A stretch of 64,000 nucleotides of DNA from Sandarakinorhabdus glacialis (GTDB lineage: Bacteria; Pseudomonadota; Alphaproteobacteria; Sphingomonadales; Sphingomonadaceae): assembly GCF_014643455.1 (NCBI RefSeq), contig NZ_BMJM01000007.1:363-64362 (forward strand), given 5' to 3'. Shown in pieces: positions 1-64,000 of this stretch (its first letter is position 1; every line of letters starts with the position of its first letter). Under the pieces are notes generated by a model. The model had not been told where the DNA came from and ran no database searches. It worked only from the letters and a program-made list of their open reading frames with translations. Made by a program: the position numbers and the translations under genes.

Positions 1-1
1 T

Positions 2-256
2 GGGGTCGGCGGCCGGATTGAGCACAGTGGTGATCCTGAGATGCCGCTGACCTATTTCCCCGAAAACGGGGGGCGGGAGGGCGTCCCAGAATACATGCAG
101 GTCGGCTGGCATATCACCAACCGGATGGCGGCTGAGTTCTTAAGCCCGCGTTCTTTCGTTCGGATGTTGGCACAGCGTAATCTTCTTATCGCGTCTGATT
201 ACGGCGTACGGGACGGGGCACAGCCTTCCGAGGACATTTCTGCGTCTTCCCCTTAA
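2..256 (+). CDS. Unidentified open frame at left edge (partial or spurious)
   Basis: The frame is open from the window edge to a TAA at 254-256; the first ATG inside it is at 41. I do not recognise the product. The first 300 bases are visibly less GC-rich than the genes to the right and lack their strong preference for C in third codon positions, so this may be the 3' end of an acquired gene, a decayed gene, or non-coding. It is followed by about 110 bases in which I see nothing before the YdeI-like gene read from the other strand. Confidence 0.25.
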   Translation, partial: GVGGRIEHSGDPEMPLTYFPENGGREGVPEYMQVGWHITNRMAAEFLSPRSFVRMLAQRNLLIASDYGVRDGAQPSEDISASSP

Positions 257-365
257 GCTTAGACCTTACCACTCTAACCAACAGTGGCCAGCGCCCTTTC
301 CAAGTCCGCCATTTGATCCGCGGCGCCTGAAAACTCACGGTTGCTCAGCTTCACACCCCGGCCCT

Positions 366-674
366 CTAACCCCGCCTCTTCCCCTCAACCAAAACCGCCT
401 GCTGCCACCTCCCCGGCGCCTTGTCCGTCCGGTGCGCACACCCCGCCCAGCAGCACGGCCGCTTCTTCCCCTCCGCCAATTCCTCGCAAGTCCGCACAAT
501 CCTCCGCGCCCGCGCCGCCGCTTGCTTCGCGTCATCCACCCGGCAGATGAACTCGTTCCGCCCCAGCGGCGTCAGGCGTTTCCACAGCGCCGCGGTCCCG
601 GCATCCGCCCGCACCGCGGCCTCCAGGTCGTCACCCGCCCGGTGGACGGTGCCTTGCGGGAAATCGCCGGCCAT
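366..674 (-). CDS. YdeI/OmpD-associated family protein (C-terminal type domain)
   Basis: A 102-residue protein matching the C-terminal YdeI/OmpD-associated domain: an N-terminal DDLEAAV stretch, then the core LTPLGRNEFICRVDDAKQ, an Arg-rich helix (ARARRIVRTCEEL) and the cysteine motif RPCCWAGCAHR. The family has no established enzymatic activity. Its ATG shares a base with the TGA of the truncated DUF1993 gene upstream (TGATG at 672-676), so the two were an operon. Many family members carry an extra N-terminal domain that is absent here. The family call rests on recognised motifs; function is unknown. Confidence 0.75.
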   Translation of the reverse strand: MAGDFPQGTVHRAGDDLEAAVRADAGTAALWKRLTPLGRNEFICRVDDAKQAAARARRIVRTCEELAEGKKRPCCWAGCAHRTDKAPGRWQQAVLVEGKRRG

Positions 675-1087
675 CAGCGCTTGATCCGCGGTATCCCCAT
701 GAAATCGCGCTTGCCCAGCTTCACGCCCTGCGCCCGCAAAATCCCATACGCCGTCGTCGCATGAAAATAGAAATTCGGCTGCGAGAACGACAACAGGAAA
801 TTCGCCCCCGTAAACGGCATCATCGTCGTGCCGAACGCAAACTTCGTATCGCTTTCCGCCAACGCATCGAACTCTTCGCGGTCGATCGCCTTCAGGCTCG
901 CGATCGCCGTCTGCAACACCCCGTGCAGCCCGGCAAAATCGGTCGGCCACGCCGACATCTCCGGCGAGAAACTCCCCGCCCGCACGCCCTCGATCCCGCC
1001 CACCGAATGCGCCGCACAGGAACCCCCCTTGCCATCGCCACCCGAAATCCCGCACCCTGCCGCCATGCAACTCCTCGCCTCGCTCAC
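674..1087 (-). pseudogene. DUF1993 protein, 5'-truncated remnant
   Basis: The last roughly 110 codons encode the C-terminal two thirds of a DUF1993 protein, a DinB-like helical-bundle family: FSPEM, then SQPNFYFHATTAYGIL, then GVKLGKRDFMG. Family members are about 165-170 residues and start with a helical segment that is missing here. Recognisable homology begins near base 1018. Upstream of that the frame runs into sequence overlapping the start of the divergent GST gene (ATG at 1065), and the only starts there are weak. I read this as a gene that lost its 5' end, probably when the GST block was joined, while the downstream YdeI-like gene stayed intact. Confidence 0.65.
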
Positions 1088-1643
1088 CTCGCCCTACGCC
1101 CGCCGTCTGCGGATCCTCATCGCCGAGCTCGGCCTCGATATCCCGGTCGTGCCCACCGCGCCGATGGACAACCCCGCCGCGCTCCTCACCGCCAACCCGC
1201 TCGGCAAAGTCCCGGCGCTGGTGCTGGGCGAAGGCACAGCCATCGTCGACTCCCCCGTCATCGCTGCCTGGCTGCTCGCCCGGTCCCCGACTCAAACCCT
1301 GATGCCGACAACCGGCACCGCCCATTGGCACGCCCGCACCACCGAGGCGCTAACGGACGGCATCCTCGACGCCGCCATCATCCTGCGCTTCAACACCGGC
1401 CAGGGCGTCACTTCGGGCGTCTGGACAGATCGCCAATACGCCGCCATCGACCGCACCCTCGCTGCCCTGCCCGCGCGCATCGGCGCCAGCCCCTATGAGG
1501 ACATCTGCATCGTCATCGCCTGCGAGTACCTCGACCTCCGCTTTGCCGCCATCGACTGGCGCACCACCCAGCCCGCCCTCGCGGCTCTCCAGTCCCGCCT
1601 CACCGACACCCCCGCGCTCATCGCCACCCGCCCGCCGCAATGA
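1065..1643 (+). CDS. Glutathione S-transferase family protein
   Basis: A 192-residue protein beginning with a thioredoxin-like GST domain: MQLLASLTSPYARRLRILIAE, whose Ser in the SPYARR loop would bind glutathione, followed by NPLGKVPAL with the cis-Pro and by DSPVIAAWL. The C-terminal half is helical with the WRTTQPAL type ending common in bacterial GSTs. A soluble cytoplasmic enzyme of detoxification or catabolism; the substrate cannot be told. The stop overlaps the ATG of the AraC-type gene (ATGA at 1640-1643), so the two are translationally coupled. The ATG at 1065 was preferred because it starts the GST fold exactly; the frame is open much further upstream only because of base composition. 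Confidence 0.85.
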   Translation: MQLLASLTSPYARRLRILIAELGLDIPVVPTAPMDNPAALLTANPLGKVPALVLGEGTAIVDSPVIAAWLLARSPTQTLMPTTGTAHWHARTTEALTDGILDAAIILRFNTGQGVTSGVWTDRQYAAIDRTLAALPARIGASPYEDICIVIACEYLDLRFAAIDWRTTQPALAALQSRLTDTPALIATRPPQ

Positions 1644-2476
1644 CCGCGCCGGTCATTTCCCAACATGCCGGGCCCGACGGCTGGTGGCGCTCGGCGGTTA
1701 CCCCCTCCAATCTGCCCGGCATCCACCATTTCGCCGATTATTCCGAAGCGACCAGTTTCACCGCCCGCCGCGAGCTCCCCCACCCCGAACCCGTCCTCAT
1801 CATCAATCTCGGCGACCCCATCGCGATCACCGACGGCATCGGTCGCCGCACCATCCTCGCCGCCGGCAAGGGCTTTGTCGCCGGTCTCGACGAAGCCCCC
1901 GCCATCTCCGAGAGCAGCGGCCGCCAATCGGGCCTCCAGGTCGCCCTCACCCCGCTCGCCGCCGGCGCGCTGCTCGGCCAACCCATCGGCAATTTCACTG
2001 GCGACGTCATCCCACTGGACGCCCTGCTCGACGACCGAGACCTCGCCGACGCGCTCCTGAACGCCCCCGACAGCACCGCCCGCACCGCCATCCTCGCCAA
2101 TTATTGCGCCGCCCGCCTCCACGCCGCCGCCGCGCCACCCGACGAAATCACCTGGGCCTGGCAGCAACTCCGCACCCGCCCCAACCTGTCGATCGCCGCG
2201 CTCGCGACCCAGACCGGCTGGAGCCACCGCCGCCTCATTGCCGGCTTCCGCAGCCATATCGGCCTCACCCCGCGCCGCTTCGCCAGTATCACCCGCTTCG
2301 ACCGCCTCATCCGCAGCGCCGGGCCCACCAAATCCTGGGCCAATCTCGCGCAGGACGCCGGCTATTTCGACCAGCCCCACATGGTCCGCGACTTCACCCG
2401 CTTTTCCGGGATGAGCCCCAGCCAATGGCTAGCAAACCTCGTGCCGAACGGCGGCGGCCTCCAGCACCCGGCGTAA
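1640..2476 (+). CDS. AraC-family transcriptional regulator
   Basis: A 278-residue protein. Residues about 1-150 form a sensor domain with the look of AraC regulators of the DUF6597 kind. Residues about 180-270 hold two helix-turn-helix units: LSIAALATQTGWSHRRLIAGF, then the conserved second unit WANLAQDAGYFDQPHMVRDF ending in the typical FSGMSPSQW. It is coupled to the GST by a 4-base overlap and probably controls it or the VOC gene 61 bases downstream. The effector is unknown. Confidence 0.88.
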   Translation: MTAPVISQHAGPDGWWRSAVTPSNLPGIHHFADYSEATSFTARRELPHPEPVLIINLGDPIAITDGIGRRTILAAGKGFVAGLDEAPAISESSGRQSGLQVALTPLAAGALLGQPIGNFTGDVIPLDALLDDRDLADALLNAPDSTARTAILANYCAARLHAAAAPPDEITWAWQQLRTRPNLSIAALATQTGWSHRRLIAGFRSHIGLTPRRFASITRFDRLIRSAGPTKSWANLAQDAGYFDQPHMVRDFTRFSGMSPSQWLANLVPNGGGLQHPA

Positions 2477-2537
2477 ATTCCGTCCAAGCCCGCCCCCGCC
2501 GCCCATGCCAATATGCGCCTGGAAAAGGAGCCTCGCC

Positions 2538-2942
2538 ATGACCATCCGCCCCGGCATCTACCCGACCCTGCAGTACCGCGATTGCCCCGCCGCGATCGAA
2601 TATCTCGAAACCGCCTTCGGCTTCGAACAGCACGCCATCCACCCCGATGGCGAAGGCGGTATCGCCCACGCGCAACTGACGCTTGACGGCAACCTCATCA
2701 TGGTCTCGAGCCTCAAACCCGCCAACATCTACGGCATCGACAGCCCGGCCAACCTCGGCGGCGTCACCGGCACGATCTCGGTCACCCTGACCGACCCCGA
2801 CGCCCACCACGCCCGCGCCGTCGCCGCCGGCGCCGACATCGTCACGCCGCCCAGCGACAAGGATTACGGCGGCCGCAGCTACGACGTCCGCGACCCCGGT
2901 GGCCACATCTGGACCTTCGGCAGCTACGACCCCTGGGCCTGA
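2538..2942 (+). CDS. VOC (glyoxalase/bleomycin-resistance) family protein
   Basis: A 134-residue single VOC domain protein. PTLQYRDCPAAIEYLETAFGF is the first beta-alpha unit, the middle contains GGIAHAQLTLDGNLIMV, and the end SYDVRDPGGHIWTFGSYDPW is the glyoxalase-like C-terminal strand. VOC proteins bind metal and act on small vicinal-oxygen compounds or bind antibiotics; the substrate is not evident. A good ribosome-binding site (ggaaaaggag) lies just before the chosen ATG, so an in-frame start 33 bases earlier was rejected. It is followed by a family D repeat that could act as a terminator. Confidence 0.85.
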   Translation: MTIRPGIYPTLQYRDCPAAIEYLETAFGFEQHAIHPDGEGGIAHAQLTLDGNLIMVSSLKPANIYGIDSPANLGGVTGTISVTLTDPDAHHARAVAAGADIVTPPSDKDYGGRSYDVRDPGGHIWTFGSYDPWA

Positions 2943-2953
2943 CTCTCTTCTTG

Positions 2954-2979
2954 CTCCCCTCCCTTCTTCAAGGGAGGGG
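2954..2979. repeat. Family D palindromic repeat, copy 1 (possible terminator)
   Basis: A perfect inverted repeat, CCCCTCCCTT then a CTTC loop then AAGGGAGGGG, followed by a G-rich tail. It lies between the convergent VOC and ppc genes. The same core occurs at 45493-45518; relatives lie at 44374-44430 and 59703-59760. As RNA it would fold to a strong hairpin. Confidence 0.8.
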
Positions 2980-3010
2980 TCGGGGGTGGGTGACTCTACC
3001 GAGCCCAACC

Positions 3011-5683
3011 CTACCCGCTATTCCTGAGCCCAGCCGCAATCCCGTTGATCGTCAAATGAATCCCCTCGGCAATCCGGGGATCCTCCTCCCCACCCCGGCG
3101 CCTGCGGATCAAATCGATCTGCAACTCGTTCAGCGGATCGATATACGGCAACCGCAGCTTCACCGAACGCGCCAGCGCCGGCTGCCGATCGAGCAGCGCC
3201 GCCTGCCCGGTCAGATCGAGCAACTGGTCATGCGTCCGCTGCCAGCCATCGGCAATCGTCCCGAAAATCCGCTCCCGCAGCGCCACATCCCCCACCAGAC
3301 CGGCATAACGCCGCGCAATCTCCATGTCCGATTTCGCCAGCACCATCTCCAAATTCGACAGCGCCGCCCCCAAAAACGGCCACGCCGCAACCATCTCCGC
3401 CAGCAACCCGCGATCCTCGAACGCCGCCAGCGCCTCGCCCGCGCCATACCATCCCGGCAGCATGATCCGCGCCTGCGCCCAGCTGAACACCCACGGAATC
3501 GCCCGCAAATCCTCGATCCGGTCGCTCTTGGTCCGCGACGCCGGCCGCGACCCGATCTTCAGTTCGGCAATCTCGGTAATCGGCGTGCAACTGCGAAAAA
3601 ATTCGTTGAACCCCGGCGTCTCGTAAACCAGCCCGCGGTACTGTCGGCACGCCGCCGCGCTGATCGTGCTCATCGCGCCACGAAACCGCGCGAACTCCCC
3701 CGCCGCGAGTCTTGCCGGCTCGAGGCTCGCCAGCAATGTCGCCGCCGCCATCGTCTCGAGGCTGGTTTCCGCCACCGCCGGCGTCCCGTATTTCGACGCG
3801 ATCACCTCGCCCTGCTCGGTAATCCTGATCCGCCCCATCACGCTGCCCTGCGGCTGCGCGCGAATCGCATCGAACGCCGGCCCGCCGCCGCGCCCGACCG
3901 CGCCGCCCCGGCCATGGAACAACTGCATCTGCAACCCACGCTCGGCAAACACATCGGCCAGTGCCAGCGCCCCCTCGTGCAGCGACCAGTTCGACGTCAG
4001 ATAGCCGCCGTCCTTGTTCGAATCCGAATATCCGATCATGACTTCCTGGTGGCCGCGCTCCGCCGCCAGCGCCGCTGCCTTGGGCCGGTCGAGATACGTC
4101 GCCATCACCTCGGGCGCCGCTTCGAGATCCTCGATCGTCTCGAACAACGGCACCGCCATGATCGCGCACGCCGGCGGATCGCCTGGAATATAAAGCCCGA
4201 CCTCCTTCAACAGCAGGTAAACCTCCAGCAGGTTCGACACCCCGCTGGTCTTCGAAACGATATAGGCACGAATGACGTCCGGCCCGAACCGCGCATGCGC
4301 CGCCGCCGCCGCGCGCAGGATCGCCATCTCCGATAGCGTCTCGTCGCCATATTCGGCGAAGCCGTTGAACAGCAGCCGTGGCGACGACAGTTCATCGCCG
4401 AGCAACGCCGTCCGCTGCACATCGTCGAGTGCCGCATAATCACCCGGAACGCCGGCAACCTGCAACAACTCGGCCACCACCCGCGCATGGACATCGGCAT
4501 TCTGCCGCAAATCGAGCGTCGCCAGGTGAAACCCGAAAATCTCGACAGCGGTGATCAGCGACCGCAACCGCGTCCCCACCATCGCCGCGCCGCCATGCGC
4601 CTGCAGCGAAGCCGCAATAATTCGCAGGTCGGCCAGGAAATTACCCGCGCGCGGATAGGGATCCCCCGCAACGATCCCCGGCAATGCCGGCGCCCGCCCC
4701 GTCAACGCCCGGAAGCTCGCCGCCGTCCGGGCATAAATCCCCGAAAGCGCCCGCCGATACGGCTCGTCGGCCCGGCTCGCCGCCAGATCGCCGCTCGCCT
4801 CGGCCAACGCCGCCAGGTCCCCGGTCACCTCGACATTCGCTGAGGAAATCGACAGTTCGCTCCCCAGCGAATTCAGTTCGCCCAAATAATGCCCGATCGC
4901 CACCCCCGCCTGTGCTGCCAGCGCCGCCTCGAGCGTCCCGGCATTCACGTTGGGGTTGCCATCGCGATCCCCGCCGATCCAGCTCCCCGGCCGCAGGAAC
5001 GGCGGCAGCACCGAACCGGTCAGTTTTTCCCACTGCGCATGCAATTTCGGCAGCACCGGCAGGATGCTCGCCTCGAGATACGACAGCGCCGACTGGATCT
5101 CGTCGGCGACCACCGGCTTGGTCGATCGCAGTGGGCGCGTCTGCCACAAGATGGTGATCTGCCGGATCAGCTCGGCCTCGGTATCGGCGTCGCAAAACCC
5201 GTTTCCACACCCCGCCATCAACGCCGCTATGCTCGCCTCGCGGTCGATCATCGACTTGCGCCGAACCTCGGTCGGGTGTGCAGTAAGCACCGGAACAATC
5301 AATGATTTCTGCAACAGCGCCACAACTGCGTCGCGCTCCACCCCCGCCTTCGCCAATGTCGCCATCGCCCCCGCCAGCGTCGCCTCGCGCGCCCCCGGCC
5401 CACTGCGATCCTCGGCCAAATTGGCCAGCAGCGAAAACAGCAAAAACCCCCGCACGAACCGCAGCGTATCGCCCAGGTCGAGCGCCCCAAGCCGCTCGGT
5501 CAGCGCCGCCACATTCGCCGCATCGGGCGCCCGGTGCGCCGCCACCGAAGCCTGGCGCACCCCCTCGATGGCATCGAATACCGCGACCCCATCCTGCTCG
5601 CGGATGACATCCCCCAGCAGCCGCCCGAGATACTTCACATCGGCGCGGTCGGTCGCCGCCACGGTTCCCGGATCGATCGTCAT
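3011..5683 (-). CDS. ppc: Phosphoenolpyruvate carboxylase
   Basis: An 890-residue enzyme (E. coli Ppc is 883) that adds bicarbonate to phosphoenolpyruvate to give oxaloacetate, an anaplerotic step in the cytoplasm. Diagnostic motifs appear in order: VLTAHPTEVRRKS with the catalytic His near residue 136, GGDRDGNPNV, GYSDSNKDGGY, and the glycine loop FHGRGGAVGRGGGP. The C-terminus (LTINGIAAGLRNSG) is the conserved active-site tail. The ATG at 5683 was chosen because it gives the family length; 38 further in-frame codons upstream look unconserved. It is transcribed in the same direction as the aldehyde dehydrogenase but separated from it by a large inverted repeat, so it probably has its own promoter. 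Confidence 0.97.
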   Translation of the reverse strand: MTIDPGTVAATDRADVKYLGRLLGDVIREQDGVAVFDAIEGVRQASVAAHRAPDAANVAALTERLGALDLGDTLRFVRGFLLFSLLANLAEDRSGPGAREATLAGAMATLAKAGVERDAVVALLQKSLIVPVLTAHPTEVRRKSMIDREASIAALMAGCGNGFCDADTEAELIRQITILWQTRPLRSTKPVVADEIQSALSYLEASILPVLPKLHAQWEKLTGSVLPPFLRPGSWIGGDRDGNPNVNAGTLEAALAAQAGVAIGHYLGELNSLGSELSISSANVEVTGDLAALAEASGDLAASRADEPYRRALSGIYARTAASFRALTGRAPALPGIVAGDPYPRAGNFLADLRIIAASLQAHGGAAMVGTRLRSLITAVEIFGFHLATLDLRQNADVHARVVAELLQVAGVPGDYAALDDVQRTALLGDELSSPRLLFNGFAEYGDETLSEMAILRAAAAAHARFGPDVIRAYIVSKTSGVSNLLEVYLLLKEVGLYIPGDPPACAIMAVPLFETIEDLEAAPEVMATYLDRPKAAALAAERGHQEVMIGYSDSNKDGGYLTSNWSLHEGALALADVFAERGLQMQLFHGRGGAVGRGGGPAFDAIRAQPQGSVMGRIRITEQGEVIASKYGTPAVAETSLETMAAATLLASLEPARLAAGEFARFRGAMSTISAAACRQYRGLVYETPGFNEFFRSCTPITEIAELKIGSRPASRTKSDRIEDLRAIPWVFSWAQARIMLPGWYGAGEALAAFEDRGLLAEMVAAWPFLGAALSNLEMVLAKSDMEIARRYAGLVGDVALRERIFGTIADGWQRTHDQLLDLTGQAALLDRQPALARSVKLRLPYIDPLNELQIDLIRRRRGGEEDPRIAEGIHLTINGIAAGLRNSG

Positions 5684-5742
5684 ATCAGCGCAGGCCTTTT
5701 GAAATCGGTTCGCACGTGCAGCAATCGCTAACCTATCTATAG

Positions 5743-5748
5743 TGTCAA
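5743..5748 (-). promoter_or_regulatory. Possible -35 element of ppc
   Basis: On the minus strand CCTTGACACTATAGATAGG lies 60 bases before the ppc start, and its TTGACA is a consensus -35. No clear -10 follows at 17 bases, so this is only a candidate. Confidence 0.3.
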
Positions 5749-5750
5749 GG

Positions 5751-5842
5751 GCCTCCGGCGGCCGGGGCCGCAGCCCCAGACCCCGATCGATGCACAATCC
5801 AGCAAATAGGGTCTGGGGCCAAGGCCCCAGCCGCCGGAGGCT
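5751..5842. repeat. Family F large inverted repeat between aldehyde dehydrogenase and ppc
   Basis: The arms are about 33 bases each: 5751-5783 (GCCTCCGGCGGCCGGGGC... then CCCCAGACCC) and 5809-5842 (GGGTCTGGGGCC... then CCGCCGGAGGC), separated by about 25 bases that are less GC-rich. It lies directly after the stop of the aldehyde dehydrogenase gene and before the ppc promoter region. It would form a long hairpin and may end transcription or stabilise the mRNA 3' end. Similar GC-rich inverted repeats are common between alphaproteobacterial genes. Confidence 0.7.
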
Positions 5843-5847
5843 CTGCC

Positions 5848-7317
5848 CTAAGCCTTCAATTCCCGCGCCAATGCCTTGCGCGTCTTGTCCCCATAGGGCG
5901 GCTTGAACCCCGCCAGCCCGGCAAGATCGATTTTCGGCTGGGTATAGATCGATTTGGCATGGCTGAATTCCTTGAAGCCATCATGCCCATGATAACTCCC
6001 CATCCCGGCATTCCCGACCCCGCCGAACGGCAGTTCTTCGGCGGACACATGGAAAATCACGTCGTTGACTGTAACGCCGCCCGAGATCGTCCGATCGAGC
6101 ACCCGGCGCTGCTCGGCGTCGTCCTTGCCGAACCAGTACAGCCCCAGCGGCCGGTCGCGGCGGTTGACCTCGTCGATGGCGCCGTCGACCGTCGAATAGG
6201 TCCGCACCGGCAGCAGCGGCCCGAAAATTTCCTCCTGCATCACCGTCATCTCGTCGGTGGCGCCGCGGATGATGTGCAGCGGCATCTTGTTGGTATTCTG
6301 CTTCGAAAAATCCTCGTTCGCCGGGTTCACCACATCGATCGTAGCCCCCTTGGCGCGCGCATCCTCGACATGCGCCTCGAGCCGCTCCCGATGCCGCGCC
6401 CCGAGCACCGAGGTATAATCGGGGTTCGACAGCAACGTCGGATACATTTTCGCCGTCGCCGCCTTCAACCCGGCGACGACATCGCCCTCCTGCTCCTCGG
6501 GAACGAGCAGATAATCCGGCGCCAGGCAAATCTGCCCGGCATTCATCATCTTGCCCATCGCGATGCGCTCGGTCGCCACCCCGATATCCGCCGTCCGCGA
6601 GATGATCGTCGGCGACTTGCCACCCAGCTCGAGCGTCAACGGCACCAGGTTCTTCGCCGCCGCCGCCATCACGTGCCGCGCGATCGCGGTCCCGCCGGTG
6701 AACACCAGATGATCGAACGGCAGTTCCGAAAACGCCTTGCCCGCCTCCGACCCGCCGGTGATGACCGCAACCTCGGTCTCGTCGAACGCCGCTTCGAGGA
6801 TTTCCTTCATCAACGCCGACGTCACCGGGGTGAATTCGCTCGGCTTGATCATCGCCCGATTGCCCGCCGCCAGCACGCCCGCCAGCGGTGCAAACGTCAA
6901 ATTCACCGGAAAATTCCACGGCGAGATAATCCCGATGACCCCCTTGGGCTGAAACTCGACCCGCGCCCGCGCCCCCAACAATTTCATCGGAAAATCGAGC
7001 GGGCGGTTCTCCGCCTTCATCCACCGATCCAGATGCTTGATGCCATGCTTCAACGGCTTCACCGACGCCATGATATCGGTCACCATCGACATCTCGGTCG
7101 ACCGGTGCCCGAAGTCCTCCGACAGCGCCGCCGCCAACCGGTCCTTGTTGTCGAGCACCACCGCCACCGCACGCTGCAACCGCGCCTTGCGCGTCGCCGC
7201 CGTCACCGGCAATTCCGCCATGAACGCCGCGCGCTGCCGCTGCAACACCTCCAGCATCGCCGCCGCGTCACGCGCATCCCAAACTGCCGTCGTCGCCGCC
7301 GTTGCAGTGCTGGCCAT
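5848..7317 (-). CDS. Coniferyl aldehyde dehydrogenase-like NAD(P)-dependent aldehyde dehydrogenase
   Basis: A 489-residue aldehyde dehydrogenase oxidising an aldehyde to its acid. Visible parts are the cofactor-binding region with GVIGIISPWNFPVNL and KPSEFTPVTS, the turn HLVFTGGTAIARH, the general base in LTLELGGKSP, and the catalytic Cys in MNAGQICLAPDYLLV. The APDY sequence after the Cys and the overall length place it with the coniferyl aldehyde dehydrogenase (CalB) and fatty aldehyde dehydrogenase branch. The ATG at 7317 was preferred over a TTG 12 bases upstream because GGGGA then sits 5 bases before the start. The downstream hairpin suggests a monocistronic unit. The natural substrate, aromatic or aliphatic aldehyde, is uncertain. 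Confidence 0.88.
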   Translation of the reverse strand: MASTATAATTAVWDARDAAAMLEVLQRQRAAFMAELPVTAATRKARLQRAVAVVLDNKDRLAAALSEDFGHRSTEMSMVTDIMASVKPLKHGIKHLDRWMKAENRPLDFPMKLLGARARVEFQPKGVIGIISPWNFPVNLTFAPLAGVLAAGNRAMIKPSEFTPVTSALMKEILEAAFDETEVAVITGGSEAGKAFSELPFDHLVFTGGTAIARHVMAAAAKNLVPLTLELGGKSPTIISRTADIGVATERIAMGKMMNAGQICLAPDYLLVPEEQEGDVVAGLKAATAKMYPTLLSNPDYTSVLGARHRERLEAHVEDARAKGATIDVVNPANEDFSKQNTNKMPLHIIRGATDEMTVMQEEIFGPLLPVRTYSTVDGAIDEVNRRDRPLGLYWFGKDDAEQRRVLDRTISGGVTVNDVIFHVSAEELPFGGVGNAGMGSYHGHDGFKEFSHAKSIYTQPKIDLAGLAGFKPPYGDKTRKALARELKA

Positions 7318-7362
7318 ATCATTCCCCAAGGATCAAGCGTTCCGAGCCTGACTCAACCGCCG

Positions 7363-8940
7363 CTATTTGTCGAGCGGCACTGACGGCCATTTGATCCCCA
7401 ACTGGTCGAGATACGTCGGATATTTCGCCGCATCATAATAGAACTTCGCCATCGCCGGCCGAAACCGCGCCATTGTCGCTTCGTTCAATTCGGTATGCGG
7501 CCTGTCATTCGGCCCGATAAACGGCTGATACTTCTGGTCCTTGGTCTGCACATCGGCAAAGAACGCCTTCGCTTCGGTCATCAACGCCGGTCGCGTCATC
7601 AAATCGACCAGCGTCATCGCCACCACCTTGGCCCCCGCGACAACGCCCTTGTGTGCAATCGGCGTCGCCATCGCGATCGCGTTCGACCAATGATGCCCCG
7701 GCAACCCTGGAATATTCGCCGGAAAACGAATGTTGATCGTCGGCATGATCCAGCTGATGTCGCCGATATCGTCCGACCCGCCGCTTTCGGGCTTCTCCTG
7801 CGGCGCCTTCAGCCCCTCGATCTTTGTCGCCAGCCCCTCCTTCTTCTCCGAAGCCACCGTCTTCTGCACCGCCTTCGCCAATGCCTGGTCCGCCGCATCC
7901 CATACCGGCAACCCGACCACCGCCATGTTCGCCGCCGCCGCCTCGGCAATCGGCTTGTTGTAATATTGCGGAGCCGCCGCCCCGACGATCTCGTGGTCGG
8001 TGCGCGTATCGGTCATCATCGCCGCCGCCTCGGCCATCTTGTTCCCGATAGCAAAATTCCGCCGGATCGCCTCGAAGCTCTGCTCGCGGAAATAATACCA
8101 GGTCGTCGCCTCGGAAGGCACGACATTGGGCTGGTCACCGCCATCCGAGATGATCGAGTGCGACCGCTGCTCGGGCCGCAGATGCTCGCGCCGGAAGTTC
8201 CAGCCGATATCCATCAATTCCGCCGCATCGAGCGCACTCTTGCCCCGCCACGGCGCCCCCGCCGAATGCGCCGAATCACCGTGGAAATGATATTTCGCCG
8301 ATATCAGCCCAGTGCCGTTCGGCTGCCCATAGCTGACGCTCAGATTGTCGCCGACATGGGTAAAGATCGTTGCATCGACACCCTTGAACACCCCACCCTG
8401 CACCATATACGCCTTGCCCGCCACCAGCTCCTCGGCCACCCCCGGCCACAGCATCAGCGTCCCCGCGATCTTCTCGCGGATCATCCATTCCTTCACCGCC
8501 AGCGCCGCGACGATATTCACCGCCTGGCCGCTGTTATGCCCCTCGCCATGCCCCGGCGCATCGGCCACGATCGGCGCGCGCACCGCCACTCCCGGCTTCT
8601 GCGACGCCTTGGGAATCCCATCGAGATCGCTTCCCAGCGCGATAACCGGCCCGCCCTTCCCGTTCGTCCACGTCGCCGTCCACCCGGTCGGCAGTCCCGC
8701 CACCCCGCGCACCACGGTAAACCCGGCCTTCTCGAGCACCCCCGTCAGATATTTCGATGTCTCGACCTCCTGGAACCCCAGCTCGCCATAGCTGAACACC
8801 TGGTCGGTCATCACCTGCGCCTGCTTGGCCCGAGCCGCGACCCCCGCCACCACGCCCGCCTTGCGCGCCGCCAATTGCGCATCTTGCGCCACCACAGGCT
8901 GCGCAACCAACAGCGCCGCCACCACCAGATATTTCGCCAT
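7363..8940 (-). CDS. M20-family amidohydrolase, AbgB-like, secreted
   Basis: A 525-residue protein with a signal peptide (MAKYLVVAALLVAQPVVAQ, cleavage after AQ). The mature part is an M20D-type amidohydrolase. GHGEGHNSG carries the first metal His, GVAEE the catalytic Glu pair, HFHGDSAHSAGAPWRGKSALDA is the dimerisation-domain stretch, and PGLPGHHWSN lies near the C-terminus. Most similar in layout to AbgB (p-aminobenzoyl-glutamate utilisation subunit B) and related aromatic-amide or indole-acetyl-amino-acid hydrolases. The signal peptide makes it periplasmic, unlike the cytoplasmic AbgB. Lies 45 bases upstream of the aldehyde dehydrogenase and is read in the same direction; the two could be co-transcribed. 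The substrate is not known. Confidence 0.88.
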   Translation of the reverse strand: MAKYLVVAALLVAQPVVAQDAQLAARKAGVVAGVAARAKQAQVMTDQVFSYGELGFQEVETSKYLTGVLEKAGFTVVRGVAGLPTGWTATWTNGKGGPVIALGSDLDGIPKASQKPGVAVRAPIVADAPGHGEGHNSGQAVNIVAALAVKEWMIREKIAGTLMLWPGVAEELVAGKAYMVQGGVFKGVDATIFTHVGDNLSVSYGQPNGTGLISAKYHFHGDSAHSAGAPWRGKSALDAAELMDIGWNFRREHLRPEQRSHSIISDGGDQPNVVPSEATTWYYFREQSFEAIRRNFAIGNKMAEAAAMMTDTRTDHEIVGAAAPQYYNKPIAEAAAANMAVVGLPVWDAADQALAKAVQKTVASEKKEGLATKIEGLKAPQEKPESGGSDDIGDISWIMPTINIRFPANIPGLPGHHWSNAIAMATPIAHKGVVAGAKVVAMTLVDLMTRPALMTEAKAFFADVQTKDQKYQPFIGPNDRPHTELNEATMARFRPAMAKFYYDAAKYPTYLDQLGIKWPSVPLDK

Positions 8941-9064
8941 ACAGATCCCCTTTGACCCCAACCTAGCCAAATCCCCCGCCCTTTCAACACGCGCATTACC
9001 CACTGGCGCCCCGCCGCCGCTTCGGCTTTGATGCCTCCAAAGCAAAACATCCCTGGGGACCATC

Positions 9065-10798
9065 ATGACCGTACAAGCCGACTTTCCGGCAATGACCATC
9101 GCCGACGCCCACGCCCTGCTCACCGCCCCCGGCTCGCTCCTCGAAATGGAGACCGTCACCATCCGCGGCCTCCCCACCCGCACCTGGAAGAACGCCCCGC
9201 CCACCCTCGCCGCCGTCTTCGGCGCCGGCCGCACCCACGGCGACAAGATCTTCCTCGTCCACGAGGACGAGCGCGTCAGCTTCGAAAACTTCTCCCGCGC
9301 GGCCCTGCGCCTCGCCGCGCAATTCACCGCCGATGGCCTCCGCAAAGGCGATCGCGTGGCGATCGTCATGCGCAACCTCCCCGAATGGCCGGTCGCCTTC
9401 TTCGCCGCCAGCCTCTGCGGCGCCATCGTCACCCCCCTCAACGCCTGGTGGACCGGCGCCGAGCTCGAATACGGCCTCACCGATTCCGGCGCCTCGATCC
9501 TCGTCGTCGACAACGAACGCCTCGCCCGCATCGCCCCCCACCTCCCCGATCTCCACGACCTGACGCGCATCTACGTCGCCCGCAGCACCGAGGAACCCCA
9601 GGGCGACCCCCGCGAAATCCCGCTCGAATCGATAATCGGCACCCCGCATCACTGGGGCGACCTCGCCGACCGCCCTGCCCCCGATGTCGCCCTCGTCCCC
9701 GAAGACGACGCCACGCTCTTCTACACCAGCGGCACTACCGGCAAGCCCAAGGGCGCCCTCGGCACCCACCGCAACATCGTCTCCAACATCATGGCATCGG
9801 GTTTTGCCGCCGCGCGCAGCTACCTGCGCCGCGGCGAGACACCGCCCGCCCCCGACCCCGCCGCGCCGCAAAAGGCCCTGCTCATCAGCGTGCCGTTCTT
9901 CCACGCCACCGGCTGCCACGCCATGCTGTCGCCGGCGCTGTTCGGCGGCGTCAAACTCGTGATGATGCGCAAATGGGACGTCATGGAGGCCATGGCCCTG
10001 ATCGAACGCGAGCGCATCACCGGCTGCGGCGGCGTCCCCACCATCGCCTGGCAGATCATCGAGCACCCCGAACGCGGCCGCTTCGACCTCTCCAGCCTCG
10101 AAACCGTCAGCTACGGCGGCGCGCCCTCGGCCCCCGAACTCGTCCGCCAGATCAAGAAGGTCTTCGGCAAGGCCCAACCCGGCAACGGCTGGGGCATGAC
10201 CGAAACCAGCGCCACCTTCACCAGCCACGTTGGCGAGGACTATGAACTCCGCCCCGACAGCTGCGGACCAGCCTGCGCCGTTTGCGACCTCAAGGTCACC
10301 GATCCCGAAGGCAACATCTTGCCCGCAGGCGAAGTCGGCGAGCTCTGGGGTTTCGGCCCCAACGTCGTCAAAGGCTATTGGCGCAAGCCCGAGGCCAGCG
10401 CCGAAACCTTCGTCGACGGCTGGGTCCGCACCGGCGACCTCGCCCGCCTCGACGACGAGGGCTTCTGCTTCATCATCGACCGCGCCAAGGACATGCTCAT
10501 CCGCGGCGGCGAAAACATCTATTGCGTCGAAGTCGAAAACGCCCTCACCGAGCACCCCGCCATCATGGACGCCGCCCTCGTCGGCCGCCCCCACAAGACG
10601 CTAGGCGAGGAACCCTATGCCTTCGTCACCCTGAAACCCGGCACCACCGCCACCGAAGACGAACTCCGCACCTTCGTCGCCGCGCGTCTGGCCGCCTTCA
10701 AGGTCCCGGTAGCGATCACCTTCTCGAACGAGCCCCTCGTCCGCAACGCCAACGGCAAGATCCTGAAAACCGAACTAAAAAAGCTAGTCGGCGCCTAA
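9065..10798 (+). CDS. AMP-dependent acyl-CoA synthetase/ligase
   Basis: A 577-residue adenylate-forming enzyme that activates a carboxylic acid with ATP and joins it to CoA. Signatures: the phosphate loop LFYTSGTTGKPKGA near residue 220, NGWGMTETSATF (A5 motif), GWVRTGDLARLDDEGF with the hinge Asp, and VRNANGKILKTELKKL with the catalytic Lys near the C-terminus. This set is typical of class I acyl-CoA synthetases for medium- or long-chain or aromatic acids; substrate uncertain. Divergent from the amidohydrolase across 124 bases. Downstream lies a cluster of palindromic repeats. Confidence 0.9.
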   Translation: MTVQADFPAMTIADAHALLTAPGSLLEMETVTIRGLPTRTWKNAPPTLAAVFGAGRTHGDKIFLVHEDERVSFENFSRAALRLAAQFTADGLRKGDRVAIVMRNLPEWPVAFFAASLCGAIVTPLNAWWTGAELEYGLTDSGASILVVDNERLARIAPHLPDLHDLTRIYVARSTEEPQGDPREIPLESIIGTPHHWGDLADRPAPDVALVPEDDATLFYTSGTTGKPKGALGTHRNIVSNIMASGFAAARSYLRRGETPPAPDPAAPQKALLISVPFFHATGCHAMLSPALFGGVKLVMMRKWDVMEAMALIERERITGCGGVPTIAWQIIEHPERGRFDLSSLETVSYGGAPSAPELVRQIKKVFGKAQPGNGWGMTETSATFTSHVGEDYELRPDSCGPACAVCDLKVTDPEGNILPAGEVGELWGFGPNVVKGYWRKPEASAETFVDGWVRTGDLARLDDEGFCFIIDRAKDMLIRGGENIYCVEVENALTEHPAIMDAALVGRPHKTLGEEPYAFVTLKPGTTATEDELRTFVAARLAAFKVPVAITFSNEPLVRNANGKILKTELKKLVGA

Positions 10799-10813
10799 CC
10801 TGACAAGGACCTC

Positions 10814-10902
10814 GTCATGCTGAACTCGTTTCAGCATCCATCGCCCCACCACGCGAAAATGTGCCAACCGCACAATGGATGCTGAAACAAGTTCAGCATG
10901 AC
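10814..10902. repeat. Family B repeat pair in inverted orientation
   Basis: One copy (10814-10840, GTCATGCTGAACTCGTTTCAG...) faces a second at 10876-10902 in reverse complement, separated by 35 bases. Each copy is itself a near-palindrome (TGCTGAA...TTCAGCA). The pair can form one long stem-loop after the acyl-CoA synthetase gene. Single copies occur at 52793-52819 and 58216-58242. Confidence 0.85.
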
Positions 10903-10937
10903 GATCGGTTAGTTCAAAGGGCACCCCTCTTTTTACC

Positions 10938-10970
10938 CGTCACCCCGGCGAAGGCCGGGGCCCATCTCCC
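10938..10970. repeat. Family A palindromic repeat, copy 1
   Basis: CGTCACCCCGGCGAAGGCCGGGGCCCATCTCC core; the inner CCCCGGC-GAAG-GCCGGGG is a perfect hairpin. The same element occurs at 16187, 21712 and, as an inverted pair, 49522-49595. Confidence 0.85.
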
Positions 10971-10991
10971 ACTCCCCCCGCATAAAACCTC

Positions 10992-11936
10992 TCACGCCCT
11001 CGAATGCGCATTCCGATAAACATCCAGCAACTGCGCCGCATCCACCGCCGTATAAATCTGCGTCGAGGACAAACTGGCATGCCCCAGCAACTCCTGGATC
11101 GACCTCAAATCCGCCCCCCGCGCCAGTAAATGCGTCGCAAAACTATGCCTGAGCGCATGCGGCGTAGCACTATCCGGCAACCCCAAAGCCGGCCGCGCCG
11201 CGCGAATGGCGGCCCGCACTATCCCCGCATCCAAAGCCCCACCCCGAAGCCCCCGAAACAACGGCAAATCGCGCACCGGCGCCCAGGGCGTCAGCTTCAC
11301 ATAAGCTTCGATCGCCTCCGCCACGACCGGCAGCACCGGCACCGACCGCGTCTTGTTCCGCTTCCCCGTCACCAATATCGTCTCGCCCAAAGGCAGCACC
11401 GCCCCCGTCAACGACAGCGCCTCGGCAATCCGCAACCCGCTGCCATACAGCAGCAGCAACACCGCCGTATCCCGCGCGGCAGTCCACGGCAGCCGCGCAA
11501 TATCCCCCACCGCCGCAATCAACCCGACAGCATCCCCCGGCGAAACCGGCCGCGGCACCCGCCGCGCCAACTTCGGCGATTTCAACCCCGCCAGCCCGTC
11601 GCAAACCACCCCTTGCGTCCGCCGCGCCCAGCCGAAAAACGTGCGCAGCGCCGACACATCCCGCGCCACCGACACATTCGCCAGCCCATCCCCGCGCCGC
11701 ATCGACAGGAACGCCCGGAAATCCGCCGGCGTCATCGCCGACAGTTCGGCCGCCCCCACGATCCCGCCGACATGCGCGCTCAGGAAATCCCCGAACAATT
11801 CCATCGTCGTCTCATAAGCCCTGACCGTATGCGGCGACAGCCGGCGCGCATCCGCCAAGCTCGCCAGCCACACCCGCGTCAGGGCTGCGAGGCCGTCAGA
11901 CAATCGACTGCCCGGTCTTCGCCCAATCGTCGGCAA
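10992..11936 (-). CDS. xerC: Tyrosine recombinase XerC
   Basis: A 314-residue tyrosine recombinase that, with XerD, resolves chromosome dimers at dif. The N-terminal SAM-like core-binding domain has [13 protein letters not shown]. The catalytic domain shows the first Arg in [11 protein letters not shown], the Lys loop [10 protein letters not shown], the [12 protein letters not shown] box, and the C-terminal [12 protein letters not shown] with the nucleophile Tyr. The ending LLDVYRNAH is typical of XerC. The frame overlaps the 3' end of fsa; plausible starts are TTG at 11936 or TTG at 11903 across the fsa stop, so the start is uncertain by about 11 codons. In either case it is coupled to fsa, and I read it as the housekeeping recombinase, not an integrase. 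Confidence 0.9.
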
Positions 11937-12549
11937 ACGTCGCCAGCCCCTTGTCGGTCAACGGATGCAGCGCCAGCGCCCGGATCACCGAAGGCGGCAT
12001 CGTCGCCACATCGGCCCCCAGCTTCGCTGCCTGCAACACATGGACAGGGTGCCGAACCGAGGCCACCAGGATCTCGGTATCGAAGGCATAATTGTCGTAG
12101 ATGATCTTGATATCCTCGATCAGCGCCATGCCATCGTAGCCGATATCATCGAGCCGCCCGACGAACGGCGAGATGAACGCCGCCCCCGCCTTCGCCGCCA
12201 GCAACGCCTGGTTCGCCGAAAAACACAGCGTCACATTGACCATCACGCCGTCGTCGGCCAACGCCTTGCACGCCGTCAGCCCGTCCATCGTCAACGGCAG
12301 CTTGATACAGATATTTTCGCCCAGCTTGCGCAACACCGCCGCCTCACGCAGCATCTCCGCCGTCGTCGACGCCACTACCTCCGCAGAAACCGGCCCTGGC
12401 GTCAGCTGCGCAATCTCCCGGATAACCTCCAGAAAATTGCGCCCCGACTTGTGGATCAGCGACGGATTCGTCGTCACCCCATCAAGCAAGCCGGTGGCTG
12501 CCAAAGCAGCAATCTCGGCAGTATCGGCAGTATCAGCAAAAAACTTCAT
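11896..12549 (-). CDS. fsa: Fructose-6-phosphate aldolase / transaldolase-like protein
   Basis: A 217-residue protein of the short transaldolase family (TalC/FSA, usually 214-220 residues), beginning [13 protein letters not shown]. The Schiff-base Lys is in [17 protein letters not shown] is the conserved first loop, and [14 protein letters not shown] and [13 protein letters not shown] are barrel strands and loops. It either cleaves fructose-6-phosphate or acts as a transaldolase in the pentose phosphate pathway; sequence alone does not decide. The ATG at 12549 fits the family start exactly. It precedes and overlaps xerC. In many alphaproteobacteria fsa and xerC lie next to priA; here the upstream neighbour is the IS-flanked island instead. 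Confidence 0.92.
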
Positions 12550-12619
12550 CGGTAGCGGCCTCTTATGAACAGCCACCCCTTACCCGAACTCCCACCCGTC
12601 AGGGAACCGTCAACCGCAC

Positions 12620-13020
12620 TTGGCGCAGCTTTCGTCCATCCCAATTCCCGCAAGAAAATCGCTGCTTTCCCGATGCGGCACGTGGCGCTTGGTCCATGCC
12701 GCCGACATCCAGGACGGTGAGGGGGCCGCCGATGTGCTGAAAGCGTTATACTTTGTCTTCCCGTGGCTGCGGCATGTCGTTGCCGATGGCAACTATGTTC
12801 GCAGCAAGCTCAGGGACGCGCTGGCGGCCATGGGCAAATGGACCCTCGAGATTATCAAGAAGTCCGATACCGCAAAAACTTCAAGCCGCTGCCGCCGATT
12901 GGCCAAAGACCGAAAGGCAGCCATCGCCTCATCGACCGCATCGGCTCACATCGCGTCTATCCGAATGCTTACCCATCAGTCCGCAAAATGCGGTTTCGCT
13001 TAAAACAGTTTTGAATCAAC
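12620..13020 (+). pseudogene. IS5-family transposase 3' end, decayed (left copy)
   Basis: In one frame LVHAADIQDGEGAADVLKAL, FPWLRHVVADGNYVRSKLRDAL and MGKWTLEIIKKSDTAK match the DDE domain of IS5-type transposases, then it jumps directly to RCRRLAKDRKAAIASSTA. About 43 bases present in the right copy (14440-14700) are deleted at this jump, removing the stretch that normally links the two parts. No N-terminal half is present. The two copies lie in the same orientation on either side of the formaldehyde dehydrogenase gene, and their ends (TTAAAACA...TTTGAA-CAA) also align. Confidence 0.75.
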
Positions 13021-13191
13021 CTATAGCACCAATTAACTACACCAAGTCGGCAAGTTCAGCTACGATTGGCGACCCCAAATGCTCCGTCCGATGAATAATC
13101 CGGGCTAGTTCTATCGGAAATTTGCGGTGCGGCGGGAACTTTCAAGGGCCCCAAGGATTTCCGTTATATAGCTACATTGGAGACTAGGACA

Positions 13192-14331
13192 ATGAAAGCC
13201 GTAGTATATAATGGCCCTCGCGATGTCAGTGTCAGCAACGTCGACGATGCTCGGATCGAAAAGCCGACGGATGTCATAATTCGTATCACCACCACAAACA
13301 TTTGCGGTTCGGACCTGCACATGTACGAGGGTCGAACCAACTTCGAGAAGGGCAGCGTTTTCGGACATGAAAACCTCGGCGTAGTCGTTGAGGTCGGCGC
13401 CGGCGTTGACCGGGTAAAGAAGGGCGATCGGGTCTGTGTGCCTTTCAATGTTGCCTGCGGCTTTTGCGAAAACTGCGAAAAAGGACTTACAGGCTATTGT
13501 CTGACCTGTAATCCGGGGACAGCGGGTGCAGCCTATGGCTTTGCCGGCATGGGACCTTTCCGTGGTGGCCAAGCGGAATTGCTGCGTGTGCCCTATGCCG
13601 ATTTCAACTGCTTGGTGTTGCCCGATGACGCGGTGGCGAAAGAGGACGACTATGTAATGTTGTCTGACATTTTTCCAACTGGCTGGCACGCGACAGAGCT
13701 GGCGGGGCTGCTGCCCGGTGAATCCGTGGCGATCTACGGTGCGGGGCCGGTTGGGCTGATGGCCGCCCATTCGGCAATGATCAAGGGCGCTTCTCAAGTA
13801 TTTGTGGTTGACTCTCACGATGACCGACTGAAGCTTGCCAAGTCGTTAGGGGCCATACCGATCGACATGCGAAAGTCCGACCCTGTCGAGCAAATACTGG
13901 CACATACCAATGGTCTGGGAACCGACCGCGGCTGTGAGTGCGTCGGCTACCAATGCTGCGACCGGCACGGCCACGAGAGCAACAACTACACGATGAACTG
14001 CTTGGTTGGCAGCACCAAGGCAGCCGGTGGTATAGGCGTGGTAGGGGTATTTATTCCGGAAGACCCCAATGCAAAGGATGAGTTAGCGAAGCAGGGCAAG
14101 ATGGCCTTCGACTTCGGGGCGTTCTGGTTCAAGGGTCAGCAGATCCGTACCGGCCAGTGCAACGTGAAAACCTACAACCGGCGGCTTATGAACTTGATTC
14201 ACATGGGCCGCGCCGAGCCGTCCAAAATCATATCCCATCGGCTGCCGCTCGAAGAAGCGCCAAACGCTTTCAAACACTTCAACGCTCGCGACAACGGCTG
14301 GACAAAGGTTGTGCTCAAATCAGCTGCCTAA
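13192..14331 (+). CDS. Glutathione-independent formaldehyde dehydrogenase-like zinc alcohol dehydrogenase
   Basis: A 379-residue zinc-dependent medium-chain dehydrogenase. TTNICGSDLHMYEGRTN carries the catalytic zinc Cys, FGHENLGVV the His-Glu pair, and NVACGFCENCEKGLTGYC the structural zinc cysteines. The Rossmann loop is YGAGPVGLMAA. The segments PFNVACG, AGAAYGFAGMGPFRGGQAE and SDIFPTGWHA closely follow the Pseudomonas putida-type NAD-dependent, glutathione-independent formaldehyde dehydrogenase family. It oxidises formaldehyde or a related aldehyde or alcohol. The ATG at 13192 follows AGGA; a TTG 15 bases upstream is weaker. Base composition and third-position use are clearly less GC-rich than in neighbours, and degenerate transposase copies flank it, so it was probably acquired. 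Confidence 0.85.
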   Translation: MKAVVYNGPRDVSVSNVDDARIEKPTDVIIRITTTNICGSDLHMYEGRTNFEKGSVFGHENLGVVVEVGAGVDRVKKGDRVCVPFNVACGFCENCEKGLTGYCLTCNPGTAGAAYGFAGMGPFRGGQAELLRVPYADFNCLVLPDDAVAKEDDYVMLSDIFPTGWHATELAGLLPGESVAIYGAGPVGLMAAHSAMIKGASQVFVVDSHDDRLKLAKSLGAIPIDMRKSDPVEQILAHTNGLGTDRGCECVGYQCCDRHGHESNNYTMNCLVGSTKAAGGIGVVGVFIPEDPNAKDELAKQGKMAFDFGAFWFKGQQIRTGQCNVKTYNRRLMNLIHMGRAEPSKIISHRLPLEEAPNAFKHFNARDNGWTKVVLKSAA

Positions 14332-14339
14332 GAAGCTAA

Positions 14340-14700
14340 TCCGACATTCGTCGGGCAATACCAGTATCTTGTGGTTACACCGTCGTTGCAACGAGACGGA
14401 TTGAGCGATGAGATCCACTGGCATTGCCCGGCGGACATAGCCGGGGAGGCACTGGCGCCAATGGGCAAACGGACCCTTGAGATCATCAGGCGGTCCAATA
14501 CCGCAAAAGGCTTCAAGCTCCTGCCCGCAGATGGTTGGCTATCAAACGTGATTTGGTTCGGCCGCTGCTGCCGATTGACCAAAGACTGGAGACAGCCATC
14601 GCCTCATCGACCGCACGGGCTTGTATCGGGTGTGTCCGCAGGTCCACACGCCGAACCGCAAATACTGCTTCGATTTAAAACACCTTTGAACCAAACTTTT
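14340..14700 (+). pseudogene. IS5-family transposase 3' end, decayed (right copy)
   Basis: LAPMGKRTLEIIRRSNTAKGFKLLP and, further on, FGRCCRLTKDW correspond to the C-terminal part of an IS5-type transposase. The frame is lost after KDW, where the +1 frame carries the remaining homology. Aligned with the left copy at 12830-13020 it is similar over about 190 bases, but it keeps the roughly 43 bases deleted there. It starts 8 bases after the stop of the formaldehyde dehydrogenase gene. Not functional. Confidence 0.7.
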
Positions 14701-14758
14701 AGACTCTGCGCGGATGTTGGTACCGGTACTTTTCCAAGTCACGCCATTGTGGGTCCCC

Positions 14759-16132
14759 TCAAGCCGACCGAAGCACCCAGTCAAAATCCAGCGGCGTAAT
14801 CACCGCATTATACCGCTCCTGCTCCACCCGCTTCACCGTCGCAAACATCTCCGCCGCCCGCCCGCCCCAATAATCCGCCAGCACCCGCGACCCCTCGAAC
14901 AATGCCAGCGCATGCGACCAATCCGTCGGCAACCGCTCCCCCGTCGTCTCTCCGTCCCCGGTCACCGGCGGCCCCGGATCGATCTCGTGCGTCAATCCAT
15001 GATGCACCCCCGCCAGCACCGCCGCGACGGCGAGATACGGGTTGGCATCCGCCCCCGACAGCCGGTGCTCGAGGTGCCGCGACGCCGGCGGCCCCGCCGG
15101 AATCCGCAGCGGCACGGTGCGGTTGTTCACCCCCCACCCGGCCCGCACCGGCGCATAGCTGTTCGGGCGAAACCGCCGGTAACTGTTCGCATTGGGCGCA
15201 AACACCGCGATCGACCCCGGCATCAAGTTCGCCGCCCCGCCGATCGCAAACCCCAGCGCCGCCGACCCCGCCGGATCCGCGCTGGCAAAGATATTCCGCC
15301 CCTTCTTGTCGTTCACCGAGACATGGACATGCAGCCCCGACCCCGAAAGCTCGGCGAACGGCTTGGCCATGAACGTCGCCGTCCGCCGGTGCCGGTCCGC
15401 CACGCCCTTGGCCGCGCGCTTGAAGCGCACCGCATCATCCGCCGCCCCCAGCGCATCGGGCTTGTGCGCCAGCGTCATCTCATACTGCCCCGGCGCATAT
15501 TCGCCGATCGCCGCCCCCGTCGGCAGCCCCAGCGCATCGCACGCCGCCCACAAATCGCGCAGGTAATCGCCATCGAGATCGACGCTATCGAGCCCATAGA
15601 CCTGCCGGTGCAGCGGCGCCCGCCCCTCGCTGGTCCGCGCCAGCCGAATGCCGCCATCCCGCCCCCGCCGCGCATCGACGAGATAAAATTCCAGCTCGCA
15701 AGCCACCACCGGCACCAGCCCGTCGGCGGTAAACCGCTCGATGACATTCATCAGCACCCGCCGCGGATCGAGGTCGCACGGCGCCCCGCTCAACTCGAAC
15801 ATCGACAACATGACTTCGGCGCTGTCGTCGCCCAACCAGGTCGCCGGCTTCAACGTCCCCGCCACCGGCCAGCCGACCCGGTCGGCATCGCCGTCCTCCC
15901 ACACCATCCCCGATTCCTCGACATCGAGGCCCGTTATATCGGCCACCAGCAACGACCCCGGCAGATACCGCCCCTGCTCGAACGCCGACAGGAATTCATG
16001 CGCGCGCAATCGCTTCCCGCGCGGCACGCCCGCCAGATTGGTATAATAAACGTCGAGAAATTCGATGCCCGGATGCGCGGCGACAAACCCCGCAAGTTCG
16101 GCAACATCGGCAGCGCCAGCAGGTCGTTTCAT
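14759..16132 (-). CDS. Glutamine synthetase family protein, PuuA-like (gamma-glutamylputrescine synthetase type)
   Basis: A 457-residue protein of the glutamine synthetase fold that joins glutamate to an amine using ATP. Motifs: VACELEFYLV (metal Glu), YAPGQYEMTLAHKPDAL, the ATP-site segment RTATFMAKPFAELSGSGLHVHVS, and the catalytic loop region SYRRFRPNSYAP with NNRTVPLRIP. The N-terminal FLDVYYTNLAGVPRGKRL and the length fit the PuuA/GlnT-type subfamily and not GlnA. A role in polyamine or other amine breakdown by gamma-glutamylation is likely, but no PuuB/C/D genes are adjacent. A candidate partner FAD oxidase lies at 32156. The gene borders the IS island. Confidence 0.85.
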   Translation of the reverse strand: MKRPAGAADVAELAGFVAAHPGIEFLDVYYTNLAGVPRGKRLRAHEFLSAFEQGRYLPGSLLVADITGLDVEESGMVWEDGDADRVGWPVAGTLKPATWLGDDSAEVMLSMFELSGAPCDLDPRRVLMNVIERFTADGLVPVVACELEFYLVDARRGRDGGIRLARTSEGRAPLHRQVYGLDSVDLDGDYLRDLWAACDALGLPTGAAIGEYAPGQYEMTLAHKPDALGAADDAVRFKRAAKGVADRHRRTATFMAKPFAELSGSGLHVHVSVNDKKGRNIFASADPAGSAALGFAIGGAANLMPGSIAVFAPNANSYRRFRPNSYAPVRAGWGVNNRTVPLRIPAGPPASRHLEHRLSGADANPYLAVAAVLAGVHHGLTHEIDPGPPVTGDGETTGERLPTDWSHALALFEGSRVLADYWGGRAAEMFATVKRVEQERYNAVITPLDFDWVLRSA

Positions 16133-16186
16133 CCACGGCGACTACCGCGAACGGCGCCTTTCACGCAAGTACGACCCACTTCCTTT

Positions 16187-16220
16187 CGTCACCCCGGCGA
16201 AGGCCGGGGCCCATCTCCCC
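16187..16220. repeat. Family A palindromic repeat, copy 2
   Basis: The same CCCCGGCGAAGGCCGGGG core and CCCATCTCC tail as at 10938, lying between the 26-codon gene and the start of the glutamine synthetase gene. Confidence 0.85.
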
Positions 16221-16249
16221 GCCCTAACCAGCAAAAGCCTGTCACCGCC

Positions 16250-16330
16250 TCAACGAAACACGAACAGATAAAGCAGGATGATAATCGGGACCGGAACCCC
16301 GACCGCCCACAGCAAGCAACCCTTGCCCAT
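16250..16330 (-). CDS. 26-residue single-pass membrane microprotein
   Basis: ATG at 16330, TGA at 16250-16252. The peptide starts MGKGCLLWAVGVP and ends with a purely hydrophobic run to FVFR, giving one transmembrane helix with a short N-terminal head and a terminal Arg. AAGGA lies 7 bases before the ATG, a good ribosome-binding site, and codon third positions are mostly G/C. It sits in an otherwise empty 406-base gap. I do not know a function; short MGKG-type hydrophobic proteins may be small membrane-protein regulators. It could be chance, but the combination of start, binding site and clean hydrophobic helix argues for a real gene. Confidence 0.55.
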   Translation of the reverse strand: MGKGCLLWAVGVPVPIIILLYLFVFR

Positions 16331-16538
16331 CGAAAAATCCTTGTATCGTCACGGACATAACAACAATCCTAGGGTCCTCCAGTTCCCCAAGCCTTTCGTC
16401 ATGCCCGCAAACACCCCCCCGACGATCCGCCGACCGCGCGCGAATAAACCCCCATTAACCGCTATTTACCAATTCTTAACATAGTCATTCATCGGAATCG
16501 TGCTACCCCCGTAACAGAAATTCAAACGGGGTTCAGCA

Positions 16539-17276
16539 ATGTCAAATCGTCTCATCGCTCTGGCGATCGCCGTTCCGGCGCTCGCCGCTCCGGCAAATGC
16601 CACCACCTGGGCCTTCGGCGGCAGTAACGCCCAGCTCGCCTCGCTCGCCGTTTCCGTACCCAGCGTCGCCACCCTCACCGTCACGGCACTGGGCTTCACC
16701 CCACAGCCATCGGCGCTGACCAACCTGTCGCAGCTCACGCCGGGCCGCACGATCGATCGCATCTCCGGCAGCATCGGCGTCACCGGCGGTGCCAATTCGC
16801 AGCTCGATACCAACGCCACCCGCGGCGCCCCACGCGAAGCCTTTCTCATCAGCTCGACCAGCTTCCTCAAGATCACCGGCCTCAAGCTGTCGGTCGTCGA
16901 TCTCAACGATACGCTGCAGATCTACGGCGTCGGTGCCGGCGGCGCGCTGACCTCACTCGGCTTCAACGGCACCATCGCCTCGGGCTTCGGCGGCCTTGCC
17001 GGCTTTGCCAACACCGGCACCATCACCAACAATGTCGGCGGCACCACCCAGTTGACCTTCAACTCGCCGCTTGAAGCCTATTCGAAGTTCCTGTTCACCA
17101 CCCGCGTCGGCGGCGACGTGACATACGGCGGCGACAAGGGCCAGGGCTATCGCCTCGATACGCTGTCCGCCAACGCCGTGCCCGAACCTGCCGCCTGGGC
17201 GATGCTCATCGCCGGCTTCGGCCTCGTCGGCACCTCGATGCGCCGCAACCGCCGCATCGCGGTCGTTGCCGCCTAG
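16539..17276 (+). CDS. PEP-CTERM (PEPxA) sorting-domain protein
   Basis: A 245-residue exported protein. It has an N-terminal signal peptide (MSNRLIALAIAVPALAAPANA), a middle rich in Gly, Thr, Ser and Asn with beta-strand pattern and no recognised enzyme domain, and a C-terminal sorting signal VPEPAAWAMLIAGFGLVG followed by an Arg cluster (RRNRR). This is the PEPxA variant common in sphingomonads: PEP motif, hydrophobic helix, basic tail. Such proteins are processed by an exosortase and tied to the cell surface or exopolysaccharide; no exosortase gene is in this window. GGGG lies 8 bases upstream of the ATG. Its TAG overlaps the stop codon of the convergent gene. Confidence 0.9.
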   Translation: MSNRLIALAIAVPALAAPANATTWAFGGSNAQLASLAVSVPSVATLTVTALGFTPQPSALTNLSQLTPGRTIDRISGSIGVTGGANSQLDTNATRGAPREAFLISSTSFLKITGLKLSVVDLNDTLQIYGVGAGGALTSLGFNGTIASGFGGLAGFANTGTITNNVGGTTQLTFNSPLEAYSKFLFTTRVGGDVTYGGDKGQGYRLDTLSANAVPEPAAWAMLIAGFGLVGTSMRRNRRIAVVAA

Positions 17277-17764
17277 GTCCAGCGCCCGAACGGAATCACC
17301 CCGGCATAATCGGCAAGCGCCGGTTTGCCGGGGATTTCGCGTCCCTCGCGCAGCATATAGGCATCGGCGACGATGCACGCCTGCTGCTCGATACCATAGC
17401 CCCCGAACGCCTTGCCCGGCACCAGCCGATAGCCATAGCGCGCCATCGGCGGGCGCCGCAGGATCAAATTGATGCCCTGCTGCCGCTGCCAGACATGCAC
17501 CATCTCGTGGACGAAATGCGCCCGCATCCCGAGCGCCTGCGCGGTATAATCGGCGCACCAGTCAAAGCCATTGGGATGGCACCAGATATGGCCGTCGGGC
17601 GCCATCGTCACCCACCACGGGTGAAACGCCCAGAATTTCTGCGCGCGCACTGTCACCGCATCGGGGTCCAGCGTCTCGCCGAACACCGACGCCGCCAGCG
17701 CCCGCTCCCCTGGCGTCAACGCCCGGATCGGTGGCCGCACTTCGCTCTCGTCAGTGTGCGCCAT
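17273..17764 (-). CDS. Vgr-related hypothetical protein with an HExxH metal site
   Basis: A 163-residue cytoplasmic protein without signal peptide. The recognisable part is FVHEMVHVWQRQ near residue 95, an HExxH zinc-binding motif of the kind seen in small peptidase-like proteins that sphingomonad genomes usually label vgr related protein. Two Trp-rich segments (WAFHPWWVTM and HIWCHPNGFDWCADY) precede it. Enzymatic activity is unproven. The ATG at 17764 lies 11 bases inside the PCuAC gene, whose stop is at 17751, so the two are coupled. Its TAG and the TAG of the convergent PEP-CTERM gene share one CTAG at 17273-17276. Confidence 0.6.
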   Translation of the reverse strand: MAHTDESEVRPPIRALTPGERALAASVFGETLDPDAVTVRAQKFWAFHPWWVTMAPDGHIWCHPNGFDWCADYTAQALGMRAHFVHEMVHVWQRQQGINLILRRPPMARYGYRLVPGKAFGGYGIEQQACIVADAYMLREGREIPGKPALADYAGVIPFGRWT

Positions 17765-18242
17765 GGTCCCCCGGCTTTGGCGCCTCGCTCCCAGCCGCCT
17801 GCACCGCCGCATTCACCGTCACCTTCGCCCCGCTGGCAAACTGCAACGTCAGCGGCAGCGTTTTCGGTGTCCCCGCCAGCCCGAAAATCATCAGGTGGTT
17901 GCCGCCCTGCGCGAACGCAACCTTGCCGCCGGCGGGTATCGGCACGCCCTCCAGCCTGGCCATCTTCATCACTCCGTTCGCCATCGACATGCTGTGCATC
18001 TCGATCCGCGCCCCTGGCGCCGTCACCCCCGTCAACCGGTCGGGCTGGCCGCCGCCGGTCAGCCCCAGATACCCAGCAGAAGGACGCCCCGGCACCGCCG
18101 CCAACCGCACCCAGGCGCCCTCGACGCGCGGCTTGGTCCGGTCCCACGCTTCCTCTACGGGGGCCGGTTTCGCCGGCGCGACCGCTGCCACGGCAACGAT
18201 CGGCATGGCCATCAGCATCATCGCGAACAAACTGCGGATCAT
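17751..18242 (-). CDS. Periplasmic copper chaperone PCuAC
   Basis: A 163-residue exported protein with signal peptide (MIRSLFAMMLMAMPIVAVAAVAPA) and a PCuAC domain. The copper ligands follow the family pattern: EMHSMSMANGVMKM, then about 20 residues later GGNHLMIFGL. PCuAC proteins carry Cu(I) to cytochrome oxidase in the periplasm. The last 30 residues end in a His-containing tail (GDHGAH) that could add metal binding. It overlaps the HExxH gene downstream. No cytochrome oxidase assembly genes are nearby. Confidence 0.88.
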   Translation of the reverse strand: MIRSLFAMMLMAMPIVAVAAVAPAKPAPVEEAWDRTKPRVEGAWVRLAAVPGRPSAGYLGLTGGGQPDRLTGVTAPGARIEMHSMSMANGVMKMARLEGVPIPAGGKVAFAQGGNHLMIFGLAGTPKTLPLTLQFASGAKVTVNAAVQAAGSEAPKPGDHGAH

Positions 18243-18335
18243 CGGGGACTTCCTGATATTGACCGCTCCATCTAGAGCCCAATCCCCCGCTTGTCATGGG
18301 GGCTGCGGCAGCCGGTGCGATCGCCACCAACAGCG

Positions 18336-18364
18336 CTTGCACCCCCCGGACGGCCTACTTATAT
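18336..18364 (+). promoter_or_regulatory. Sigma-32 type heat-shock promoter of dnaK
   Basis: CTTG at 18336-18339, an 18-base spacer, and CTTATAT at 18358-18364. This fits the alphaproteobacterial heat-shock consensus CTTG-N17/18-CYTATnT base for base. It lies 121 bases before the dnaK ATG, leaving a long 5' leader. Confidence 0.75.
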
Positions 18365-18484
18365 CCGCCCCACTATTGAACGCCCAAAAGTGACCCTTAT
18401 CTGACAACAGCGAGGGACGATGGGCGGCGCTGCTTCGGGGCGCCGCTGCACGGGCCCATGGACGAAAAGGACGAACGGAACATC

Positions 18485-20383
<1,899 letters not shown>

Positions 20384-20397
20384 GCGGTTGGGATGAC

Positions 20398-20440
20398 GCG
20401 CCCCGGTTTCGTAAAGAAACCGGGGCGCTCGTCTTGTTTG
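20398..20440 (+). terminator. Terminator hairpin after dnaK
   Basis: A perfect 13-bp stem GCGCCCCGGTTTC / GAAACCGGGGCGC with a 5-base loop (20411-20415), followed by a T-rich run. It should stop or reduce transcription between dnaK and dnaJ. Confidence 0.8.
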
Positions 20441-20481
20441 GTAGCCGGTGAGCAATCGCTCATTCCGGGTGACCCAGACCG

Positions 20482-20506
20482 CTCATCCCGAGCGAAGTCG
20501 AGGGAC
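20482..20506. repeat. Family C repeat, copy 1
   Basis: CTCATCCCGAGCGAAGTCGAGGGAC, an imperfect palindrome just before dnaJ. The second, identical copy is at 52885-52909. Confidence 0.8.
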
Positions 20507-20532
20507 GTAACGGGCGCGGGGCAGGCGATTCG

Positions 20533-21690
20533 ATGAGCACTGAAACCGATTATTACGAGCTGCTCGAATGCAGCAAGACCGCCGACGATGGCACGATCAA
20601 GTCGTCGTACCGCCGGCTGGCGATGAAATGGCATCCCGACAAGAACCCCGGCGACGATGCCGCTGAACACCGCTTCAAGGCAATTTCGGAGGCCTATGAC
20701 TGCCTCAAGGACCCGCAGAAGCGCGCCGCCTACGACCGCTTCGGCCATGCCGCCTTCCAGCAGGGCGGCGGTGCCGGCGCCGGCGCGCAGGACTTCGGCG
20801 GCTTCTCCGACATTTTCGAAAACATCTTCGGCGAATTCATGGGCGGCAACCGCGGCCAGCAACGCGGTCGCGGCGGCGCCACCCGCGGCCAGGACCTGCG
20901 CTACGACCTTGAAATGTCGCTCGAGGAAGCTTTTGCCGGCAAGGCCGCGACGCTGACCGTCGAAGTCGCCGCCGCCTGCGAGCCCTGCAGCGGCAGCGGC
21001 GCCAAGCCCGGCACCTCGGCACGCACCTGCACCACCTGCAACGGCCAGGGCCGCGTCGCCATGCGCCAGGGCCTGTTCGCCGTCGAACGCGCCTGCCCCC
21101 AATGCCATGGTTCGGGCCAGATCATCGCCGATCCGTGCGAAACCTGCGGCGGCGCCGGACGCGTCGAAAAGGAAAAGACCCTCAACGTCAATGTGCCGCG
21201 CGGCGTCGATGACGGCACCCGCATCCGCGTCGCCGGCGAAGGCGAGGCCGGCACGCGCGGCGGCCCGACCGGCGACCTGTACATCTTCGTCCATCTGAAG
21301 GCGCACAGCCTGTTCAAGCGCGACGGTACCACGCTGTTCGCCGTCGCCCCCATCTCGATCACCACCGCGGCGCTTGGCGGCGAGATCGAAGTCCCCGGCC
21401 TCGACCGCGAGGCCGCGGTCGTCCGGATCCCCCACGGCACCCAGACCGGCAAGCAATTCCGCGTCCGCGGCCGCGGCATGCCGGCGCTCAACAACGGTCA
21501 ATCCGGCGGCGGCTTCGGCGACCTCGTCGTCCAGGTCGAGGTCGAAACTCCGGTCAAGCTGACCAAGCGCCAGCGCGAACTCCTCGAGGAATTCCAGACC
21601 CTAGAATCGGCCGAAGGCGGCAAGAACAACCCCCGCCAGACCGGCTTCTTCGACAAGCTCAAGGATGCCTGGAACGAACTGACCGATTGA
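20533..21690 (+). CDS. dnaJ: Co-chaperone DnaJ (Hsp40)
   Basis: A 385-residue type I DnaJ. The J domain (residues 1-70) carries the HPD motif in [12 protein letters not shown] Gly-rich region (about 75-120) includes [15 protein letters not shown]. Four zinc-finger repeats follow: [24 protein letters not shown] and CETCGGAG, so all eight Cys ligands are present. The C-terminal domains contain [20 protein letters not shown]. It stimulates the DnaK ATPase and delivers substrates. Between dnaK and dnaJ lie a terminator and a repeat, so a promoter of its own or read-through is needed. Confidence 0.97.
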
Positions 21691-21711
21691 TCGGGACAGC
21701 ATAATTTAGTT

Positions 21712-21743
21712 CGTCACCCCGGCGAAGGCCGGGGCCCATCTCC
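21712..21743. repeat. Family A palindromic repeat, copy 3
   Basis: The same core hairpin as at 10938, 20 bases after the dnaJ stop and before the SDR gene. Confidence 0.85.
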
Positions 21744-21802
21744 CGAGCCCGCCCCAAGGAACACGCCTTCACAAGCCCCATCCAACCGCGAAGGCGTCCC
21801 CC

Positions 21803-22570
21803 ATGTCCCGCCTCCACAACCGCCGCATCCTCGTAACCGGCGCCGCCAACGGCCTCGGCCTGGCCTGCGCCGTCCGCTTCATCGCCGAAGGCGCCCGCGT
21901 CCTCCTGACCGACATCGACACCGAAAACGGCCAATCCGCCGCCGAAACCCTCGGCCCCAACGCCGCCTTCATCCCCTGCGACGTCTCCAGCCGCCCCGAC
22001 ATCGCCGCCGCCATCGAAAATTGCGTCTCCCGCTGGGGCGGCATCGACGTCCTCGTCAACAACGCCGGCATCGCCCCGCGCGGCGATATCCTGACCACCG
22101 ACGAAGCCCTGTTCGACCGCGTCCTCGCCATCAACCTCAAGGCCGCCTTCCACGCCACGCAGCTCGCCGCCCCGCACATGATCGCACAAGCCAAGGGTGT
22201 CATCATCAACATGAGCAGCGTCAACGCCGTGCTCACCATCCCGACCCTGCTCGCCTACAACGTCGCCAAGGGCGGCCTCAACCAGCTCACCCGCAACACC
22301 GCCGTTGCCCTCGCCCCGCACGGCATCCGCGTTTGCGGCATCGGCCCTGGCACGATCCTCACCGAGCTCGCCAAAAACGCCGTCCTCTCCGACGAAGCCG
22401 CCCGCCGGATGATCCTGTCGCGCACGCCCTTGGGCCGCGCCGGCGAGCCCAGCGAAATCGCCGCCATCGCCGCCTTTCTCGCCAGCGACGACGCCTCCTA
22501 CATCACCGGCGAGACGATCTACGCCGACGGCGGCCGCCTCGGTCTCAACTACACCGTCGCGGTCGACTAG
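21803..22570 (+). CDS. Short-chain dehydrogenase/reductase (SDR)
   Basis: A 255-residue classical SDR. The cofactor loop is VTGAANGLGLA, an Asp at the end of beta-2 (LLTDID) favours NAD over NADP, NNAG follows, the catalytic Ser is in INMSSVNAV and the YxxxK pair in YNVAKGG. The C-terminus has the common ASYITGETIYADGGR. It oxidises or reduces a secondary alcohol or ketone; the substrate is unknown. Its TAG overlaps the stop codon of the convergent DUF3008 gene in a shared CTAG. Confidence 0.9.
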   Translation: MSRLHNRRILVTGAANGLGLACAVRFIAEGARVLLTDIDTENGQSAAETLGPNAAFIPCDVSSRPDIAAAIENCVSRWGGIDVLVNNAGIAPRGDILTTDEALFDRVLAINLKAAFHATQLAAPHMIAQAKGVIINMSSVNAVLTIPTLLAYNVAKGGLNQLTRNTAVALAPHGIRVCGIGPGTILTELAKNAVLSDEAARRMILSRTPLGRAGEPSEIAAIAAFLASDDASYITGETIYADGGRLGLNYTVAVD

Positions 22571-22752
22571 TCCTCAACCCGCTCCGGCTTCCCCTTCCGC
22601 TTCGTCGAAGCCAGCTCATCCAACTGCTTCTCGCTCATCGAATCCAGCATCGCCTTCGACGCCCCCTGCAACCCAGCTTTCGGCATCTCACCGCGCTTCG
22701 CCGACAATGCAGCCCCTGCGGCCTTTTGCTGCGCTTTCGATTTCGCGGGCAT
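22567..22752 (-). CDS. DUF3008 family small protein
   Basis: A 61-residue, Lys/Ala-rich basic protein beginning MPAKSKAQQKAAGAALSAKR and ending KQLDELASTKRKGKP. This matches DUF3008, a small conserved family in proteobacteria without known function; the composition suggests nucleic-acid or ribosome contact, but that is a guess. The ATG at 22752 follows GGGAGAG; upstream in-frame codons are not conserved. It shares CTAG as stop with the convergent SDR and has 130 bases up to the divergent pgl gene. Confidence 0.8.
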   Translation of the reverse strand: MPAKSKAQQKAAGAALSAKRGEMPKAGLQGASKAMLDSMSEKQLDELASTKRKGKPERVED

Positions 22753-22882
22753 CACATCTCTCCCTCTGCGGCCCCAAAAAAACCACCAACGACCGCGCCG
22801 GGTTCCGCTAACCCGCGCAGACGGCGTGACCTCGCCCGGCATATATGCCAAACGCCCCCGACGATTCCTTTGGAGCCCGTAA

Positions 22883-23584
22883 ATGATCGACGCCGAATGG
22901 TGGGACTATGACGATGCCGACGAACTCGCCGAGGCCGTCGCCGGCGATGCCGGGTTCATCATCGAACAGGCCCTCGAAGCCCGCGGCCGCGCCATCATCG
23001 GGCTTCCGGGTGGCGAAACCCCCAAGGCCGCACTGACGCTGCTCGCCGCGCGCAAGATCGAATGGGCCGACGTCACCATCGTCCCCACCGACGATCGCCT
23101 GGTGCCGCCGACCGACCCGCGCTCGAACGTCGGCATGCTCGCCAAGCTGTTCCTGCCCAAAAAGGCCCGCGTCGTGCCGCTATGCGCCGGCGAAACCGAC
23201 CCCGTCCTCGCCGGCCGCGCTGCCGACGAGCGCCTCGCCGATCTCGAATGGCCGCTCGATCTCGCCTGGCTCGGCGTCGGCGCCGACGGCCATGTCGCCT
23301 CGATCTTCCCCGGCCCCGACTATGACGCCGCGATCAACGGCCCCAAGGCCCGCCGCGCCATCGGCGTCCGCCCCGATCCGATGCCCGAAAACATGCCCGT
23401 CGCCCGCGTCACCCTGACCAAGGCCGCGCTCGTTTCCGCGCGCACCGTCACCCTCGTCCTCACCGGCAAGGACAAGCGCAAGCTCGTCGAAAAAGCCCTC
23501 AAGGACGGCGCCTCGAGCACCCTCCCAATCGGGCGACTGCTGGCCGACCTCGAAATGGACATCGACATCCACTGGTGCGAATAG
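22883..23584 (+). CDS. pgl: 6-phosphogluconolactonase
   Basis: A 233-residue enzyme hydrolysing 6-phosphogluconolactone in the pentose phosphate or Entner-Doudoroff pathway. Family motifs: IIGLPGGETPKAAL, IVPTDDRLVPPTDPRSNVGML and WLGVGADGHVASIFPG. Usually found with zwf and edd; neither is in this window, so it is a lone gene here. A clear start with GGAG 13 bases upstream. Cytoplasmic. Confidence 0.93.
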   Translation: MIDAEWWDYDDADELAEAVAGDAGFIIEQALEARGRAIIGLPGGETPKAALTLLAARKIEWADVTIVPTDDRLVPPTDPRSNVGMLAKLFLPKKARVVPLCAGETDPVLAGRAADERLADLEWPLDLAWLGVGADGHVASIFPGPDYDAAINGPKARRAIGVRPDPMPENMPVARVTLTKAALVSARTVTLVLTGKDKRKLVEKALKDGASSTLPIGRLLADLEMDIDIHWCE

Positions 23585-23602
23585 CCCAGCCCGCGACAGG
23601 CA

Positions 23603-24835
23603 TCAGCCGAACGGATTGTCGATCGAAGGCGGCGGCACCGAGAACCAGCGCGGCCCCGACGCCGTCATGTAGAAGCAATCCTCGAGCCGCACCCCGTACG
23701 AGCCCGGCCGATACAGGCCGGGTTCGTTCGAGAAACACATGCCCGGCGCCAGCTTCGTCGTCTCGCCGTGAACCAGATTGACCGGCTCATGCACATCGAG
23801 CCCGATGCCGTGCCCCGTCCGATGCGGCAGCCCCGGCGTCCTGTATCCCGGCCCATAGCCGAGCTTCTCGTAATACACCCGCACCGCGTCATCGACCGTC
23901 CCCGCCGCCGCGCCGACCTTCGCCGCCGCCAAGGCAATTTCCTGCCCGCGATGCACCTCGTCCCACATCGTCCGCTGCGCCCTGGTCGCCTCGCCGAACA
24001 CGAAGGTTCGCGAAATATCGGCGTGATAGCCGTCGACTGTGCAACCGCAATCCATCAGGACCACCGATCCGGCCCGCACGAATTGCGGCTCACGCGAACC
24101 GTGTGGCAGCGCCGACCCCTCGTTGATCTGCACCCCGCCCGATGGCGTGTCGCCGCCCAGTCGCGTCACCGCAGCCGCCATCAGCGCATAGACATCGGCC
24201 GTGCCCATGCCCGGTTCGACCTTGCTCGACATGGCGCGATACGCGGCGATGGTGATATCCGACGCGCGCTGCATCAAAGCGATCTCCGCCGGCGTCTTGA
24301 TCATCCGGCAGCCGTTGACGATCGCCGCACCATTGACGATCCGCACCCCCGGCAAGGCTTTTTGCAGCCCGTCGATGGCAAAGAACCGCACCGTATCCTC
24401 GATGCCGATGACGCCGCCCGCCAGCTTGTGCGACTTCAGCCAATCCGCCACCAGCGCCGCCGGATTCTCATCCTCCTGCCAGACCTTCACATCGCCCGGC
24501 ACCACCAGCATCTCGCGGATCGACGGCTCCTCGAACCCCGGCGTGAACACGCACAATTCGCCGTCCGCCGGCAGCACCGCCGCGGTCAGCCGCTCGCTGC
24601 GCCACCATTTGACCCCGGTGAAATAATTCAGCGACGACCCGGCCTCGACCAGCAACGCCGCCATGCCATTGGCGCGCATCAGCGCCTGCGCCCGCCCCAG
24701 CCGCGCCATGCGCTCGGCCCGCCCGATCGGTGCGGCCTCGGCGATGCCGCCTACCGCCATGGCCGGCATTCCACCCGCCAGCGCCGCGACAAACCCACCG
24801 CCCAGCGCCATCACATCCCGGCGGCTTGTCGTCAT
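23603..24835 (-). CDS. M24 family metallopeptidase (Xaa-Pro peptidase type), exported by Tat
   Basis: A 410-residue protein with a twin-arginine signal (MTTSRRDVMALGGG) and a creatinase/prolidase N-terminal domain, then the pita-bread M24 domain. Metal ligands can be placed: VLMDCGCTVDGYHADISR with both Asp, HRTGHGIGLDVHE, FSNEPGLY and VRLEDC. It should remove N-terminal residues next to proline or split dipeptides, in the periplasm. It is the last gene of a run with the M20 peptidase, the TonB receptor and the esterase, and overlaps the M20 gene by 4 bases (ATGA), so it is translationally coupled. Confidence 0.9.
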   Translation of the reverse strand: MTTSRRDVMALGGGFVAALAGGMPAMAVGGIAEAAPIGRAERMARLGRAQALMRANGMAALLVEAGSSLNYFTGVKWWRSERLTAAVLPADGELCVFTPGFEEPSIREMLVVPGDVKVWQEDENPAALVADWLKSHKLAGGVIGIEDTVRFFAIDGLQKALPGVRIVNGAAIVNGCRMIKTPAEIALMQRASDITIAAYRAMSSKVEPGMGTADVYALMAAAVTRLGGDTPSGGVQINEGSALPHGSREPQFVRAGSVVLMDCGCTVDGYHADISRTFVFGEATRAQRTMWDEVHRGQEIALAAAKVGAAAGTVDDAVRVYYEKLGYGPGYRTPGLPHRTGHGIGLDVHEPVNLVHGETTKLAPGMCFSNEPGLYRPGSYGVRLEDCFYMTASGPRWFSVPPPSIDNPFG

Positions 24836-26247
24836 GGGCGCACCGGCCCCGCGACATCGCGCAGCAAGACGTCCCAGTACAGCAGCTCCTTGTCGAACGA
24901 ATCGAGCCGCACCCGCTCATCAGTCCCATGCGCGCGCCCATCGTCGGGGTGCACCATCGCCAGGCTGCCTGCCCCATAGGTCGGCACCCCCGCCCGCCGC
25001 CACACCCGGCCATCGGTGCCCCCCGACGACATGTTCGGCTTCACCGGCGCCCCCGTATAATTCACATGCACAGCCCGCGTCAGCGAATCGAACAGCCTGG
25101 CGTTGACCGGCGACACCGGGCTCTCGACGGTATCGCCATCGAGCGTCACCTTGATCGCCGCATTGCCGATCGCCTTTGTCAGCACCGCCTGCACCGCCGC
25201 CACCGAAGTCCCCGGAAAGATCCGGCAATTGACGGTCAGCACGGCGTTCTGCGGCAACGCATTCGGCGCATTGCCCGCCTTCAGCATCGTCGGCACGCAC
25301 GTCGTCCACAGGATATTGGCATCCGACGGATGTTTCTCGGCAATCGCCCGCGCCGCTGCATCGGCCGGATTGGCCAGCAACGCCTTTAGCGCCCCGCCCA
25401 ATTCATCGCTACGAGCTGCCACCCGATCAGCCACCATTGCCCGCGTAATCTCGTTGAATTCGACCGGAAACCGCACCGCCTGCACAGCCTTGATCGCATC
25501 GGCGATATCGAAGATCGCATTGTCCGGCCGCGGCACCGAGCTATGTCCACCCGAATTCGCCGCCGCGATCTGGTACGTCGCGACGGTTTTTTCCGCCGAC
25601 TGGATGGCAAAACGCGGGTTCGATCCGTCGCGCTCCATCTGCCCGCCGCCGGCATCCGAATTTAGCGCGAACTCGGCGTCCTTCACCCACGCATGCGCCG
25701 CGAGCAGGCGTGTCGTCCGCATGCCGGTTTCCTCGTCACCCGAAAACGCCAGCACGACATCACGATCGGGCACCCATCCGGCGCGCTTCAACCGCAGGAA
25801 ACTTGTCGCCAGCAACGTCATGCCGGCCTTGTTGTCACTCGACCCGCGGCCATAAAGATAGCCGTCCTTCTCGATCGGCTGCCACGGATCGGTCGCCCAA
25901 TTCTCCGCCAGCGCGCCGACGACGTCCATATGCGCCAACAGTGCAATCGGCTTGCGCGCCGCCGACTTGCCGCGATACCGCACCAACAGGCCTACCGTCT
26001 TCTCCCCGTCGATCACCGCCGGCAGCATGACGATATCCTCGGCGGCAAACCCCGCCGCGCGAAACCGCACCGCCAGCGCCTCCGCCAGCACCGGCACCTG
26101 GCCTTCGCCCTTGGCGGTCTTGATGGCGATCATCTGCCTGATGATCGCTCGCGCCTCGGCCTTCTCGGCAGGCGTCACCGGCGGCGGAGCAGCCGCCGTC
26201 AGCAAAACCACGCCGGCCAGCACGCCAAGCCGCTTGATCATCATCAT
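24832..26247 (-). CDS. M20 family metallopeptidase, exported
   Basis: A 471-residue zinc peptidase with a signal peptide (MIKRLGVLAGVVLLTAAAPPP). Metal-site motifs: LLAHMDVVGA, YGRGSSDNKAG and SGDEETGM with the catalytic Glu. The dimerisation domain contains NSGGHSSVPR. Three ATGs in a row (26247, 26244, 26241) follow AGGA; spacing favours the third. Periplasmic carboxypeptidase or dipeptidase; specificity unknown. It lies between the TonB receptor (51 bases away) and the M24 gene. Confidence 0.9.
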   Translation of the reverse strand: MMMIKRLGVLAGVVLLTAAAPPPVTPAEKAEARAIIRQMIAIKTAKGEGQVPVLAEALAVRFRAAGFAAEDIVMLPAVIDGEKTVGLLVRYRGKSAARKPIALLAHMDVVGALAENWATDPWQPIEKDGYLYGRGSSDNKAGMTLLATSFLRLKRAGWVPDRDVVLAFSGDEETGMRTTRLLAAHAWVKDAEFALNSDAGGGQMERDGSNPRFAIQSAEKTVATYQIAAANSGGHSSVPRPDNAIFDIADAIKAVQAVRFPVEFNEITRAMVADRVAARSDELGGALKALLANPADAAARAIAEKHPSDANILWTTCVPTMLKAGNAPNALPQNAVLTVNCRIFPGTSVAAVQAVLTKAIGNAAIKVTLDGDTVESPVSPVNARLFDSLTRAVHVNYTGAPVKPNMSSGGTDGRVWRRAGVPTYGAGSLAMVHPDDGRAHGTDERVRLDSFDKELLYWDVLLRDVAGPVRP

Positions 26248-26297
26248 GTCCTATCGTGTACGGTAGCAGGTGGCGGGATGCACCCGTCCCCTGCTCA

Positions 26298-29200
26298 TCA
26301 GAATCCGACGGTGACGCTGGCGAACAGGAACCGCCCCGTCGCATCGTAGAACTGCGGATAGGTGTTGCCGTTGCCGCCGTCCTCGATCGCTGCCGTCGTC
26401 GTCAGCGGCGGATCCTTGTCGAACAAATTGTTGATGCCGACGCGCAGGTTGAAGTCCTTGCGGATCTCATAGCCAGCCGACAGATCGAAGTAGCTGCGCG
26501 CCCCAAGCTCGCGATTGACCTCGGCGAAGCTGCCGGTCAGCACCGGCTGGTCGCTGGTCTGCGCGACCTTGACCGACGAGACATAGCGCCAGGTCAGCGA
26601 CAAATTTAGGTCCCATGGCGTGTTCCAGGTGATCATCAGCTGGTGGCGCCATTCCGGACGCGGCCGACCGCACAACCCGGCATAAAGCCCGGCGCATTCA
26701 TAGATGTCGGCCTCTGGCGAATTCGGCAGCGGCGTCGTCTTGAAGCTGTTGAGGTAGGTGCCGTTCAGATTGAAGGCGACCGAACCGAGGTCGCTGCCGA
26801 AGGTCTCATCGAGGCCAAGGCGGTAGTCGATCGCGAGATCGATGCCGCTGGTCTGCAGCTGCCCAGTGTTGACGTTAAAGCGCTTGAAATAGCCCGCTTC
26901 ACCCTGCCACAACGAACCGGTGCCGGGGTTGCGCTGGATCAGGTTGCAAAAGTACGGGTCGCCGCTGTTGATGCAGTTGCTCAGCGACAGGTTGGGGTTG
27001 ACGCTGCCGACCAGGTCCTTGACCTTGATGTTGAAGTAATCGATCGAGATTGTCAGGCCCGGCGCGAACGATGGCCGGAGCACGGTGCCGACCGACACGG
27101 TATCGGCGGTCTCGGGCTGAAGATCGGGGTTGCCACCGATCAGCGAGTTGAACTGCCCGGCAGGGTTGTCGACGATAAAGCCATATTGCCCCGCCGTCAC
27201 GCCGGTGCGAGCGCATTGCGCAGCACTGGCAAACGGCCGTGCGCCGGCGCACGGATCGAACGAGCCGTCGGCATTCTCGGTCAGCTCGACTTCGAACAAG
27301 GACTGCCCCGAAAACAGCTCGATGACGTTCGGGGCGCGAACGGCACGCTGGAAACTGCCGCGGAAGCGGATGTCCGGGATGGGCGCCCAGGTGCCGCCGA
27401 TCTTGTAGGCGTTCGAGGTAAAGCCGGTGTCGTAATCCGAATAGCGAAAGGCGCCTTCGATCGACAACAGGTCGAAGAACGGCCGGTTTTCGACGATCGG
27501 CGCGTTGATTTCGATGAACGCTTCCTTGGCCACGGTCGAACCCGTGATTGGCAGTTCGGGCGACGCCGCCTGCTGATAGATTTCGTCGGGCTGGTAGTCG
27601 ACGGTATTCTTGCGATACTCGGCCCCGAAAGCGATGCCGACGCCGTTCTCCGCCCAGGGCGACTGGATACCGTATTCGCCAAGGTTGCCGTCGATCGACA
27701 GCACGATGTTGGTCAGGCTGGTGTCACCGGTGATCGACTTGAACTCCGCAACATAGTCTGCCGAGGCCTGGCTCGCTTGCGGCCCGAAATAATTGAGCGG
27801 CGCGCATTTGGCGTCGTTGTTGTCGGGGTTGGCGTCGGCGTTGATCTTGCAGACCGTCTGCCCGAACGTCGCCGAGCCGGCACGCTGGTCGCGCACCGCG
27901 TAAAACGCGTTCGCTGTCCGCGCCCGATTGGCATCGCCGGTAAAGCGGCTGCGGTAACCGACATTGGCGTACTGGCCGTACAGGTCATAATGGAACGGCC
28001 CGAACAGGTCGCCCTTGACGCCGCCGACGATGCGGTAGGTGGTGTGGCGGATATCGTCCTGCCGGTTGCCGCCCTCGACGTTGCGGCGCGCCACCAGCAC
28101 GCCGGTCGCCACGCCCTGCGGCCCGACATAATTGCCCGACGCGTCATAGGTGCTGCCGGTGGCCAGGCCGCTGGCCGTGCACAGGAAATTGGCCTGCTGG
28201 GCGCTCAGGAACGGGTTGTCGCAGTTGATGCCGCTGATCCCGCTCGACGTGACGTTGATGCCGCCACTGTTGTTGCCCGGGGCGATCTGGGCGACCGAAC
28301 GGTCATCCATGAAGTTGAGCTCGAGGTAGGGCACGAAATGCGCGTTGATCTCGTAATGCGCCAGCGCCCCCAGCATGTAGCGCTGGTCGGGACGCTGGTA
28401 GTAATTCGCCGGCGCGAAGTTATAGGTCGAGGTGCCGGGTACGAAAGTGCCATTGGAAACCCGGAACGACGTCGGTACGCCGCCAAGGCGCCCGCCATTG
28501 GTCAGGTTCGCCGGCGCATTGTTGGCCGAACCGCTGCAGGTGTAATCGGTCCCGCCAACGCCGGTCGCGCCCAGGGCGCAGGCGCTATAGTCGAAATCCT
28601 TCTGCAGGATCGGGTTGACCTTGCGGTACGACGCGAACGCCGTGACGTTGCCCTTGCCTTCGGCAAAGTTGGTGCCCACGACGACCGAATAGTCCTGGGC
28701 GAAGCCGTTCCAGACATTTTTGTCGGCGAGCGGATACTGGCCCGGCACGCGCACATTGAAGCTGTCGACCAGCCCGCGCAGTTCGGCATTGTTGTTGTTG
28801 TGCTGGAACGTCGACACATTCGCCGTGGCCTTGAGGCCCTGGAAATCGTCGATCAGCTTGAAATTGACGACGCCGGCGATGGCATCCGAACCATAGATCG
28901 CCGAGGCGCCGCCCGTCAGCACTTCGACCGACGAGATCAGCGCCTGCGGCACCTGGTTGACGTCGGACGGGATATTCTTGGGCGAGCCATAAGGCAGCCG
29001 CCGGCCGTTGACGAGGACGAGGGTACGCGACGGCGTCAGCCCGCGAAGATCGACCTGCGCGGTGCCGGTGGCTTCGTTGGAGTTATTGGCCCCCTGCGCT
29101 GCAAACACCTGCGGCAACTGGTTGAGCAAATCCTCGGTGCGGACGACACCGCGGATGGTGAAATCCTCGCTGCTCACCGAGGTGATCGGGCTGACGCTGA

Positions 29201-29402
29201 TGGCATTGCCCGACCGGATGCGCGAACCGGTGACGATGATCGCTTCGTCATCGACCCCAGCATCGACCGCAGCGTCGATCGCCGGACCGGCAGCAACGCC
29301 CGTCTCGGGCGCGGCGGTCTGGGCCGCCACCGGCGCAGCGGCGACCCAGCCGATCAGCATGCTCGAGGCCATCAGGGCAGCTCTGGCATTGAAATGGCGC
29401 AT
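26298..29402 (-). CDS. TonB-dependent outer-membrane receptor
   Basis: A 1034-residue receptor with signal peptide (ending AAPVAAQ), TonB box region (DDEAIIVTGSRI), plug domain including GGASAIYGSDAIAGVVN, and a beta-barrel ending in the terminal Phe typical of outer-membrane proteins (SVTVGF). Length and the plug type match the large sphingomonad receptors for peptides, oligosaccharides or aromatic compounds. AGGAGA precedes the ATG at 29402. The esterase gene lies 94 bases upstream and the M20 gene 50 bases downstream in the same direction, so it is probably the uptake part of a peptide- or ester-degrading unit. The ligand is unknown. Confidence 0.92.
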   Translation of the reverse strand: MRHFNARAALMASSMLIGWVAAAPVAAQTAAPETGVAAGPAIDAAVDAGVDDEAIIVTGSRIRSGNAISVSPITSVSSEDFTIRGVVRTEDLLNQLPQVFAAQGANNSNEATGTAQVDLRGLTPSRTLVLVNGRRLPYGSPKNIPSDVNQVPQALISSVEVLTGGASAIYGSDAIAGVVNFKLIDDFQGLKATANVSTFQHNNNNAELRGLVDSFNVRVPGQYPLADKNVWNGFAQDYSVVVGTNFAEGKGNVTAFASYRKVNPILQKDFDYSACALGATGVGGTDYTCSGSANNAPANLTNGGRLGGVPTSFRVSNGTFVPGTSTYNFAPANYYQRPDQRYMLGALAHYEINAHFVPYLELNFMDDRSVAQIAPGNNSGGINVTSSGISGINCDNPFLSAQQANFLCTASGLATGSTYDASGNYVGPQGVATGVLVARRNVEGGNRQDDIRHTTYRIVGGVKGDLFGPFHYDLYGQYANVGYRSRFTGDANRARTANAFYAVRDQRAGSATFGQTVCKINADANPDNNDAKCAPLNYFGPQASQASADYVAEFKSITGDTSLTNIVLSIDGNLGEYGIQSPWAENGVGIAFGAEYRKNTVDYQPDEIYQQAASPELPITGSTVAKEAFIEINAPIVENRPFFDLLSIEGAFRYSDYDTGFTSNAYKIGGTWAPIPDIRFRGSFQRAVRAPNVIELFSGQSLFEVELTENADGSFDPCAGARPFASAAQCARTGVTAGQYGFIVDNPAGQFNSLIGGNPDLQPETADTVSVGTVLRPSFAPGLTISIDYFNIKVKDLVGSVNPNLSLSNCINSGDPYFCNLIQRNPGTGSLWQGEAGYFKRFNVNTGQLQTSGIDLAIDYRLGLDETFGSDLGSVAFNLNGTYLNSFKTTPLPNSPEADIYECAGLYAGLCGRPRPEWRHQLMITWNTPWDLNLSLTWRYVSSVKVAQTSDQPVLTGSFAEVNRELGARSYFDLSAGYEIRKDFNLRVGINNLFDKDPPLTTTAAIEDGGNGNTYPQFYDATGRFLFASVTVGF

Positions 29403-29496
29403 GAATTTCTCCTGGAATGATTGGTGCAAGCAAGGCTGTGGCGGTCACCGCAACCCGGCCCTTTAAAAACAGCGATCGAAAGCTCGAAAGTTCGGC

Positions 29497-31209
29497 CTAG
29501 TACCGCCAGCTGGTCAGGTCGGCGCCCGGCGGTGCTGAATCCGCCATGCGCTTGAGCATCTTGTCGACATACATGGTGTGATAACGCAGCCGGCCGATGG
29601 CATTCGGCAGGTTCGGATCACCATTCCAGCAATGCTCGTCGCGATCCCCATAGGTGACTTCACCCTGGTACGCCGGCGTCGCCTTCTTGAGGAAGTCCTC
29701 GGTCAAGTAAACCGCATTGTTGAGATAGTAATTATCCATGTCGCCGATATAGATATGCACCTTGCCCGCAAGCTTGGGCCCCAGCGTCTTCCAGTCGCGC
29801 TCCATGATGTAGCGAAGGTCGTAATTCTGGCGCCAGTATTCGGCGACCTTCTTGTCGATCACCCCGGTGCGCTTGTCATAGATGCGCTGCGGATAACCAT
29901 CGGCGCCCATCGGCGAATAAACCGCCTCCCAGACATCCCATTGGCCACCCGACCGCGTCTTGTCGCCAAGCACCAGCTCAAGCCGGTTTTCCATCTCGGT
30001 CGTATAGGCGACATGCCCGAGATAGTTGCGTTTGCCCGGCTTGGCGACACGGCCGAACTTGCCTTCGTTCCAATAGGCATTCTCGTCTTCGTAGATGTTG
30101 GTGACCATGTTCTGGCGGAAATCGATCGGGTCGGGGCAGGCGGCAAACGCACCATTATACGAATCCGGATATTTCACCTGGACCCCGAGCGCCTCCCAGC
30201 CCCCCGTCGAGCCGCCATAGAGAAACCGCGACCAACCAGCACCGATGCCGCGATAGCGCTTCTCGAGCTCGGGCACGAACTCATAGGTAATGGCATCGCC
30301 ATACGGCCCAAGATTGGCCGAATTCACCGCATAACTGTCGTCATAATACGGATTGCTATGGTCGATCTCGACGATCAGCATCCGCGGGAAGTCCTTGGAA
30401 TTCCACTTCTGGTAGAGGTCGTACGCCTCCTTGTCCTCGATGCGGTTATAGCAAGGCTCGTTGAACCGTGCGCTCGGCACGCACTTGGCGTTCGGATCGG
30501 GCGGCGTCGTCCGGAACCCGCCGAAATCATCGGGAAAATGCCCGTGATAGATGACCAGCGGATATTTTGCTTCCGGATGCTTGTCGAAATCCTTGGGGAC
30601 CAGGACGTGCCCGCGAATGAACACGTCGGTGCCCCAGAATTTCGACAGTCTCTCGCTACGGATCTTGAAATGCTTGACGAATTCGGTGTCCTTGGGCTCG
30701 GCGATCGCCGGCAGGACCGTATCGAGCGCCACCGCGACTTCGCCGGTTTTCGCCGGATCGAACGAAACCTTGACCGGCTTGCTGACGATATTGCCCGGCT
30801 CCTTGCGCCAATTCTGCCCGGCGCCGCGCGCCGCCGGCAACTTGACGTTCTTGCCACCCGCAAGCTTGTACGTCTGGTATTTGTGAAAAACGCCCTGGAC
30901 GAAATAATCGCCCTTGGGCAAGTTCGCCATGTCCTCGGCGGGATAACCCAGCACGCCCGGGCCGATCGCCACCGCGCCACCGGGCTTCAATCCGTCGACA
31001 TTGACCCCGAAGATCTGCGCATTCAAATTGTCGGCGCCGACCTGGAAGCGCGGCTCGGTCTTGCCATCGGGCGTGATGATGACCAGCATTCGGCCGTCGT
31101 TCGAAGCATCGATCCCCGTCGCCGGCAGCGTGAGGCGAAAGCTCTCCGCCGCCACCGGCACCGCGGCCATGCCGAACGCCAGGCCACAAATCAACGCACG
31201 CTTGCTCAT
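29497..31209 (-). CDS. Exported putative alpha/beta-hydrolase (esterase D-like fold)
   Basis: A 570-residue exported protein with signal peptide (MSKRALICGLAFGMAAVPVAA). The N-terminal 200 residues look like a beta-rich accessory domain. The remainder has the alpha/beta-hydrolase pattern: YPLVIYHGHFPDDF, the nucleophile elbow FLYGGSTGGWEALG, and a C-terminal DRDEHCWNG that may hold the catalytic His. It resembles large uncharacterised esterases found beside TonB receptors. Likely periplasmic or surface-exposed, acting on the same substrate the receptor imports. The ATG at 31209 was chosen for the signal peptide; the open frame upstream has no conserved sequence. Confidence 0.8.
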   Translation of the reverse strand: MSKRALICGLAFGMAAVPVAAESFRLTLPATGIDASNDGRMLVIITPDGKTEPRFQVGADNLNAQIFGVNVDGLKPGGAVAIGPGVLGYPAEDMANLPKGDYFVQGVFHKYQTYKLAGGKNVKLPAARGAGQNWRKEPGNIVSKPVKVSFDPAKTGEVAVALDTVLPAIAEPKDTEFVKHFKIRSERLSKFWGTDVFIRGHVLVPKDFDKHPEAKYPLVIYHGHFPDDFGGFRTTPPDPNAKCVPSARFNEPCYNRIEDKEAYDLYQKWNSKDFPRMLIVEIDHSNPYYDDSYAVNSANLGPYGDAITYEFVPELEKRYRGIGAGWSRFLYGGSTGGWEALGVQVKYPDSYNGAFAACPDPIDFRQNMVTNIYEDENAYWNEGKFGRVAKPGKRNYLGHVAYTTEMENRLELVLGDKTRSGGQWDVWEAVYSPMGADGYPQRIYDKRTGVIDKKVAEYWRQNYDLRYIMERDWKTLGPKLAGKVHIYIGDMDNYYLNNAVYLTEDFLKKATPAYQGEVTYGDRDEHCWNGDPNLPNAIGRLRYHTMYVDKMLKRMADSAPPGADLTSWRY

Positions 31210-31416
31210 ACCACCACCCCTGGTCATCCTTGTTCGGCCCGGGCCCCGCCTCACCCGCCGCGTCGGACCGCCGTCGCCGGCTCCCCGCCCGGCACTCTGG
31301 CTTTGCACGCGCTGGCGGCCCAAAAGGCACTGCGCTTGCACTGACGCGGAAATGCAACGTTTCCACGCTATAATTGATAGCCGCAATTCGTGAGTCGTCC
31401 AGCAAAATCCGTCCAT

Positions 31417-31435
31417 TTTCACACGAATTGTGAAA
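31417..31435. promoter_or_regulatory. Perfect palindrome, candidate MarR operator
   Basis: TTTCACA-CGAAT-TGTGAAA: 7-base arms with a 5-base spacer. It lies in the 439-base gap between the divergent esterase (31209) and marR (31649) genes, which otherwise holds no gene I can support. MarR proteins bind 16-20 base palindromes of this kind, so it may be the operator. The arms are reversed relative to a CRP site (TGTGA-N6-TCACA). Confidence 0.55.
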
Positions 31436-31648
31436 GCCGATTGGTTATAGTGACAAAATGGCCACAACGGGCCGGAGCTGCACCCAGGCAGCGCCCGCGC
31501 CGGGGGTTAAAAAGCACATTACATGAAAAAAAGCGTGTCTTCTGTCGGATTATAGACTCGGCACCAGCCTTTTTCTGCTACTGCCAGCCCAGATACGCAA
31601 TCGGCGCGAACGAATTGTGTACTGAAAAACGCTTTTGGTGGATGAACG

Positions 31649-32152
31649 ATGACACGTAAAGAAACGACAGACAAACCAACTGTTGCAGCCAGCGTCTTCG
31701 ATCCGAGCAACAGCAGTTTCCGGCTCGATAATTCGCCATTCTATCTGATGGCCCATGCCGATTTCAAATATCATGTCGACATGGACAAGGTGCTGCACAA
31801 GCACGGCGTTTCAAAACCGATCTACCGCATCATGACCGTCCTGCGCGAACGCCAGCCCGCCAGCATCGGCACCATCGCCGACGCCGCGCTGACCAAGCGC
31901 TCGACGGTCAGCCGGCTCATCGAACGCATGCTCGAACAGGGCCTTGTCAGCACCGAGCCCAATGCCGAGGACAACCGCGTCACCGAGGTCATGCTCACCC
32001 CCGCCGGCCAGCAGCTGCTCCGCAAGCTGACCCCCGTCGTCGGCCGCCAGATGGCCCGCGCCATGGAGGGCCTCGGCCCGCGCGACATAACCGCCTTGCT
32101 GCGCATCTTGACCCGCATCGGCCAGAATCTCAGCAAGCTGCCGATCGAATAG
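31649..32152 (+). CDS. MarR-family transcriptional regulator
   Basis: A 167-residue winged-helix regulator. The N-terminal helical part is followed by GTIADAALTKRSTVSRLIERMLEQGLV, the recognition helix, and the wing AEDNRVTEVMLTPAGQQLL. It probably senses a small molecule and represses the esterase-receptor unit or the FAD oxidase unit lying on either side. It is convergent with the FAD oxidase gene, whose stop lies 3 bases away, and divergent from the esterase. A palindrome at 31417 may be its operator. Confidence 0.9.
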   Translation: MTRKETTDKPTVAASVFDPSNSSFRLDNSPFYLMAHADFKYHVDMDKVLHKHGVSKPIYRIMTVLRERQPASIGTIADAALTKRSTVSRLIERMLEQGLVSTEPNAEDNRVTEVMLTPAGQQLLRKLTPVVGRQMARAMEGLGPRDITALLRILTRIGQNLSKLPIE

Positions 32153-32155
32153 TCG

Positions 32156-33457
32156 CTAATTCGACAGTCGCGCCAACGACATCAGCAGCCGCGGTAACAC
32201 CATCGCCCCGGCGTGCATGCGGATCGGCACCGGCCGCCGCGGCGTCACCGACAGTCCGCTCCGGCTCCCCGCCGCCAGCGCCTGCGCCACCTCACGGCCG
32301 ATCCCGGCATTGATCGCCAGGCCGCGCCCGTTGCATGCCTGGATCGCCAGCGCATCACCGCCCAGGTCATAAAGCTCGGGCAGGAACGACGTGTTCACCC
32401 AGGCCGTGCCCTCCCAGACATGGCTGATCCGCGGCGTCGCCATCCCCTCGAACGCCCGCACCAGCCGCCGGCGCGCTTCGGCCCGCACCGCCCGTTCGCC
32501 CTGCACCAGAAAGGTCCGCGCAAACGCCGAAACCAGCCCGCCGCCGCCATCATAGCGCGCCGTGAAAACATACGGCTTCTTGTCGGTAAAGCTCCCGCCC
32601 CGCGGCAGAATCCACGCGCGCTCGGCCGCCGACAATGGCTCGGTGGCGAACTCGACCACCCGCAGCGGCAGAATCGTATCGCGCAGCGCCGGGTGCAGCG
32701 CCGGATTGCCGCCGTTCGCCGCCAGCACCAGCCGCCGCGCCGTCACGCTCCCCCGCGGCGTCACCGCGCGCCAGCCACCGGCGGTCTGCACCAGCCCCGA
32801 CACCGGACACCCCGTGAACACCCCCGCCCCGGCACCCGCCGCCACCCGCGCCAACCCGCGCGCAAACGCCAGCGGGTTGAGCGAGCCGCCGTCGATGAAC
32901 CGCAACGCCCCCAGATATTCGCGCGACCCAAGCGCCGCGCCGGTTTCCTCAGGCCCGACAAAATCGACATCGAACCCGCGCTCGCGCCATTGCTCGGCAT
33001 AATCCTGCTGCGCCGCGACCAGCGGCTCGGTATGCGCCGGGCTCCAGAACCCGTCCTGCCGCGCGTCGCAATCGATGCCGTGGCGCGCAACCAGGTCGAA
33101 ACACAGCTGCGCCGATTTGGCGACAAGCCGCACCAGCCGTCCCCCCGCCTGCGTCCCGAACGCCGCCTCGACCTTCGCCGGGCTGTGCCGGATGAAATCG
33201 GGCGCGATCAACCCACCGCTCTGCCCGGTCGCGCCGCTGCCGACTTCGCCCGCCTCGAGCAAGGTCACATTAACCCCCGCTTCGGCCAGATGCAGCGCCG
33301 CCGACAGTCCGGCTACACCGCCGCCGATGACCAGCACGTCGGTCTCGCGGTCACCGACCAACGCTCCGAATTCAGGCCCAGCCGCCGCCGTTTCCCGCCA
33401 CAGCGACCCCGCTACCGCGCCACCCGGTCGGCGGCTATGACCGTTCAAAGAACTCAT
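32156..33457 (-). CDS. FAD-dependent amino-acid/amine oxidoreductase (DAO family, PuuB-like)
   Basis: A 433-residue flavoenzyme of the DAO fold. The dinucleotide loop is VLVIGGGVAGLSAALHLAEAG, with LLEAGEVGSGATGQSGGLI for FAD and substrate contact. The C-terminal domain contains IQACNGRGLAINAGIGREVA. The AGSGASGQSGG-type loop is typical of gamma-glutamylputrescine oxidase and related glycine/sarcosine oxidases. It would oxidise an amine or amino acid to imine with H2O2 release. It is the last gene of a tight run with BASS, DUF3830 and S9 genes. The ATG at 33457 was preferred over a TTG three codons upstream. Confidence 0.87.
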   Translation of the reverse strand: MSSLNGHSRRPGGAVAGSLWRETAAAGPEFGALVGDRETDVLVIGGGVAGLSAALHLAEAGVNVTLLEAGEVGSGATGQSGGLIAPDFIRHSPAKVEAAFGTQAGGRLVRLVAKSAQLCFDLVARHGIDCDARQDGFWSPAHTEPLVAAQQDYAEQWRERGFDVDFVGPEETGAALGSREYLGALRFIDGGSLNPLAFARGLARVAAGAGAGVFTGCPVSGLVQTAGGWRAVTPRGSVTARRLVLAANGGNPALHPALRDTILPLRVVEFATEPLSAAERAWILPRGGSFTDKKPYVFTARYDGGGGLVSAFARTFLVQGERAVRAEARRRLVRAFEGMATPRISHVWEGTAWVNTSFLPELYDLGGDALAIQACNGRGLAINAGIGREVAQALAAGSRSGLSVTPRRPVPIRMHAGAMVLPRLLMSLARLSN

Positions 33458-33504
33458 CGTTCGCAACTTTCCTGATGGCCCGTCTTCGGGTCCGGTCCGC
33501 GGTT

Positions 33505-34407
33505 TCAGGCGAGCGAAGCCTCTTTGGGCGCGCTCTCCACGGCAAGCCGCCGCGCGGCGACGACGAACAGCAGCACAACCACCAGCGCGACCGGCGTATT
33601 CATGATCATCGGCAACGACATCTCGTTGTTGCCGACGATGCTGACGGCGATGAAAATCGCCGTCCCCTCCTGCCGCATCAGATGCTCGACGCCGATCGCG
33701 ACCCCTTCGCGGCGATTGAAACGCATCATTTTCACACTCGCCAGCACCACCACCAGCGTGATCAGATTGATCGCCAGCGTGATCCAGAACAGCGCCCCCA
33801 GATTGACCCGCAGCACCGGCAACTGATCGGCCAGGATGAAGCCGAACGAGGTGAACAGCACCAAGGTCGCGCCGAGCTTCAACGGCGCCTTGATCCGCGC
33901 CGCCAACGTGGGCCGCAGCGCCCGAATGGCAAACCCCGCCGCCGCCGGCAGCACCGTGATCGAGAATATGTTCCAGATGAACGCGCCCAGCGGCACATCG
34001 ACATCGGCCTCGACACCCATGAAATGCAGGATGGCGAAATGCGCATAGAATGGCACCACGACGATATAGATCATGCTGAGCACCAGCGTCATCGACATCG
34101 AAAGCGCCAGATCACCCTTGGCCATGTCGGTGAAAAGGTTCGACAACATGCCGCCCGGCGTCGTCGCGAGCAGGATGAAGCCGACCGCCAGCCCCGGCGT
34201 CGGCGCCACCGTCAACGCCATCGCCAACCCGATCAGCGGCGGCACCACCATCATGCTGGCGACCCCGAACACCAGCGCCCGCCGGTTGCGGAACACCATG
34301 CGAAAATCATCCGCGGTCAGCGACAGCCCCATCGCCGCCATGACACAGACCAAAGACCCTGGCAGCAGCCAGTCCCCGATCAATGCCATCATGTCCGAAT
34401 ATTGCAT
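33505..34407 (-). CDS. Bile acid:sodium symporter family (BASS) transporter
   Basis: A 300-residue inner-membrane protein with about ten hydrophobic segments, among them LLATTPGGMLSNLFTDMAKGDLAL, the conserved BASS/NTCP core, and MRQEGTAIFIAVSIVGNNEMSLP near the C-terminus. BASS transporters take up organic anions, mostly with Na+. The ATG at 34407 shares a base with the TGA of the DUF3830 gene (TGATG), so the two are coupled. In this context it could import an acidic product of peptide or amide cleavage; this is an inference. Confidence 0.87.
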   Translation of the reverse strand: MQYSDMMALIGDWLLPGSLVCVMAAMGLSLTADDFRMVFRNRRALVFGVASMMVVPPLIGLAMALTVAPTPGLAVGFILLATTPGGMLSNLFTDMAKGDLALSMSMTLVLSMIYIVVVPFYAHFAILHFMGVEADVDVPLGAFIWNIFSITVLPAAAGFAIRALRPTLAARIKAPLKLGATLVLFTSFGFILADQLPVLRVNLGALFWITLAINLITLVVVLASVKMMRFNRREGVAIGVEHLMRQEGTAIFIAVSIVGNNEMSLPMIMNTPVALVVVLLFVVAARRLAVESAPKEASLA

Positions 34408-34889
34408 CAACCGGCCGTTTCGATGGTCAACCGGCAAGCCCCGTTCCGCCGGATCGTCCGAAAATCGGCCTGCGCCTGCATCAGATCCTCGGGCACTATC
34501 CGCGCGCAGACATTCGCCCTGATCCACCCGAACGGCATCAACAACCGCCCGCCGCCCGCATAAAACAGCCCGATGTCATAGAAATTGCCCGGCGGCAGCC
34601 CCTTGATGCTGCCCGCCGCCAGGTACGACAGCACGATCTCGCCAGCGTCCGGAAACGACGTCGCATTCTCCTCGGCAATCGCGGACGCCGCAAAATCCGC
34701 CGGCAGCAATCCCGCCGGAATCGGCACCGATATCTCCGGCCCGGTCCACATCGCATGCACCGCATCGAAGCTCGATCGCCGCTCTGCCAGCGCCCACAGA
34801 AATTCGCACGATTGCGGCGCCTCGGCCTCGAGCAACAGGCACCGCGCCGACAGCCCCGACCGCGGCTCGGTAAATCGAATATGGCGCAT
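34407..34889 (-). CDS. DUF3830 family protein (cyclophilin-like fold)
   Basis: A 160-residue cytoplasmic protein of the DUF3830 type: RHIRFTEPRSGLSARCLLLEAEAP at the start, HAMWTGPEISVPIP, ENATSFPDAGEIVLSYL, and DIGLFYAGGGRLLMPFGW. The family has a cyclophilin-like fold and no proven function; members often lie near amidohydrolase or amino-acid metabolism genes. Both ends overlap neighbours by TGATG junctions (S9 peptidase upstream, BASS downstream). The ATG at 34889 was chosen over a GTG directly before it. Confidence 0.8.
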   Translation of the reverse strand: MRHIRFTEPRSGLSARCLLLEAEAPQSCEFLWALAERRSSFDAVHAMWTGPEISVPIPAGLLPADFAASAIAEENATSFPDAGEIVLSYLAAGSIKGLPPGNFYDIGLFYAGGGRLLMPFGWIRANVCARIVPEDLMQAQADFRTIRRNGACRLTIETAG

Positions 34890-37105
34890 CACGGCTGCTC
34901 CGGCTTGAGATAGCGCCCGAAAAACGCCGCCATCTTGTTGAAGGCAAAGCGCGTCTGCGCCAGATTATCACTCGCCCAGGCATGGTTCCCGCCCGGCAGC
35001 GTCACCAGCTCGAACGGCTGCTCATTGGCGATCAGCTTCTCGGTGAACGCCACCGTATCCGAATACAGCACCACCGGATCGCGGCTGCCATGAATGATCA
35101 TCAACGGGTCGGCGATGCCCTTGCTCTGGAACAGCGGCGACTGCGCCTCATAGCGACCGGGCATGTCCGCCCCTGTCGGCGGCCCCGCCACCATCATCTC
35201 CGATGGATAGGCATGCCAGACATTCGTCGCCGGCGCCCCGGCAACGCCCGCCGCATAGACGCCGGGCTTTTTCGCCAACGACATCAACGTCACCAACCCG
35301 CCATAGCTCGACCCCCAGATGCCGACGCGCTTCGGATCGACATAACCCTTCGCCACCAGGTGCCGAACCCCGCTCTCGAGGTCGTTGATATCGGTCTCGC
35401 CATAGCTGTGATGCTGCCCGACATTATGCGCCCGCCCCTGGCCCCAGCTGCCGCGCACATTGACGTTGATGACGATATAGCCCTGCCCGACGAAATACTG
35501 GTCGATTCCCCAGGTCGGATGCGCCCGCCGCCCGCCCCACTGGTTGCGCACGCTGTCCGAATAGACCGAGCCGACGATCAGCGGATACCGCTTCGCCGGG
35601 TCATAATTCGCCGGCAGGCTGACCCGCGCGACAAGGTTGGTGCCATCCACATGGCTCGGAAACTCCATGTAGCCGATCCGTGCCCAGGTCTGCCTGTAGA
35701 ACCCCGGCAACGGCGATTTCGTCACCGCCACGGCATCGCCCGGCTTGCCAAGATCGAGCATCAGCAATTCCGGCGGCGTCACATCATTGCTGAAGAAACT
35801 CGCTGCATGGGAGAACCCCGGCGAAAACACCGGCTCATGCGTCCCCGGCGTCTTCGGACTAACCCGCGTCATCGTCCCACCGGCCATCGCCACGCGATAA
35901 AGCTGCCGCTCCGCCAACTGCGCTTCGTTGGCGAGGAAATAAATCTGCCCAGCGTCGCGATCGACGCTGAACGACGCGATCTCCCACTTGCCGCTGGTCA
36001 ACTGCCGCGGCACCGCCCCCGCGGTCTTCTGATGATACAGCTGCAAATAGCCATCGCGATCGGTCAGGATAATCAGCCCATCATCGTCCGGCGCCCATTC
36101 GACCTGCCAGTCGGGCCGCAGATGCACCGCATCGCGCAAGCCATAGAACCGCTCGCGCGCCCCGCTGGCAACGTCATAGACATCGACCGCATGGTCCTTC
36201 GCCTCGAGGTCGGAGCTGTTGATGAACAACCGCCGGCCATCACCCGACAGGCCATAATTCCAAACCAGCCCCTTCACATCGGGCCGATCGTAAAATCGCG
36301 GGCGCCCCGAAGCGACATCGACGACCCCGATCCGCTCGCGCGTCGTCTCGTCACCCGGAAACGCCCGCGCGACGCGGTTGTCCTGCAATTTCCCGCCGGC
36401 ATAATAATGGATATCGCGCTCGGGCATCAGCCGGTCATCGGCCAGGTCGAACGCGATCGCCCGCCCATCGCGCGACCATTGAAAATCCTTCACATAAAGC
36501 TTGGGATCATCACCGCCGGCAATCGCCCGCGCCTTCCTCCCGGCTGCTGCCACATCGCGAACCAGCAGCACCCCGCCCGGCATCACCCGTCCTCGCGAAT
36601 CCCCCGGCAGGTCCGCCACGAACGCAAGCTTCGTCCGGTCCGGCGACACCGCCAGCTGCCGCACGCCCCGGTAACCCGCCTCGATCGCCGCCACCGCGCC
36701 ATCGGCCGCGCGCAGATACAGCCCGCCGCCGAGCACATAAGCGATGCGGCCGCCGCCCAGATCGACGGTCTGCGACACGCCAGCGCCATCGTCGCCACCG
36801 TTCTTGCCAAGCTGCGTCAGCCGCGACTTCCGGCCGGTCGCAACCTCGTAGACCCAGATATCGCGAAAGCGCCGGCCCTCGTCGTTCCACAAAAACAACA
36901 CCCGCCCGCCATCCGCCGACCAGGCAAAGCCCTCCGGCGTCGTGCCGATAATGCTCTGCGGCTGGTAAAGCGCGTCGATCGACAGCGTCGTCCCCGCCAC
37001 CGCCGCCGTTCCGCGCATCGGCGCAACCTGTGCGCAAGCGCCCGCCGCCATCAGCGCCAACCAGCACGCAAGAACCACCGCCCCCCACCGGCGAACATTC
37101 AACAT
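34889..37105 (-). CDS. S9 family prolyl oligopeptidase / dipeptidyl-peptidase IV-like, exported
   Basis: A 738-residue serine peptidase with signal peptide (ending AAGACAQ). The N-terminal 450 residues have the repeats of a beta-propeller (for example GFAWSADGGRVLFLW and QLAVSPDRTKLAFVADL). The catalytic domain has the nucleophile in GIWGSSYGGLVTL, the Asp in IIHGSRDPVV and the His in PGGNHAW. It would remove dipeptides or cleave after proline in the periplasm. First gene of a coupled run with DUF3830, BASS and the FAD oxidase; 236 bases without a gene lie upstream and should hold the promoter. Confidence 0.92.
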   Translation of the reverse strand: MLNVRRWGAVVLACWLALMAAGACAQVAPMRGTAAVAGTTLSIDALYQPQSIIGTTPEGFAWSADGGRVLFLWNDEGRRFRDIWVYEVATGRKSRLTQLGKNGGDDGAGVSQTVDLGGGRIAYVLGGGLYLRAADGAVAAIEAGYRGVRQLAVSPDRTKLAFVADLPGDSRGRVMPGGVLLVRDVAAAGRKARAIAGGDDPKLYVKDFQWSRDGRAIAFDLADDRLMPERDIHYYAGGKLQDNRVARAFPGDETTRERIGVVDVASGRPRFYDRPDVKGLVWNYGLSGDGRRLFINSSDLEAKDHAVDVYDVASGARERFYGLRDAVHLRPDWQVEWAPDDDGLIILTDRDGYLQLYHQKTAGAVPRQLTSGKWEIASFSVDRDAGQIYFLANEAQLAERQLYRVAMAGGTMTRVSPKTPGTHEPVFSPGFSHAASFFSNDVTPPELLMLDLGKPGDAVAVTKSPLPGFYRQTWARIGYMEFPSHVDGTNLVARVSLPANYDPAKRYPLIVGSVYSDSVRNQWGGRRAHPTWGIDQYFVGQGYIVINVNVRGSWGQGRAHNVGQHHSYGETDINDLESGVRHLVAKGYVDPKRVGIWGSSYGGLVTLMSLAKKPGVYAAGVAGAPATNVWHAYPSEMMVAGPPTGADMPGRYEAQSPLFQSKGIADPLMIIHGSRDPVVLYSDTVAFTEKLIANEQPFELVTLPGGNHAWASDNLAQTRFAFNKMAAFFGRYLKPEQP

Positions 37106-37341
37106 CGTCGCAACATCCCCCGATCATTTCTTCGGCTCATAAGCATGTGATTTTGGTCATATTATGCGACAACGGTCAAGGCCGTTCGAAATAGACACTG
37201 CTGTCCTACACCCCCCAAAGCCGCTAACAATGCGCTTCGCTTCCGACCACTTTACACCGCCGCCCCACAAAAAACGCCGAAAGCGGAAAATGCGGAAAAT
37301 GTTAACGATTTCGACAGTGCGCGAGAACGGCACAACCCGCT

Positions 37342-38529
37342 CTAAAGGCTCTCGAAAAACACCGACAATCGCTCCATCGCCTCGATCAGCCGCGCCTCCG
37401 ACACCGATCCGAAGCAAACCCGCAAATGCCCCTCGCCCGCAGGCCCGTAAAAGTCACCCGCCTCGACAACCACATGCGCCTTATCGAGGATCAACATCGC
37501 TAATTCGCTCGATGTCCTGCCAGTCCCGCGAATATCCGGAAACGCATAAATCGTCGCCTCCGGCACCGCGCAACTCACCCCCGGCAAGCGATTGAGCCCC
37601 GCGACCACGATATCACGCTTGCGCCGATCCGCCTCGACCATTGCCAGCATCGGCGCCTGCGGACCCGTCACCGCCGCGATCGCCCCTTCCTGGATGAACA
37701 CGTTCACATGCGTCACGTCGGTCATCGTGATCCGCATCAGCGCCGGCATCAACGCCGCGTCGGCGGTCAAATACCCAATGCGCCAACCATCCATTGAATA
37801 GGCCTTGGTAAAGGCAAAACAGCTGATCGTCCGCGCGCGCATTCCCGGCAAGGCCGCGATGCTGACATGCCGCGCCCCATCATAGGTGATGAACTCGTAA
37901 ACCTCGTCCGACAGCACCAGCAAATCATGCGCGATCGCCAGGTCGGCCACGTCCTGCAACTCGGCGCGCGTATAGACCCGTCCCGTCGGATTGGCCGGAT
38001 TGACCAGCACGATCATTCGCGTCCGCGGCGTGATCGCCGCCGCAATCGCCTGGCGTGAAATCGCGAACCCGTTCGCCGCATCGAGCCCCGCCACGACAAC
38101 GCGTCCGCCGGCCAATTCCGTCTTGCCGATATGCTGCGGATAATAGGGCTCGAGCAAGATCACCTCGTCGCCCGGATCGATCGCCGCCATGAACGCCGCA
38201 AACGACGCATGCGTCAGCCCGTTGGTAACCAGCACCTCGTCGACGCCGTAATCGAGCCCATTGAAATCGCGCAGCTTCGCCGCCAGTGCCTCGCGCAACG
38301 GCAGCGTCCCCCGAAAGTCGCCGTAATGCACCACCCCCGCATCGAGCGCCGCCTTCGTCGCCTCCTTGATATGCAAAGGCGTGTCGGCAAACGGCCGCCC
38401 GAACTCCAGGTGAATCAGATCGACCCCTTCGGCGTCCAGCCGCGCCGCCACCTCGTACATCCCGAAACTCTTCGTGGACCCGCCCACCAGACGCTCTGCC
38501 GGCCACTTCATCGTCGAATATTCCCCCAT
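37342..38529 (-). CDS. PLP-dependent class I/II aminotransferase
   Basis: A 395-residue fold-type I enzyme. VTNGLTHASFAAFMAAIDPGDEVILLEPYYPQH gives the cofactor-phosphate loop, VLVNPANPTGRVYTRAEL and LVLSDEVYEFITYDG are the aspartate-aminotransferase signatures, and the cofactor Lys is in SCFAFTKAYSMDGWRIGY. It transfers amino groups between an amino acid and a 2-oxo acid. Starts possible at ATG 38529, GTG 38538 and ATG 38511; I chose 38529. It is read in the same direction as the S9-FAD run but separated from it by 236 bases, in which I see nothing but AT-rich sequence. Confidence 0.88.
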   Translation of the reverse strand: MGEYSTMKWPAERLVGGSTKSFGMYEVAARLDAEGVDLIHLEFGRPFADTPLHIKEATKAALDAGVVHYGDFRGTLPLREALAAKLRDFNGLDYGVDEVLVTNGLTHASFAAFMAAIDPGDEVILLEPYYPQHIGKTELAGGRVVVAGLDAANGFAISRQAIAAAITPRTRMIVLVNPANPTGRVYTRAELQDVADLAIAHDLLVLSDEVYEFITYDGARHVSIAALPGMRARTISCFAFTKAYSMDGWRIGYLTADAALMPALMRITMTDVTHVNVFIQEGAIAAVTGPQAPMLAMVEADRRKRDIVVAGLNRLPGVSCAVPEATIYAFPDIRGTGRTSSELAMLILDKAHVVVEAGDFYGPAGEGHLRVCFGSVSEARLIEAMERLSVFFESL

Positions 38530-38625
38530 CGCCGCCACCCGCGCCGTCCGCCTTGTCGCGGCGCGCTCGCCCCGATGTCAACCGGGTCGTGCGATAGTCG
38601 GTCGTTTGCCGCCAGTTACGCCTCG

Positions 38626-39663
38626 CTAGACTCCGCGCGGCGCCTGCGCGTCGCTGGTCATCGCCGGCCCGCTCTTCTCGATCGCCGCCGCCAATACCCA
38701 GGCGAGGCCATGGAAGACCAGGTGCAGTGCCCCCTGCGCCGCCATCAACGCCGCCACCTGCACCGACGCATCGCCGGTCAGGCTGACCGCGACCGCGGCG
38801 AAGACCAATTCCTTGTTCGGCAACGGCAACCGCCCGATCACCATCCGCAGCGCCCCGAGCAGGAACCATGTCGTGAAAGCGATCGCCGGCAAGGCCACCA
38901 CCCAGGAAAGCACGATCAGCACGTGCGCCGTCAGCACCCGGAACAGATGCCACCAGAAACTCCACATGTTGTCGGCAACCGGAATGCTCATCACCTGCTT
39001 GCGGAACAGCACGATCGACGCGCTCAGCACGATCAGCGCGCCGAAGGCGATCATCGAATTGCGCAGCACCGCCGGGTCGACGCCCTCGCTGAGCACCCGG
39101 TCGCCGCCCATCGCCAACGCCAGCCCGAGCGTCACCAATGTCGTCAGGTTTCCCGCCAGTCCCGACGTAATCGCGACATCCTTGATCGCGGCGAACGGAC
39201 TCGTCTGCGGGTCCAGCCCCGGCCCGTCGCCGCGCCCCAGCAAGCGCTTCGGCGGCGCCTCGGGATCATATTCGATGCCCAGCTTGTTCGCCGCCCAGGC
39301 GATCAGATACGTGTCGCCGGCATAGGAAAACAGCGCTTCGTTCATCACCCGCTTCTGCAGGAAGATCGAAACCGCCCGCCACGCCATCGGCCACCAGCGG
39401 CGAAAGATGATCCAGTCGATCAGCGGCTGCAGGAAATAAGCAGCACCGAACAGGATCCAGAATAACGGCGTCGTCGGCAGCACTCGCACCACTTGCCGCC
39501 AGCCGATGTCCGAGATCGACCGCGCCAATATCGCCAGGATCGCTACCGAAAGGCCGATGCTCACCCATTTCTGGGCGCGCTTGCCCGCCGGTGAATCGAG
39601 CCAGTCGCGCGCTGCATGCGCGGTATCCGTAACGCGGCGGGTCAGGGATGGAGTTTCGGTCAC
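38626..39663 (-). CDS. Integral membrane protein, possibly UPF0104/LPG-synthase-like
   Basis: A 345-residue protein with about eight hydrophobic segments, starting at a GTG (39661-39663). It begins with a soluble Arg/Asp-rich head, followed by WVSIGLSVAILAILARSI, PLFWILFGAAYFLQPLIDW and others. The loop arrangement vaguely recalls the UPF0104/lysylphosphatidylglycerol-synthase membrane domain; I cannot confirm this. Function unknown. The start is uncertain, as no ATG fits. Confidence 0.6.
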   Translation of the reverse strand: MTETPSLTRRVTDTAHAARDWLDSPAGKRAQKWVSIGLSVAILAILARSISDIGWRQVVRVLPTTPLFWILFGAAYFLQPLIDWIIFRRWWPMAWRAVSIFLQKRVMNEALFSYAGDTYLIAWAANKLGIEYDPEAPPKRLLGRGDGPGLDPQTSPFAAIKDVAITSGLAGNLTTLVTLGLALAMGGDRVLSEGVDPAVLRNSMIAFGALIVLSASIVLFRKQVMSIPVADNMWSFWWHLFRVLTAHVLIVLSWVVALPAIAFTTWFLLGALRMVIGRLPLPNKELVFAAVAVSLTGDASVQVAALMAAQGALHLVFHGLAWVLAAAIEKSGPAMTSDAQAPRGV

Positions 39664-39740
39664 CGGGCGCTGCTGCTTTCACCGGCAAGCCCGGGCAATT
39701 GAATGTTACGTATCCCGTATCGAGACTCAACCGGCCCAAA

Positions 39741-41603
39741 TCAGGAAGCGTAGAGCTTGTCCAGCCGGGCCCCGTAAACCTGCTTCAACACATGCCGCCG
39801 GATCTTCAGGCTCGGCGTCATCTGCTGGTTGTCGGTGGTGAAAGCTTCACCGGCGACGATCACTCGCCGCACCTTCTCGGTCACCGCCAGTCGGCCATTG
39901 ACCCGGTCGACCGCCGCCATCACTGCGCGGTGGAACTCGGGCTCCTGCGCCAGCTTCTTCAGGTCGCCCGGCATGCCCTTGTCGCGCGCCCAGCACATCG
40001 CCCATTCGACTTCAGGGACCACCACGCCGACGAGGTACGGCCGCTTGTCACCATAGACCATCGCCTGCGAAATCTCGTCCTGCAGCGTCAACATGCCCTC
40101 GACCCGCTGGGGAGCAACATTATCCCCTTTGTCATTGACGATGATGTCCTTCTTGCGATCGGTGATCACCAGATGACCGTCCGCGTCGATATGCCCGATA
40201 TCGCCGGTAAGCAGCCAGCCGTCCTGCAGCACCTTGTGGCTCTCGGCATCGTTCATCCAATAGCCGTCCATCACCAGCTCGCCGCGCACCATGATCTCGC
40301 CGTCGCCGGCGATCCTGACCTCGACCTGCCCGAGCGGCGGCCCCACCGTATGCATCTTCAACCGGGCCCGCGGCCGGTTGCACGAGATCACCGGCCCGGC
40401 CTCGGTCTGGCCGTAACCCTGCAAAATGGCGATGCCGATCGCTGCAAAAAACACCCCGACCTCGGGATTGAGTGGCGCGCCGCCGGCAACCAGCCCCTTC
40501 AACCGCCCGCCGAACTTGGCGCGGATCGACTTGCGGATGGTCCGCTCGAGCACCGCATCGAGCCCGCGCTCGACAAAATTCAGGCTCTCGCCGCGCGCTT
40601 CCTTGCGTGCCAGCCGCAGCGCCTGGTTGAGCAGCGTAACCGCGACGCCGCCCTGCTTCTCGATCTGCTTGGCGATCCGCGTCCGCAGCACTTCGAACAG
40701 CCGCGGCACCACCACCATGAAGCTGGGGCCGACCTCCTCGATGTTCGCCGCCAGCTTCTCCAGCCCCTCGGCGTAGTAAATCTGCCCGCCCATCCCGATC
40801 GGCATATATTGCCCGGCGGTATGCTCATAGGCGTGCGACAGCGGCAGGAAGCTCAGGAACAGCTCCCCCACCGGATCGCCCGGATTGATGAAAAAATCCT
40901 GCTCGATGACGGCGTTGGCGCCGGCGATATTGCGCATGATCGCGCCGTGATGCTGGCGCACCCCGCGCGGCGCGCCGCCGGTGCCGCTGGTATAGATCAC
41001 GCACGCCAGGTCATGCCGCTGCATCGTCGCCCGCTCGCGCAGGCCGCGGCGGTCGGCAACCAGCGTGTCGCTCCGCGCGTCGACGATTTTCGCCCATTGG
41101 TGCACCTCGAGCGTGCTGCGCTGGCTGTCCTTGAGATGGTCGATACCGACGACGATCCGGCAATTCTCGCTTTCCGCCACCGCCGGCAGCAGCGACGCCG
41201 CCAGTTTGGAATTCGACACGATCACCGCCCGCGCCCCCGAATTCCCGAGAATATGCGCATGATCGGCCTGGGTGTTCGTCGTATACGCCGGCACCGTAAT
41301 CGCGCCCGCCGCCATGATCGCCAGGTCCGCCAGGCACCATTCGGGCCGGTTCTCGCTGACCAGCACGACCCGGTCGCCCTTGACGATGCCGAGATCGATC
41401 AGCGCCGCCGACAGACTCGCGACGATGTCGCGGCACTCGGCCCAGGTCTGCGTCCGCCACGCCCCTTCGACCTTGCGCGACAGCATCGGCCGCTCGCCAT
41501 GCTCGTCGGCCCGGTCGAGGAACATGGTGACCAGGTTGGGCCAACCGTCGATCCGCGCCGACATCTTGGCCGGGCGAAGGGGGGGAAGCTTGGGAATGCT
41601 CAT
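39741..41603 (-). CDS. Long-chain fatty-acid-CoA ligase type AMP-dependent synthetase
   Basis: A 620-residue adenylate-forming enzyme of the long-chain (FadD15/ACSL) branch. The phosphate loop is CVIYTSGTGGAPRGV, LSFLPLSHAYEHTAGQ is the next conserved segment, then LQGYGQTEAGPVIS, GWLLTGDIGHIDADGHLVITDRKKDII, and an ending with TPSLKIRRHVLKQVY holding the catalytic Lys. The insertion of about 80 residues after the LPLSH motif and the DRKKDII string are typical of this branch. Activates long fatty acids for beta-oxidation or lipid synthesis. A 21-base gap to the gamma-glutamyltransferase gene read the same way. Confidence 0.92.
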   Translation of the reverse strand: MSIPKLPPLRPAKMSARIDGWPNLVTMFLDRADEHGERPMLSRKVEGAWRTQTWAECRDIVASLSAALIDLGIVKGDRVVLVSENRPEWCLADLAIMAAGAITVPAYTTNTQADHAHILGNSGARAVIVSNSKLAASLLPAVAESENCRIVVGIDHLKDSQRSTLEVHQWAKIVDARSDTLVADRRGLRERATMQRHDLACVIYTSGTGGAPRGVRQHHGAIMRNIAGANAVIEQDFFINPGDPVGELFLSFLPLSHAYEHTAGQYMPIGMGGQIYYAEGLEKLAANIEEVGPSFMVVVPRLFEVLRTRIAKQIEKQGGVAVTLLNQALRLARKEARGESLNFVERGLDAVLERTIRKSIRAKFGGRLKGLVAGGAPLNPEVGVFFAAIGIAILQGYGQTEAGPVISCNRPRARLKMHTVGPPLGQVEVRIAGDGEIMVRGELVMDGYWMNDAESHKVLQDGWLLTGDIGHIDADGHLVITDRKKDIIVNDKGDNVAPQRVEGMLTLQDEISQAMVYGDKRPYLVGVVVPEVEWAMCWARDKGMPGDLKKLAQEPEFHRAVMAAVDRVNGRLAVTEKVRRVIVAGEAFTTDNQQMTPSLKIRRHVLKQVYGARLDKLYAS

Positions 41604-41624
41604 GCCGGGACCCTGGTTGCCTGA

Positions 41625-43331
41625 CTAATAGCCTGCCGAATTGCCTTCGCTGCGCGGGTCGGCGCCGCCCCGCCAGCCGGCAGTCGTACGCTCGAGTCCA
41701 TTGGCCTTCAACGGCATCGACGTGACTGCGGAGCGATGGCCCAGCTTTTCCAGCGCCGGGATCATCGCCTCGAGCGGCGCGCCCTGTGGACCTTTCTCGA
41801 CGATGACCAGGTCGTCCGACACATAGATCGTCGGAAGCGCGATGGCATCGGCGATCGGCAGCTTCCAGTCGAGCACCGCGATGATCGCCTTGGCGATCTG
41901 CGCCGGAATCGTCATCCCGCCGGCGGCGCCAACTGCCAGCAACGGCTTGCCGCGCGCATCATAGACGATTGTCGGCGCCATCGACGACCGCGGTCGCTTG
42001 TGGCCCTCGACCCGGTTCGCCACCGGCGCCCCCGCCACTTCGGGCTCGAAGCTGAAATCGGTCAGCTCGTTGTTGAGGACCATCCCGCCGGCCACCAGCG
42101 AACTGCCAAAACCGCTCTCGATCGTCGACGTCATCGAGGCGACATTGCCCGCCGCATCGGCCGCTGCAAAGTGCGTCGTCGACGGCACTTCGCCGCCCGG
42201 CGCGAGCGTCCGCGCCGCCGCGCCCGCCGGCCGCCCCGGTTCAGCCCGCAACAGGCTCGAATCGGCCTTGATCAGGCTGCCGCGCGCTTTCAGATACGCC
42301 GGGGCGAGCAAACCCGCGACGGGCACCGAGACGAAATCGCTGTCGCCGCCGAACATGGCACGATCGGCAAACGCCAGCCGCTCGCTTTCGGCAATCAGGT
42401 GCCAGGCAACCGGATCGGCGGCTCCGAGCTTGCCGAGATCGAAGCCCTCGAGCTGCTTCAGGATCGACAGCACCGCAATGCCGCCGGCCGAAGGCGGACC
42501 CATGCCGCACACCTTGTAGGTCCGGTAGGTCACGCATACCGGCGGACGTTCCTTGGCCTCGTATGCCGCCATGTCCCCGGTCGTCATCACCGATGGATTG
42601 TTCGGCGCCGTCGTCACCCGCTTGACGATCGCCTCCGCCACCGGCCCGGTATAAAACGCCTTCGGCCCGGATTTGGCGATCGCCTCGAACGTCTGCGCCA
42701 GCGGCTCGTTGACGATGCGCGTCCCCGCCGCCTTGCCGCTGCCATCGGCATTAAGGAACAGCGCCGCCGCCTCGGGCGTCAGCTTCAACGTGGCGGCACT
42801 GCCGGCGATCGCCCGGGCCATCCGCGGCGTCACCTCATAGCCGCCGCGCGCCAAGGCAATCGCCGGCTCGAACAGCTTCGCCCACGCCAGCTTGCCGTAT
42901 TTGGCATGTGCCTTGGCGATCATCGCGATATTGCCCGGCACGCCGACACTCTTGCCGCCGGGCACCGCCTCGCGTCGCGGCTGCGGCTTGCCGTCCGCTC
43001 CCATGAAATATTGCGTTGTCGCGAGGCCCGGTGCCTTCTCGCGGCCATCGAAGGTGACCGGCGCCTTGGCCCCCGCCGCCTGGTAAACCAGCAAGCCGCC
43101 CCCGCCGATGCCCGACGATTGCGGCTCGACCACCGTCAACGCCAGCATCATCCCAGCGGCAGCGTCCATCGCGTTGCCGTCCTGCCTCAGCATCGCCAGC
43201 CCCGCCGCCGTGCCGCGCGGGTCGGCTGCCGTCACGGCATTGGCCATGCCGCTGACCGGCGATGGCTCCTTCGCTCCGACAGATGCGGTGCCAAGGAGGA
43301 GCATGGCGAATAATGCGAAGGTCTTTGTCAT
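41625..43331 (-). CDS. ggt: Gamma-glutamyltransferase, exported
   Basis: A 568-residue Ntn-hydrolase precursor with signal peptide (MTKTFALFAMLLLGTASVGA). Self-cleavage should occur before the second Thr of VPSTTHFAAADAAGN, giving large and small subunits; SGIGGGGLLVYQ, GPPSAGGIAVLSIL and PRSSMAPTIV are further family motifs. It splits gamma-glutamyl bonds such as in glutathione in the periplasm. Candidate starts: ATG 43331 (chosen; begins the signal peptide) or one 12 bases upstream. It is divergent from the MarR-GNAT fusion gene with 96 bases between. Confidence 0.92.
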   Translation of the reverse strand: MTKTFALFAMLLLGTASVGAKEPSPVSGMANAVTAADPRGTAAGLAMLRQDGNAMDAAAGMMLALTVVEPQSSGIGGGGLLVYQAAGAKAPVTFDGREKAPGLATTQYFMGADGKPQPRREAVPGGKSVGVPGNIAMIAKAHAKYGKLAWAKLFEPAIALARGGYEVTPRMARAIAGSAATLKLTPEAAALFLNADGSGKAAGTRIVNEPLAQTFEAIAKSGPKAFYTGPVAEAIVKRVTTAPNNPSVMTTGDMAAYEAKERPPVCVTYRTYKVCGMGPPSAGGIAVLSILKQLEGFDLGKLGAADPVAWHLIAESERLAFADRAMFGGDSDFVSVPVAGLLAPAYLKARGSLIKADSSLLRAEPGRPAGAAARTLAPGGEVPSTTHFAAADAAGNVASMTSTIESGFGSSLVAGGMVLNNELTDFSFEPEVAGAPVANRVEGHKRPRSSMAPTIVYDARGKPLLAVGAAGGMTIPAQIAKAIIAVLDWKLPIADAIALPTIYVSDDLVIVEKGPQGAPLEAMIPALEKLGHRSAVTSMPLKANGLERTTAGWRGGADPRSEGNSAGY

Positions 43332-43427
43332 CGCGGCGAACATAGGCAGGTGCGGCGTCCCGCGACAAGCCCGCACTCTTGCAAACTCCATAGCCTGCTA
43401 TATAACGCGCTAAGCATTGGAGGCTAT

Positions 43428-44372
43428 GTGACCCGGGACATTCTCGCCCAGCATCCAGAACTCTTCCTCGGCAGCCGGCTGAAGCGGCTCGCCGAGCGTC
43501 TCCAGGCCGACGCCGCGCGCATCATGTGCGCCGCCGACCTGCCAATCCAGCCCGCACACTTTCCCTTGCTCGCCGCAATCGACAGCGGCGGCCCCGCCAC
43601 CGTCACCGAACTGGGCGCGGCGCTCGGCATCAGCCAGCCCTCGATCACCCGCTCGGTCCGCGCCCTGCTTGCCCTTGGCCTCATCGAACCCGCCCATCAT
43701 GCCGGCGACCTGCGCCTCAAGCCGCTCGCCCTCACCGCTGCCGGCGCCGCCGTCATGGCGCGCGGCAAGGCGCTGGTCTGGCCACCGGTCACCGCTGCCG
43801 TCGCCGAACTTTGCGCCGGACTCGAAGGCGATCTCCTCACCCAACTGTCCGGCCTCGAAGCCCGCCTCGACCAGCGCTCGCTGCTCGACCGCGTCGGCGC
43901 ACCCCTCCGCATACGGGAATATACCGACGATCTCGCCGGCGAATTCGAGCGCATCAACGCCGAATGGATCGCGTCGATGTTCACCCTCGAGGACAACGAC
44001 CGCAAAATCCTCGGCAACCCACGCGAAACCATCATCGACCGCGGCGGCATCATCCTGTTCGTCGAAGCCCCCGGCATCGGCATCATCGGCACCTGCGCCC
44101 TGATGCGCATCGACGACACCGCCTTCGAACTCACTAAGATGGCCGTCACCGAAGCCGCACGCGGGCGCAAGGCCGGCGAATTCCTCCTCGCCGTCATCCT
44201 CGAGCGCGCCGCCGCGATGCAGATCGAGACCCTCTACCTGCTCACCAACACCAAATGCGGCGCCGCCATTCACCTCTACGAAAAGCTCGGCTTCGACCAT
44301 GACGCCGACATCATGCAACGCTACGGCGCCCGCTACGAACGCTGCAACGTCGCCATGTCGATCGCACTCTAA
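43428..44372 (+). CDS. MarR-GNAT fusion protein
   Basis: A 314-residue protein in two parts. Residues 1-150 form a MarR winged helix (TVTELGAALGISQPSITRSVRALLALGLIEPA, then LKPLALTAAG). Residues 165-310 form a GNAT acetyltransferase domain with EFERINAEWIASMF, TKMAVTEAARGRKAGEFLLAVILERA (acetyl-CoA loop) and LYEKLGFDHDADI. Start GTG at 43428, with GGAGG 5 bases before it. Such fusions may both bind DNA and acetylate a small amine or protein. It is divergent from ggt and may regulate it. Followed by a family D repeat. Confidence 0.87.
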   Translation: MTRDILAQHPELFLGSRLKRLAERLQADAARIMCAADLPIQPAHFPLLAAIDSGGPATVTELGAALGISQPSITRSVRALLALGLIEPAHHAGDLRLKPLALTAAGAAVMARGKALVWPPVTAAVAELCAGLEGDLLTQLSGLEARLDQRSLLDRVGAPLRIREYTDDLAGEFERINAEWIASMFTLEDNDRKILGNPRETIIDRGGIILFVEAPGIGIIGTCALMRIDDTAFELTKMAVTEAARGRKAGEFLLAVILERAAAMQIETLYLLTNTKCGAAIHLYEKLGFDHDADIMQRYGARYERCNVAMSIAL

Positions 44373-44373
44373 C

Positions 44374-44430
44374 TCCCTCCACCCTGCGGGGAGGGCGACT
44401 CGCGCCCTTGCGCGAGCGGGGTGGGGGTCC
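44374..44430. repeat. Family D-related repeat, copy 3
   Basis: Pieces CCCTCCACCCTGCGGGGAGGG and CGCGCCCTTGCGCG are palindromic, and the tail GGGGTGGGGGT resembles the family D tail at 2980. Lies between the convergent MarR-GNAT and pyrD genes, where it may end transcription from both sides. Confidence 0.6.
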
Positions 44431-44450
44431 CCAGCGCCGACGATAAAACC

Positions 44451-45476
44451 CTACCGCCCCACAGCCTCCCCAACACTCCCAAACCCATCCTGCTTCAACA
44501 GCCCCGCCAGTTCCGCCTTGATCCGCCCCACCAGCCCCGGCCCCTCGAATACAAGCGCCGAATACAGCTGCACCGCGCTCGCCCCCGCCCGAATCCGCGC
44601 ATAAGCCTCCGCCCCGCTCGAAATCCCCCCCGCCGCAATCAACGGCAACGCACCCCCCGTCGCCGCCGCAAACCCCTGCAACGCCGCCATCGCCAACCCC
44701 GCCAGCGGCGCCCCGGAAAGCCCACCCGCCTCGCCGCCGAACCGACTCCGCAACCCCGGCCGCGACACAGTCGTGTTCGACACGATCAACCCATCGACGC
44801 TCCCATCGATAGCAATCCGCGCAATCGTATCGAAATCCGCCGCTTCCAGGTCGGGCGCCACCTTGACGAACAACGGCACCGCAATCCGCCCGCGCGCCTC
44901 GACCACCCGCGCCACCAGATCGGCCAGCGCCGCACCATCCTGCAACGCCCGCAGCCCCGGCGTGTTCGGCGACGAGATATTGACCGTCACATAATCCGCC
45001 AGCGCCGCCGCCGCCCGCACTCCCGCCACATAATCACCCGTCCGGTCCGCCGAATCCTTGTTCGCCCCCAAATTAATGCCCACCACCCCCAGCCGCCCGG
45101 CACGCGCCTTCAACCGCGTAACCGCATGTTCCAGCCCAAGATTATTGAACCCCATCCGATTGATGACCGCCGCATCCTCGGTCAGCCGGAACAGCCGCGG
45201 CCGGGGATTACCCACCTGCGGCAACGGCGTCACCGACCCGCATTCGACAAACCCGAACCCCAGCCGCAGCATCGCGTCCGGCACCATCACGTCCTTGTCG
45301 AACCCCGCCGCCAACCCCACCGGATTGGGCAAGTCGAGCCCCGCAAACCGCGTCCGCAACACCGGATCATCCGGCCCCGACGCCGGCCCCAGCCCCGTCC
45401 GCAGCGCCGCCAGCGTCAACCCATGCGCCGCCTCCGGATCGAGCCTGAAAATCAGCGGGCGCAGGACATTGAACAT
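44451..45476 (-). CDS. pyrD: Dihydroorotate dehydrogenase (quinone), class 2
   Basis: A 341-residue membrane-associated flavoenzyme of pyrimidine synthesis passing electrons from dihydroorotate to quinone. Class-2 features: an N-terminal helical head (MFNVLRPLIFRLDPEAAH), VGLAAGFDKD, FVECGSVTPLPQVGNPRPR, NRMGFNNLG, the catalytic Ser in NISSPNTPGLR, and PLIAAGGISSG plus AVQLYSALVFEGP for FMN. Full length. It lies 62 bases after the exonuclease gene, with a family D repeat between, read the same way. Confidence 0.97.
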   Translation of the reverse strand: MFNVLRPLIFRLDPEAAHGLTLAALRTGLGPASGPDDPVLRTRFAGLDLPNPVGLAAGFDKDVMVPDAMLRLGFGFVECGSVTPLPQVGNPRPRLFRLTEDAAVINRMGFNNLGLEHAVTRLKARAGRLGVVGINLGANKDSADRTGDYVAGVRAAAALADYVTVNISSPNTPGLRALQDGAALADLVARVVEARGRIAVPLFVKVAPDLEAADFDTIARIAIDGSVDGLIVSNTTVSRPGLRSRFGGEAGGLSGAPLAGLAMAALQGFAAATGGALPLIAAGGISSGAEAYARIRAGASAVQLYSALVFEGPGLVGRIKAELAGLLKQDGFGSVGEAVGR

Positions 45477-45492
45477 GCGCCATCTACCTCTG

Positions 45493-45518
45493 CTCCCCTC
45501 CCTTCTTCAAGGGAGGGG
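45493..45518. repeat. Family D palindromic repeat, copy 2
   Basis: The same perfect 10-base-arm inverted repeat as at 2954-2979, here between the pyrD start and the exonuclease stop. Confidence 0.8.
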
Positions 45519-45538
45519 AGAGTCACGCTGCACCACCC

Positions 45539-46537
45539 CTAATCCTCCTCATCCTCCCGCCCCACCAAATCCAACGCTCGCGCCTTCACCTGCCGCAACC
45601 GGCACCAATGCACGAGCGCCTCCTCCCGCCCATGCGTCACCCAAACCTCGCCAGGGCGCAGTTCGGTAATCGTATCGGTCAGCTCATCCCAATCGGCATG
45701 GTCCGAGATAATCAGCGGCAACTCCACCCCCCGCTGCACCGCCCGCTGCCGCACCCGCATCCACCCCGAGGCCATCGCCGTCACCGGATCCGGCAACCGC
45801 CGCGACCACCGATCCGCCAGCGCCGACGGCGGCGCGATCACCACCGATCCCTTCATCTCCGCCGCCTTCAACCCCATCGCCGGCCGCAAATCCCCAAGCT
45901 CCACTCCAAAGCTCTCGTACAGCGCGCACAGCTTCTGCAGCGCCCCATGAATGAAGATCGGCGCATCATATCCCGCCACCCGCAACTCGCGGATCACCCG
46001 CTGCGCCTTGCCCAGCGCATACGCCCCGATCAGCACGCAGCGCTCGGGGTTCGCCGCCAGCGCCGCCCCCACCTTGGCAACCTCGCCCGGCGTCGGTGGA
46101 TGCCGGAACACCGGCAGGCCGAACGTCGCCTCGGTCACGAACACATCGCACGGCACCGGCTCGAACGGCGCACAGCTCGGATCGGGGCGGCGCTTGTAAT
46201 CCCCGGAAACCACGATCCGCTCACCCTTGTGCTCGAGCACGATCTGCGCCGACCCCAAGACATGCCCCGCCGGCACGAAGCGCACGCTTACATCGCCGAC
46301 CTGCACCGTCTCGCCATAGGCCACGCCCTGCGCCCCAACCTGCTGGCCGTACCGCACGTCCATGATCGCCAGCGTTTCGCGCGTCGCCATGACATGCCCA
46401 TGCCCACCCCGCGCATGATCGGCATGCCCATGCGTCACCAGCGCGCGATCCTTGGGCCGCGACGGATCGATCCACACGTCGGCCGGCGCGACATAAATCC
46501 CCTCAGGGTGTGGAATGAGCCAATCGGGAGATGCCAT
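45539..46537 (-). CDS. Ligase-associated DNA exonuclease (metallo-beta-lactamase/beta-CASP fold)
   Basis: A 332-residue metal-dependent nuclease. THGHADHARGGHG is the HxHxDH metal motif, PAGHVLGSAQIVLEH and VVSGDYKRRPDP further metal ligands, and IISDHADWDEL the C-terminal His motif. It belongs to the family that usually forms one operon with an ATP-dependent DNA ligase, an Lhr-like helicase and the PdeM phosphoesterase, a DNA-repair set. Here the helicase starts 522 bases away on the other strand, PdeM is 11 kb away, and no ligase gene is present in the window. It probably degrades DNA ends, by homology. Confidence 0.9.
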   Translation of the reverse strand: MASPDWLIPHPEGIYVAPADVWIDPSRPKDRALVTHGHADHARGGHGHVMATRETLAIMDVRYGQQVGAQGVAYGETVQVGDVSVRFVPAGHVLGSAQIVLEHKGERIVVSGDYKRRPDPSCAPFEPVPCDVFVTEATFGLPVFRHPPTPGEVAKVGAALAANPERCVLIGAYALGKAQRVIRELRVAGYDAPIFIHGALQKLCALYESFGVELGDLRPAMGLKAAEMKGSVVIAPPSALADRWSRRLPDPVTAMASGWMRVRQRAVQRGVELPLIISDHADWDELTDTITELRPGEVWVTHGREEALVHWCRLRQVKARALDLVGREDEED

Positions 46538-46593
46538 TGCAATAATATGCGACTGCGCTCGCCCAACCGCCAGCGCAGCGTGTCACCGTGCCG

Positions 46594-46971
46594 CTATTCC
46601 TTCTGCGGCAACCCGTCCCCGATCTCATAATAATCACCCTTGTCGGCGACAAAGATGTGCTCGTGCAGCCGTATCCCCGTCGGCTCGTCAAATGCCCCCA
46701 TCGCAATCGCAATCGAATCCCGTCCTTCCGGCCGCCAGAACAAAAACGACCCGCAAGTCCGGCAAAATCCCCGCCGTGCCCGCGCCGACGACTGGTACCA
46801 TTTCAGCGCCGCCTCACCCTCGATCGTCACATTCGCCAGCGGCACATCGGTCGACGCCCAATAATGTCCCGATTGCTTGCGGCACTGCCCGCAATGACAC
46901 GCATCGGGCGGCCCCAGGTCCCCGGTCACGGCGAACGTCACCGCCCCACACAAACACGACCCCTTCGTCAT
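46594..46971 (-). CDS. GFA family protein (glutathione-dependent formaldehyde-activating/CENP-V domain)
   Basis: A 125-residue zinc protein with the eight-Cys pattern: GSCLCGAVTFAV, DACHCGQCRKQSGH, and GFCRTCGSFLFW. The CENP-V/GFA family includes the S-hydroxymethylglutathione synthase Gfa, but most members, including short ones like this, have unknown roles. It sits between the exonuclease (minus strand, 56 bases downstream) and the helicase (plus strand), where the ligase gene would often be. No other formaldehyde-glutathione genes are adjacent. Confidence 0.87.
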   Translation of the reverse strand: MTKGSCLCGAVTFAVTGDLGPPDACHCGQCRKQSGHYWASTDVPLANVTIEGEAALKWYQSSARARRGFCRTCGSFLFWRPEGRDSIAIAMGAFDEPTGIRLHEHIFVADKGDYYEIGDGLPQKE

Positions 46972-47059
46972 CCTGCGATCTCCTCGGCACCAGATGCACC
47001 GCCAAGCGTAAATCCGTAAACCCCTTCCGCAACATCCGCCGGCCCTCCATATCCGACAC

Positions 47060-49477
47060 GTGACATCCCTCCCCCCCGCGATCGCCGCCTGGTTTACTAG
47101 GCGCGGCTGGTCCCCGCGCCGTCACCAGCTCGAAATGGTCGCCGCCGCCGCTGCCGGCGATCACGCGCTGCTCGTCGCCCCCACCGGCGCCGGCAAGACC
47201 CTCGCCGGCTTCCTCGCCACCCTCGCCGATCTCCACGATCACCCGGTGGACGGCCTCCACACCATCTACGTCAGCCCGCTAAAGGCGCTCGCCGTCGACG
47301 TAAAACGCAACCTGCTCCTTCCGGTGGAGGAAATCGGCCTCGATATCCGCGTCGAAACCCGCACCGGCGACACGCCGTCCGACCGCAAGAAACGCCAGCG
47401 CGAACGCCCGCCGCACATCTTGCTCACCACCCCTGAATCGCTCGCCCTGCTCATCTCCTACCCCGACGCCGCGACGATGCTCGCAGGCGTGAAGACCGTC
47501 ATCGTCGACGAAATTCACGCCTTCGCCACCACCAAGCGCGGCGACCAGCTCGCCCTCGCCCTCTCGCGCCTGCAAAGCCTCGCCCCGGGCCTGCGCCGCG
47601 TCGGCCTCAGCGCCACCATCGCCGACCCCGAAGCTTACCAGGGCTGGCTCGCCCCCGACGCCGATTCCGCCAGCGTCACCCTCGTCACCGGCGATCCCGG
47701 CGCCGATCCCATCGTGGAGATCCTCGTCATCGAGGACCGCATTCCCTGGGCCGGCCACAACGGCCGCTGGGCCGCCCGCGCCGTCATGCGCCGGCTCGAG
47801 GCTTCGCGCCTCGCCATCGTCTTCGTCAACACCCGCGCCGTCGCCGAGCTCGTCTTCCGCGACCTCTGGGCCGAAAACGACCAGGCGCTGCCCATCGGCA
47901 TCCACCACGGCTCGCTCTCGGCCGAAGCCCGGCGCAAGACCGAAAACGCCATGGCCACCGGTCGCCTGCGCGCCATCGTCGCCACCGCCAGCCTCGATCT
48001 GGGCATCGATTGGGGCGATGTCGATCTCGTCGTCCAGATGGGCGCCCCCAAGGGCTCGTCGCGCCTGCTCCAGCGCACCGGCCGCGCCAACCACCGCATG
48101 GACGAGGCCAGCCGCGCCATCGTCGTCCCCGGCAACCGCTTCGAGTATCTTGAATCCCTCGCCGCGCAGGACGCGGTCCGCGAAGGCGAGCTCGACGAAG
48201 ACCGCTTCCGCCCCGGCGGCCTCGATGTCCTCGCCCAGCATGTCGTCGCCTGCGCCGCCGCGGCGCCCTTCATGGCCGACGATCTCTATGCCGAGGTCCG
48301 CACTGCCGCGCCCTATGCGGGCCTGACCCGCGCCCGCTTCGACGAGGTCATCAGCTTCGTCGCCACAGGCGGCTATTCGCTGCGCGCCTATGATCGCTAC
48401 CAGCGGCTGAAGCAGGACAAGTCCGGCGCCTGGCGCCTCACCCACCCCCGCCTCGCGCTCCAGCACCGCCTCAACAGCGGCACCATCGTCGAGGCCGTCA
48501 CCATGAACGTCGTCTTCGGCAAGAACGGCCGCACCGGGCGCCGCTTCGGCCAGGTCGAGGAATGGTTCGGCGGCCAGTTACGCATCGGCGACAGCTTCAT
48601 GTTCGCCGGTCAGACGCTCGAGGTGACCGGTTTCGACGGCCCCGACATCTTCGTCCGCCACGGCCGCGGCGACCCGCGCGTGCCGACCTATGCCGGCGGC
48701 CGCATGCCGCTGTCGACCAACCTCGCCGCGCGCGTCCGCGGGCTGTTCAATACACCCGAACGCTGGTCCGAAATGCCGCCCGACGTCCATGAATGGCTCG
48801 CGATCCAGCAACGCCGCTCGGCGCTCCCCGGGCTCGACGACCTGCTCGTCGAAACCTTCGAACGCGAGGGCCGCTGGTACATGGTCGCCTATGGCTTCGC
48901 CGGCCGCCACGCCCACCAGACCCTCGGCATGCTACTCACCCAGCGCATGGAGGCCGCCGGGCTCGAGCCGCTCGGCTTCGTCGGCAGCGATTACGTCGTC
49001 GCAGTCTGGTCGCTCAAGCAGGTCACCGATCCCAAGCCCTTGTTCTCGCCCGACGTCTTCGAGGAGGAGCTTGCCGAATGGATGGCTGCCTCGCCATTCC
49101 TGCGCCGCGCCTTTCGCGAGGTCGCCATCATCGGCGGCCTCATCGAACGCGCGTTGCCCGGCCAGTACAAGACCGGCAAGCAGATGAGCGTCTCGTCCGA
49201 TCTCATCTACGACGTCCTGCGCCGTCACGAACCCGGCCATCTGTTGTTGACCGCCGCCTGGACCGACGCGCGCAGCAAGCTGACCGACATCGAACGCCTC
49301 GGCGCGCTCCTCGATCTCGCCCAGCGCAACCTGGTGCTCATGGCGCTACCCCGCGTCTCGCCCCTCGCCGTCCCCGTCCTCCTCGAAGCCGGCCGCGAAC
49401 GCGTCGCCGGCGCCGCCGACACGGCGCTCCTCCTCGAAGCCAACGCCCTCGCCGCCGAAGCCATGCGCCTCGACTGA
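47060..49477 (+). CDS. Ligase-associated DNA damage response DEXH-box helicase (Lhr-like)
   Basis: An 805-residue superfamily-2 helicase starting at GTG 47060. Walker A is LLVAPTGAGKTLAG, motif Ia YVSPLKALAVD, the DEIH box VIVDEIHAFATT, motif III LSATIADPE, and motifs V-VI appear in VATASLDLGIDWGDVD and LLQRTGRANHRMDE. The C-terminal part carries the Lhr-core winged-helix and beta-barrel region. This short form is the partner of the exonuclease, ligase and PdeM in the ligase-associated set and moves along DNA using ATP. Divergent from the GFA gene with 88 bases between. Confidence 0.92.
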   Translation: MTSLPPAIAAWFTRRGWSPRRHQLEMVAAAAAGDHALLVAPTGAGKTLAGFLATLADLHDHPVDGLHTIYVSPLKALAVDVKRNLLLPVEEIGLDIRVETRTGDTPSDRKKRQRERPPHILLTTPESLALLISYPDAATMLAGVKTVIVDEIHAFATTKRGDQLALALSRLQSLAPGLRRVGLSATIADPEAYQGWLAPDADSASVTLVTGDPGADPIVEILVIEDRIPWAGHNGRWAARAVMRRLEASRLAIVFVNTRAVAELVFRDLWAENDQALPIGIHHGSLSAEARRKTENAMATGRLRAIVATASLDLGIDWGDVDLVVQMGAPKGSSRLLQRTGRANHRMDEASRAIVVPGNRFEYLESLAAQDAVREGELDEDRFRPGGLDVLAQHVVACAAAAPFMADDLYAEVRTAAPYAGLTRARFDEVISFVATGGYSLRAYDRYQRLKQDKSGAWRLTHPRLALQHRLNSGTIVEAVTMNVVFGKNGRTGRRFGQVEEWFGGQLRIGDSFMFAGQTLEVTGFDGPDIFVRHGRGDPRVPTYAGGRMPLSTNLAARVRGLFNTPERWSEMPPDVHEWLAIQQRRSALPGLDDLLVETFEREGRWYMVAYGFAGRHAHQTLGMLLTQRMEAAGLEPLGFVGSDYVVAVWSLKQVTDPKPLFSPDVFEEELAEWMAASPFLRRAFREVAIIGGLIERALPGQYKTGKQMSVSSDLIYDVLRRHEPGHLLLTAAWTDARSKLTDIERLGALLDLAQRNLVLMALPRVSPLAVPVLLEAGRERVAGAADTALLLEANALAAEAMRLD

Positions 49478-49521
49478 CGAAGCCAAGGCTTCACCTTAAA
49501 ATCACGCCCCCTCTCTAATTT

Positions 49522-49595
49522 CGTCACCCCGGCGAAGGCCGGGGCCCATCTCCGGAATGTCCAGGAGATGGGCCCCGGCCTTCGCCGGGGTGACG
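49522..49595. repeat. Family A repeats as an inverted pair (copies 4 and 5)
   Basis: Copy 49522-49553 is followed 10 bases later by its reverse complement at 49564-49595. The arms are each about 32 bases, so the transcript can form one very long hairpin, in addition to the small hairpin inside each copy. Lies between the helicase and histidine-phosphatase genes. Confidence 0.85.
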
Positions 49596-49718
49596 GGCAG
49601 AGTGTGCAGTATGTGGACGCGCTGCTCGTACCCGGCCCTTCCCCCCTTCACCGCCCCCAATGAACCCCACGCCCCTCCCGGCGTTGATACCCACCAACCG
49701 ACATCACGAAAGCCCAAC

Positions 49719-50468
49719 ATGGCGCAGCGCTGGCCCGCTCACCTCTGGATCGTCCGCCACGGCGAAAGCGCCGGCAACGTCGCCGCCGCCGCCGCCGACG
49801 AGGCCGGCCACCCGCGCATCAAGCTCGACATCCGCGACGCCGACGTCCCGCTCAGCAACCTCGGCGTCGAGCAAGCCGAAGCCGTCGCGCGCTGGTTCGC
49901 CAACCTCGATCGCGGCCCTGAAATCATCCTTGCCTCGCCGTTCCTGCGCGCCCGCGAAACCGCCCGCCTGATCGCCGAGCACAGCAATCCCGCCGAGTCT
50001 CCATTCATCGACGAACGCCTCCGCGAACGCGAATTCGGCATCCTCGATCGCCTCACCCGCCGCGGCGTCGAACAACTCCACCCCGACCAGGCCGCCGCCC
50101 TCAGCGCACTCGGCAAATTCTACCACCGCCCGCCCGGCGGCGAGAGCTGGGTCGACGTCATCCTGCGCCTGCGCGCCTTTGTCGACACCATCAGCCTCCA
50201 CCATGCCGGCGACCGCGTCGTCATCGTCGCCCACCAGGTCGTCGTGCTCTGCTTGCGCTACATCCTCGAATCGTTCGACGAGGCCACCATCCTCGGCATC
50301 GACCGCGCCGGCGACATCGCCAATTGCAGCGTCACCGAATATGATTTTGTCCCCGACGATCGCGGCCGCGTCCGACCGCGGCTACTCACCTATAACTTCG
50401 TGCAACCGCTCGACGTCGCCGCCACCCCGGTAACGACCGCCCCCGACGTCCCGGTCGCCGCCGGATGA
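49719..50468 (+). CDS. Histidine phosphatase family protein
   Basis: A 249-residue phosphatase of the phosphoglycerate-mutase-like superfamily. The catalytic RHG is in WIVRHGESAGN, the second Arg in LASPFLRARETARL, the Glu/Arg region in DERLREREFGILDR, and the second His in VVIVAHQVVVLCLRY. The substrate is unknown: a sugar phosphate, nucleotide or phosphoprotein. The ATG at 49719 was chosen because it begins the fold. Its stop overlaps the nnrD ATG by 4 bases. Confidence 0.87.
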   Translation: MAQRWPAHLWIVRHGESAGNVAAAAADEAGHPRIKLDIRDADVPLSNLGVEQAEAVARWFANLDRGPEIILASPFLRARETARLIAEHSNPAESPFIDERLREREFGILDRLTRRGVEQLHPDQAAALSALGKFYHRPPGGESWVDVILRLRAFVDTISLHHAGDRVVIVAHQVVVLCLRYILESFDEATILGIDRAGDIANCSVTEYDFVPDDRGRVRPRLLTYNFVQPLDVAATPVTTAPDVPVAAG

Positions 50469-51364
50469 GCGATATCAAGCTCAACAAGGCGCTGCTGCGC
50501 TCGCTGCCGCTCCCCGAGCATGGCGGCAACGTCGACAAGGACGCCCGCGGCCGCGCCCTCGCCATCGGCGGTTGCACCGAGATGCCCGGCGCGCTGCTGC
50601 TTTCGGGGGTCGCGGCATTGCGCGCCGGCGCCGGCAAGCTCCAGATGGCAACGTGCGCCTCGGTCGCTCCGATGCTCGCCCTCGCCGTCCCCGAAGCACT
50701 TGTCGTGCAACTAACCGAATGCGACGCCGGCAGCGGTTCGGGCTTCGGCGCCGACAATATCGAGATACTGTGCCGCCGCCTCCCCGCCACCGACGCCATC
50801 CTCGTCGGCCCCGGCCTGGCCGCCGGCGACGCCGCGCACGAATTCACCCGCGCCATCCTCTCGGCCGATCTCGGCGACGCCGGCCTCGTCCTCGATGCCG
50901 CGCCGCTCGCCGCCATCAAGTCGCTACGCCCGCTCCTCCACCAGCGCGGCGGCGCGACCGTCCTGACCCCCCACGCCGGCGAAATGGCCGCCATGCTCGG
51001 CATTAATCGCGACGAAGTCCTCGCCGATCCCGCCGGCATCGCCGCCCGCGCCGCTGCCGACCTCCAGGCCATCATCGTCCTCGAGGGCCCCAACACTGTC
51101 GTCGCTGCCCCCGATGGCCGGCTGTTCCGCTTCGCCGGTGGCGGCGTCGGCCTTGCCACCTTGGGATCGGGCGATACCCTCGCCGGCATCGCGCTCGGCC
51201 TGATGGCGCGCGGCGCCCCGCCACTGTCGGCAGCGATCTGGGCGGTCTATGTCCATGGCAAGGCCGGCAAGCGGCTCGGCAAGCGCATCGGCCGCGTCGG
51301 CTTCCTCGCCCGCGAACTCCTCGCCGAAGTCCCCCGCGTCATCGCCTCGGTCGAGAACGCCTGA
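50465..51364 (+). CDS. nnrD: ADP-dependent NAD(P)H-hydrate dehydratase, stand-alone
   Basis: A 299-residue ribokinase-like repair enzyme that turns damaged NAD(P)H hydrate back into NAD(P)H. Motifs: RALAIGGCTEMPGALLLSG, GPGLAAGD, TVLTPHAGEMAAMLG, IIVLEGPNTVVAAPDG and the catalytic LATLGSGDTLAGIALGL. Many bacteria carry a fused epimerase (YjeF N-terminal) domain; it is absent here, so an NnrE gene should exist elsewhere. Coupled by an ATGA overlap to the histidine phosphatase upstream; the functional link, if any, is not known. Confidence 0.92.
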   Translation: MSDIKLNKALLRSLPLPEHGGNVDKDARGRALAIGGCTEMPGALLLSGVAALRAGAGKLQMATCASVAPMLALAVPEALVVQLTECDAGSGSGFGADNIEILCRRLPATDAILVGPGLAAGDAAHEFTRAILSADLGDAGLVLDAAPLAAIKSLRPLLHQRGGATVLTPHAGEMAAMLGINRDEVLADPAGIAARAAADLQAIIVLEGPNTVVAAPDGRLFRFAGGGVGLATLGSGDTLAGIALGLMARGAPPLSAAIWAVYVHGKAGKRLGKRIGRVGFLARELLAEVPRVIASVENA

Positions 51365-51486
51365 TTGATCCAAAGCCATTGACGCCGCCGCATTTCGCGC
51401 CGAATTGTCGCCCCGACAGTGCCGGTGCAAGCGACCATTCGTGTCGTGACCGGTCCGCCAAAACATCAGCAACCGGGGAAATCGCC

Positions 51487-52740
51487 GTGACCGACATCTT
51501 CAGCCACAATGAAATGAACGACCTGCGCATGTCCGAAAAGGCACGCCCGCTGTTCGACGCGGTCTGCCGCCACATCGCCGAAAACGTCGTCCCGATCACC
51601 GAGGAATTCGAAGCCCTTGGCAAGAACCGCGCCGATCCGTGGAGCTGGGCGCCGGGCCAACTCGAGCTCCTCCAGACCGCCAAGGACAAGGCCAAGGCCT
51701 CGGGCCTGTGGAACTTCTTCCTGCCCAATGCCGCCACCGGCGAAGGCCTCAGCAACCTCGACTACGCCTATATCGCCGCCGAGCTCGGCAAGGCCCCGCT
51801 AGCCTCTGAATCGCTCAATTGCTCGGCCCCTGATACCGGCAACATGGAAGTCCTCGAGCGCGTCGGCACCCACGCCCAGAAGGAACGCTGGCTCGAGCCG
51901 CTGCTCGCCGGTGAAATCCGCTCGGCCTATGCCATGACCGAGCCCGACGTCGCTTCGTCCGACGCCAAGAACATCCGCACCCGCGCCGAGCATATCGCCG
52001 GCGAATGGGTCATCAACGGCGAGAAATTCTACATTTCGGGCGCCGGCGACCCGCGCTGCAAGATCATGATCGTCATGGTCCGCACCTCCGACGACGGCCC
52101 GGCCAGCGGCCAGCAATCGCAGATCCTCGTCCCCATGGACACGCCCGGCGTCAAGATCCTCGGCCCGATGCACGTCTTCGGCGACGCCCATGCGCCGCGC
52201 GGCCACATGCACATCCGCTTCGACAACGTCCGCGTGCCCTATGAAAACATCCTCCTCGGCGAAGGCCGCGGCTTTGAAATCTCGCAGGTCCGCCTCGGGC
52301 CGGGCCGCATCCATCACTGCATGCGGACCATCGGCAAGGCCGAGATCGCGCTCGATTACATGGTCAACCGCGGCAAGTCCCGCGAAGCCTTTGGCCGCTC
52401 GCTGATCATGCTCGGCAAGAACCTCGAGCTCGTCGCCCGCGCCCGCATCGAGATCGAAGCCATGCGCCTGATGGTCCTCAAGGCCGCCAAGGCCATGGAC
52501 GTCCTCGGCAACCGCGAAGCCCGGGTCTGGGTCTCGATGGTCAAGGCGATGGTCCCCGAAAAGACCTGCCAGATCATCGACCAGGCCATCCAGATTCACG
52601 GCGCCGCCGGCATCTCGCAGTGGACCCCGCTGGCCGATCTCTACGCCGACGTCCGCCACCTGCGCTTCGCCGACGGCCCCGACGAAGTCCATCACATGGT
52701 CGTCGGCCGCCACGAACTCGGCCTCCACGGCAACGCCTGA
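51487..52740 (+). CDS. Acyl-CoA dehydrogenase family protein
   Basis: A 417-residue flavoenzyme oxidising acyl-CoA to enoyl-CoA. Visible: YAMTEPDVASSDAKNIRT (FAD and acyl loop), VINGEKFYISGAGDPRCK, the segment GHMHIRFDNVRVPYENILLGEGRGFEI, REAFGRSLIML, and the C-terminal QIHGAAGISQWTPLADLYADVRHLRFADGPDEVH. The pattern resembles the ACAD11-like / long-chain group. Start GTG 51487, with GGGG before it; the upstream frame is unconserved. The gap of 122 bases to nnrD suggests its own transcript. Confidence 0.9.
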   Translation: MTDIFSHNEMNDLRMSEKARPLFDAVCRHIAENVVPITEEFEALGKNRADPWSWAPGQLELLQTAKDKAKASGLWNFFLPNAATGEGLSNLDYAYIAAELGKAPLASESLNCSAPDTGNMEVLERVGTHAQKERWLEPLLAGEIRSAYAMTEPDVASSDAKNIRTRAEHIAGEWVINGEKFYISGAGDPRCKIMIVMVRTSDDGPASGQQSQILVPMDTPGVKILGPMHVFGDAHAPRGHMHIRFDNVRVPYENILLGEGRGFEISQVRLGPGRIHHCMRTIGKAEIALDYMVNRGKSREAFGRSLIMLGKNLELVARARIEIEAMRLMVLKAAKAMDVLGNREARVWVSMVKAMVPEKTCQIIDQAIQIHGAAGISQWTPLADLYADVRHLRFADGPDEVHHMVVGRHELGLHGNA

Positions 52741-52747
52741 ACGAGCA

Positions 52748-52770
52748 GGGCGGGGCCGAAAACCCCGCCC
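52748..52770 (+). terminator. Hairpin after the acyl-CoA dehydrogenase gene
   Basis: Stem GGGCGGGG / CCCCGCCC with a 7-base loop (52756-52762), 8 bases after the stop codon; no clear T-run follows. Confidence 0.6.
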
Positions 52771-52792
52771 AAAGCACTTCGTAAAGCCCTTC

Positions 52793-52819
52793 GTCATGCT
52801 GAACTTGTTTCAGCATCCA
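52793..52819. repeat. Family B repeat, copy 3
   Basis: GTCATGCTGAACTTGTTTCAG... core, differing by one base from the copy at 10814. Confidence 0.8.
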
Positions 52820-52884
52820 CCGCGCCGCCGAGCCCAGTCGCGCCAGCCGAAGCACCGGGCCTTCCGCGCAACCCCTGAACCCCG

Positions 52885-52909
52885 CTCATCCCGAGCGAAG
52901 TCGAGGGAC
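52885..52909. repeat. Family C repeat, copy 2
   Basis: Identical to the copy at 20482-20506; together with the family B copy it fills the gap between the convergent dehydrogenase and histidine kinase genes. Confidence 0.8.
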
Positions 52910-52938
52910 GCCCAACCCGCCGCGCCAAGCGCCTTAAA

Positions 52939-55431
52939 TCACCCCACCCGCGGCAAATAAACGCAGATCTCCGTACCCGCCGAACTCGTCGATGCAATCA
53001 CCGCGGTCCCGCCGCTCTGCTTGGCAAAACCATGGACCTGGCTCAGCCCCAGCCCGGTCCCCTTGCCGACCGCCTTTGTCGTGAAGAACGGGTTGAACGC
53101 CCGCTCGACGACATCGGGCGTCATCCCCGACCCGGTATCGGTGACGCCGACCATCACATAATCCCCTGGCAGCACATCGAGCACCGCCGCCATCGCCGCA
53201 TCGACCGCGACATTCTCCGACCGGATCGCCAGCCGGCCGCCACCCGGCATCGCATCGCGCGCATTCATCGCCAGGTTGAGCACCACGTTCTCGAGCATGC
53301 TGACATCGGTCTCCACCGACCATAGCCCGGCTTCGAGCGTCACCTCGAGTGCCACCGCGTCGCCCACCGATCGCCGCAGGATTTCCGACATGCCGTCGAT
53401 CAACGCGTTGACCTCGACCGGCGCCAGCTCCAGCGGCTTCTGCCGGGCAAAATCCATCAACCGGTCAACAAGCGCTGCCGCCCGCCGCGCGCCGTCGCTG
53501 GCAGCATCGATATAGACTTTTGCCTTGCCCGGATCGCGCACCATTGTGCGCTCGAGGATCGACAGCCCGCTGATGATCACCGTCAGCATATTGTTGAAAT
53601 CATGTGCCAACCCGCTGGTCAGCACGCCGATCGCCTCCATCTTCTGCCTCTGCCGCAAGGCCGCCTCGACGCGTGACCGCCGCGCCAGTTCCGCAGCGAT
53701 ACGGTCCTCCAGCGTGTGGTTGAGCTCCTTCAAGGCGTCCTCGGTCCGGCGCTGCTCGGTGACATCGGTATGCACCCCGACCCATTTGGCCACCGGCTGG
53801 CCACTCTCGCTCGAAAGCGCGCCGGGCCTGGCGCCGGCACCCTCGACGATCGGAATGGCGCAGATCGCAAAACGCCCCCAACTGCCATCGCTGCGTCGTA
53901 CCCGGTGCTCGTGATTGAACCGCCGCTGCTCGTCCACCGCCGCGCGCCATGCCCCCAGCGTTGCCTCTGCGTCGTCCGGATGCACCGCGTCGACCCACCC
54001 ATAGCCCTGGTATTCGGCCTCGCTTTGCCCCGTCAACGCTGCCCAGCCCGGTTGTCGCCCGGTCATCCGGCCCTCGACGTCGTTGGTCCACAAATAGCCC
54101 TGTATCGCCTCCACCGCCGCGCGGAACCGGCCCTCGCTGATGCGTATGCCGTCCTCGGCGCGCTTGCGGTCGTCGATATCGATCACCGACCCGACGAACC
54201 CCACGAACGCCCCGTCGTCGGCAAGACGCGGCGTCGCTGCGTCGATCATCCACCGATACTGCCCGTCCGCACCCTTCACCCGATATTCGATCCGGAACGG
54301 CCCGCGCGCCTTGTTCGCCGTCATGAACACCCGCTCGGCCTCGACCTGCTCGTCGGGATGCACGGCCAGCGTCCACCCCAGGCCGAGCGCGTCGGCCTCC
54401 GACTGCCCGGTATATTCGTACCAGCGCGAATTTAGATAGGTGCAATTGCCGGTCGGGTCGGTCTCCCACATCATTATCGGCGCACTGTCCGCCATGTTGC
54501 GAAACCGCGTGTCGGATTCGCGCAGCGCCCGCTCGGCGACATGTCGCGCCGTCACGTCGCTGCCCTCGCAGAAAATCCCGGTCACGCTGCCATCGGCCCC
54601 GACGATCGGCTCATAGATGAAATTGAGGAACCGCTCTTCGGCTGGCTCCCCCGCCCTCCGCTGCAACACGACCGGCAAATGCTCGGCGACCATCCGCTCG
54701 CCGGTCCGGAACACCTGCTGCAGCCGCTCGATGAACCCTTGCTCGATCAGCTCCGGAATCGCCTCGCGCACCGGCTGGCCGATGATCTCGCTGCGCCCGA
54801 CCAGTTCGCGAAACGCGGCGTTGGCGACCTCGAAGACATGCTCCGGCCCTGTCATCACGCACATAAAGCCCGGTGCCTGGTCGAACAGCGCCTGCAATCG
54901 GTCGATCACCCGCGCCTGCTCATGGCCCGCCTGCATCTGCGCCGTCGTCTCGGTGACCAGCACCAGCACGCCGCCCACTCCCGCCGGCGCCGTGTCGTCG
55001 TCGATCGGGCCGTAGCTATAGGTCCAGAAAACGTCCTGCAGGCTGCCGTGGCGAAAGATCGGCAGCCGCTGGTTCTCGTACCACGTCGCGCCCTGTGCCG
55101 ACATCACCGTCTCGATCTGCGGCCCGATGGCGTGCCAGACCTCCTGCCACACCAGCGCCCCCTCCTCGCCCAGCATCGCCGGATGCTTTTCGGGCCCCAG
55201 CGACCGTGCATAGGAATCATTGTAGAAACACCAGCTGTCTGCGCCCCAGAAAACGAACACCGGGTGCTGCGTCGTCAGCATGATCCGCACCGACAGCTTG
55301 AGCGCCTGCGGCCATCCCGACGGCTCCCCCAGCGGATGCGCCGCCCAATCGAAGGCACGGATCCGCCGCGCCATTTCGCCGTCGCCCGCCAGGAACCGCA
55401 ACGCCGCCGGCAATCGCATCGGCGCACTCAT
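52939..55431 (-). CDS. Multi-PAS sensor histidine kinase
   Basis: An 830-residue kinase without membrane segments. Four PAS-like units can be made out: about 40-170 (VFWGADSWCFYNDSYA), 175-300 (FEVANAAFRELVGRS), 305-430 (TYLNSRWYEYTGQSEADALG) and 435-565. A coiled-coil linker leads to the phospho-acceptor His near residue 607 in LAHDFNNMLTVI, then the ATPase domain with LNLAMNARDAM, TDTGSGMTPDV, FNPFFTTKAVGKGTGLGLSQV. No receiver domain is fused at the end. It overlaps the response-regulator gene by ATGA and so is coupled to it and to the KaiC-like gene. Cytoplasmic sensing of redox, light or ligand is likely, but no cofactor-binding Cys or His is obvious. Confidence 0.9.
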   Translation of the reverse strand: MSAPMRLPAALRFLAGDGEMARRIRAFDWAAHPLGEPSGWPQALKLSVRIMLTTQHPVFVFWGADSWCFYNDSYARSLGPEKHPAMLGEEGALVWQEVWHAIGPQIETVMSAQGATWYENQRLPIFRHGSLQDVFWTYSYGPIDDDTAPAGVGGVLVLVTETTAQMQAGHEQARVIDRLQALFDQAPGFMCVMTGPEHVFEVANAAFRELVGRSEIIGQPVREAIPELIEQGFIERLQQVFRTGERMVAEHLPVVLQRRAGEPAEERFLNFIYEPIVGADGSVTGIFCEGSDVTARHVAERALRESDTRFRNMADSAPIMMWETDPTGNCTYLNSRWYEYTGQSEADALGLGWTLAVHPDEQVEAERVFMTANKARGPFRIEYRVKGADGQYRWMIDAATPRLADDGAFVGFVGSVIDIDDRKRAEDGIRISEGRFRAAVEAIQGYLWTNDVEGRMTGRQPGWAALTGQSEAEYQGYGWVDAVHPDDAEATLGAWRAAVDEQRRFNHEHRVRRSDGSWGRFAICAIPIVEGAGARPGALSSESGQPVAKWVGVHTDVTEQRRTEDALKELNHTLEDRIAAELARRSRVEAALRQRQKMEAIGVLTSGLAHDFNNMLTVIISGLSILERTMVRDPGKAKVYIDAASDGARRAAALVDRLMDFARQKPLELAPVEVNALIDGMSEILRRSVGDAVALEVTLEAGLWSVETDVSMLENVVLNLAMNARDAMPGGGRLAIRSENVAVDAAMAAVLDVLPGDYVMVGVTDTGSGMTPDVVERAFNPFFTTKAVGKGTGLGLSQVHGFAKQSGGTAVIASTSSAGTEICVYLPRVG

Positions 55432-55787
55432 CGCACGATCAGACTGTTGGCGAGATCGACCAGCGCATAGATATTGAACGGCTTGCGCACGAACGCCGTG
55501 AATGCCGCGCCCTTCGCCACCACGACACCCTCGGGCATCGAACTCATCATCACCAGCGGCACGCCTGCCAGCCTGGGCTCGGCCGCCAGCGCCGCCGCCA
55601 ATTCCGCCCCGTCCATCACCGGCATCATCAGGTCGGTCAGGATGATTGCCGGCACGGTCGTCAACGCCAGTTCGAGCGCCTGCCGGCCGTTCGACGCCAG
55701 CATCACCTCGTGCCCGTCATCAACGAACACATCCTCGAGCAGCCTGGCAATGCCGACCTCGTCGTCGACGACGAGAATGATAGCCAT
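55428..55787 (-). CDS. Single-domain response regulator
   Basis: A 119-residue receiver domain only: acidic pair in ILVVDDEVGIA, phospho-acceptor Asp52 in ILTDLMMPVMDG, Thr/Ser switch in VMMSSMP, and Lys in FVRKPFN. No output domain, so it works by protein contact or as a phosphate relay. Its ATG shares a base with the TAA of the KaiC-like gene (TAATG), and its stop overlaps the kinase start: all three genes are translationally coupled. Its likely kinase is the one downstream. Confidence 0.92.
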   Translation of the reverse strand: MAIILVVDDEVGIARLLEDVFVDDGHEVMLASNGRQALELALTTVPAIILTDLMMPVMDGAELAAALAAEPRLAGVPLVMMSSMPEGVVVAKGAAFTAFVRKPFNIYALVDLANSLIVR

Positions 55788-57307
55788 TACCCCCGCCCCC
55801 CGTCACCGCGCCCCAGCCCGCTTCGCCCGCGCCCCGGCCCGCTTCGCCCGCGCTCAGTCGGCGCCACATCGACCATCAACCCGACGCCATCGGCCCCCAT
55901 GGTAAAGACATATTCCTCCGGGTCATAACCGCTGCTGCGCACCTTGAGCAGCGACAGCACGCGGTGGGTGTCGCCATCGATGCGGCGATACCGCATGACG
56001 ATGATATTTTCGGACAGCCGCGACAGGTCCTCGACCGGCAGCTCGCCCAGTCGCCCGTACAATCGCGGCGTCTCGAGGCTATAGACGATCGTCGCTCCCA
56101 GCCGCTGCAACTGGATCGCCAACGCCGTGAAAAACCCGGGGAACCGGTGTTCGTCGACCGCCGCCGCCCGGAATGCCAGGTAACCGTCGATGAACACCCG
56201 CTTGAACCCGCGCCGCTCGACCGCCTCGAGGATCTGGCTGCCCAGCGTGTCGAGCGCCAGTTCCTCCGAATGCTGCCACATGATCTCGACCGCGCCGCTT
56301 GCCAGCAGCCCGCGCAGGTCGATCCCCAAATTGTCGGCCTTGTCGACCAACCCGTCCGGCCGTTCGTAGAACCCGACCAGCAACCCCGGCGCCGCCGGCA
56401 CCGACCGGCTGAGAAAATGCAGGCCCGTGCTGGTCTTGCCGATGCCCGATGGACCCACCAGCGCCGTCGTCGACAACACCGGCAGCCCGCCCTCGAGCAT
56501 CACGTCGAGATCGTCGATCCCGGTCGGCAGCCGCGCCTTCAGCATTTCCGGCTGCACCCCCCGGCTGACCAGGAATTCCATCCGCGGATACGCCGAGATC
56601 CCGGCGTCGGTGATCTCATAGGTGTGCCGCCCGCGCATGAAACCGCTGCCCCGGAACTTGCGCACCTGCAAGCTGCTCTCCGATCGCCAGCCATAGACGG
56701 CGTCGGTCAGCGTGATCAGCCCGTCGACCATGGTCTGCTCGGGCGACATCCGGTCCACCGTGTTGGTCGTCAGGATCATCGTGCAATCCGTCGCCAGCGC
56801 GATCTCCTGCAAATCATGGACGAACATCTTGAAATCCTGGTCGCCGCCGGTCCCGCCATGCGACGAAGAATGCGCCTCGATCTGCATCGATGCCTGCGCC
56901 GAAACCAGCCCGTCGATGACCAGCAGCGTCGCCCGCTGCTTGATCACTTCCCGCCGCAACAGCGTAAGCAGCCCGGCAAGCCCGTCGCCGCTGATCTCCG
57001 AATATGCGCTCAGATACCGCACCTGCTCGGGCACCAGTCCGGCATTGTAAAATGCCAGCCCGGCAATACTGGCGATCATCCGCGCATGGTTCTCCGCCAG
57101 CAACGTCACGAAGATCGCCTTGCCGCCCGTCCCCGCGTGGTGAAAGCAGATCTGGTTCGACATGATGGTCTTGCCGGCCCCCGGCGCACCTTCGATGATA
57201 TAGATATTGCCCAGCATCAGGCCGCCGCCAAGGATCGTATCGAGGCCCGCAATGCCGCTGGTGATACGCCGCAATTTCGGCCGGGAACTCTCTACGCTAT
57301 CAACCAT
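55787..57307 (-). CDS. Double-domain KaiC-like circadian-clock-type ATPase
   Basis: A 506-residue protein with two RecA-like KaiC domains. CI: ITSGIAGLDTILGGGL, Walker A GAPGAGKT at residues 40-47, LLVIDGLVSAQA as Walker B. CII: LPTGIDDLDVMLEGGL, Walker A GPSGIGKT at 285-292, VFIDGYLAFRAAA as Walker B. The paired catalytic Glu residues of cyanobacterial KaiC are changed: LLAEN in CI and FYERP in CII. Family members control timing, redox or stress signalling through ATPase activity and phosphorylation. The C-terminal tail has a GRSGPGR/GRSGLGR tandem repeat encoded by a 21-base duplication. No KaiA or KaiB gene is adjacent. The ATG at 57307 fits the family start; 205 bases separate it from divergent pdeM. 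Confidence 0.9.
   Translation of the reverse strand: MVDSVESSRPKLRRITSGIAGLDTILGGGLMLGNIYIIEGAPGAGKTIMSNQICFHHAGTGGKAIFVTLLAENHARMIASIAGLAFYNAGLVPEQVRYLSAYSEISGDGLAGLLTLLRREVIKQRATLLVIDGLVSAQASMQIEAHSSSHGGTGGDQDFKMFVHDLQEIALATDCTMILTTNTVDRMSPEQTMVDGLITLTDAVYGWRSESSLQVRKFRGSGFMRGRHTYEITDAGISAYPRMEFLVSRGVQPEMLKARLPTGIDDLDVMLEGGLPVLSTTALVGPSGIGKTSTGLHFLSRSVPAAPGLLVGFYERPDGLVDKADNLGIDLRGLLASGAVEIMWQHSEELALDTLGSQILEAVERRGFKRVFIDGYLAFRAAAVDEHRFPGFFTALAIQLQRLGATIVYSLETPRLYGRLGELPVEDLSRLSENIIVMRYRRIDGDTHRVLSLLKVRSSGYDPEEYVFTMGADGVGLMVDVAPTERGRSGPGRGRSGLGRGDGGRG
55808..55849. repeat. 21-base tandem repeat in the KaiC-like gene tail
   Basis: GCGCCCCAGCCCGCTTCGCCC is followed by a second unit with one change (A to G). 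It encodes seven residues twice in the protein's C-terminal tail. Confidence 0.85.
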
Positions 57308-57512
57308 CGCGACCTCGTTACTCGGCGCGGCACCCCGGCAGCTAAATTTGCAGCTACCACTGCGGCACCGATACGCGCACCTTTTCCTGCAACCCTCCAT
57401 GCCGCAAAGCGCGAGCCGATGCGAGAGCCGAAAGCCCATGGCGAAACCGCATTCTCCAAAATTTGCACAGTCGCTTGCTACGACGACCCACGATGCCCCA
57501 TAGGGCCCGGCA

Positions 57513-58178
57513 ATGTCTGTTTCCCTTTCGTTCGCCGGCGAATCGCTCCGCCCCCAACCTTGCGGCGCGCTGCACTGGCCGGCGTTCGACACGCTGTTCG
57601 TCGCCGACCTGCATTTTGAAAAGGCCAGCGCCTTTGCCCGCTTCGGCCGGCTGCTGCCGCCGCACGACAGCGCCGACACCCTCGCCTGCCTGATCGACGC
57701 GCTCGAGGCCACCGGCGCCCGCCGAATCGTCTGCCTCGGCGACAGTTTCCACGATCGCGGCGGCCCCGATCGCCTTCCGGCCGGACCGCGCGCCGCAATC
57801 AAGTCGCTCACCGCAAGCCTCGACTGGCTATGGATCACCGGCAATCACGATGAAGCCGCCGCCGCATCGCTCGGCGGCCGCGTCATGACCGAGGCGCGCA
57901 TCGGCCCGCTCACCCTCCGCCACGAAGCCGTCCCCGGCGACCCCGCGCCTGAACTGTCGGGCCATTTCCATCCCAAGGTCGCTGTCCACATCCGTGGTCG
58001 CCGCATCGTCCGCCGCTGCTTCGCCGTCTCCGCCACCAAGATCATCCTGCCCGCCTACGGCGCCTTCACCGGCGGCCTCGATGTTGCCGACCCGGCAATC
58101 ACCAGCGTCATGGACGGCCCCGTCATGGCCTATGTCCAGGAAGGCCACCACCTCCTCCGCTTCCCGATCGCCGCCTGA
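57513..58178 (+). CDS. pdeM: Ligase-associated DNA damage response endonuclease PdeM
   Basis: A 221-residue calcineurin-like phosphoesterase. Metal motifs in order: VADLHFEKA, CLGDSFHDRGG, WITGNHDEAA, LSGHFHPKV; LPAYGAFTGGLDV is typical of PdeM. Members are Mn-dependent nucleases/phosphodiesterases genetically linked to an ATP-dependent ligase, an exonuclease and an Lhr-like helicase. Here it is separated from the latter two by about 8-11 kb and divergent from the KaiC operon. Cytoplasmic. Confidence 0.88.
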   Translation: MSVSLSFAGESLRPQPCGALHWPAFDTLFVADLHFEKASAFARFGRLLPPHDSADTLACLIDALEATGARRIVCLGDSFHDRGGPDRLPAGPRAAIKSLTASLDWLWITGNHDEAAAASLGGRVMTEARIGPLTLRHEAVPGDPAPELSGHFHPKVAVHIRGRRIVRRCFAVSATKIILPAYGAFTGGLDVADPAITSVMDGPVMAYVQEGHHLLRFPIAA

Positions 58179-58215
58179 AGCAACGAGCAGCAACAAGAAG
58201 CAACAGGAAGCAATC

Positions 58216-58242
58216 GTCATGCTGAACTCGTTTCAGCATCCA
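58216..58242. repeat. Family B repeat, copy 4
   Basis: The same core as at 10814. It follows a short run of AGCAAC/AGGAAGC units at 58179-58212 in the gap between pdeM and the MFS gene. Confidence 0.8.
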
Positions 58243-58287
58243 CCGCCCCACCACGCCCCACCTCCCAAACCAGGCATCGATATAACT

Positions 58288-58313
58288 GTCATCCCGGGCT
58301 CGACCCGGGACCC
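58288..58313. repeat. Family E palindromic repeat
   Basis: GTCATCCCGGGCTCGACCCGGGACCC: the arms CCCGGG and CCCGGG enclose CTCGA. A single copy in the window. Confidence 0.7.
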
Positions 58314-58398
58314 AGCTTCTATCTGCGCCGAAGCAACATGACCCCCGCTCGCCGACCCACCCCTTGACCCCGCGCCCCCCAGCCGCCACCCGCAACTC

Positions 58399-59670
58399 AT
58401 GGGGACCATCACCGCACCGTCGACCCGCCGCATCCTCGGCGCCAGCCTTGTCGGCACCGCCGTCGAATTCTACGATTTCTACATCTACGCCACCGCTGCC
58501 AGCCTCGTTTTCGGCCCGCTGTTCTTCCCGCTCGAAAGCGCCTCGGCCCAGCTCCTCGCCGCCTATGCCAGCTTCGCCGTCGCCTTCATCGCCCGCCCCA
58601 TCGGCGCCCTTGTCTTCGGCCACTACGGCGACCGCATCGGCCGCAAATCGACCCTCGTCGCCAGCCTGATGGTGATGGGCGGCTCGACCCTCGCCATCGC
58701 CTTCCTCCCCACCTACGGCACGGCAGGCTGGCTCGCCCCCCTCCTCCTCTGCACGCTGCGCTTCGGCCAGGGCTTCGGCCTCGGCGGCGAGTGGGGCGGC
58801 GCCGCACTCCTCGCCGTCGAAAACGCCCCGCCCGGCTGGCGCGGCCGCTTCGGCATGTTCCCGCAACTGGGCGCGCCGGTCGGCTTCATCGCCGCCAACG
58901 GCCTGTTCCTGATCCTCGGCCTCGTCCTCTCCGACGAAGATTTCCGCAGCTGGGGCTGGCGCCTGCCCTTTCTCGCCAGCGCCATCCTTGTGGCCGTCGG
59001 CCTCTGGGTCCGCCTCAAGCTCACCGAGACTCCCGCCTTCGCCGCCCTCGCCGAAAAAGGCCCACCCCCCAGCATACCCATTGCCGAGCTCCTCCGCCTC
59101 CACTGGCGCGAGACGCTCGGCGGGATGCTCGGCGTCATCGCCTGCTTCGCCCTCTTCTACCTCTCGACTGCCTTCGCGCTCGGTTACGGCACGACAAAAC
59201 TCGGCTACACCCGCGAGACCTTCCTCTCGGTCCAGCTTGGCGCGATTCTGTTCCTCGCTATCGGCATCCTGCTTTCGGGCTGGCTCTCCGACCGCTTCGA
59301 CCCGCGCCGCGTCCTCATCGGCGGCTGCGTCGCCGCCATCGGCGTCGGCTTCGCTCTCGCTCCCATGCTCGGCAGCGGCTCGCTCGCCATCGTCGGCCTG
59401 TTCCTCGCCGGCGCCCTGTTCGTCATGGGCTTCGTCTACGGTCCGCTCGGCGCCTGGCTCCCCGGCCTCTTCCCGGCGCGCGTCCGCTACACCGGCGCCT
59501 CGATGGCCTTCAACATGGGCGGCATCCTCGGCGGCGGCCTCGCCCCCGTCATCGCCCAGGCGCTGTCGGATACCGGCGGGCTACGGCCGGTCGGCTGGTA
59601 TCTCGCCGTCGCCAGCGCCGCGAGCCTGATCGCGCTTCTGGCTCTCGACAAACCACCCCATCTCGATTGA
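58399..59670 (+). CDS. MFS transporter, metabolite:H+ symporter (MHS) type
   Basis: A 423-residue inner-membrane protein with about 12 hydrophobic segments. GTAVEFYDFYIYATAASLVF in helix 1, ARPIGALVFGHYGDRIGRKSTL as the MFS loop 2-3 motif, and GQGFGLGGEWGGAALLAVENAP after it are hallmarks of the MHS (ShiA/ProP/KgtP) group for organic acids and zwitterions. The acylase gene begins 9 bases after the stop, so the two are an operon; a transporter for a released acid or amine would fit. Confidence 0.88.
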   Translation: MGTITAPSTRRILGASLVGTAVEFYDFYIYATAASLVFGPLFFPLESASAQLLAAYASFAVAFIARPIGALVFGHYGDRIGRKSTLVASLMVMGGSTLAIAFLPTYGTAGWLAPLLLCTLRFGQGFGLGGEWGGAALLAVENAPPGWRGRFGMFPQLGAPVGFIAANGLFLILGLVLSDEDFRSWGWRLPFLASAILVAVGLWVRLKLTETPAFAALAEKGPPPSIPIAELLRLHWRETLGGMLGVIACFALFYLSTAFALGYGTTKLGYTRETFLSVQLGAILFLAIGILLSGWLSDRFDPRRVLIGGCVAAIGVGFALAPMLGSGSLAIVGLFLAGALFVMGFVYGPLGAWLPGLFPARVRYTGASMAFNMGGILGGGLAPVIAQALSDTGGLRPVGWYLAVASAASLIALLALDKPPHLD

Positions 59671-59679
59671 AATGACGAA

Positions 59680-61938
59680 ATGAAAAGCCCGCCTCTCCTT
59701 GTCCTCCCCCTCAAGGGGGGAGGCGAGAGACGGCCCCTTCGCCGGCCCGGGTGGGGGTGGTCCCCCGCCGGCGTAGTTCCCGCTCTCCTGACCGCAATCC
59801 TCCTAACCACCCCCACAACCGCACAAACCCCCGAATCCCGCCAAAAATCCCAAGCCTCCCGCGTAACCATAACCCGCGACACCTGGGGCATCCCCCACAT
59901 CCACGGCAAATCCGACGCCGACGCTGTCTTCGGCATGATCTACGCCCAGGCCGAAGACGACTTCCCCCGCCTCGAAACCAACCTCATCGTCGCCCAGGGC
60001 CGCTTGGCCGAAGCCGAAGGCGAAAACGCCATCTGGCAAGACCTGCGCATGAAACTCTACATCCAGCCCGAAGCCCTAAAAGCCGACTACGCTGCCAGCC
60101 CCGAATGGCTGAAATCGCTGATGACCGCCTGGGCCGACGGCCTCAACTTCTACCTCCGCACCCACCCAGAGGTTAAACCCCGCGTCATCACCCATTTCGA
60201 ACCCTGGATGGCGCTCAGCTTCTCCGAGGGCAGCATCGGCGGCGACATCGAGCGCATCTCGCTCGCCGGCCTCGAAGCCCTGCACACGGGCAAGCCCGTC
60301 CAGCTCTCCGCCGCCGAAACCGGCCGCGAACGCCCCGAACCCACCGGCTCGAACGGCTTCGCCATCGCCCCGTCGCGCACCAAGGCCGGCAACGCCCTCC
60401 TCCTCATCAACCCCCACACCAGCTTCTTCTTCCGCTCCGAAGCCAAGGTCACGTCCGACGAGGGCCTCAACGCTTATGGCGCTTCCACATGGGGCCAATT
60501 CTTCATCTACCAGGGCTTCAACGCGACCGCCGGCTGGATGCACACCTCGTCCGGCGCCGATGTCGTCGACGAATTCATCGAAACCACCCGCATCGAAAAT
60601 GCCCGCACCGAATACAAGTTCGGCACCGAATGGCGCCCGGCCATCGCCACCGAAATCACAATCCCCTGCCGCGCCGCCGACGGCAGCATGGCCACACGCA
60701 AATTCACCACCTACCGCACAGTCCACGGCCCCGTCGTCCGCACCGAAAACGGCAAATGGGTCAGCACCGCCCTCATGCACAGGCCTCTCGCCGCCCTCGA
60801 GCAATCCTTTTTGCGCACCAAAGCCACCGACCTCGCCGGCTTCCTCAAGGTCGCCGCGTTGAAGGCCAATTCCTCCAACAACACCATCTTCGCCAGCAAC
60901 AAGGGCGAGATCGCCTATCTCCACCCGCAATTCGTCCCCCGCCGGGACAACCGCTTCGACTACACCAAACCCGTCGACGGCAGCGACCCCGCCACCGCCT
61001 GGACCGGCGAGCACAGCCTCGCCGAACTCCCGCAAGTCCTCACCCCCGCCACCGGCTGGGTCACCAACACCAACAACTGGCCATGGCACGCCGCCGGCGC
61101 CGACAGCCCCAAACAATCCGCCTATCCCCGCTACACGGACCAGGCCGGCGAGAACCCGCGCGGCCCGAATGCCGTCAAACTGCTCACGGCAGTCCCGGAC
61201 TTCACCCCGAAAACCCTGCTCGATGCCGCCTACGACACCTATCTGACCGCATTCGCCGCGCTGATCCCCACAGTCACCGCCGCCTTCGACCGCCTGCCAG
61301 CATCCGATCCGCGCCGAAATAGTCTCGCCGCACCCGTAGAAGCGCTCAAAAACTGGGATTACCGCGCCTCGGAATCGTCCATCCCGACCGCCATCGCCGC
61401 CTTCTGGGGCAACGCCCTCATCGAACGCTTCGGCACCGCCGCCAAACAGGACGGCGATGCCCTCGTCCCCTACCTGACCACCAAACCCACCGACGACGAC
61501 CGCCTCGCCGCCCTCGCCGCTGCTACCGCCAAACTCACCGCCGACTTCGGCAAATGGAACACGCCATGGGGCGAGATCAACCGCTTCCAGCGCCTCACCG
61601 GCGACCTCGTCCAGCCCTTCGACGACCAAAAGCCAAGCCTTCCCATCGGCTTCAGCTCATCGCAATGGGGCTCGCTCCCCTCTTTCGGCGCCAAACCATA
61701 TCCCGGCACGAAGCGCTGGTACGGCACCTACGGCAACAGCTTCGTCGCCATCGTCGAGTTCGGCCCCAGCGTCTCCGCCAGCGCGATCTCCGCCGGCGGC
61801 CAAAGCGGCAACCCCGCCTCCCCCCACTTCAACGACCAGGCCGAACGCTACCGCACCCATGACTTCCGCAAGGTCTATTTCACCCCCGCCGACCTCGAGG
61901 GCCATACCGAACGCCGCTACCACCCAGGCGAGCCTTGA
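59680..61938 (+). CDS. Penicillin acylase family hydrolase (N-acyl amide hydrolase), exported
   Basis: A 752-residue Ntn-hydrolase precursor. A hydrophobic export segment (VPALLTAILLTTPTTAQ) is followed by the alpha chain with VTITRDTWGIPHIHGKSDADAVFG, and the beta chain starts at the nucleophile Ser in PTGSNGFAIAPSRT near residue 225, where self-cleavage should occur. HTSSGADVVDEF, SSNNTIFASN and WVTNTNNWPW are later conserved parts. It cleaves amide-linked acyl groups, possibly N-acyl amino acids or acyl-homoserine lactones. The first 30 codons are encoded by a family D repeat, and no start codon lies between the repeat and the export segment, so the true N-terminus is unusual. The C-terminus is followed by a bidirectional terminator. 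Confidence 0.87.
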   Translation: MKSPPLLVLPLKGGGERRPLRRPGWGWSPAGVVPALLTAILLTTPTTAQTPESRQKSQASRVTITRDTWGIPHIHGKSDADAVFGMIYAQAEDDFPRLETNLIVAQGRLAEAEGENAIWQDLRMKLYIQPEALKADYAASPEWLKSLMTAWADGLNFYLRTHPEVKPRVITHFEPWMALSFSEGSIGGDIERISLAGLEALHTGKPVQLSAAETGRERPEPTGSNGFAIAPSRTKAGNALLLINPHTSFFFRSEAKVTSDEGLNAYGASTWGQFFIYQGFNATAGWMHTSSGADVVDEFIETTRIENARTEYKFGTEWRPAIATEITIPCRAADGSMATRKFTTYRTVHGPVVRTENGKWVSTALMHRPLAALEQSFLRTKATDLAGFLKVAALKANSSNNTIFASNKGEIAYLHPQFVPRRDNRFDYTKPVDGSDPATAWTGEHSLAELPQVLTPATGWVTNTNNWPWHAAGADSPKQSAYPRYTDQAGENPRGPNAVKLLTAVPDFTPKTLLDAAYDTYLTAFAALIPTVTAAFDRLPASDPRRNSLAAPVEALKNWDYRASESSIPTAIAAFWGNALIERFGTAAKQDGDALVPYLTTKPTDDDRLAALAAATAKLTADFGKWNTPWGEINRFQRLTGDLVQPFDDQKPSLPIGFSSSQWGSLPSFGAKPYPGTKRWYGTYGNSFVAIVEFGPSVSASAISAGGQSGNPASPHFNDQAERYRTHDFRKVYFTPADLEGHTERRYHPGEP
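59703..59760. repeat. Family D-related repeat inside the acylase reading frame
   Basis: CCTCCCCCTCAAGGGGGGAGG, GGCCCCTTCGCCGG and the GGGTGGGGG tail correspond to the copy at 44374-44430. In this place it is translated as LPLKGGGERRPLRRPGWGW. Confidence 0.65.
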
Positions 61939-61991
61939 CAAAAGAAACCTAATAGGTTATTCGCACAATCGCGCCTGCCACGCCAGACGCA

Positions 61992-62023
61992 AAAAATGGC
62001 GCGAAATACATCGCGCCATTTTT
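61992..62023. terminator. Bidirectional terminator between acylase and hydrolase
   Basis: Perfect 13-bp stem AAAAATGGCGCGA / TCGCGCCATTTTT with a 6-base loop. On each strand it ends in a T-run, so it serves both convergent genes (stops at 61938 and 62114). Confidence 0.88.
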
Positions 62024-62113
62024 CGCGTCCCAGTGAACTTGTCGGGGTCAATCCATTGACAACGAAAGGGAATTTTCAGAACACCCCGTTACCAAAAAAT
62101 AGGATTTCCGGCA

Positions 62114-62929
62114 TCAGCTATCGAGAAACGCGATTAGGTCCTGCGTCACCTGGTCCTTGTGCGTCGCCAATACGCCGTGCGGCGCACCTTCATATTCGAT
62201 CAGCTGCGCATGCGGGATCGCCTTCGCCGCCGCCCGCGCCGTGATATCGATCGGCACCGTCTTGTCGGCCGTGCCATGGATGATCAGCGTCGGCATGGTA
62301 AAGCTCGCCAGGTCCGGCCGGAAATCCGTCCCCGAAAACGCATCGACGCAATCGAGCGTGCTCTTCAACCCGGCCTGCAGCGCGATCTGCAGCGACCAGT
62401 CGAGCTGCGCATCGCTGACCGGCTTGGCCAGCAGTCCAACCCCATAGAAGTCCTTCAGGAACCCCTTGAGGAAATCGGCCCGGTCCTTCTCGATCCCGTC
62501 CTTGATATCGTCGAACACCGATTGCGGCACGCCCTCCTTGTGATCGGGCGTCTGCAGCAGGAACGGTACCACCGACGAGATCAGCGCCACCTTGCTGGCA
62601 TTGCCATGCCGGGTCAGGTAGCGCGCAACTTCGCCGCCGCCCATCGAGAAACCGACCAGCGCCGGCGACTCAGCATCGCAAGCCTCGATCACGGCCGCAA
62701 GGTCGTCGGCCAGCGTGTCATAGTCGTAACCATCCCAGGGCTGGTCCGACCGTCCGAAGCCGCGACGGTCATAGGCGATCACCCGATAGCCATGGTCCGC
62801 CAGCGCCAGCGCCTGGTCGTCGAAGCTGTCGGCACTCAGCGGCCAACCGTGGATCAGGACCACTGGCGGGCCGTCGCCCCATTCCTTCAGATACAGCGCG
62901 GTACCATCGTCGGTTTCGATCATCGGCAT
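62114..62929 (-). CDS. Alpha/beta hydrolase (non-haem chloroperoxidase/arylesterase-like)
   Basis: A 271-residue hydrolase without signal peptide. Oxyanion-hole motif VVLIHGWPLSAD, YDRRGFGRSDQPW, the nucleophile Ser in LVGFSMGGGEVARY, the Asp in IIHGTADKTVP and the His in GAPHGVLATHKDQ complete the triad. The group includes cofactor-free haloperoxidases and arylesterases that can form peracids. Start ATG 62929 with GGAG upstream, or the ATG 6 bases further on. Divergent from the protease gene with 165 bases between. Confidence 0.9.
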   Translation of the reverse strand: MPMIETDDGTALYLKEWGDGPPVVLIHGWPLSADSFDDQALALADHGYRVIAYDRRGFGRSDQPWDGYDYDTLADDLAAVIEACDAESPALVGFSMGGGEVARYLTRHGNASKVALISSVVPFLLQTPDHKEGVPQSVFDDIKDGIEKDRADFLKGFLKDFYGVGLLAKPVSDAQLDWSLQIALQAGLKSTLDCVDAFSGTDFRPDLASFTMPTLIIHGTADKTVPIDITARAAAKAIPHAQLIEYEGAPHGVLATHKDQVTQDLIAFLDS

Positions 62930-63094
62930 GGGGAGAATACTCCTGTATGGGGTGCGACGGGATACGCCTCGCCACCATGGCAGGTTCCGGTGACAGATAC
63001 GCGTCCCATGGCCCCACAAGCGCCCGGACCTTATGGTCTGGCTAACGCGTACCTATATGCTATCCTAGGCACCTGTGTTGAACGAAGGCCGGTC

Positions 63095-64000
63095 ATGTCC
63101 CAACGTTGGAAAGTCATCCTGCCGCTCGCGGCCCTCGCCCTGATCCCGACCGGTGCCGCCGTGCGTGCCGCCGCCGAAAGCGACACCTACAAGCAACTCG
63201 ACCAGCTCATGGACGTCTTTGAACGCGTCCGCGTCGATTATGTCGACAAGGTCGATGACCAGGCCCTCATCAAGGGCGCCATCAACGGCATGCTGACCAG
63301 CCTCGATCCGCACTCTTCGTATCTAGATGCTCGCGATTTCCAGACCATGCGCCAGACCACCGACGGCGAATACGGCGGCCTCGGCCTGACTGTCACCACC
63401 GAGGACGGCGCCGTCAAGGTCGTCTCCCCCACCGACGACACCCCCGCCGCCCGCGCCGGCATCAAGTCGGGCGACTATATCACCCATCTCGACGGGGAGC
63501 TGATCTACGGCGCCACCCTTCAGGACGCCGTCGACAAGATGCGCGGCGCCCCCGGCAGCGCGGTCAAGCTCACCATCGTCCGCGAAGGCGCCACCAAGCC
63601 CCTCGAATTCGCCCTCAAGCGCGAGGTCATCCGCATCCTGCCGGTCAAGTTCGAAACCCGCGGCAACGTCGGCGTCATCCGCATCTCGACCTTCAACAAA
63701 CAGACCAGCGATGCCACCAAGGCCGCCGTCGCCAGCATCGAGAAAAAGCTCGGGGCCAACCTCGCCGGCTATATCGTCGATCTCCGCTCCAACCCCGGCG
63801 GCCTGCTCGACCAGGCCATCGACGTTTCGGACGTCTTCCTCGACAAGGGCGAGATCGTCTCGCAGCGCGGCCGCACCAAGAACGACATCCAGCGCTATTA
63901 CGCCAAGGGCGGCGACCTGACCGGCGGCAAGCCGATCGTCGTGCTCGTCGATGAAGGCTCGGCCTCGGCCGCCGAAATCGTCGCCGGCGCCCTTCAGGAC
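63095..64000 (+). CDS. ctpA: Carboxyl-terminal processing protease (S41), 5' part
   Basis: The first 302 codons of a periplasmic tail-processing protease, cut by the window end. Signal peptide (VILPLAALALIPTGAAVRAAA), the CPBP-like helix LDQLMDVFERVRVDYVD, SLDPHSSYLDARDF, a PDZ domain (GGLGLTVTTEDGAVKVVSP to about residue 190), then ISTFNKQTSDA and the beta-strand IVDLRSNPGGLLDQAIDVSD. The catalytic Ser lies in LVDEGSASAAEIVAGAL just before the end; the catalytic Lys should follow outside. It cleaves proteins at their C-termini in the envelope. An upstream gap at 62930-63094 should hold its promoter. Confidence 0.93.
   Translation, partial: MSQRWKVILPLAALALIPTGAAVRAAAESDTYKQLDQLMDVFERVRVDYVDKVDDQALIKGAINGMLTSLDPHSSYLDARDFQTMRQTTDGEYGGLGLTVTTEDGAVKVVSPTDDTPAARAGIKSGDYITHLDGELIYGATLQDAVDKMRGAPGSAVKLTIVREGATKPLEFALKREVIRILPVKFETRGNVGVIRISTFNKQTSDATKAAVASIEKKLGANLAGYIVDLRSNPGGLLDQAIDVSDVFLDKGEIVSQRGRTKNDIQRYYAKGGDLTGGKPIVVLVDEGSASAAEIVAGALQD

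Follow-up and report, generated by a model that had tools for sequence, protein, structure and literature searches.

A KaiC-like ATPase paired with a single-domain receiver, and an apparently exchanged PAS kinase, in Sandarakinorhabdus glacialis

Introduction

Many KaiC proteins outside the cyanobacteria have no known partner or output. In the sections considered here, De Luca et al. 2011 (PMC3164672) describe a "third kaiC context" in which a single receiver gene often comes after kaiC, at most one phosphosite is usually retained and signalling genes lie nearby; the kaiC-then-receiver arrangement as such is already known from that work. KaiC proteins of this kind are regarded there as probably unable to sustain cyclic timing. 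For Pseudomonas, the considered part of PMC11832031 cites Terrettaz et al. 2023 for roles of KaiC-like proteins in stress resistance and biofilm, with no circadian evidence, and an excerpt of PMC5847659 reports KaiC-REC fusions in archaea (Methanosarcinaceae). Within the partial literature covered, we found no prior description of the strict pairing, the sensor-less upstream kinase or the apparent kinase swap presented below.

Gene organization of the locus

The window, by which we mean the whole stretch of 64,000 nucleotides that was analysed, contains the three overlapping genes announced in the preliminary description, all on the minus strand. They encode a KaiC-like double-domain ATPase of 506 aa (P0001, 55787..57307), a single-domain receiver (response regulator) of 119 aa (P0002, 55428..55787; PF00072, 64 bits) and a soluble PAS-rich histidine kinase of 830 aa (P0003, 52939..55431), recognised by its PAS, HisKA and HATPase_c domains and its motifs. 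Read from the sequence, the KaiC-like/receiver junction is TAATG with one shared base and the receiver/kinase junction is ATGA with four. Synthesis in fixed proportion had been concluded from these overlaps; the overlaps stand, and they imply coupled translation only. The KaiC-like gene starts with ATG downstream of a GAGG motif, 205 bp from the divergent pdeM. Promoter and terminator predictions were at about chance level.

An lhr-type helicase gene and pdeM lie 8 kb apart here, with the operon between them (window 47060-58178). Since the two genes adjoin in the related locus L116 and are separated by 1.7-2.4 kb in L114 and L117, an insertion of the operon between lhr and pdeM is suggested. 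A clean empty site was sought in the relatives and not obtained, the acyl-CoA dehydrogenase flank being non-syntenic, and base composition gave no foreign signature of recent transfer.

The KaiC-like ATPase

Two ATPase domains with Walker A loops had been proposed, and both were recovered by Pfam (PF06745 twice, score 170 bits). All 82 homologues among the matches listed share the Walker A Lys/Thr and the Walker B Asp without exception. The catalytic Glu pairs had been called altered, which is correct insofar as one Glu of each pair is replaced; the other survives (E72 and E315), and it is likewise invariant in all 82 listed homologues. With all these residues invariant, the altered pairs are, as far as the alignment tells, a family signature and not a loss of catalysis. 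With two RecA-like domains, Walker A and B motifs and a Glu in each domain, the protein has the predicted features of a KaiC family ATPase.

This is in agreement with the AlphaFold2 model (pLDDT 87, pTM 0.85), whose best PDB matches are all KaiC over the whole chain, with TM scores of 0.73-0.80. By analogy with the KaiC family we infer that the ATPase may be hexameric. A 21-bp tandem repeat detected by TRF (55806..55853, minus strand) encodes an Arg/Gly-rich C-terminal tail which, with a pLDDT below 50, is probably disordered.

The question of a clock

Profile searches of the 3.3-Mb genome returned no match for KaiB (PF07689) or KaiA (PF07688), while the Synechococcus control was found, so that the earlier statement that neither gene is near holds genome-wide. 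At the positions equivalent to the clock phosphosites T426, S431 and T432 the window protein carries P424, S429 and R430; two of the three are gone. Among the matches listed, 76 of 82 homologues retain a Ser equivalent to S431, and the T432 position, Arg in the window, is usually Ser. The models for circadian KaiC score far below their cut-offs (TIGR02655, an equivalog, 110 bits against 546; NF006799, 150 against 408). The negative genome-wide search for KaiA and KaiB and the loss of two of three phosphosites make a clock unlikely. A circadian or hourglass timer that dispenses with KaiA and KaiB could draw on the KaiC fold of the predicted structure and on the widely kept Ser; the missing kai genes, the Pro and Arg at the T426 and T432 positions and the doubt expressed in the considered sections of PMC3164672 make us regard such a timer as very improbable.

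The preliminary description had further suggested light or redox timing. Pfam finds no PHY domain in the PAS kinase, and there is no LOV-type motif around any of its six Cys; together with the lack of KaiA and KaiB and the S431-R432 phosphosite pattern, this leaves light, redox and circadian roles with no positive support.

The KaiC-receiver pair

A scan of 85,000 genomes yielded 416 KaiC relatives. The best 80 of these 416, the window and other matches make up a set of 83 distinct loci, spanning Alpha-, Beta- and Gammaproteobacteria and Myxococcota (two phyla, at least 28 genera); with 27 of the 83 coming from Pseudomonas, the loci cannot be counted as 83 independent cases. Immediately downstream of KaiC and on the same strand, all 83 loci (best 80 of 416 plus others) have a single-domain receiver gene, at a distance of -4 to +67 nt and with nothing in between. 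Drawing on the best 80 of 416 relatives, this count leaves room for more distant KaiCs without a receiver. The trees of KaiC and receiver correlate with r = 0.80, shuffles reaching at most 0.22 (44 rows, below 80% identity), a congruence that shared ancestry alone can also yield. The proposed link between KaiC and receiver is strongly supported by this constancy and by the congruent trees, and as judged from gene content the conserved unit is the pair and not the triad. In a metagenome locus (L037, 5983-7446) an in-frame stop splits KaiC into two halves, with the receiver still present.

The window receiver has the residues expected for phosphorylation, namely D8, D9 and E10, the putative phospho-acceptor D52, S82 and K102; D9, E10, D52 and K102 are invariant in 82 homologues among the matches listed. 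This combination of acidic pair, Asp, Ser/Thr and Lys predicts a phosphorylatable receiver of the CheY type. A model of a KaiC-receiver read-through fusion from Asticcacaulis (14 alignment rows) gave a pTM of 0.69, and its placement of the receiver is not confident. Because the receiver has no output domain, never leaves KaiC in the loci seen and coexists with varying kinases, it is best read as a part of the KaiC machine.

We therefore propose, and hold to be about evenly balanced between right and wrong, that KaiC may act as a nucleotide-driven hub with a dedicated receiver, and that an exchangeable kinase, in the window the PAS kinase, would phosphorylate this receiver. The core would be a module of two proteins, a KaiC-type ATPase ring and its single-domain receiver. 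A kinase linked to the module would load phosphate on D52, and the receiver, having no output domain, would act through the ring by docking when phosphorylated; alternatively the ring may hold or release the receiver according to its nucleotide state. Binding between KaiC and receiver, phosphotransfer from the kinase and the direction of the signal are what we infer here. A more far-reaching version, which we offer as tentative, is that the receiver could serve the KaiC ring as a regulatory subunit gated by phosphorylation, which would be a mode of control without KaiB. Kinases could then be exchanged around it by shedding the receiver they carry and relying on the one bound to KaiC.

The kinases

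The kinase genes neighbouring the pair differ greatly from one listed locus to another. In 29 of them a kinase of 186-365 aa lies directly upstream of KaiC, mostly overlapping it or within 40 nt; the shortest (186 aa) has probably been truncated in gene calling. For the kinase of locus L023, Pfam finds HisKA and HATPase_c alone behind a short N-terminus, so there is no recognised sensor, and kinases of this short, sensor-less kind precede KaiC in the six nearest relatives of the window. The window KaiC groups with these six short-kinase loci with a support of 100, and then with L023, L024 and L025 with 96; the window receiver groups independently with the latter three in its own tree. No ortholog of the short kinase was found in the whole window genome, the best match having 33% identity versus 58% between orthologs. 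On this pattern of presence and absence, the short upstream kinase appears to have been replaced by the PAS kinase in the window. Of all subfamily members, the window KaiC has the longest terminal branch (0.94 in one tree, 0.88 in another), which would fit a changed constraint after a partner swap.

The short kinase of the nearest relatives, without a recognised sensor, must be fed by something else, and its tree correlates with that of KaiC (r = 0.69). KaiC might thus be the input, as it is to SasA, sensing nucleotide state and switching the kinase, with the receiver signalling to targets elsewhere. We consider this possible and somewhat doubtful: no neighbouring kinase was detected in 40 of the 82 listed loci, which still keep KaiC and receiver together, the window kinase has PAS sensors of its own, and Pfam finds no SasA-like KaiB fold in it.

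Under the hub model the place of the short kinase, absent from the window genome, would have been taken by a PAS-sensing kinase that has no receiver of its own and now would serve as phosphate donor. P0003 has an HDFNN H-box at 610, an N-box at 719, G1 at 765 and G2 at 791, and no attached receiver. Five relatives from the same bacterial family, four aligned fully and one in two pieces, are hybrid kinases that carry a receiver at the C-terminus. Phosphorylation of P0002 by P0003 is plausible, since the residues are intact, the genes overlap and the kinase lacks the receiver of its relatives. P0003, whose gene lies downstream of the receiver gene, matches no kinase adjoining any other listed locus in full, and as an ortholog of the short upstream kinase it was rejected (26-28% identity). 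With no comparator locus, its link to the module rests on the overlap and on the missing receiver. The triad of the preliminary description comes apart at this gene, as among the related loci listed the window alone has the PAS kinase, the others having the different short upstream kinase or none. Separate occurrence in most relatives, which that description had named as grounds for refutation, is thus what is seen for the PAS kinase. This and the variety of kinases near the pair would also suit a mere co-transcribed neighbour, with other kinases serving the receiver and KaiC-receiver working without P0003; the four-base overlap and the absent receiver argue against it, and we think it unlikely.

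Other arrangements were observed as well. In L079 the H-box His of the upstream kinase is replaced (SISRELRN), so that it is likely a pseudokinase, and it still adjoins the pair. In a locus of Pseudomonas dryadis (L101, 5995-11546) the consecutive genes are kinase, KaiC and receiver, then another KaiC and another kinase, and L065 and L068 each have two KaiC genes close together.

Distribution

The KaiC subfamily is sparse. It occurs in 3 of 248 genomes of the order and 4 of 385 of the class, the window included in both counts, and in none of the 23 other species of the genus. Conservation of the triad across Sphingomonadales, a check the preliminary description had called for, was rejected on these numbers. 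The hit in a fourth genome of the order (G244) and the second KaiC of the window genome belong to another KaiC subfamily. This second system, on another contig (L007, G000:C29, 335-4072, minus strand), comprises a KaiC-like ATPase, a PAS-HWE kinase and a 137-aa protein for which Pfam gives no match; a KaiC-kinase-receiver set in L016 appears to resemble it.

Comparison with known systems

A receiver at every locus examined (best 80 of 416 plus others) offers a specific and testable partner for one KaiC subfamily, and the exchangeable kinase amounts to a natural kinase-swap experiment. If gating by the receiver is true, it would be a KaiB-free mode of control for a widespread KaiC subfamily.

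In gene order and phosphosites the window falls into the third kaiC context of PMC3164672, with kaiC then a single receiver and at most one phosphosite, and it shares the signalling neighbours. Here, in contrast, the pair is constant within one defined subfamily (best 80 of 416 plus others), and one clade has a sensor-less upstream kinase in whose stead the window has the PAS kinase. The KaiC-like proteins of environmental Pseudomonas cited in PMC11832031 come from a genus in which the pair is common. Cyanobacterial KaiC with SasA-RpaA has the same double RecA-like fold and a two-component partner, whereas here KaiA and KaiB were not found, T426 and T432 are lost, the receiver has no DNA-binding domain and no KaiB-like domain was detected in the kinase. 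The archaeal KaiC-REC fusions, as excerpted from PMC5847659, likewise wire a receiver to a KaiC-family ATPase, in a single polypeptide and a different lineage, whereas here the genes are separate; they count in favour of the KaiC-receiver hub model.
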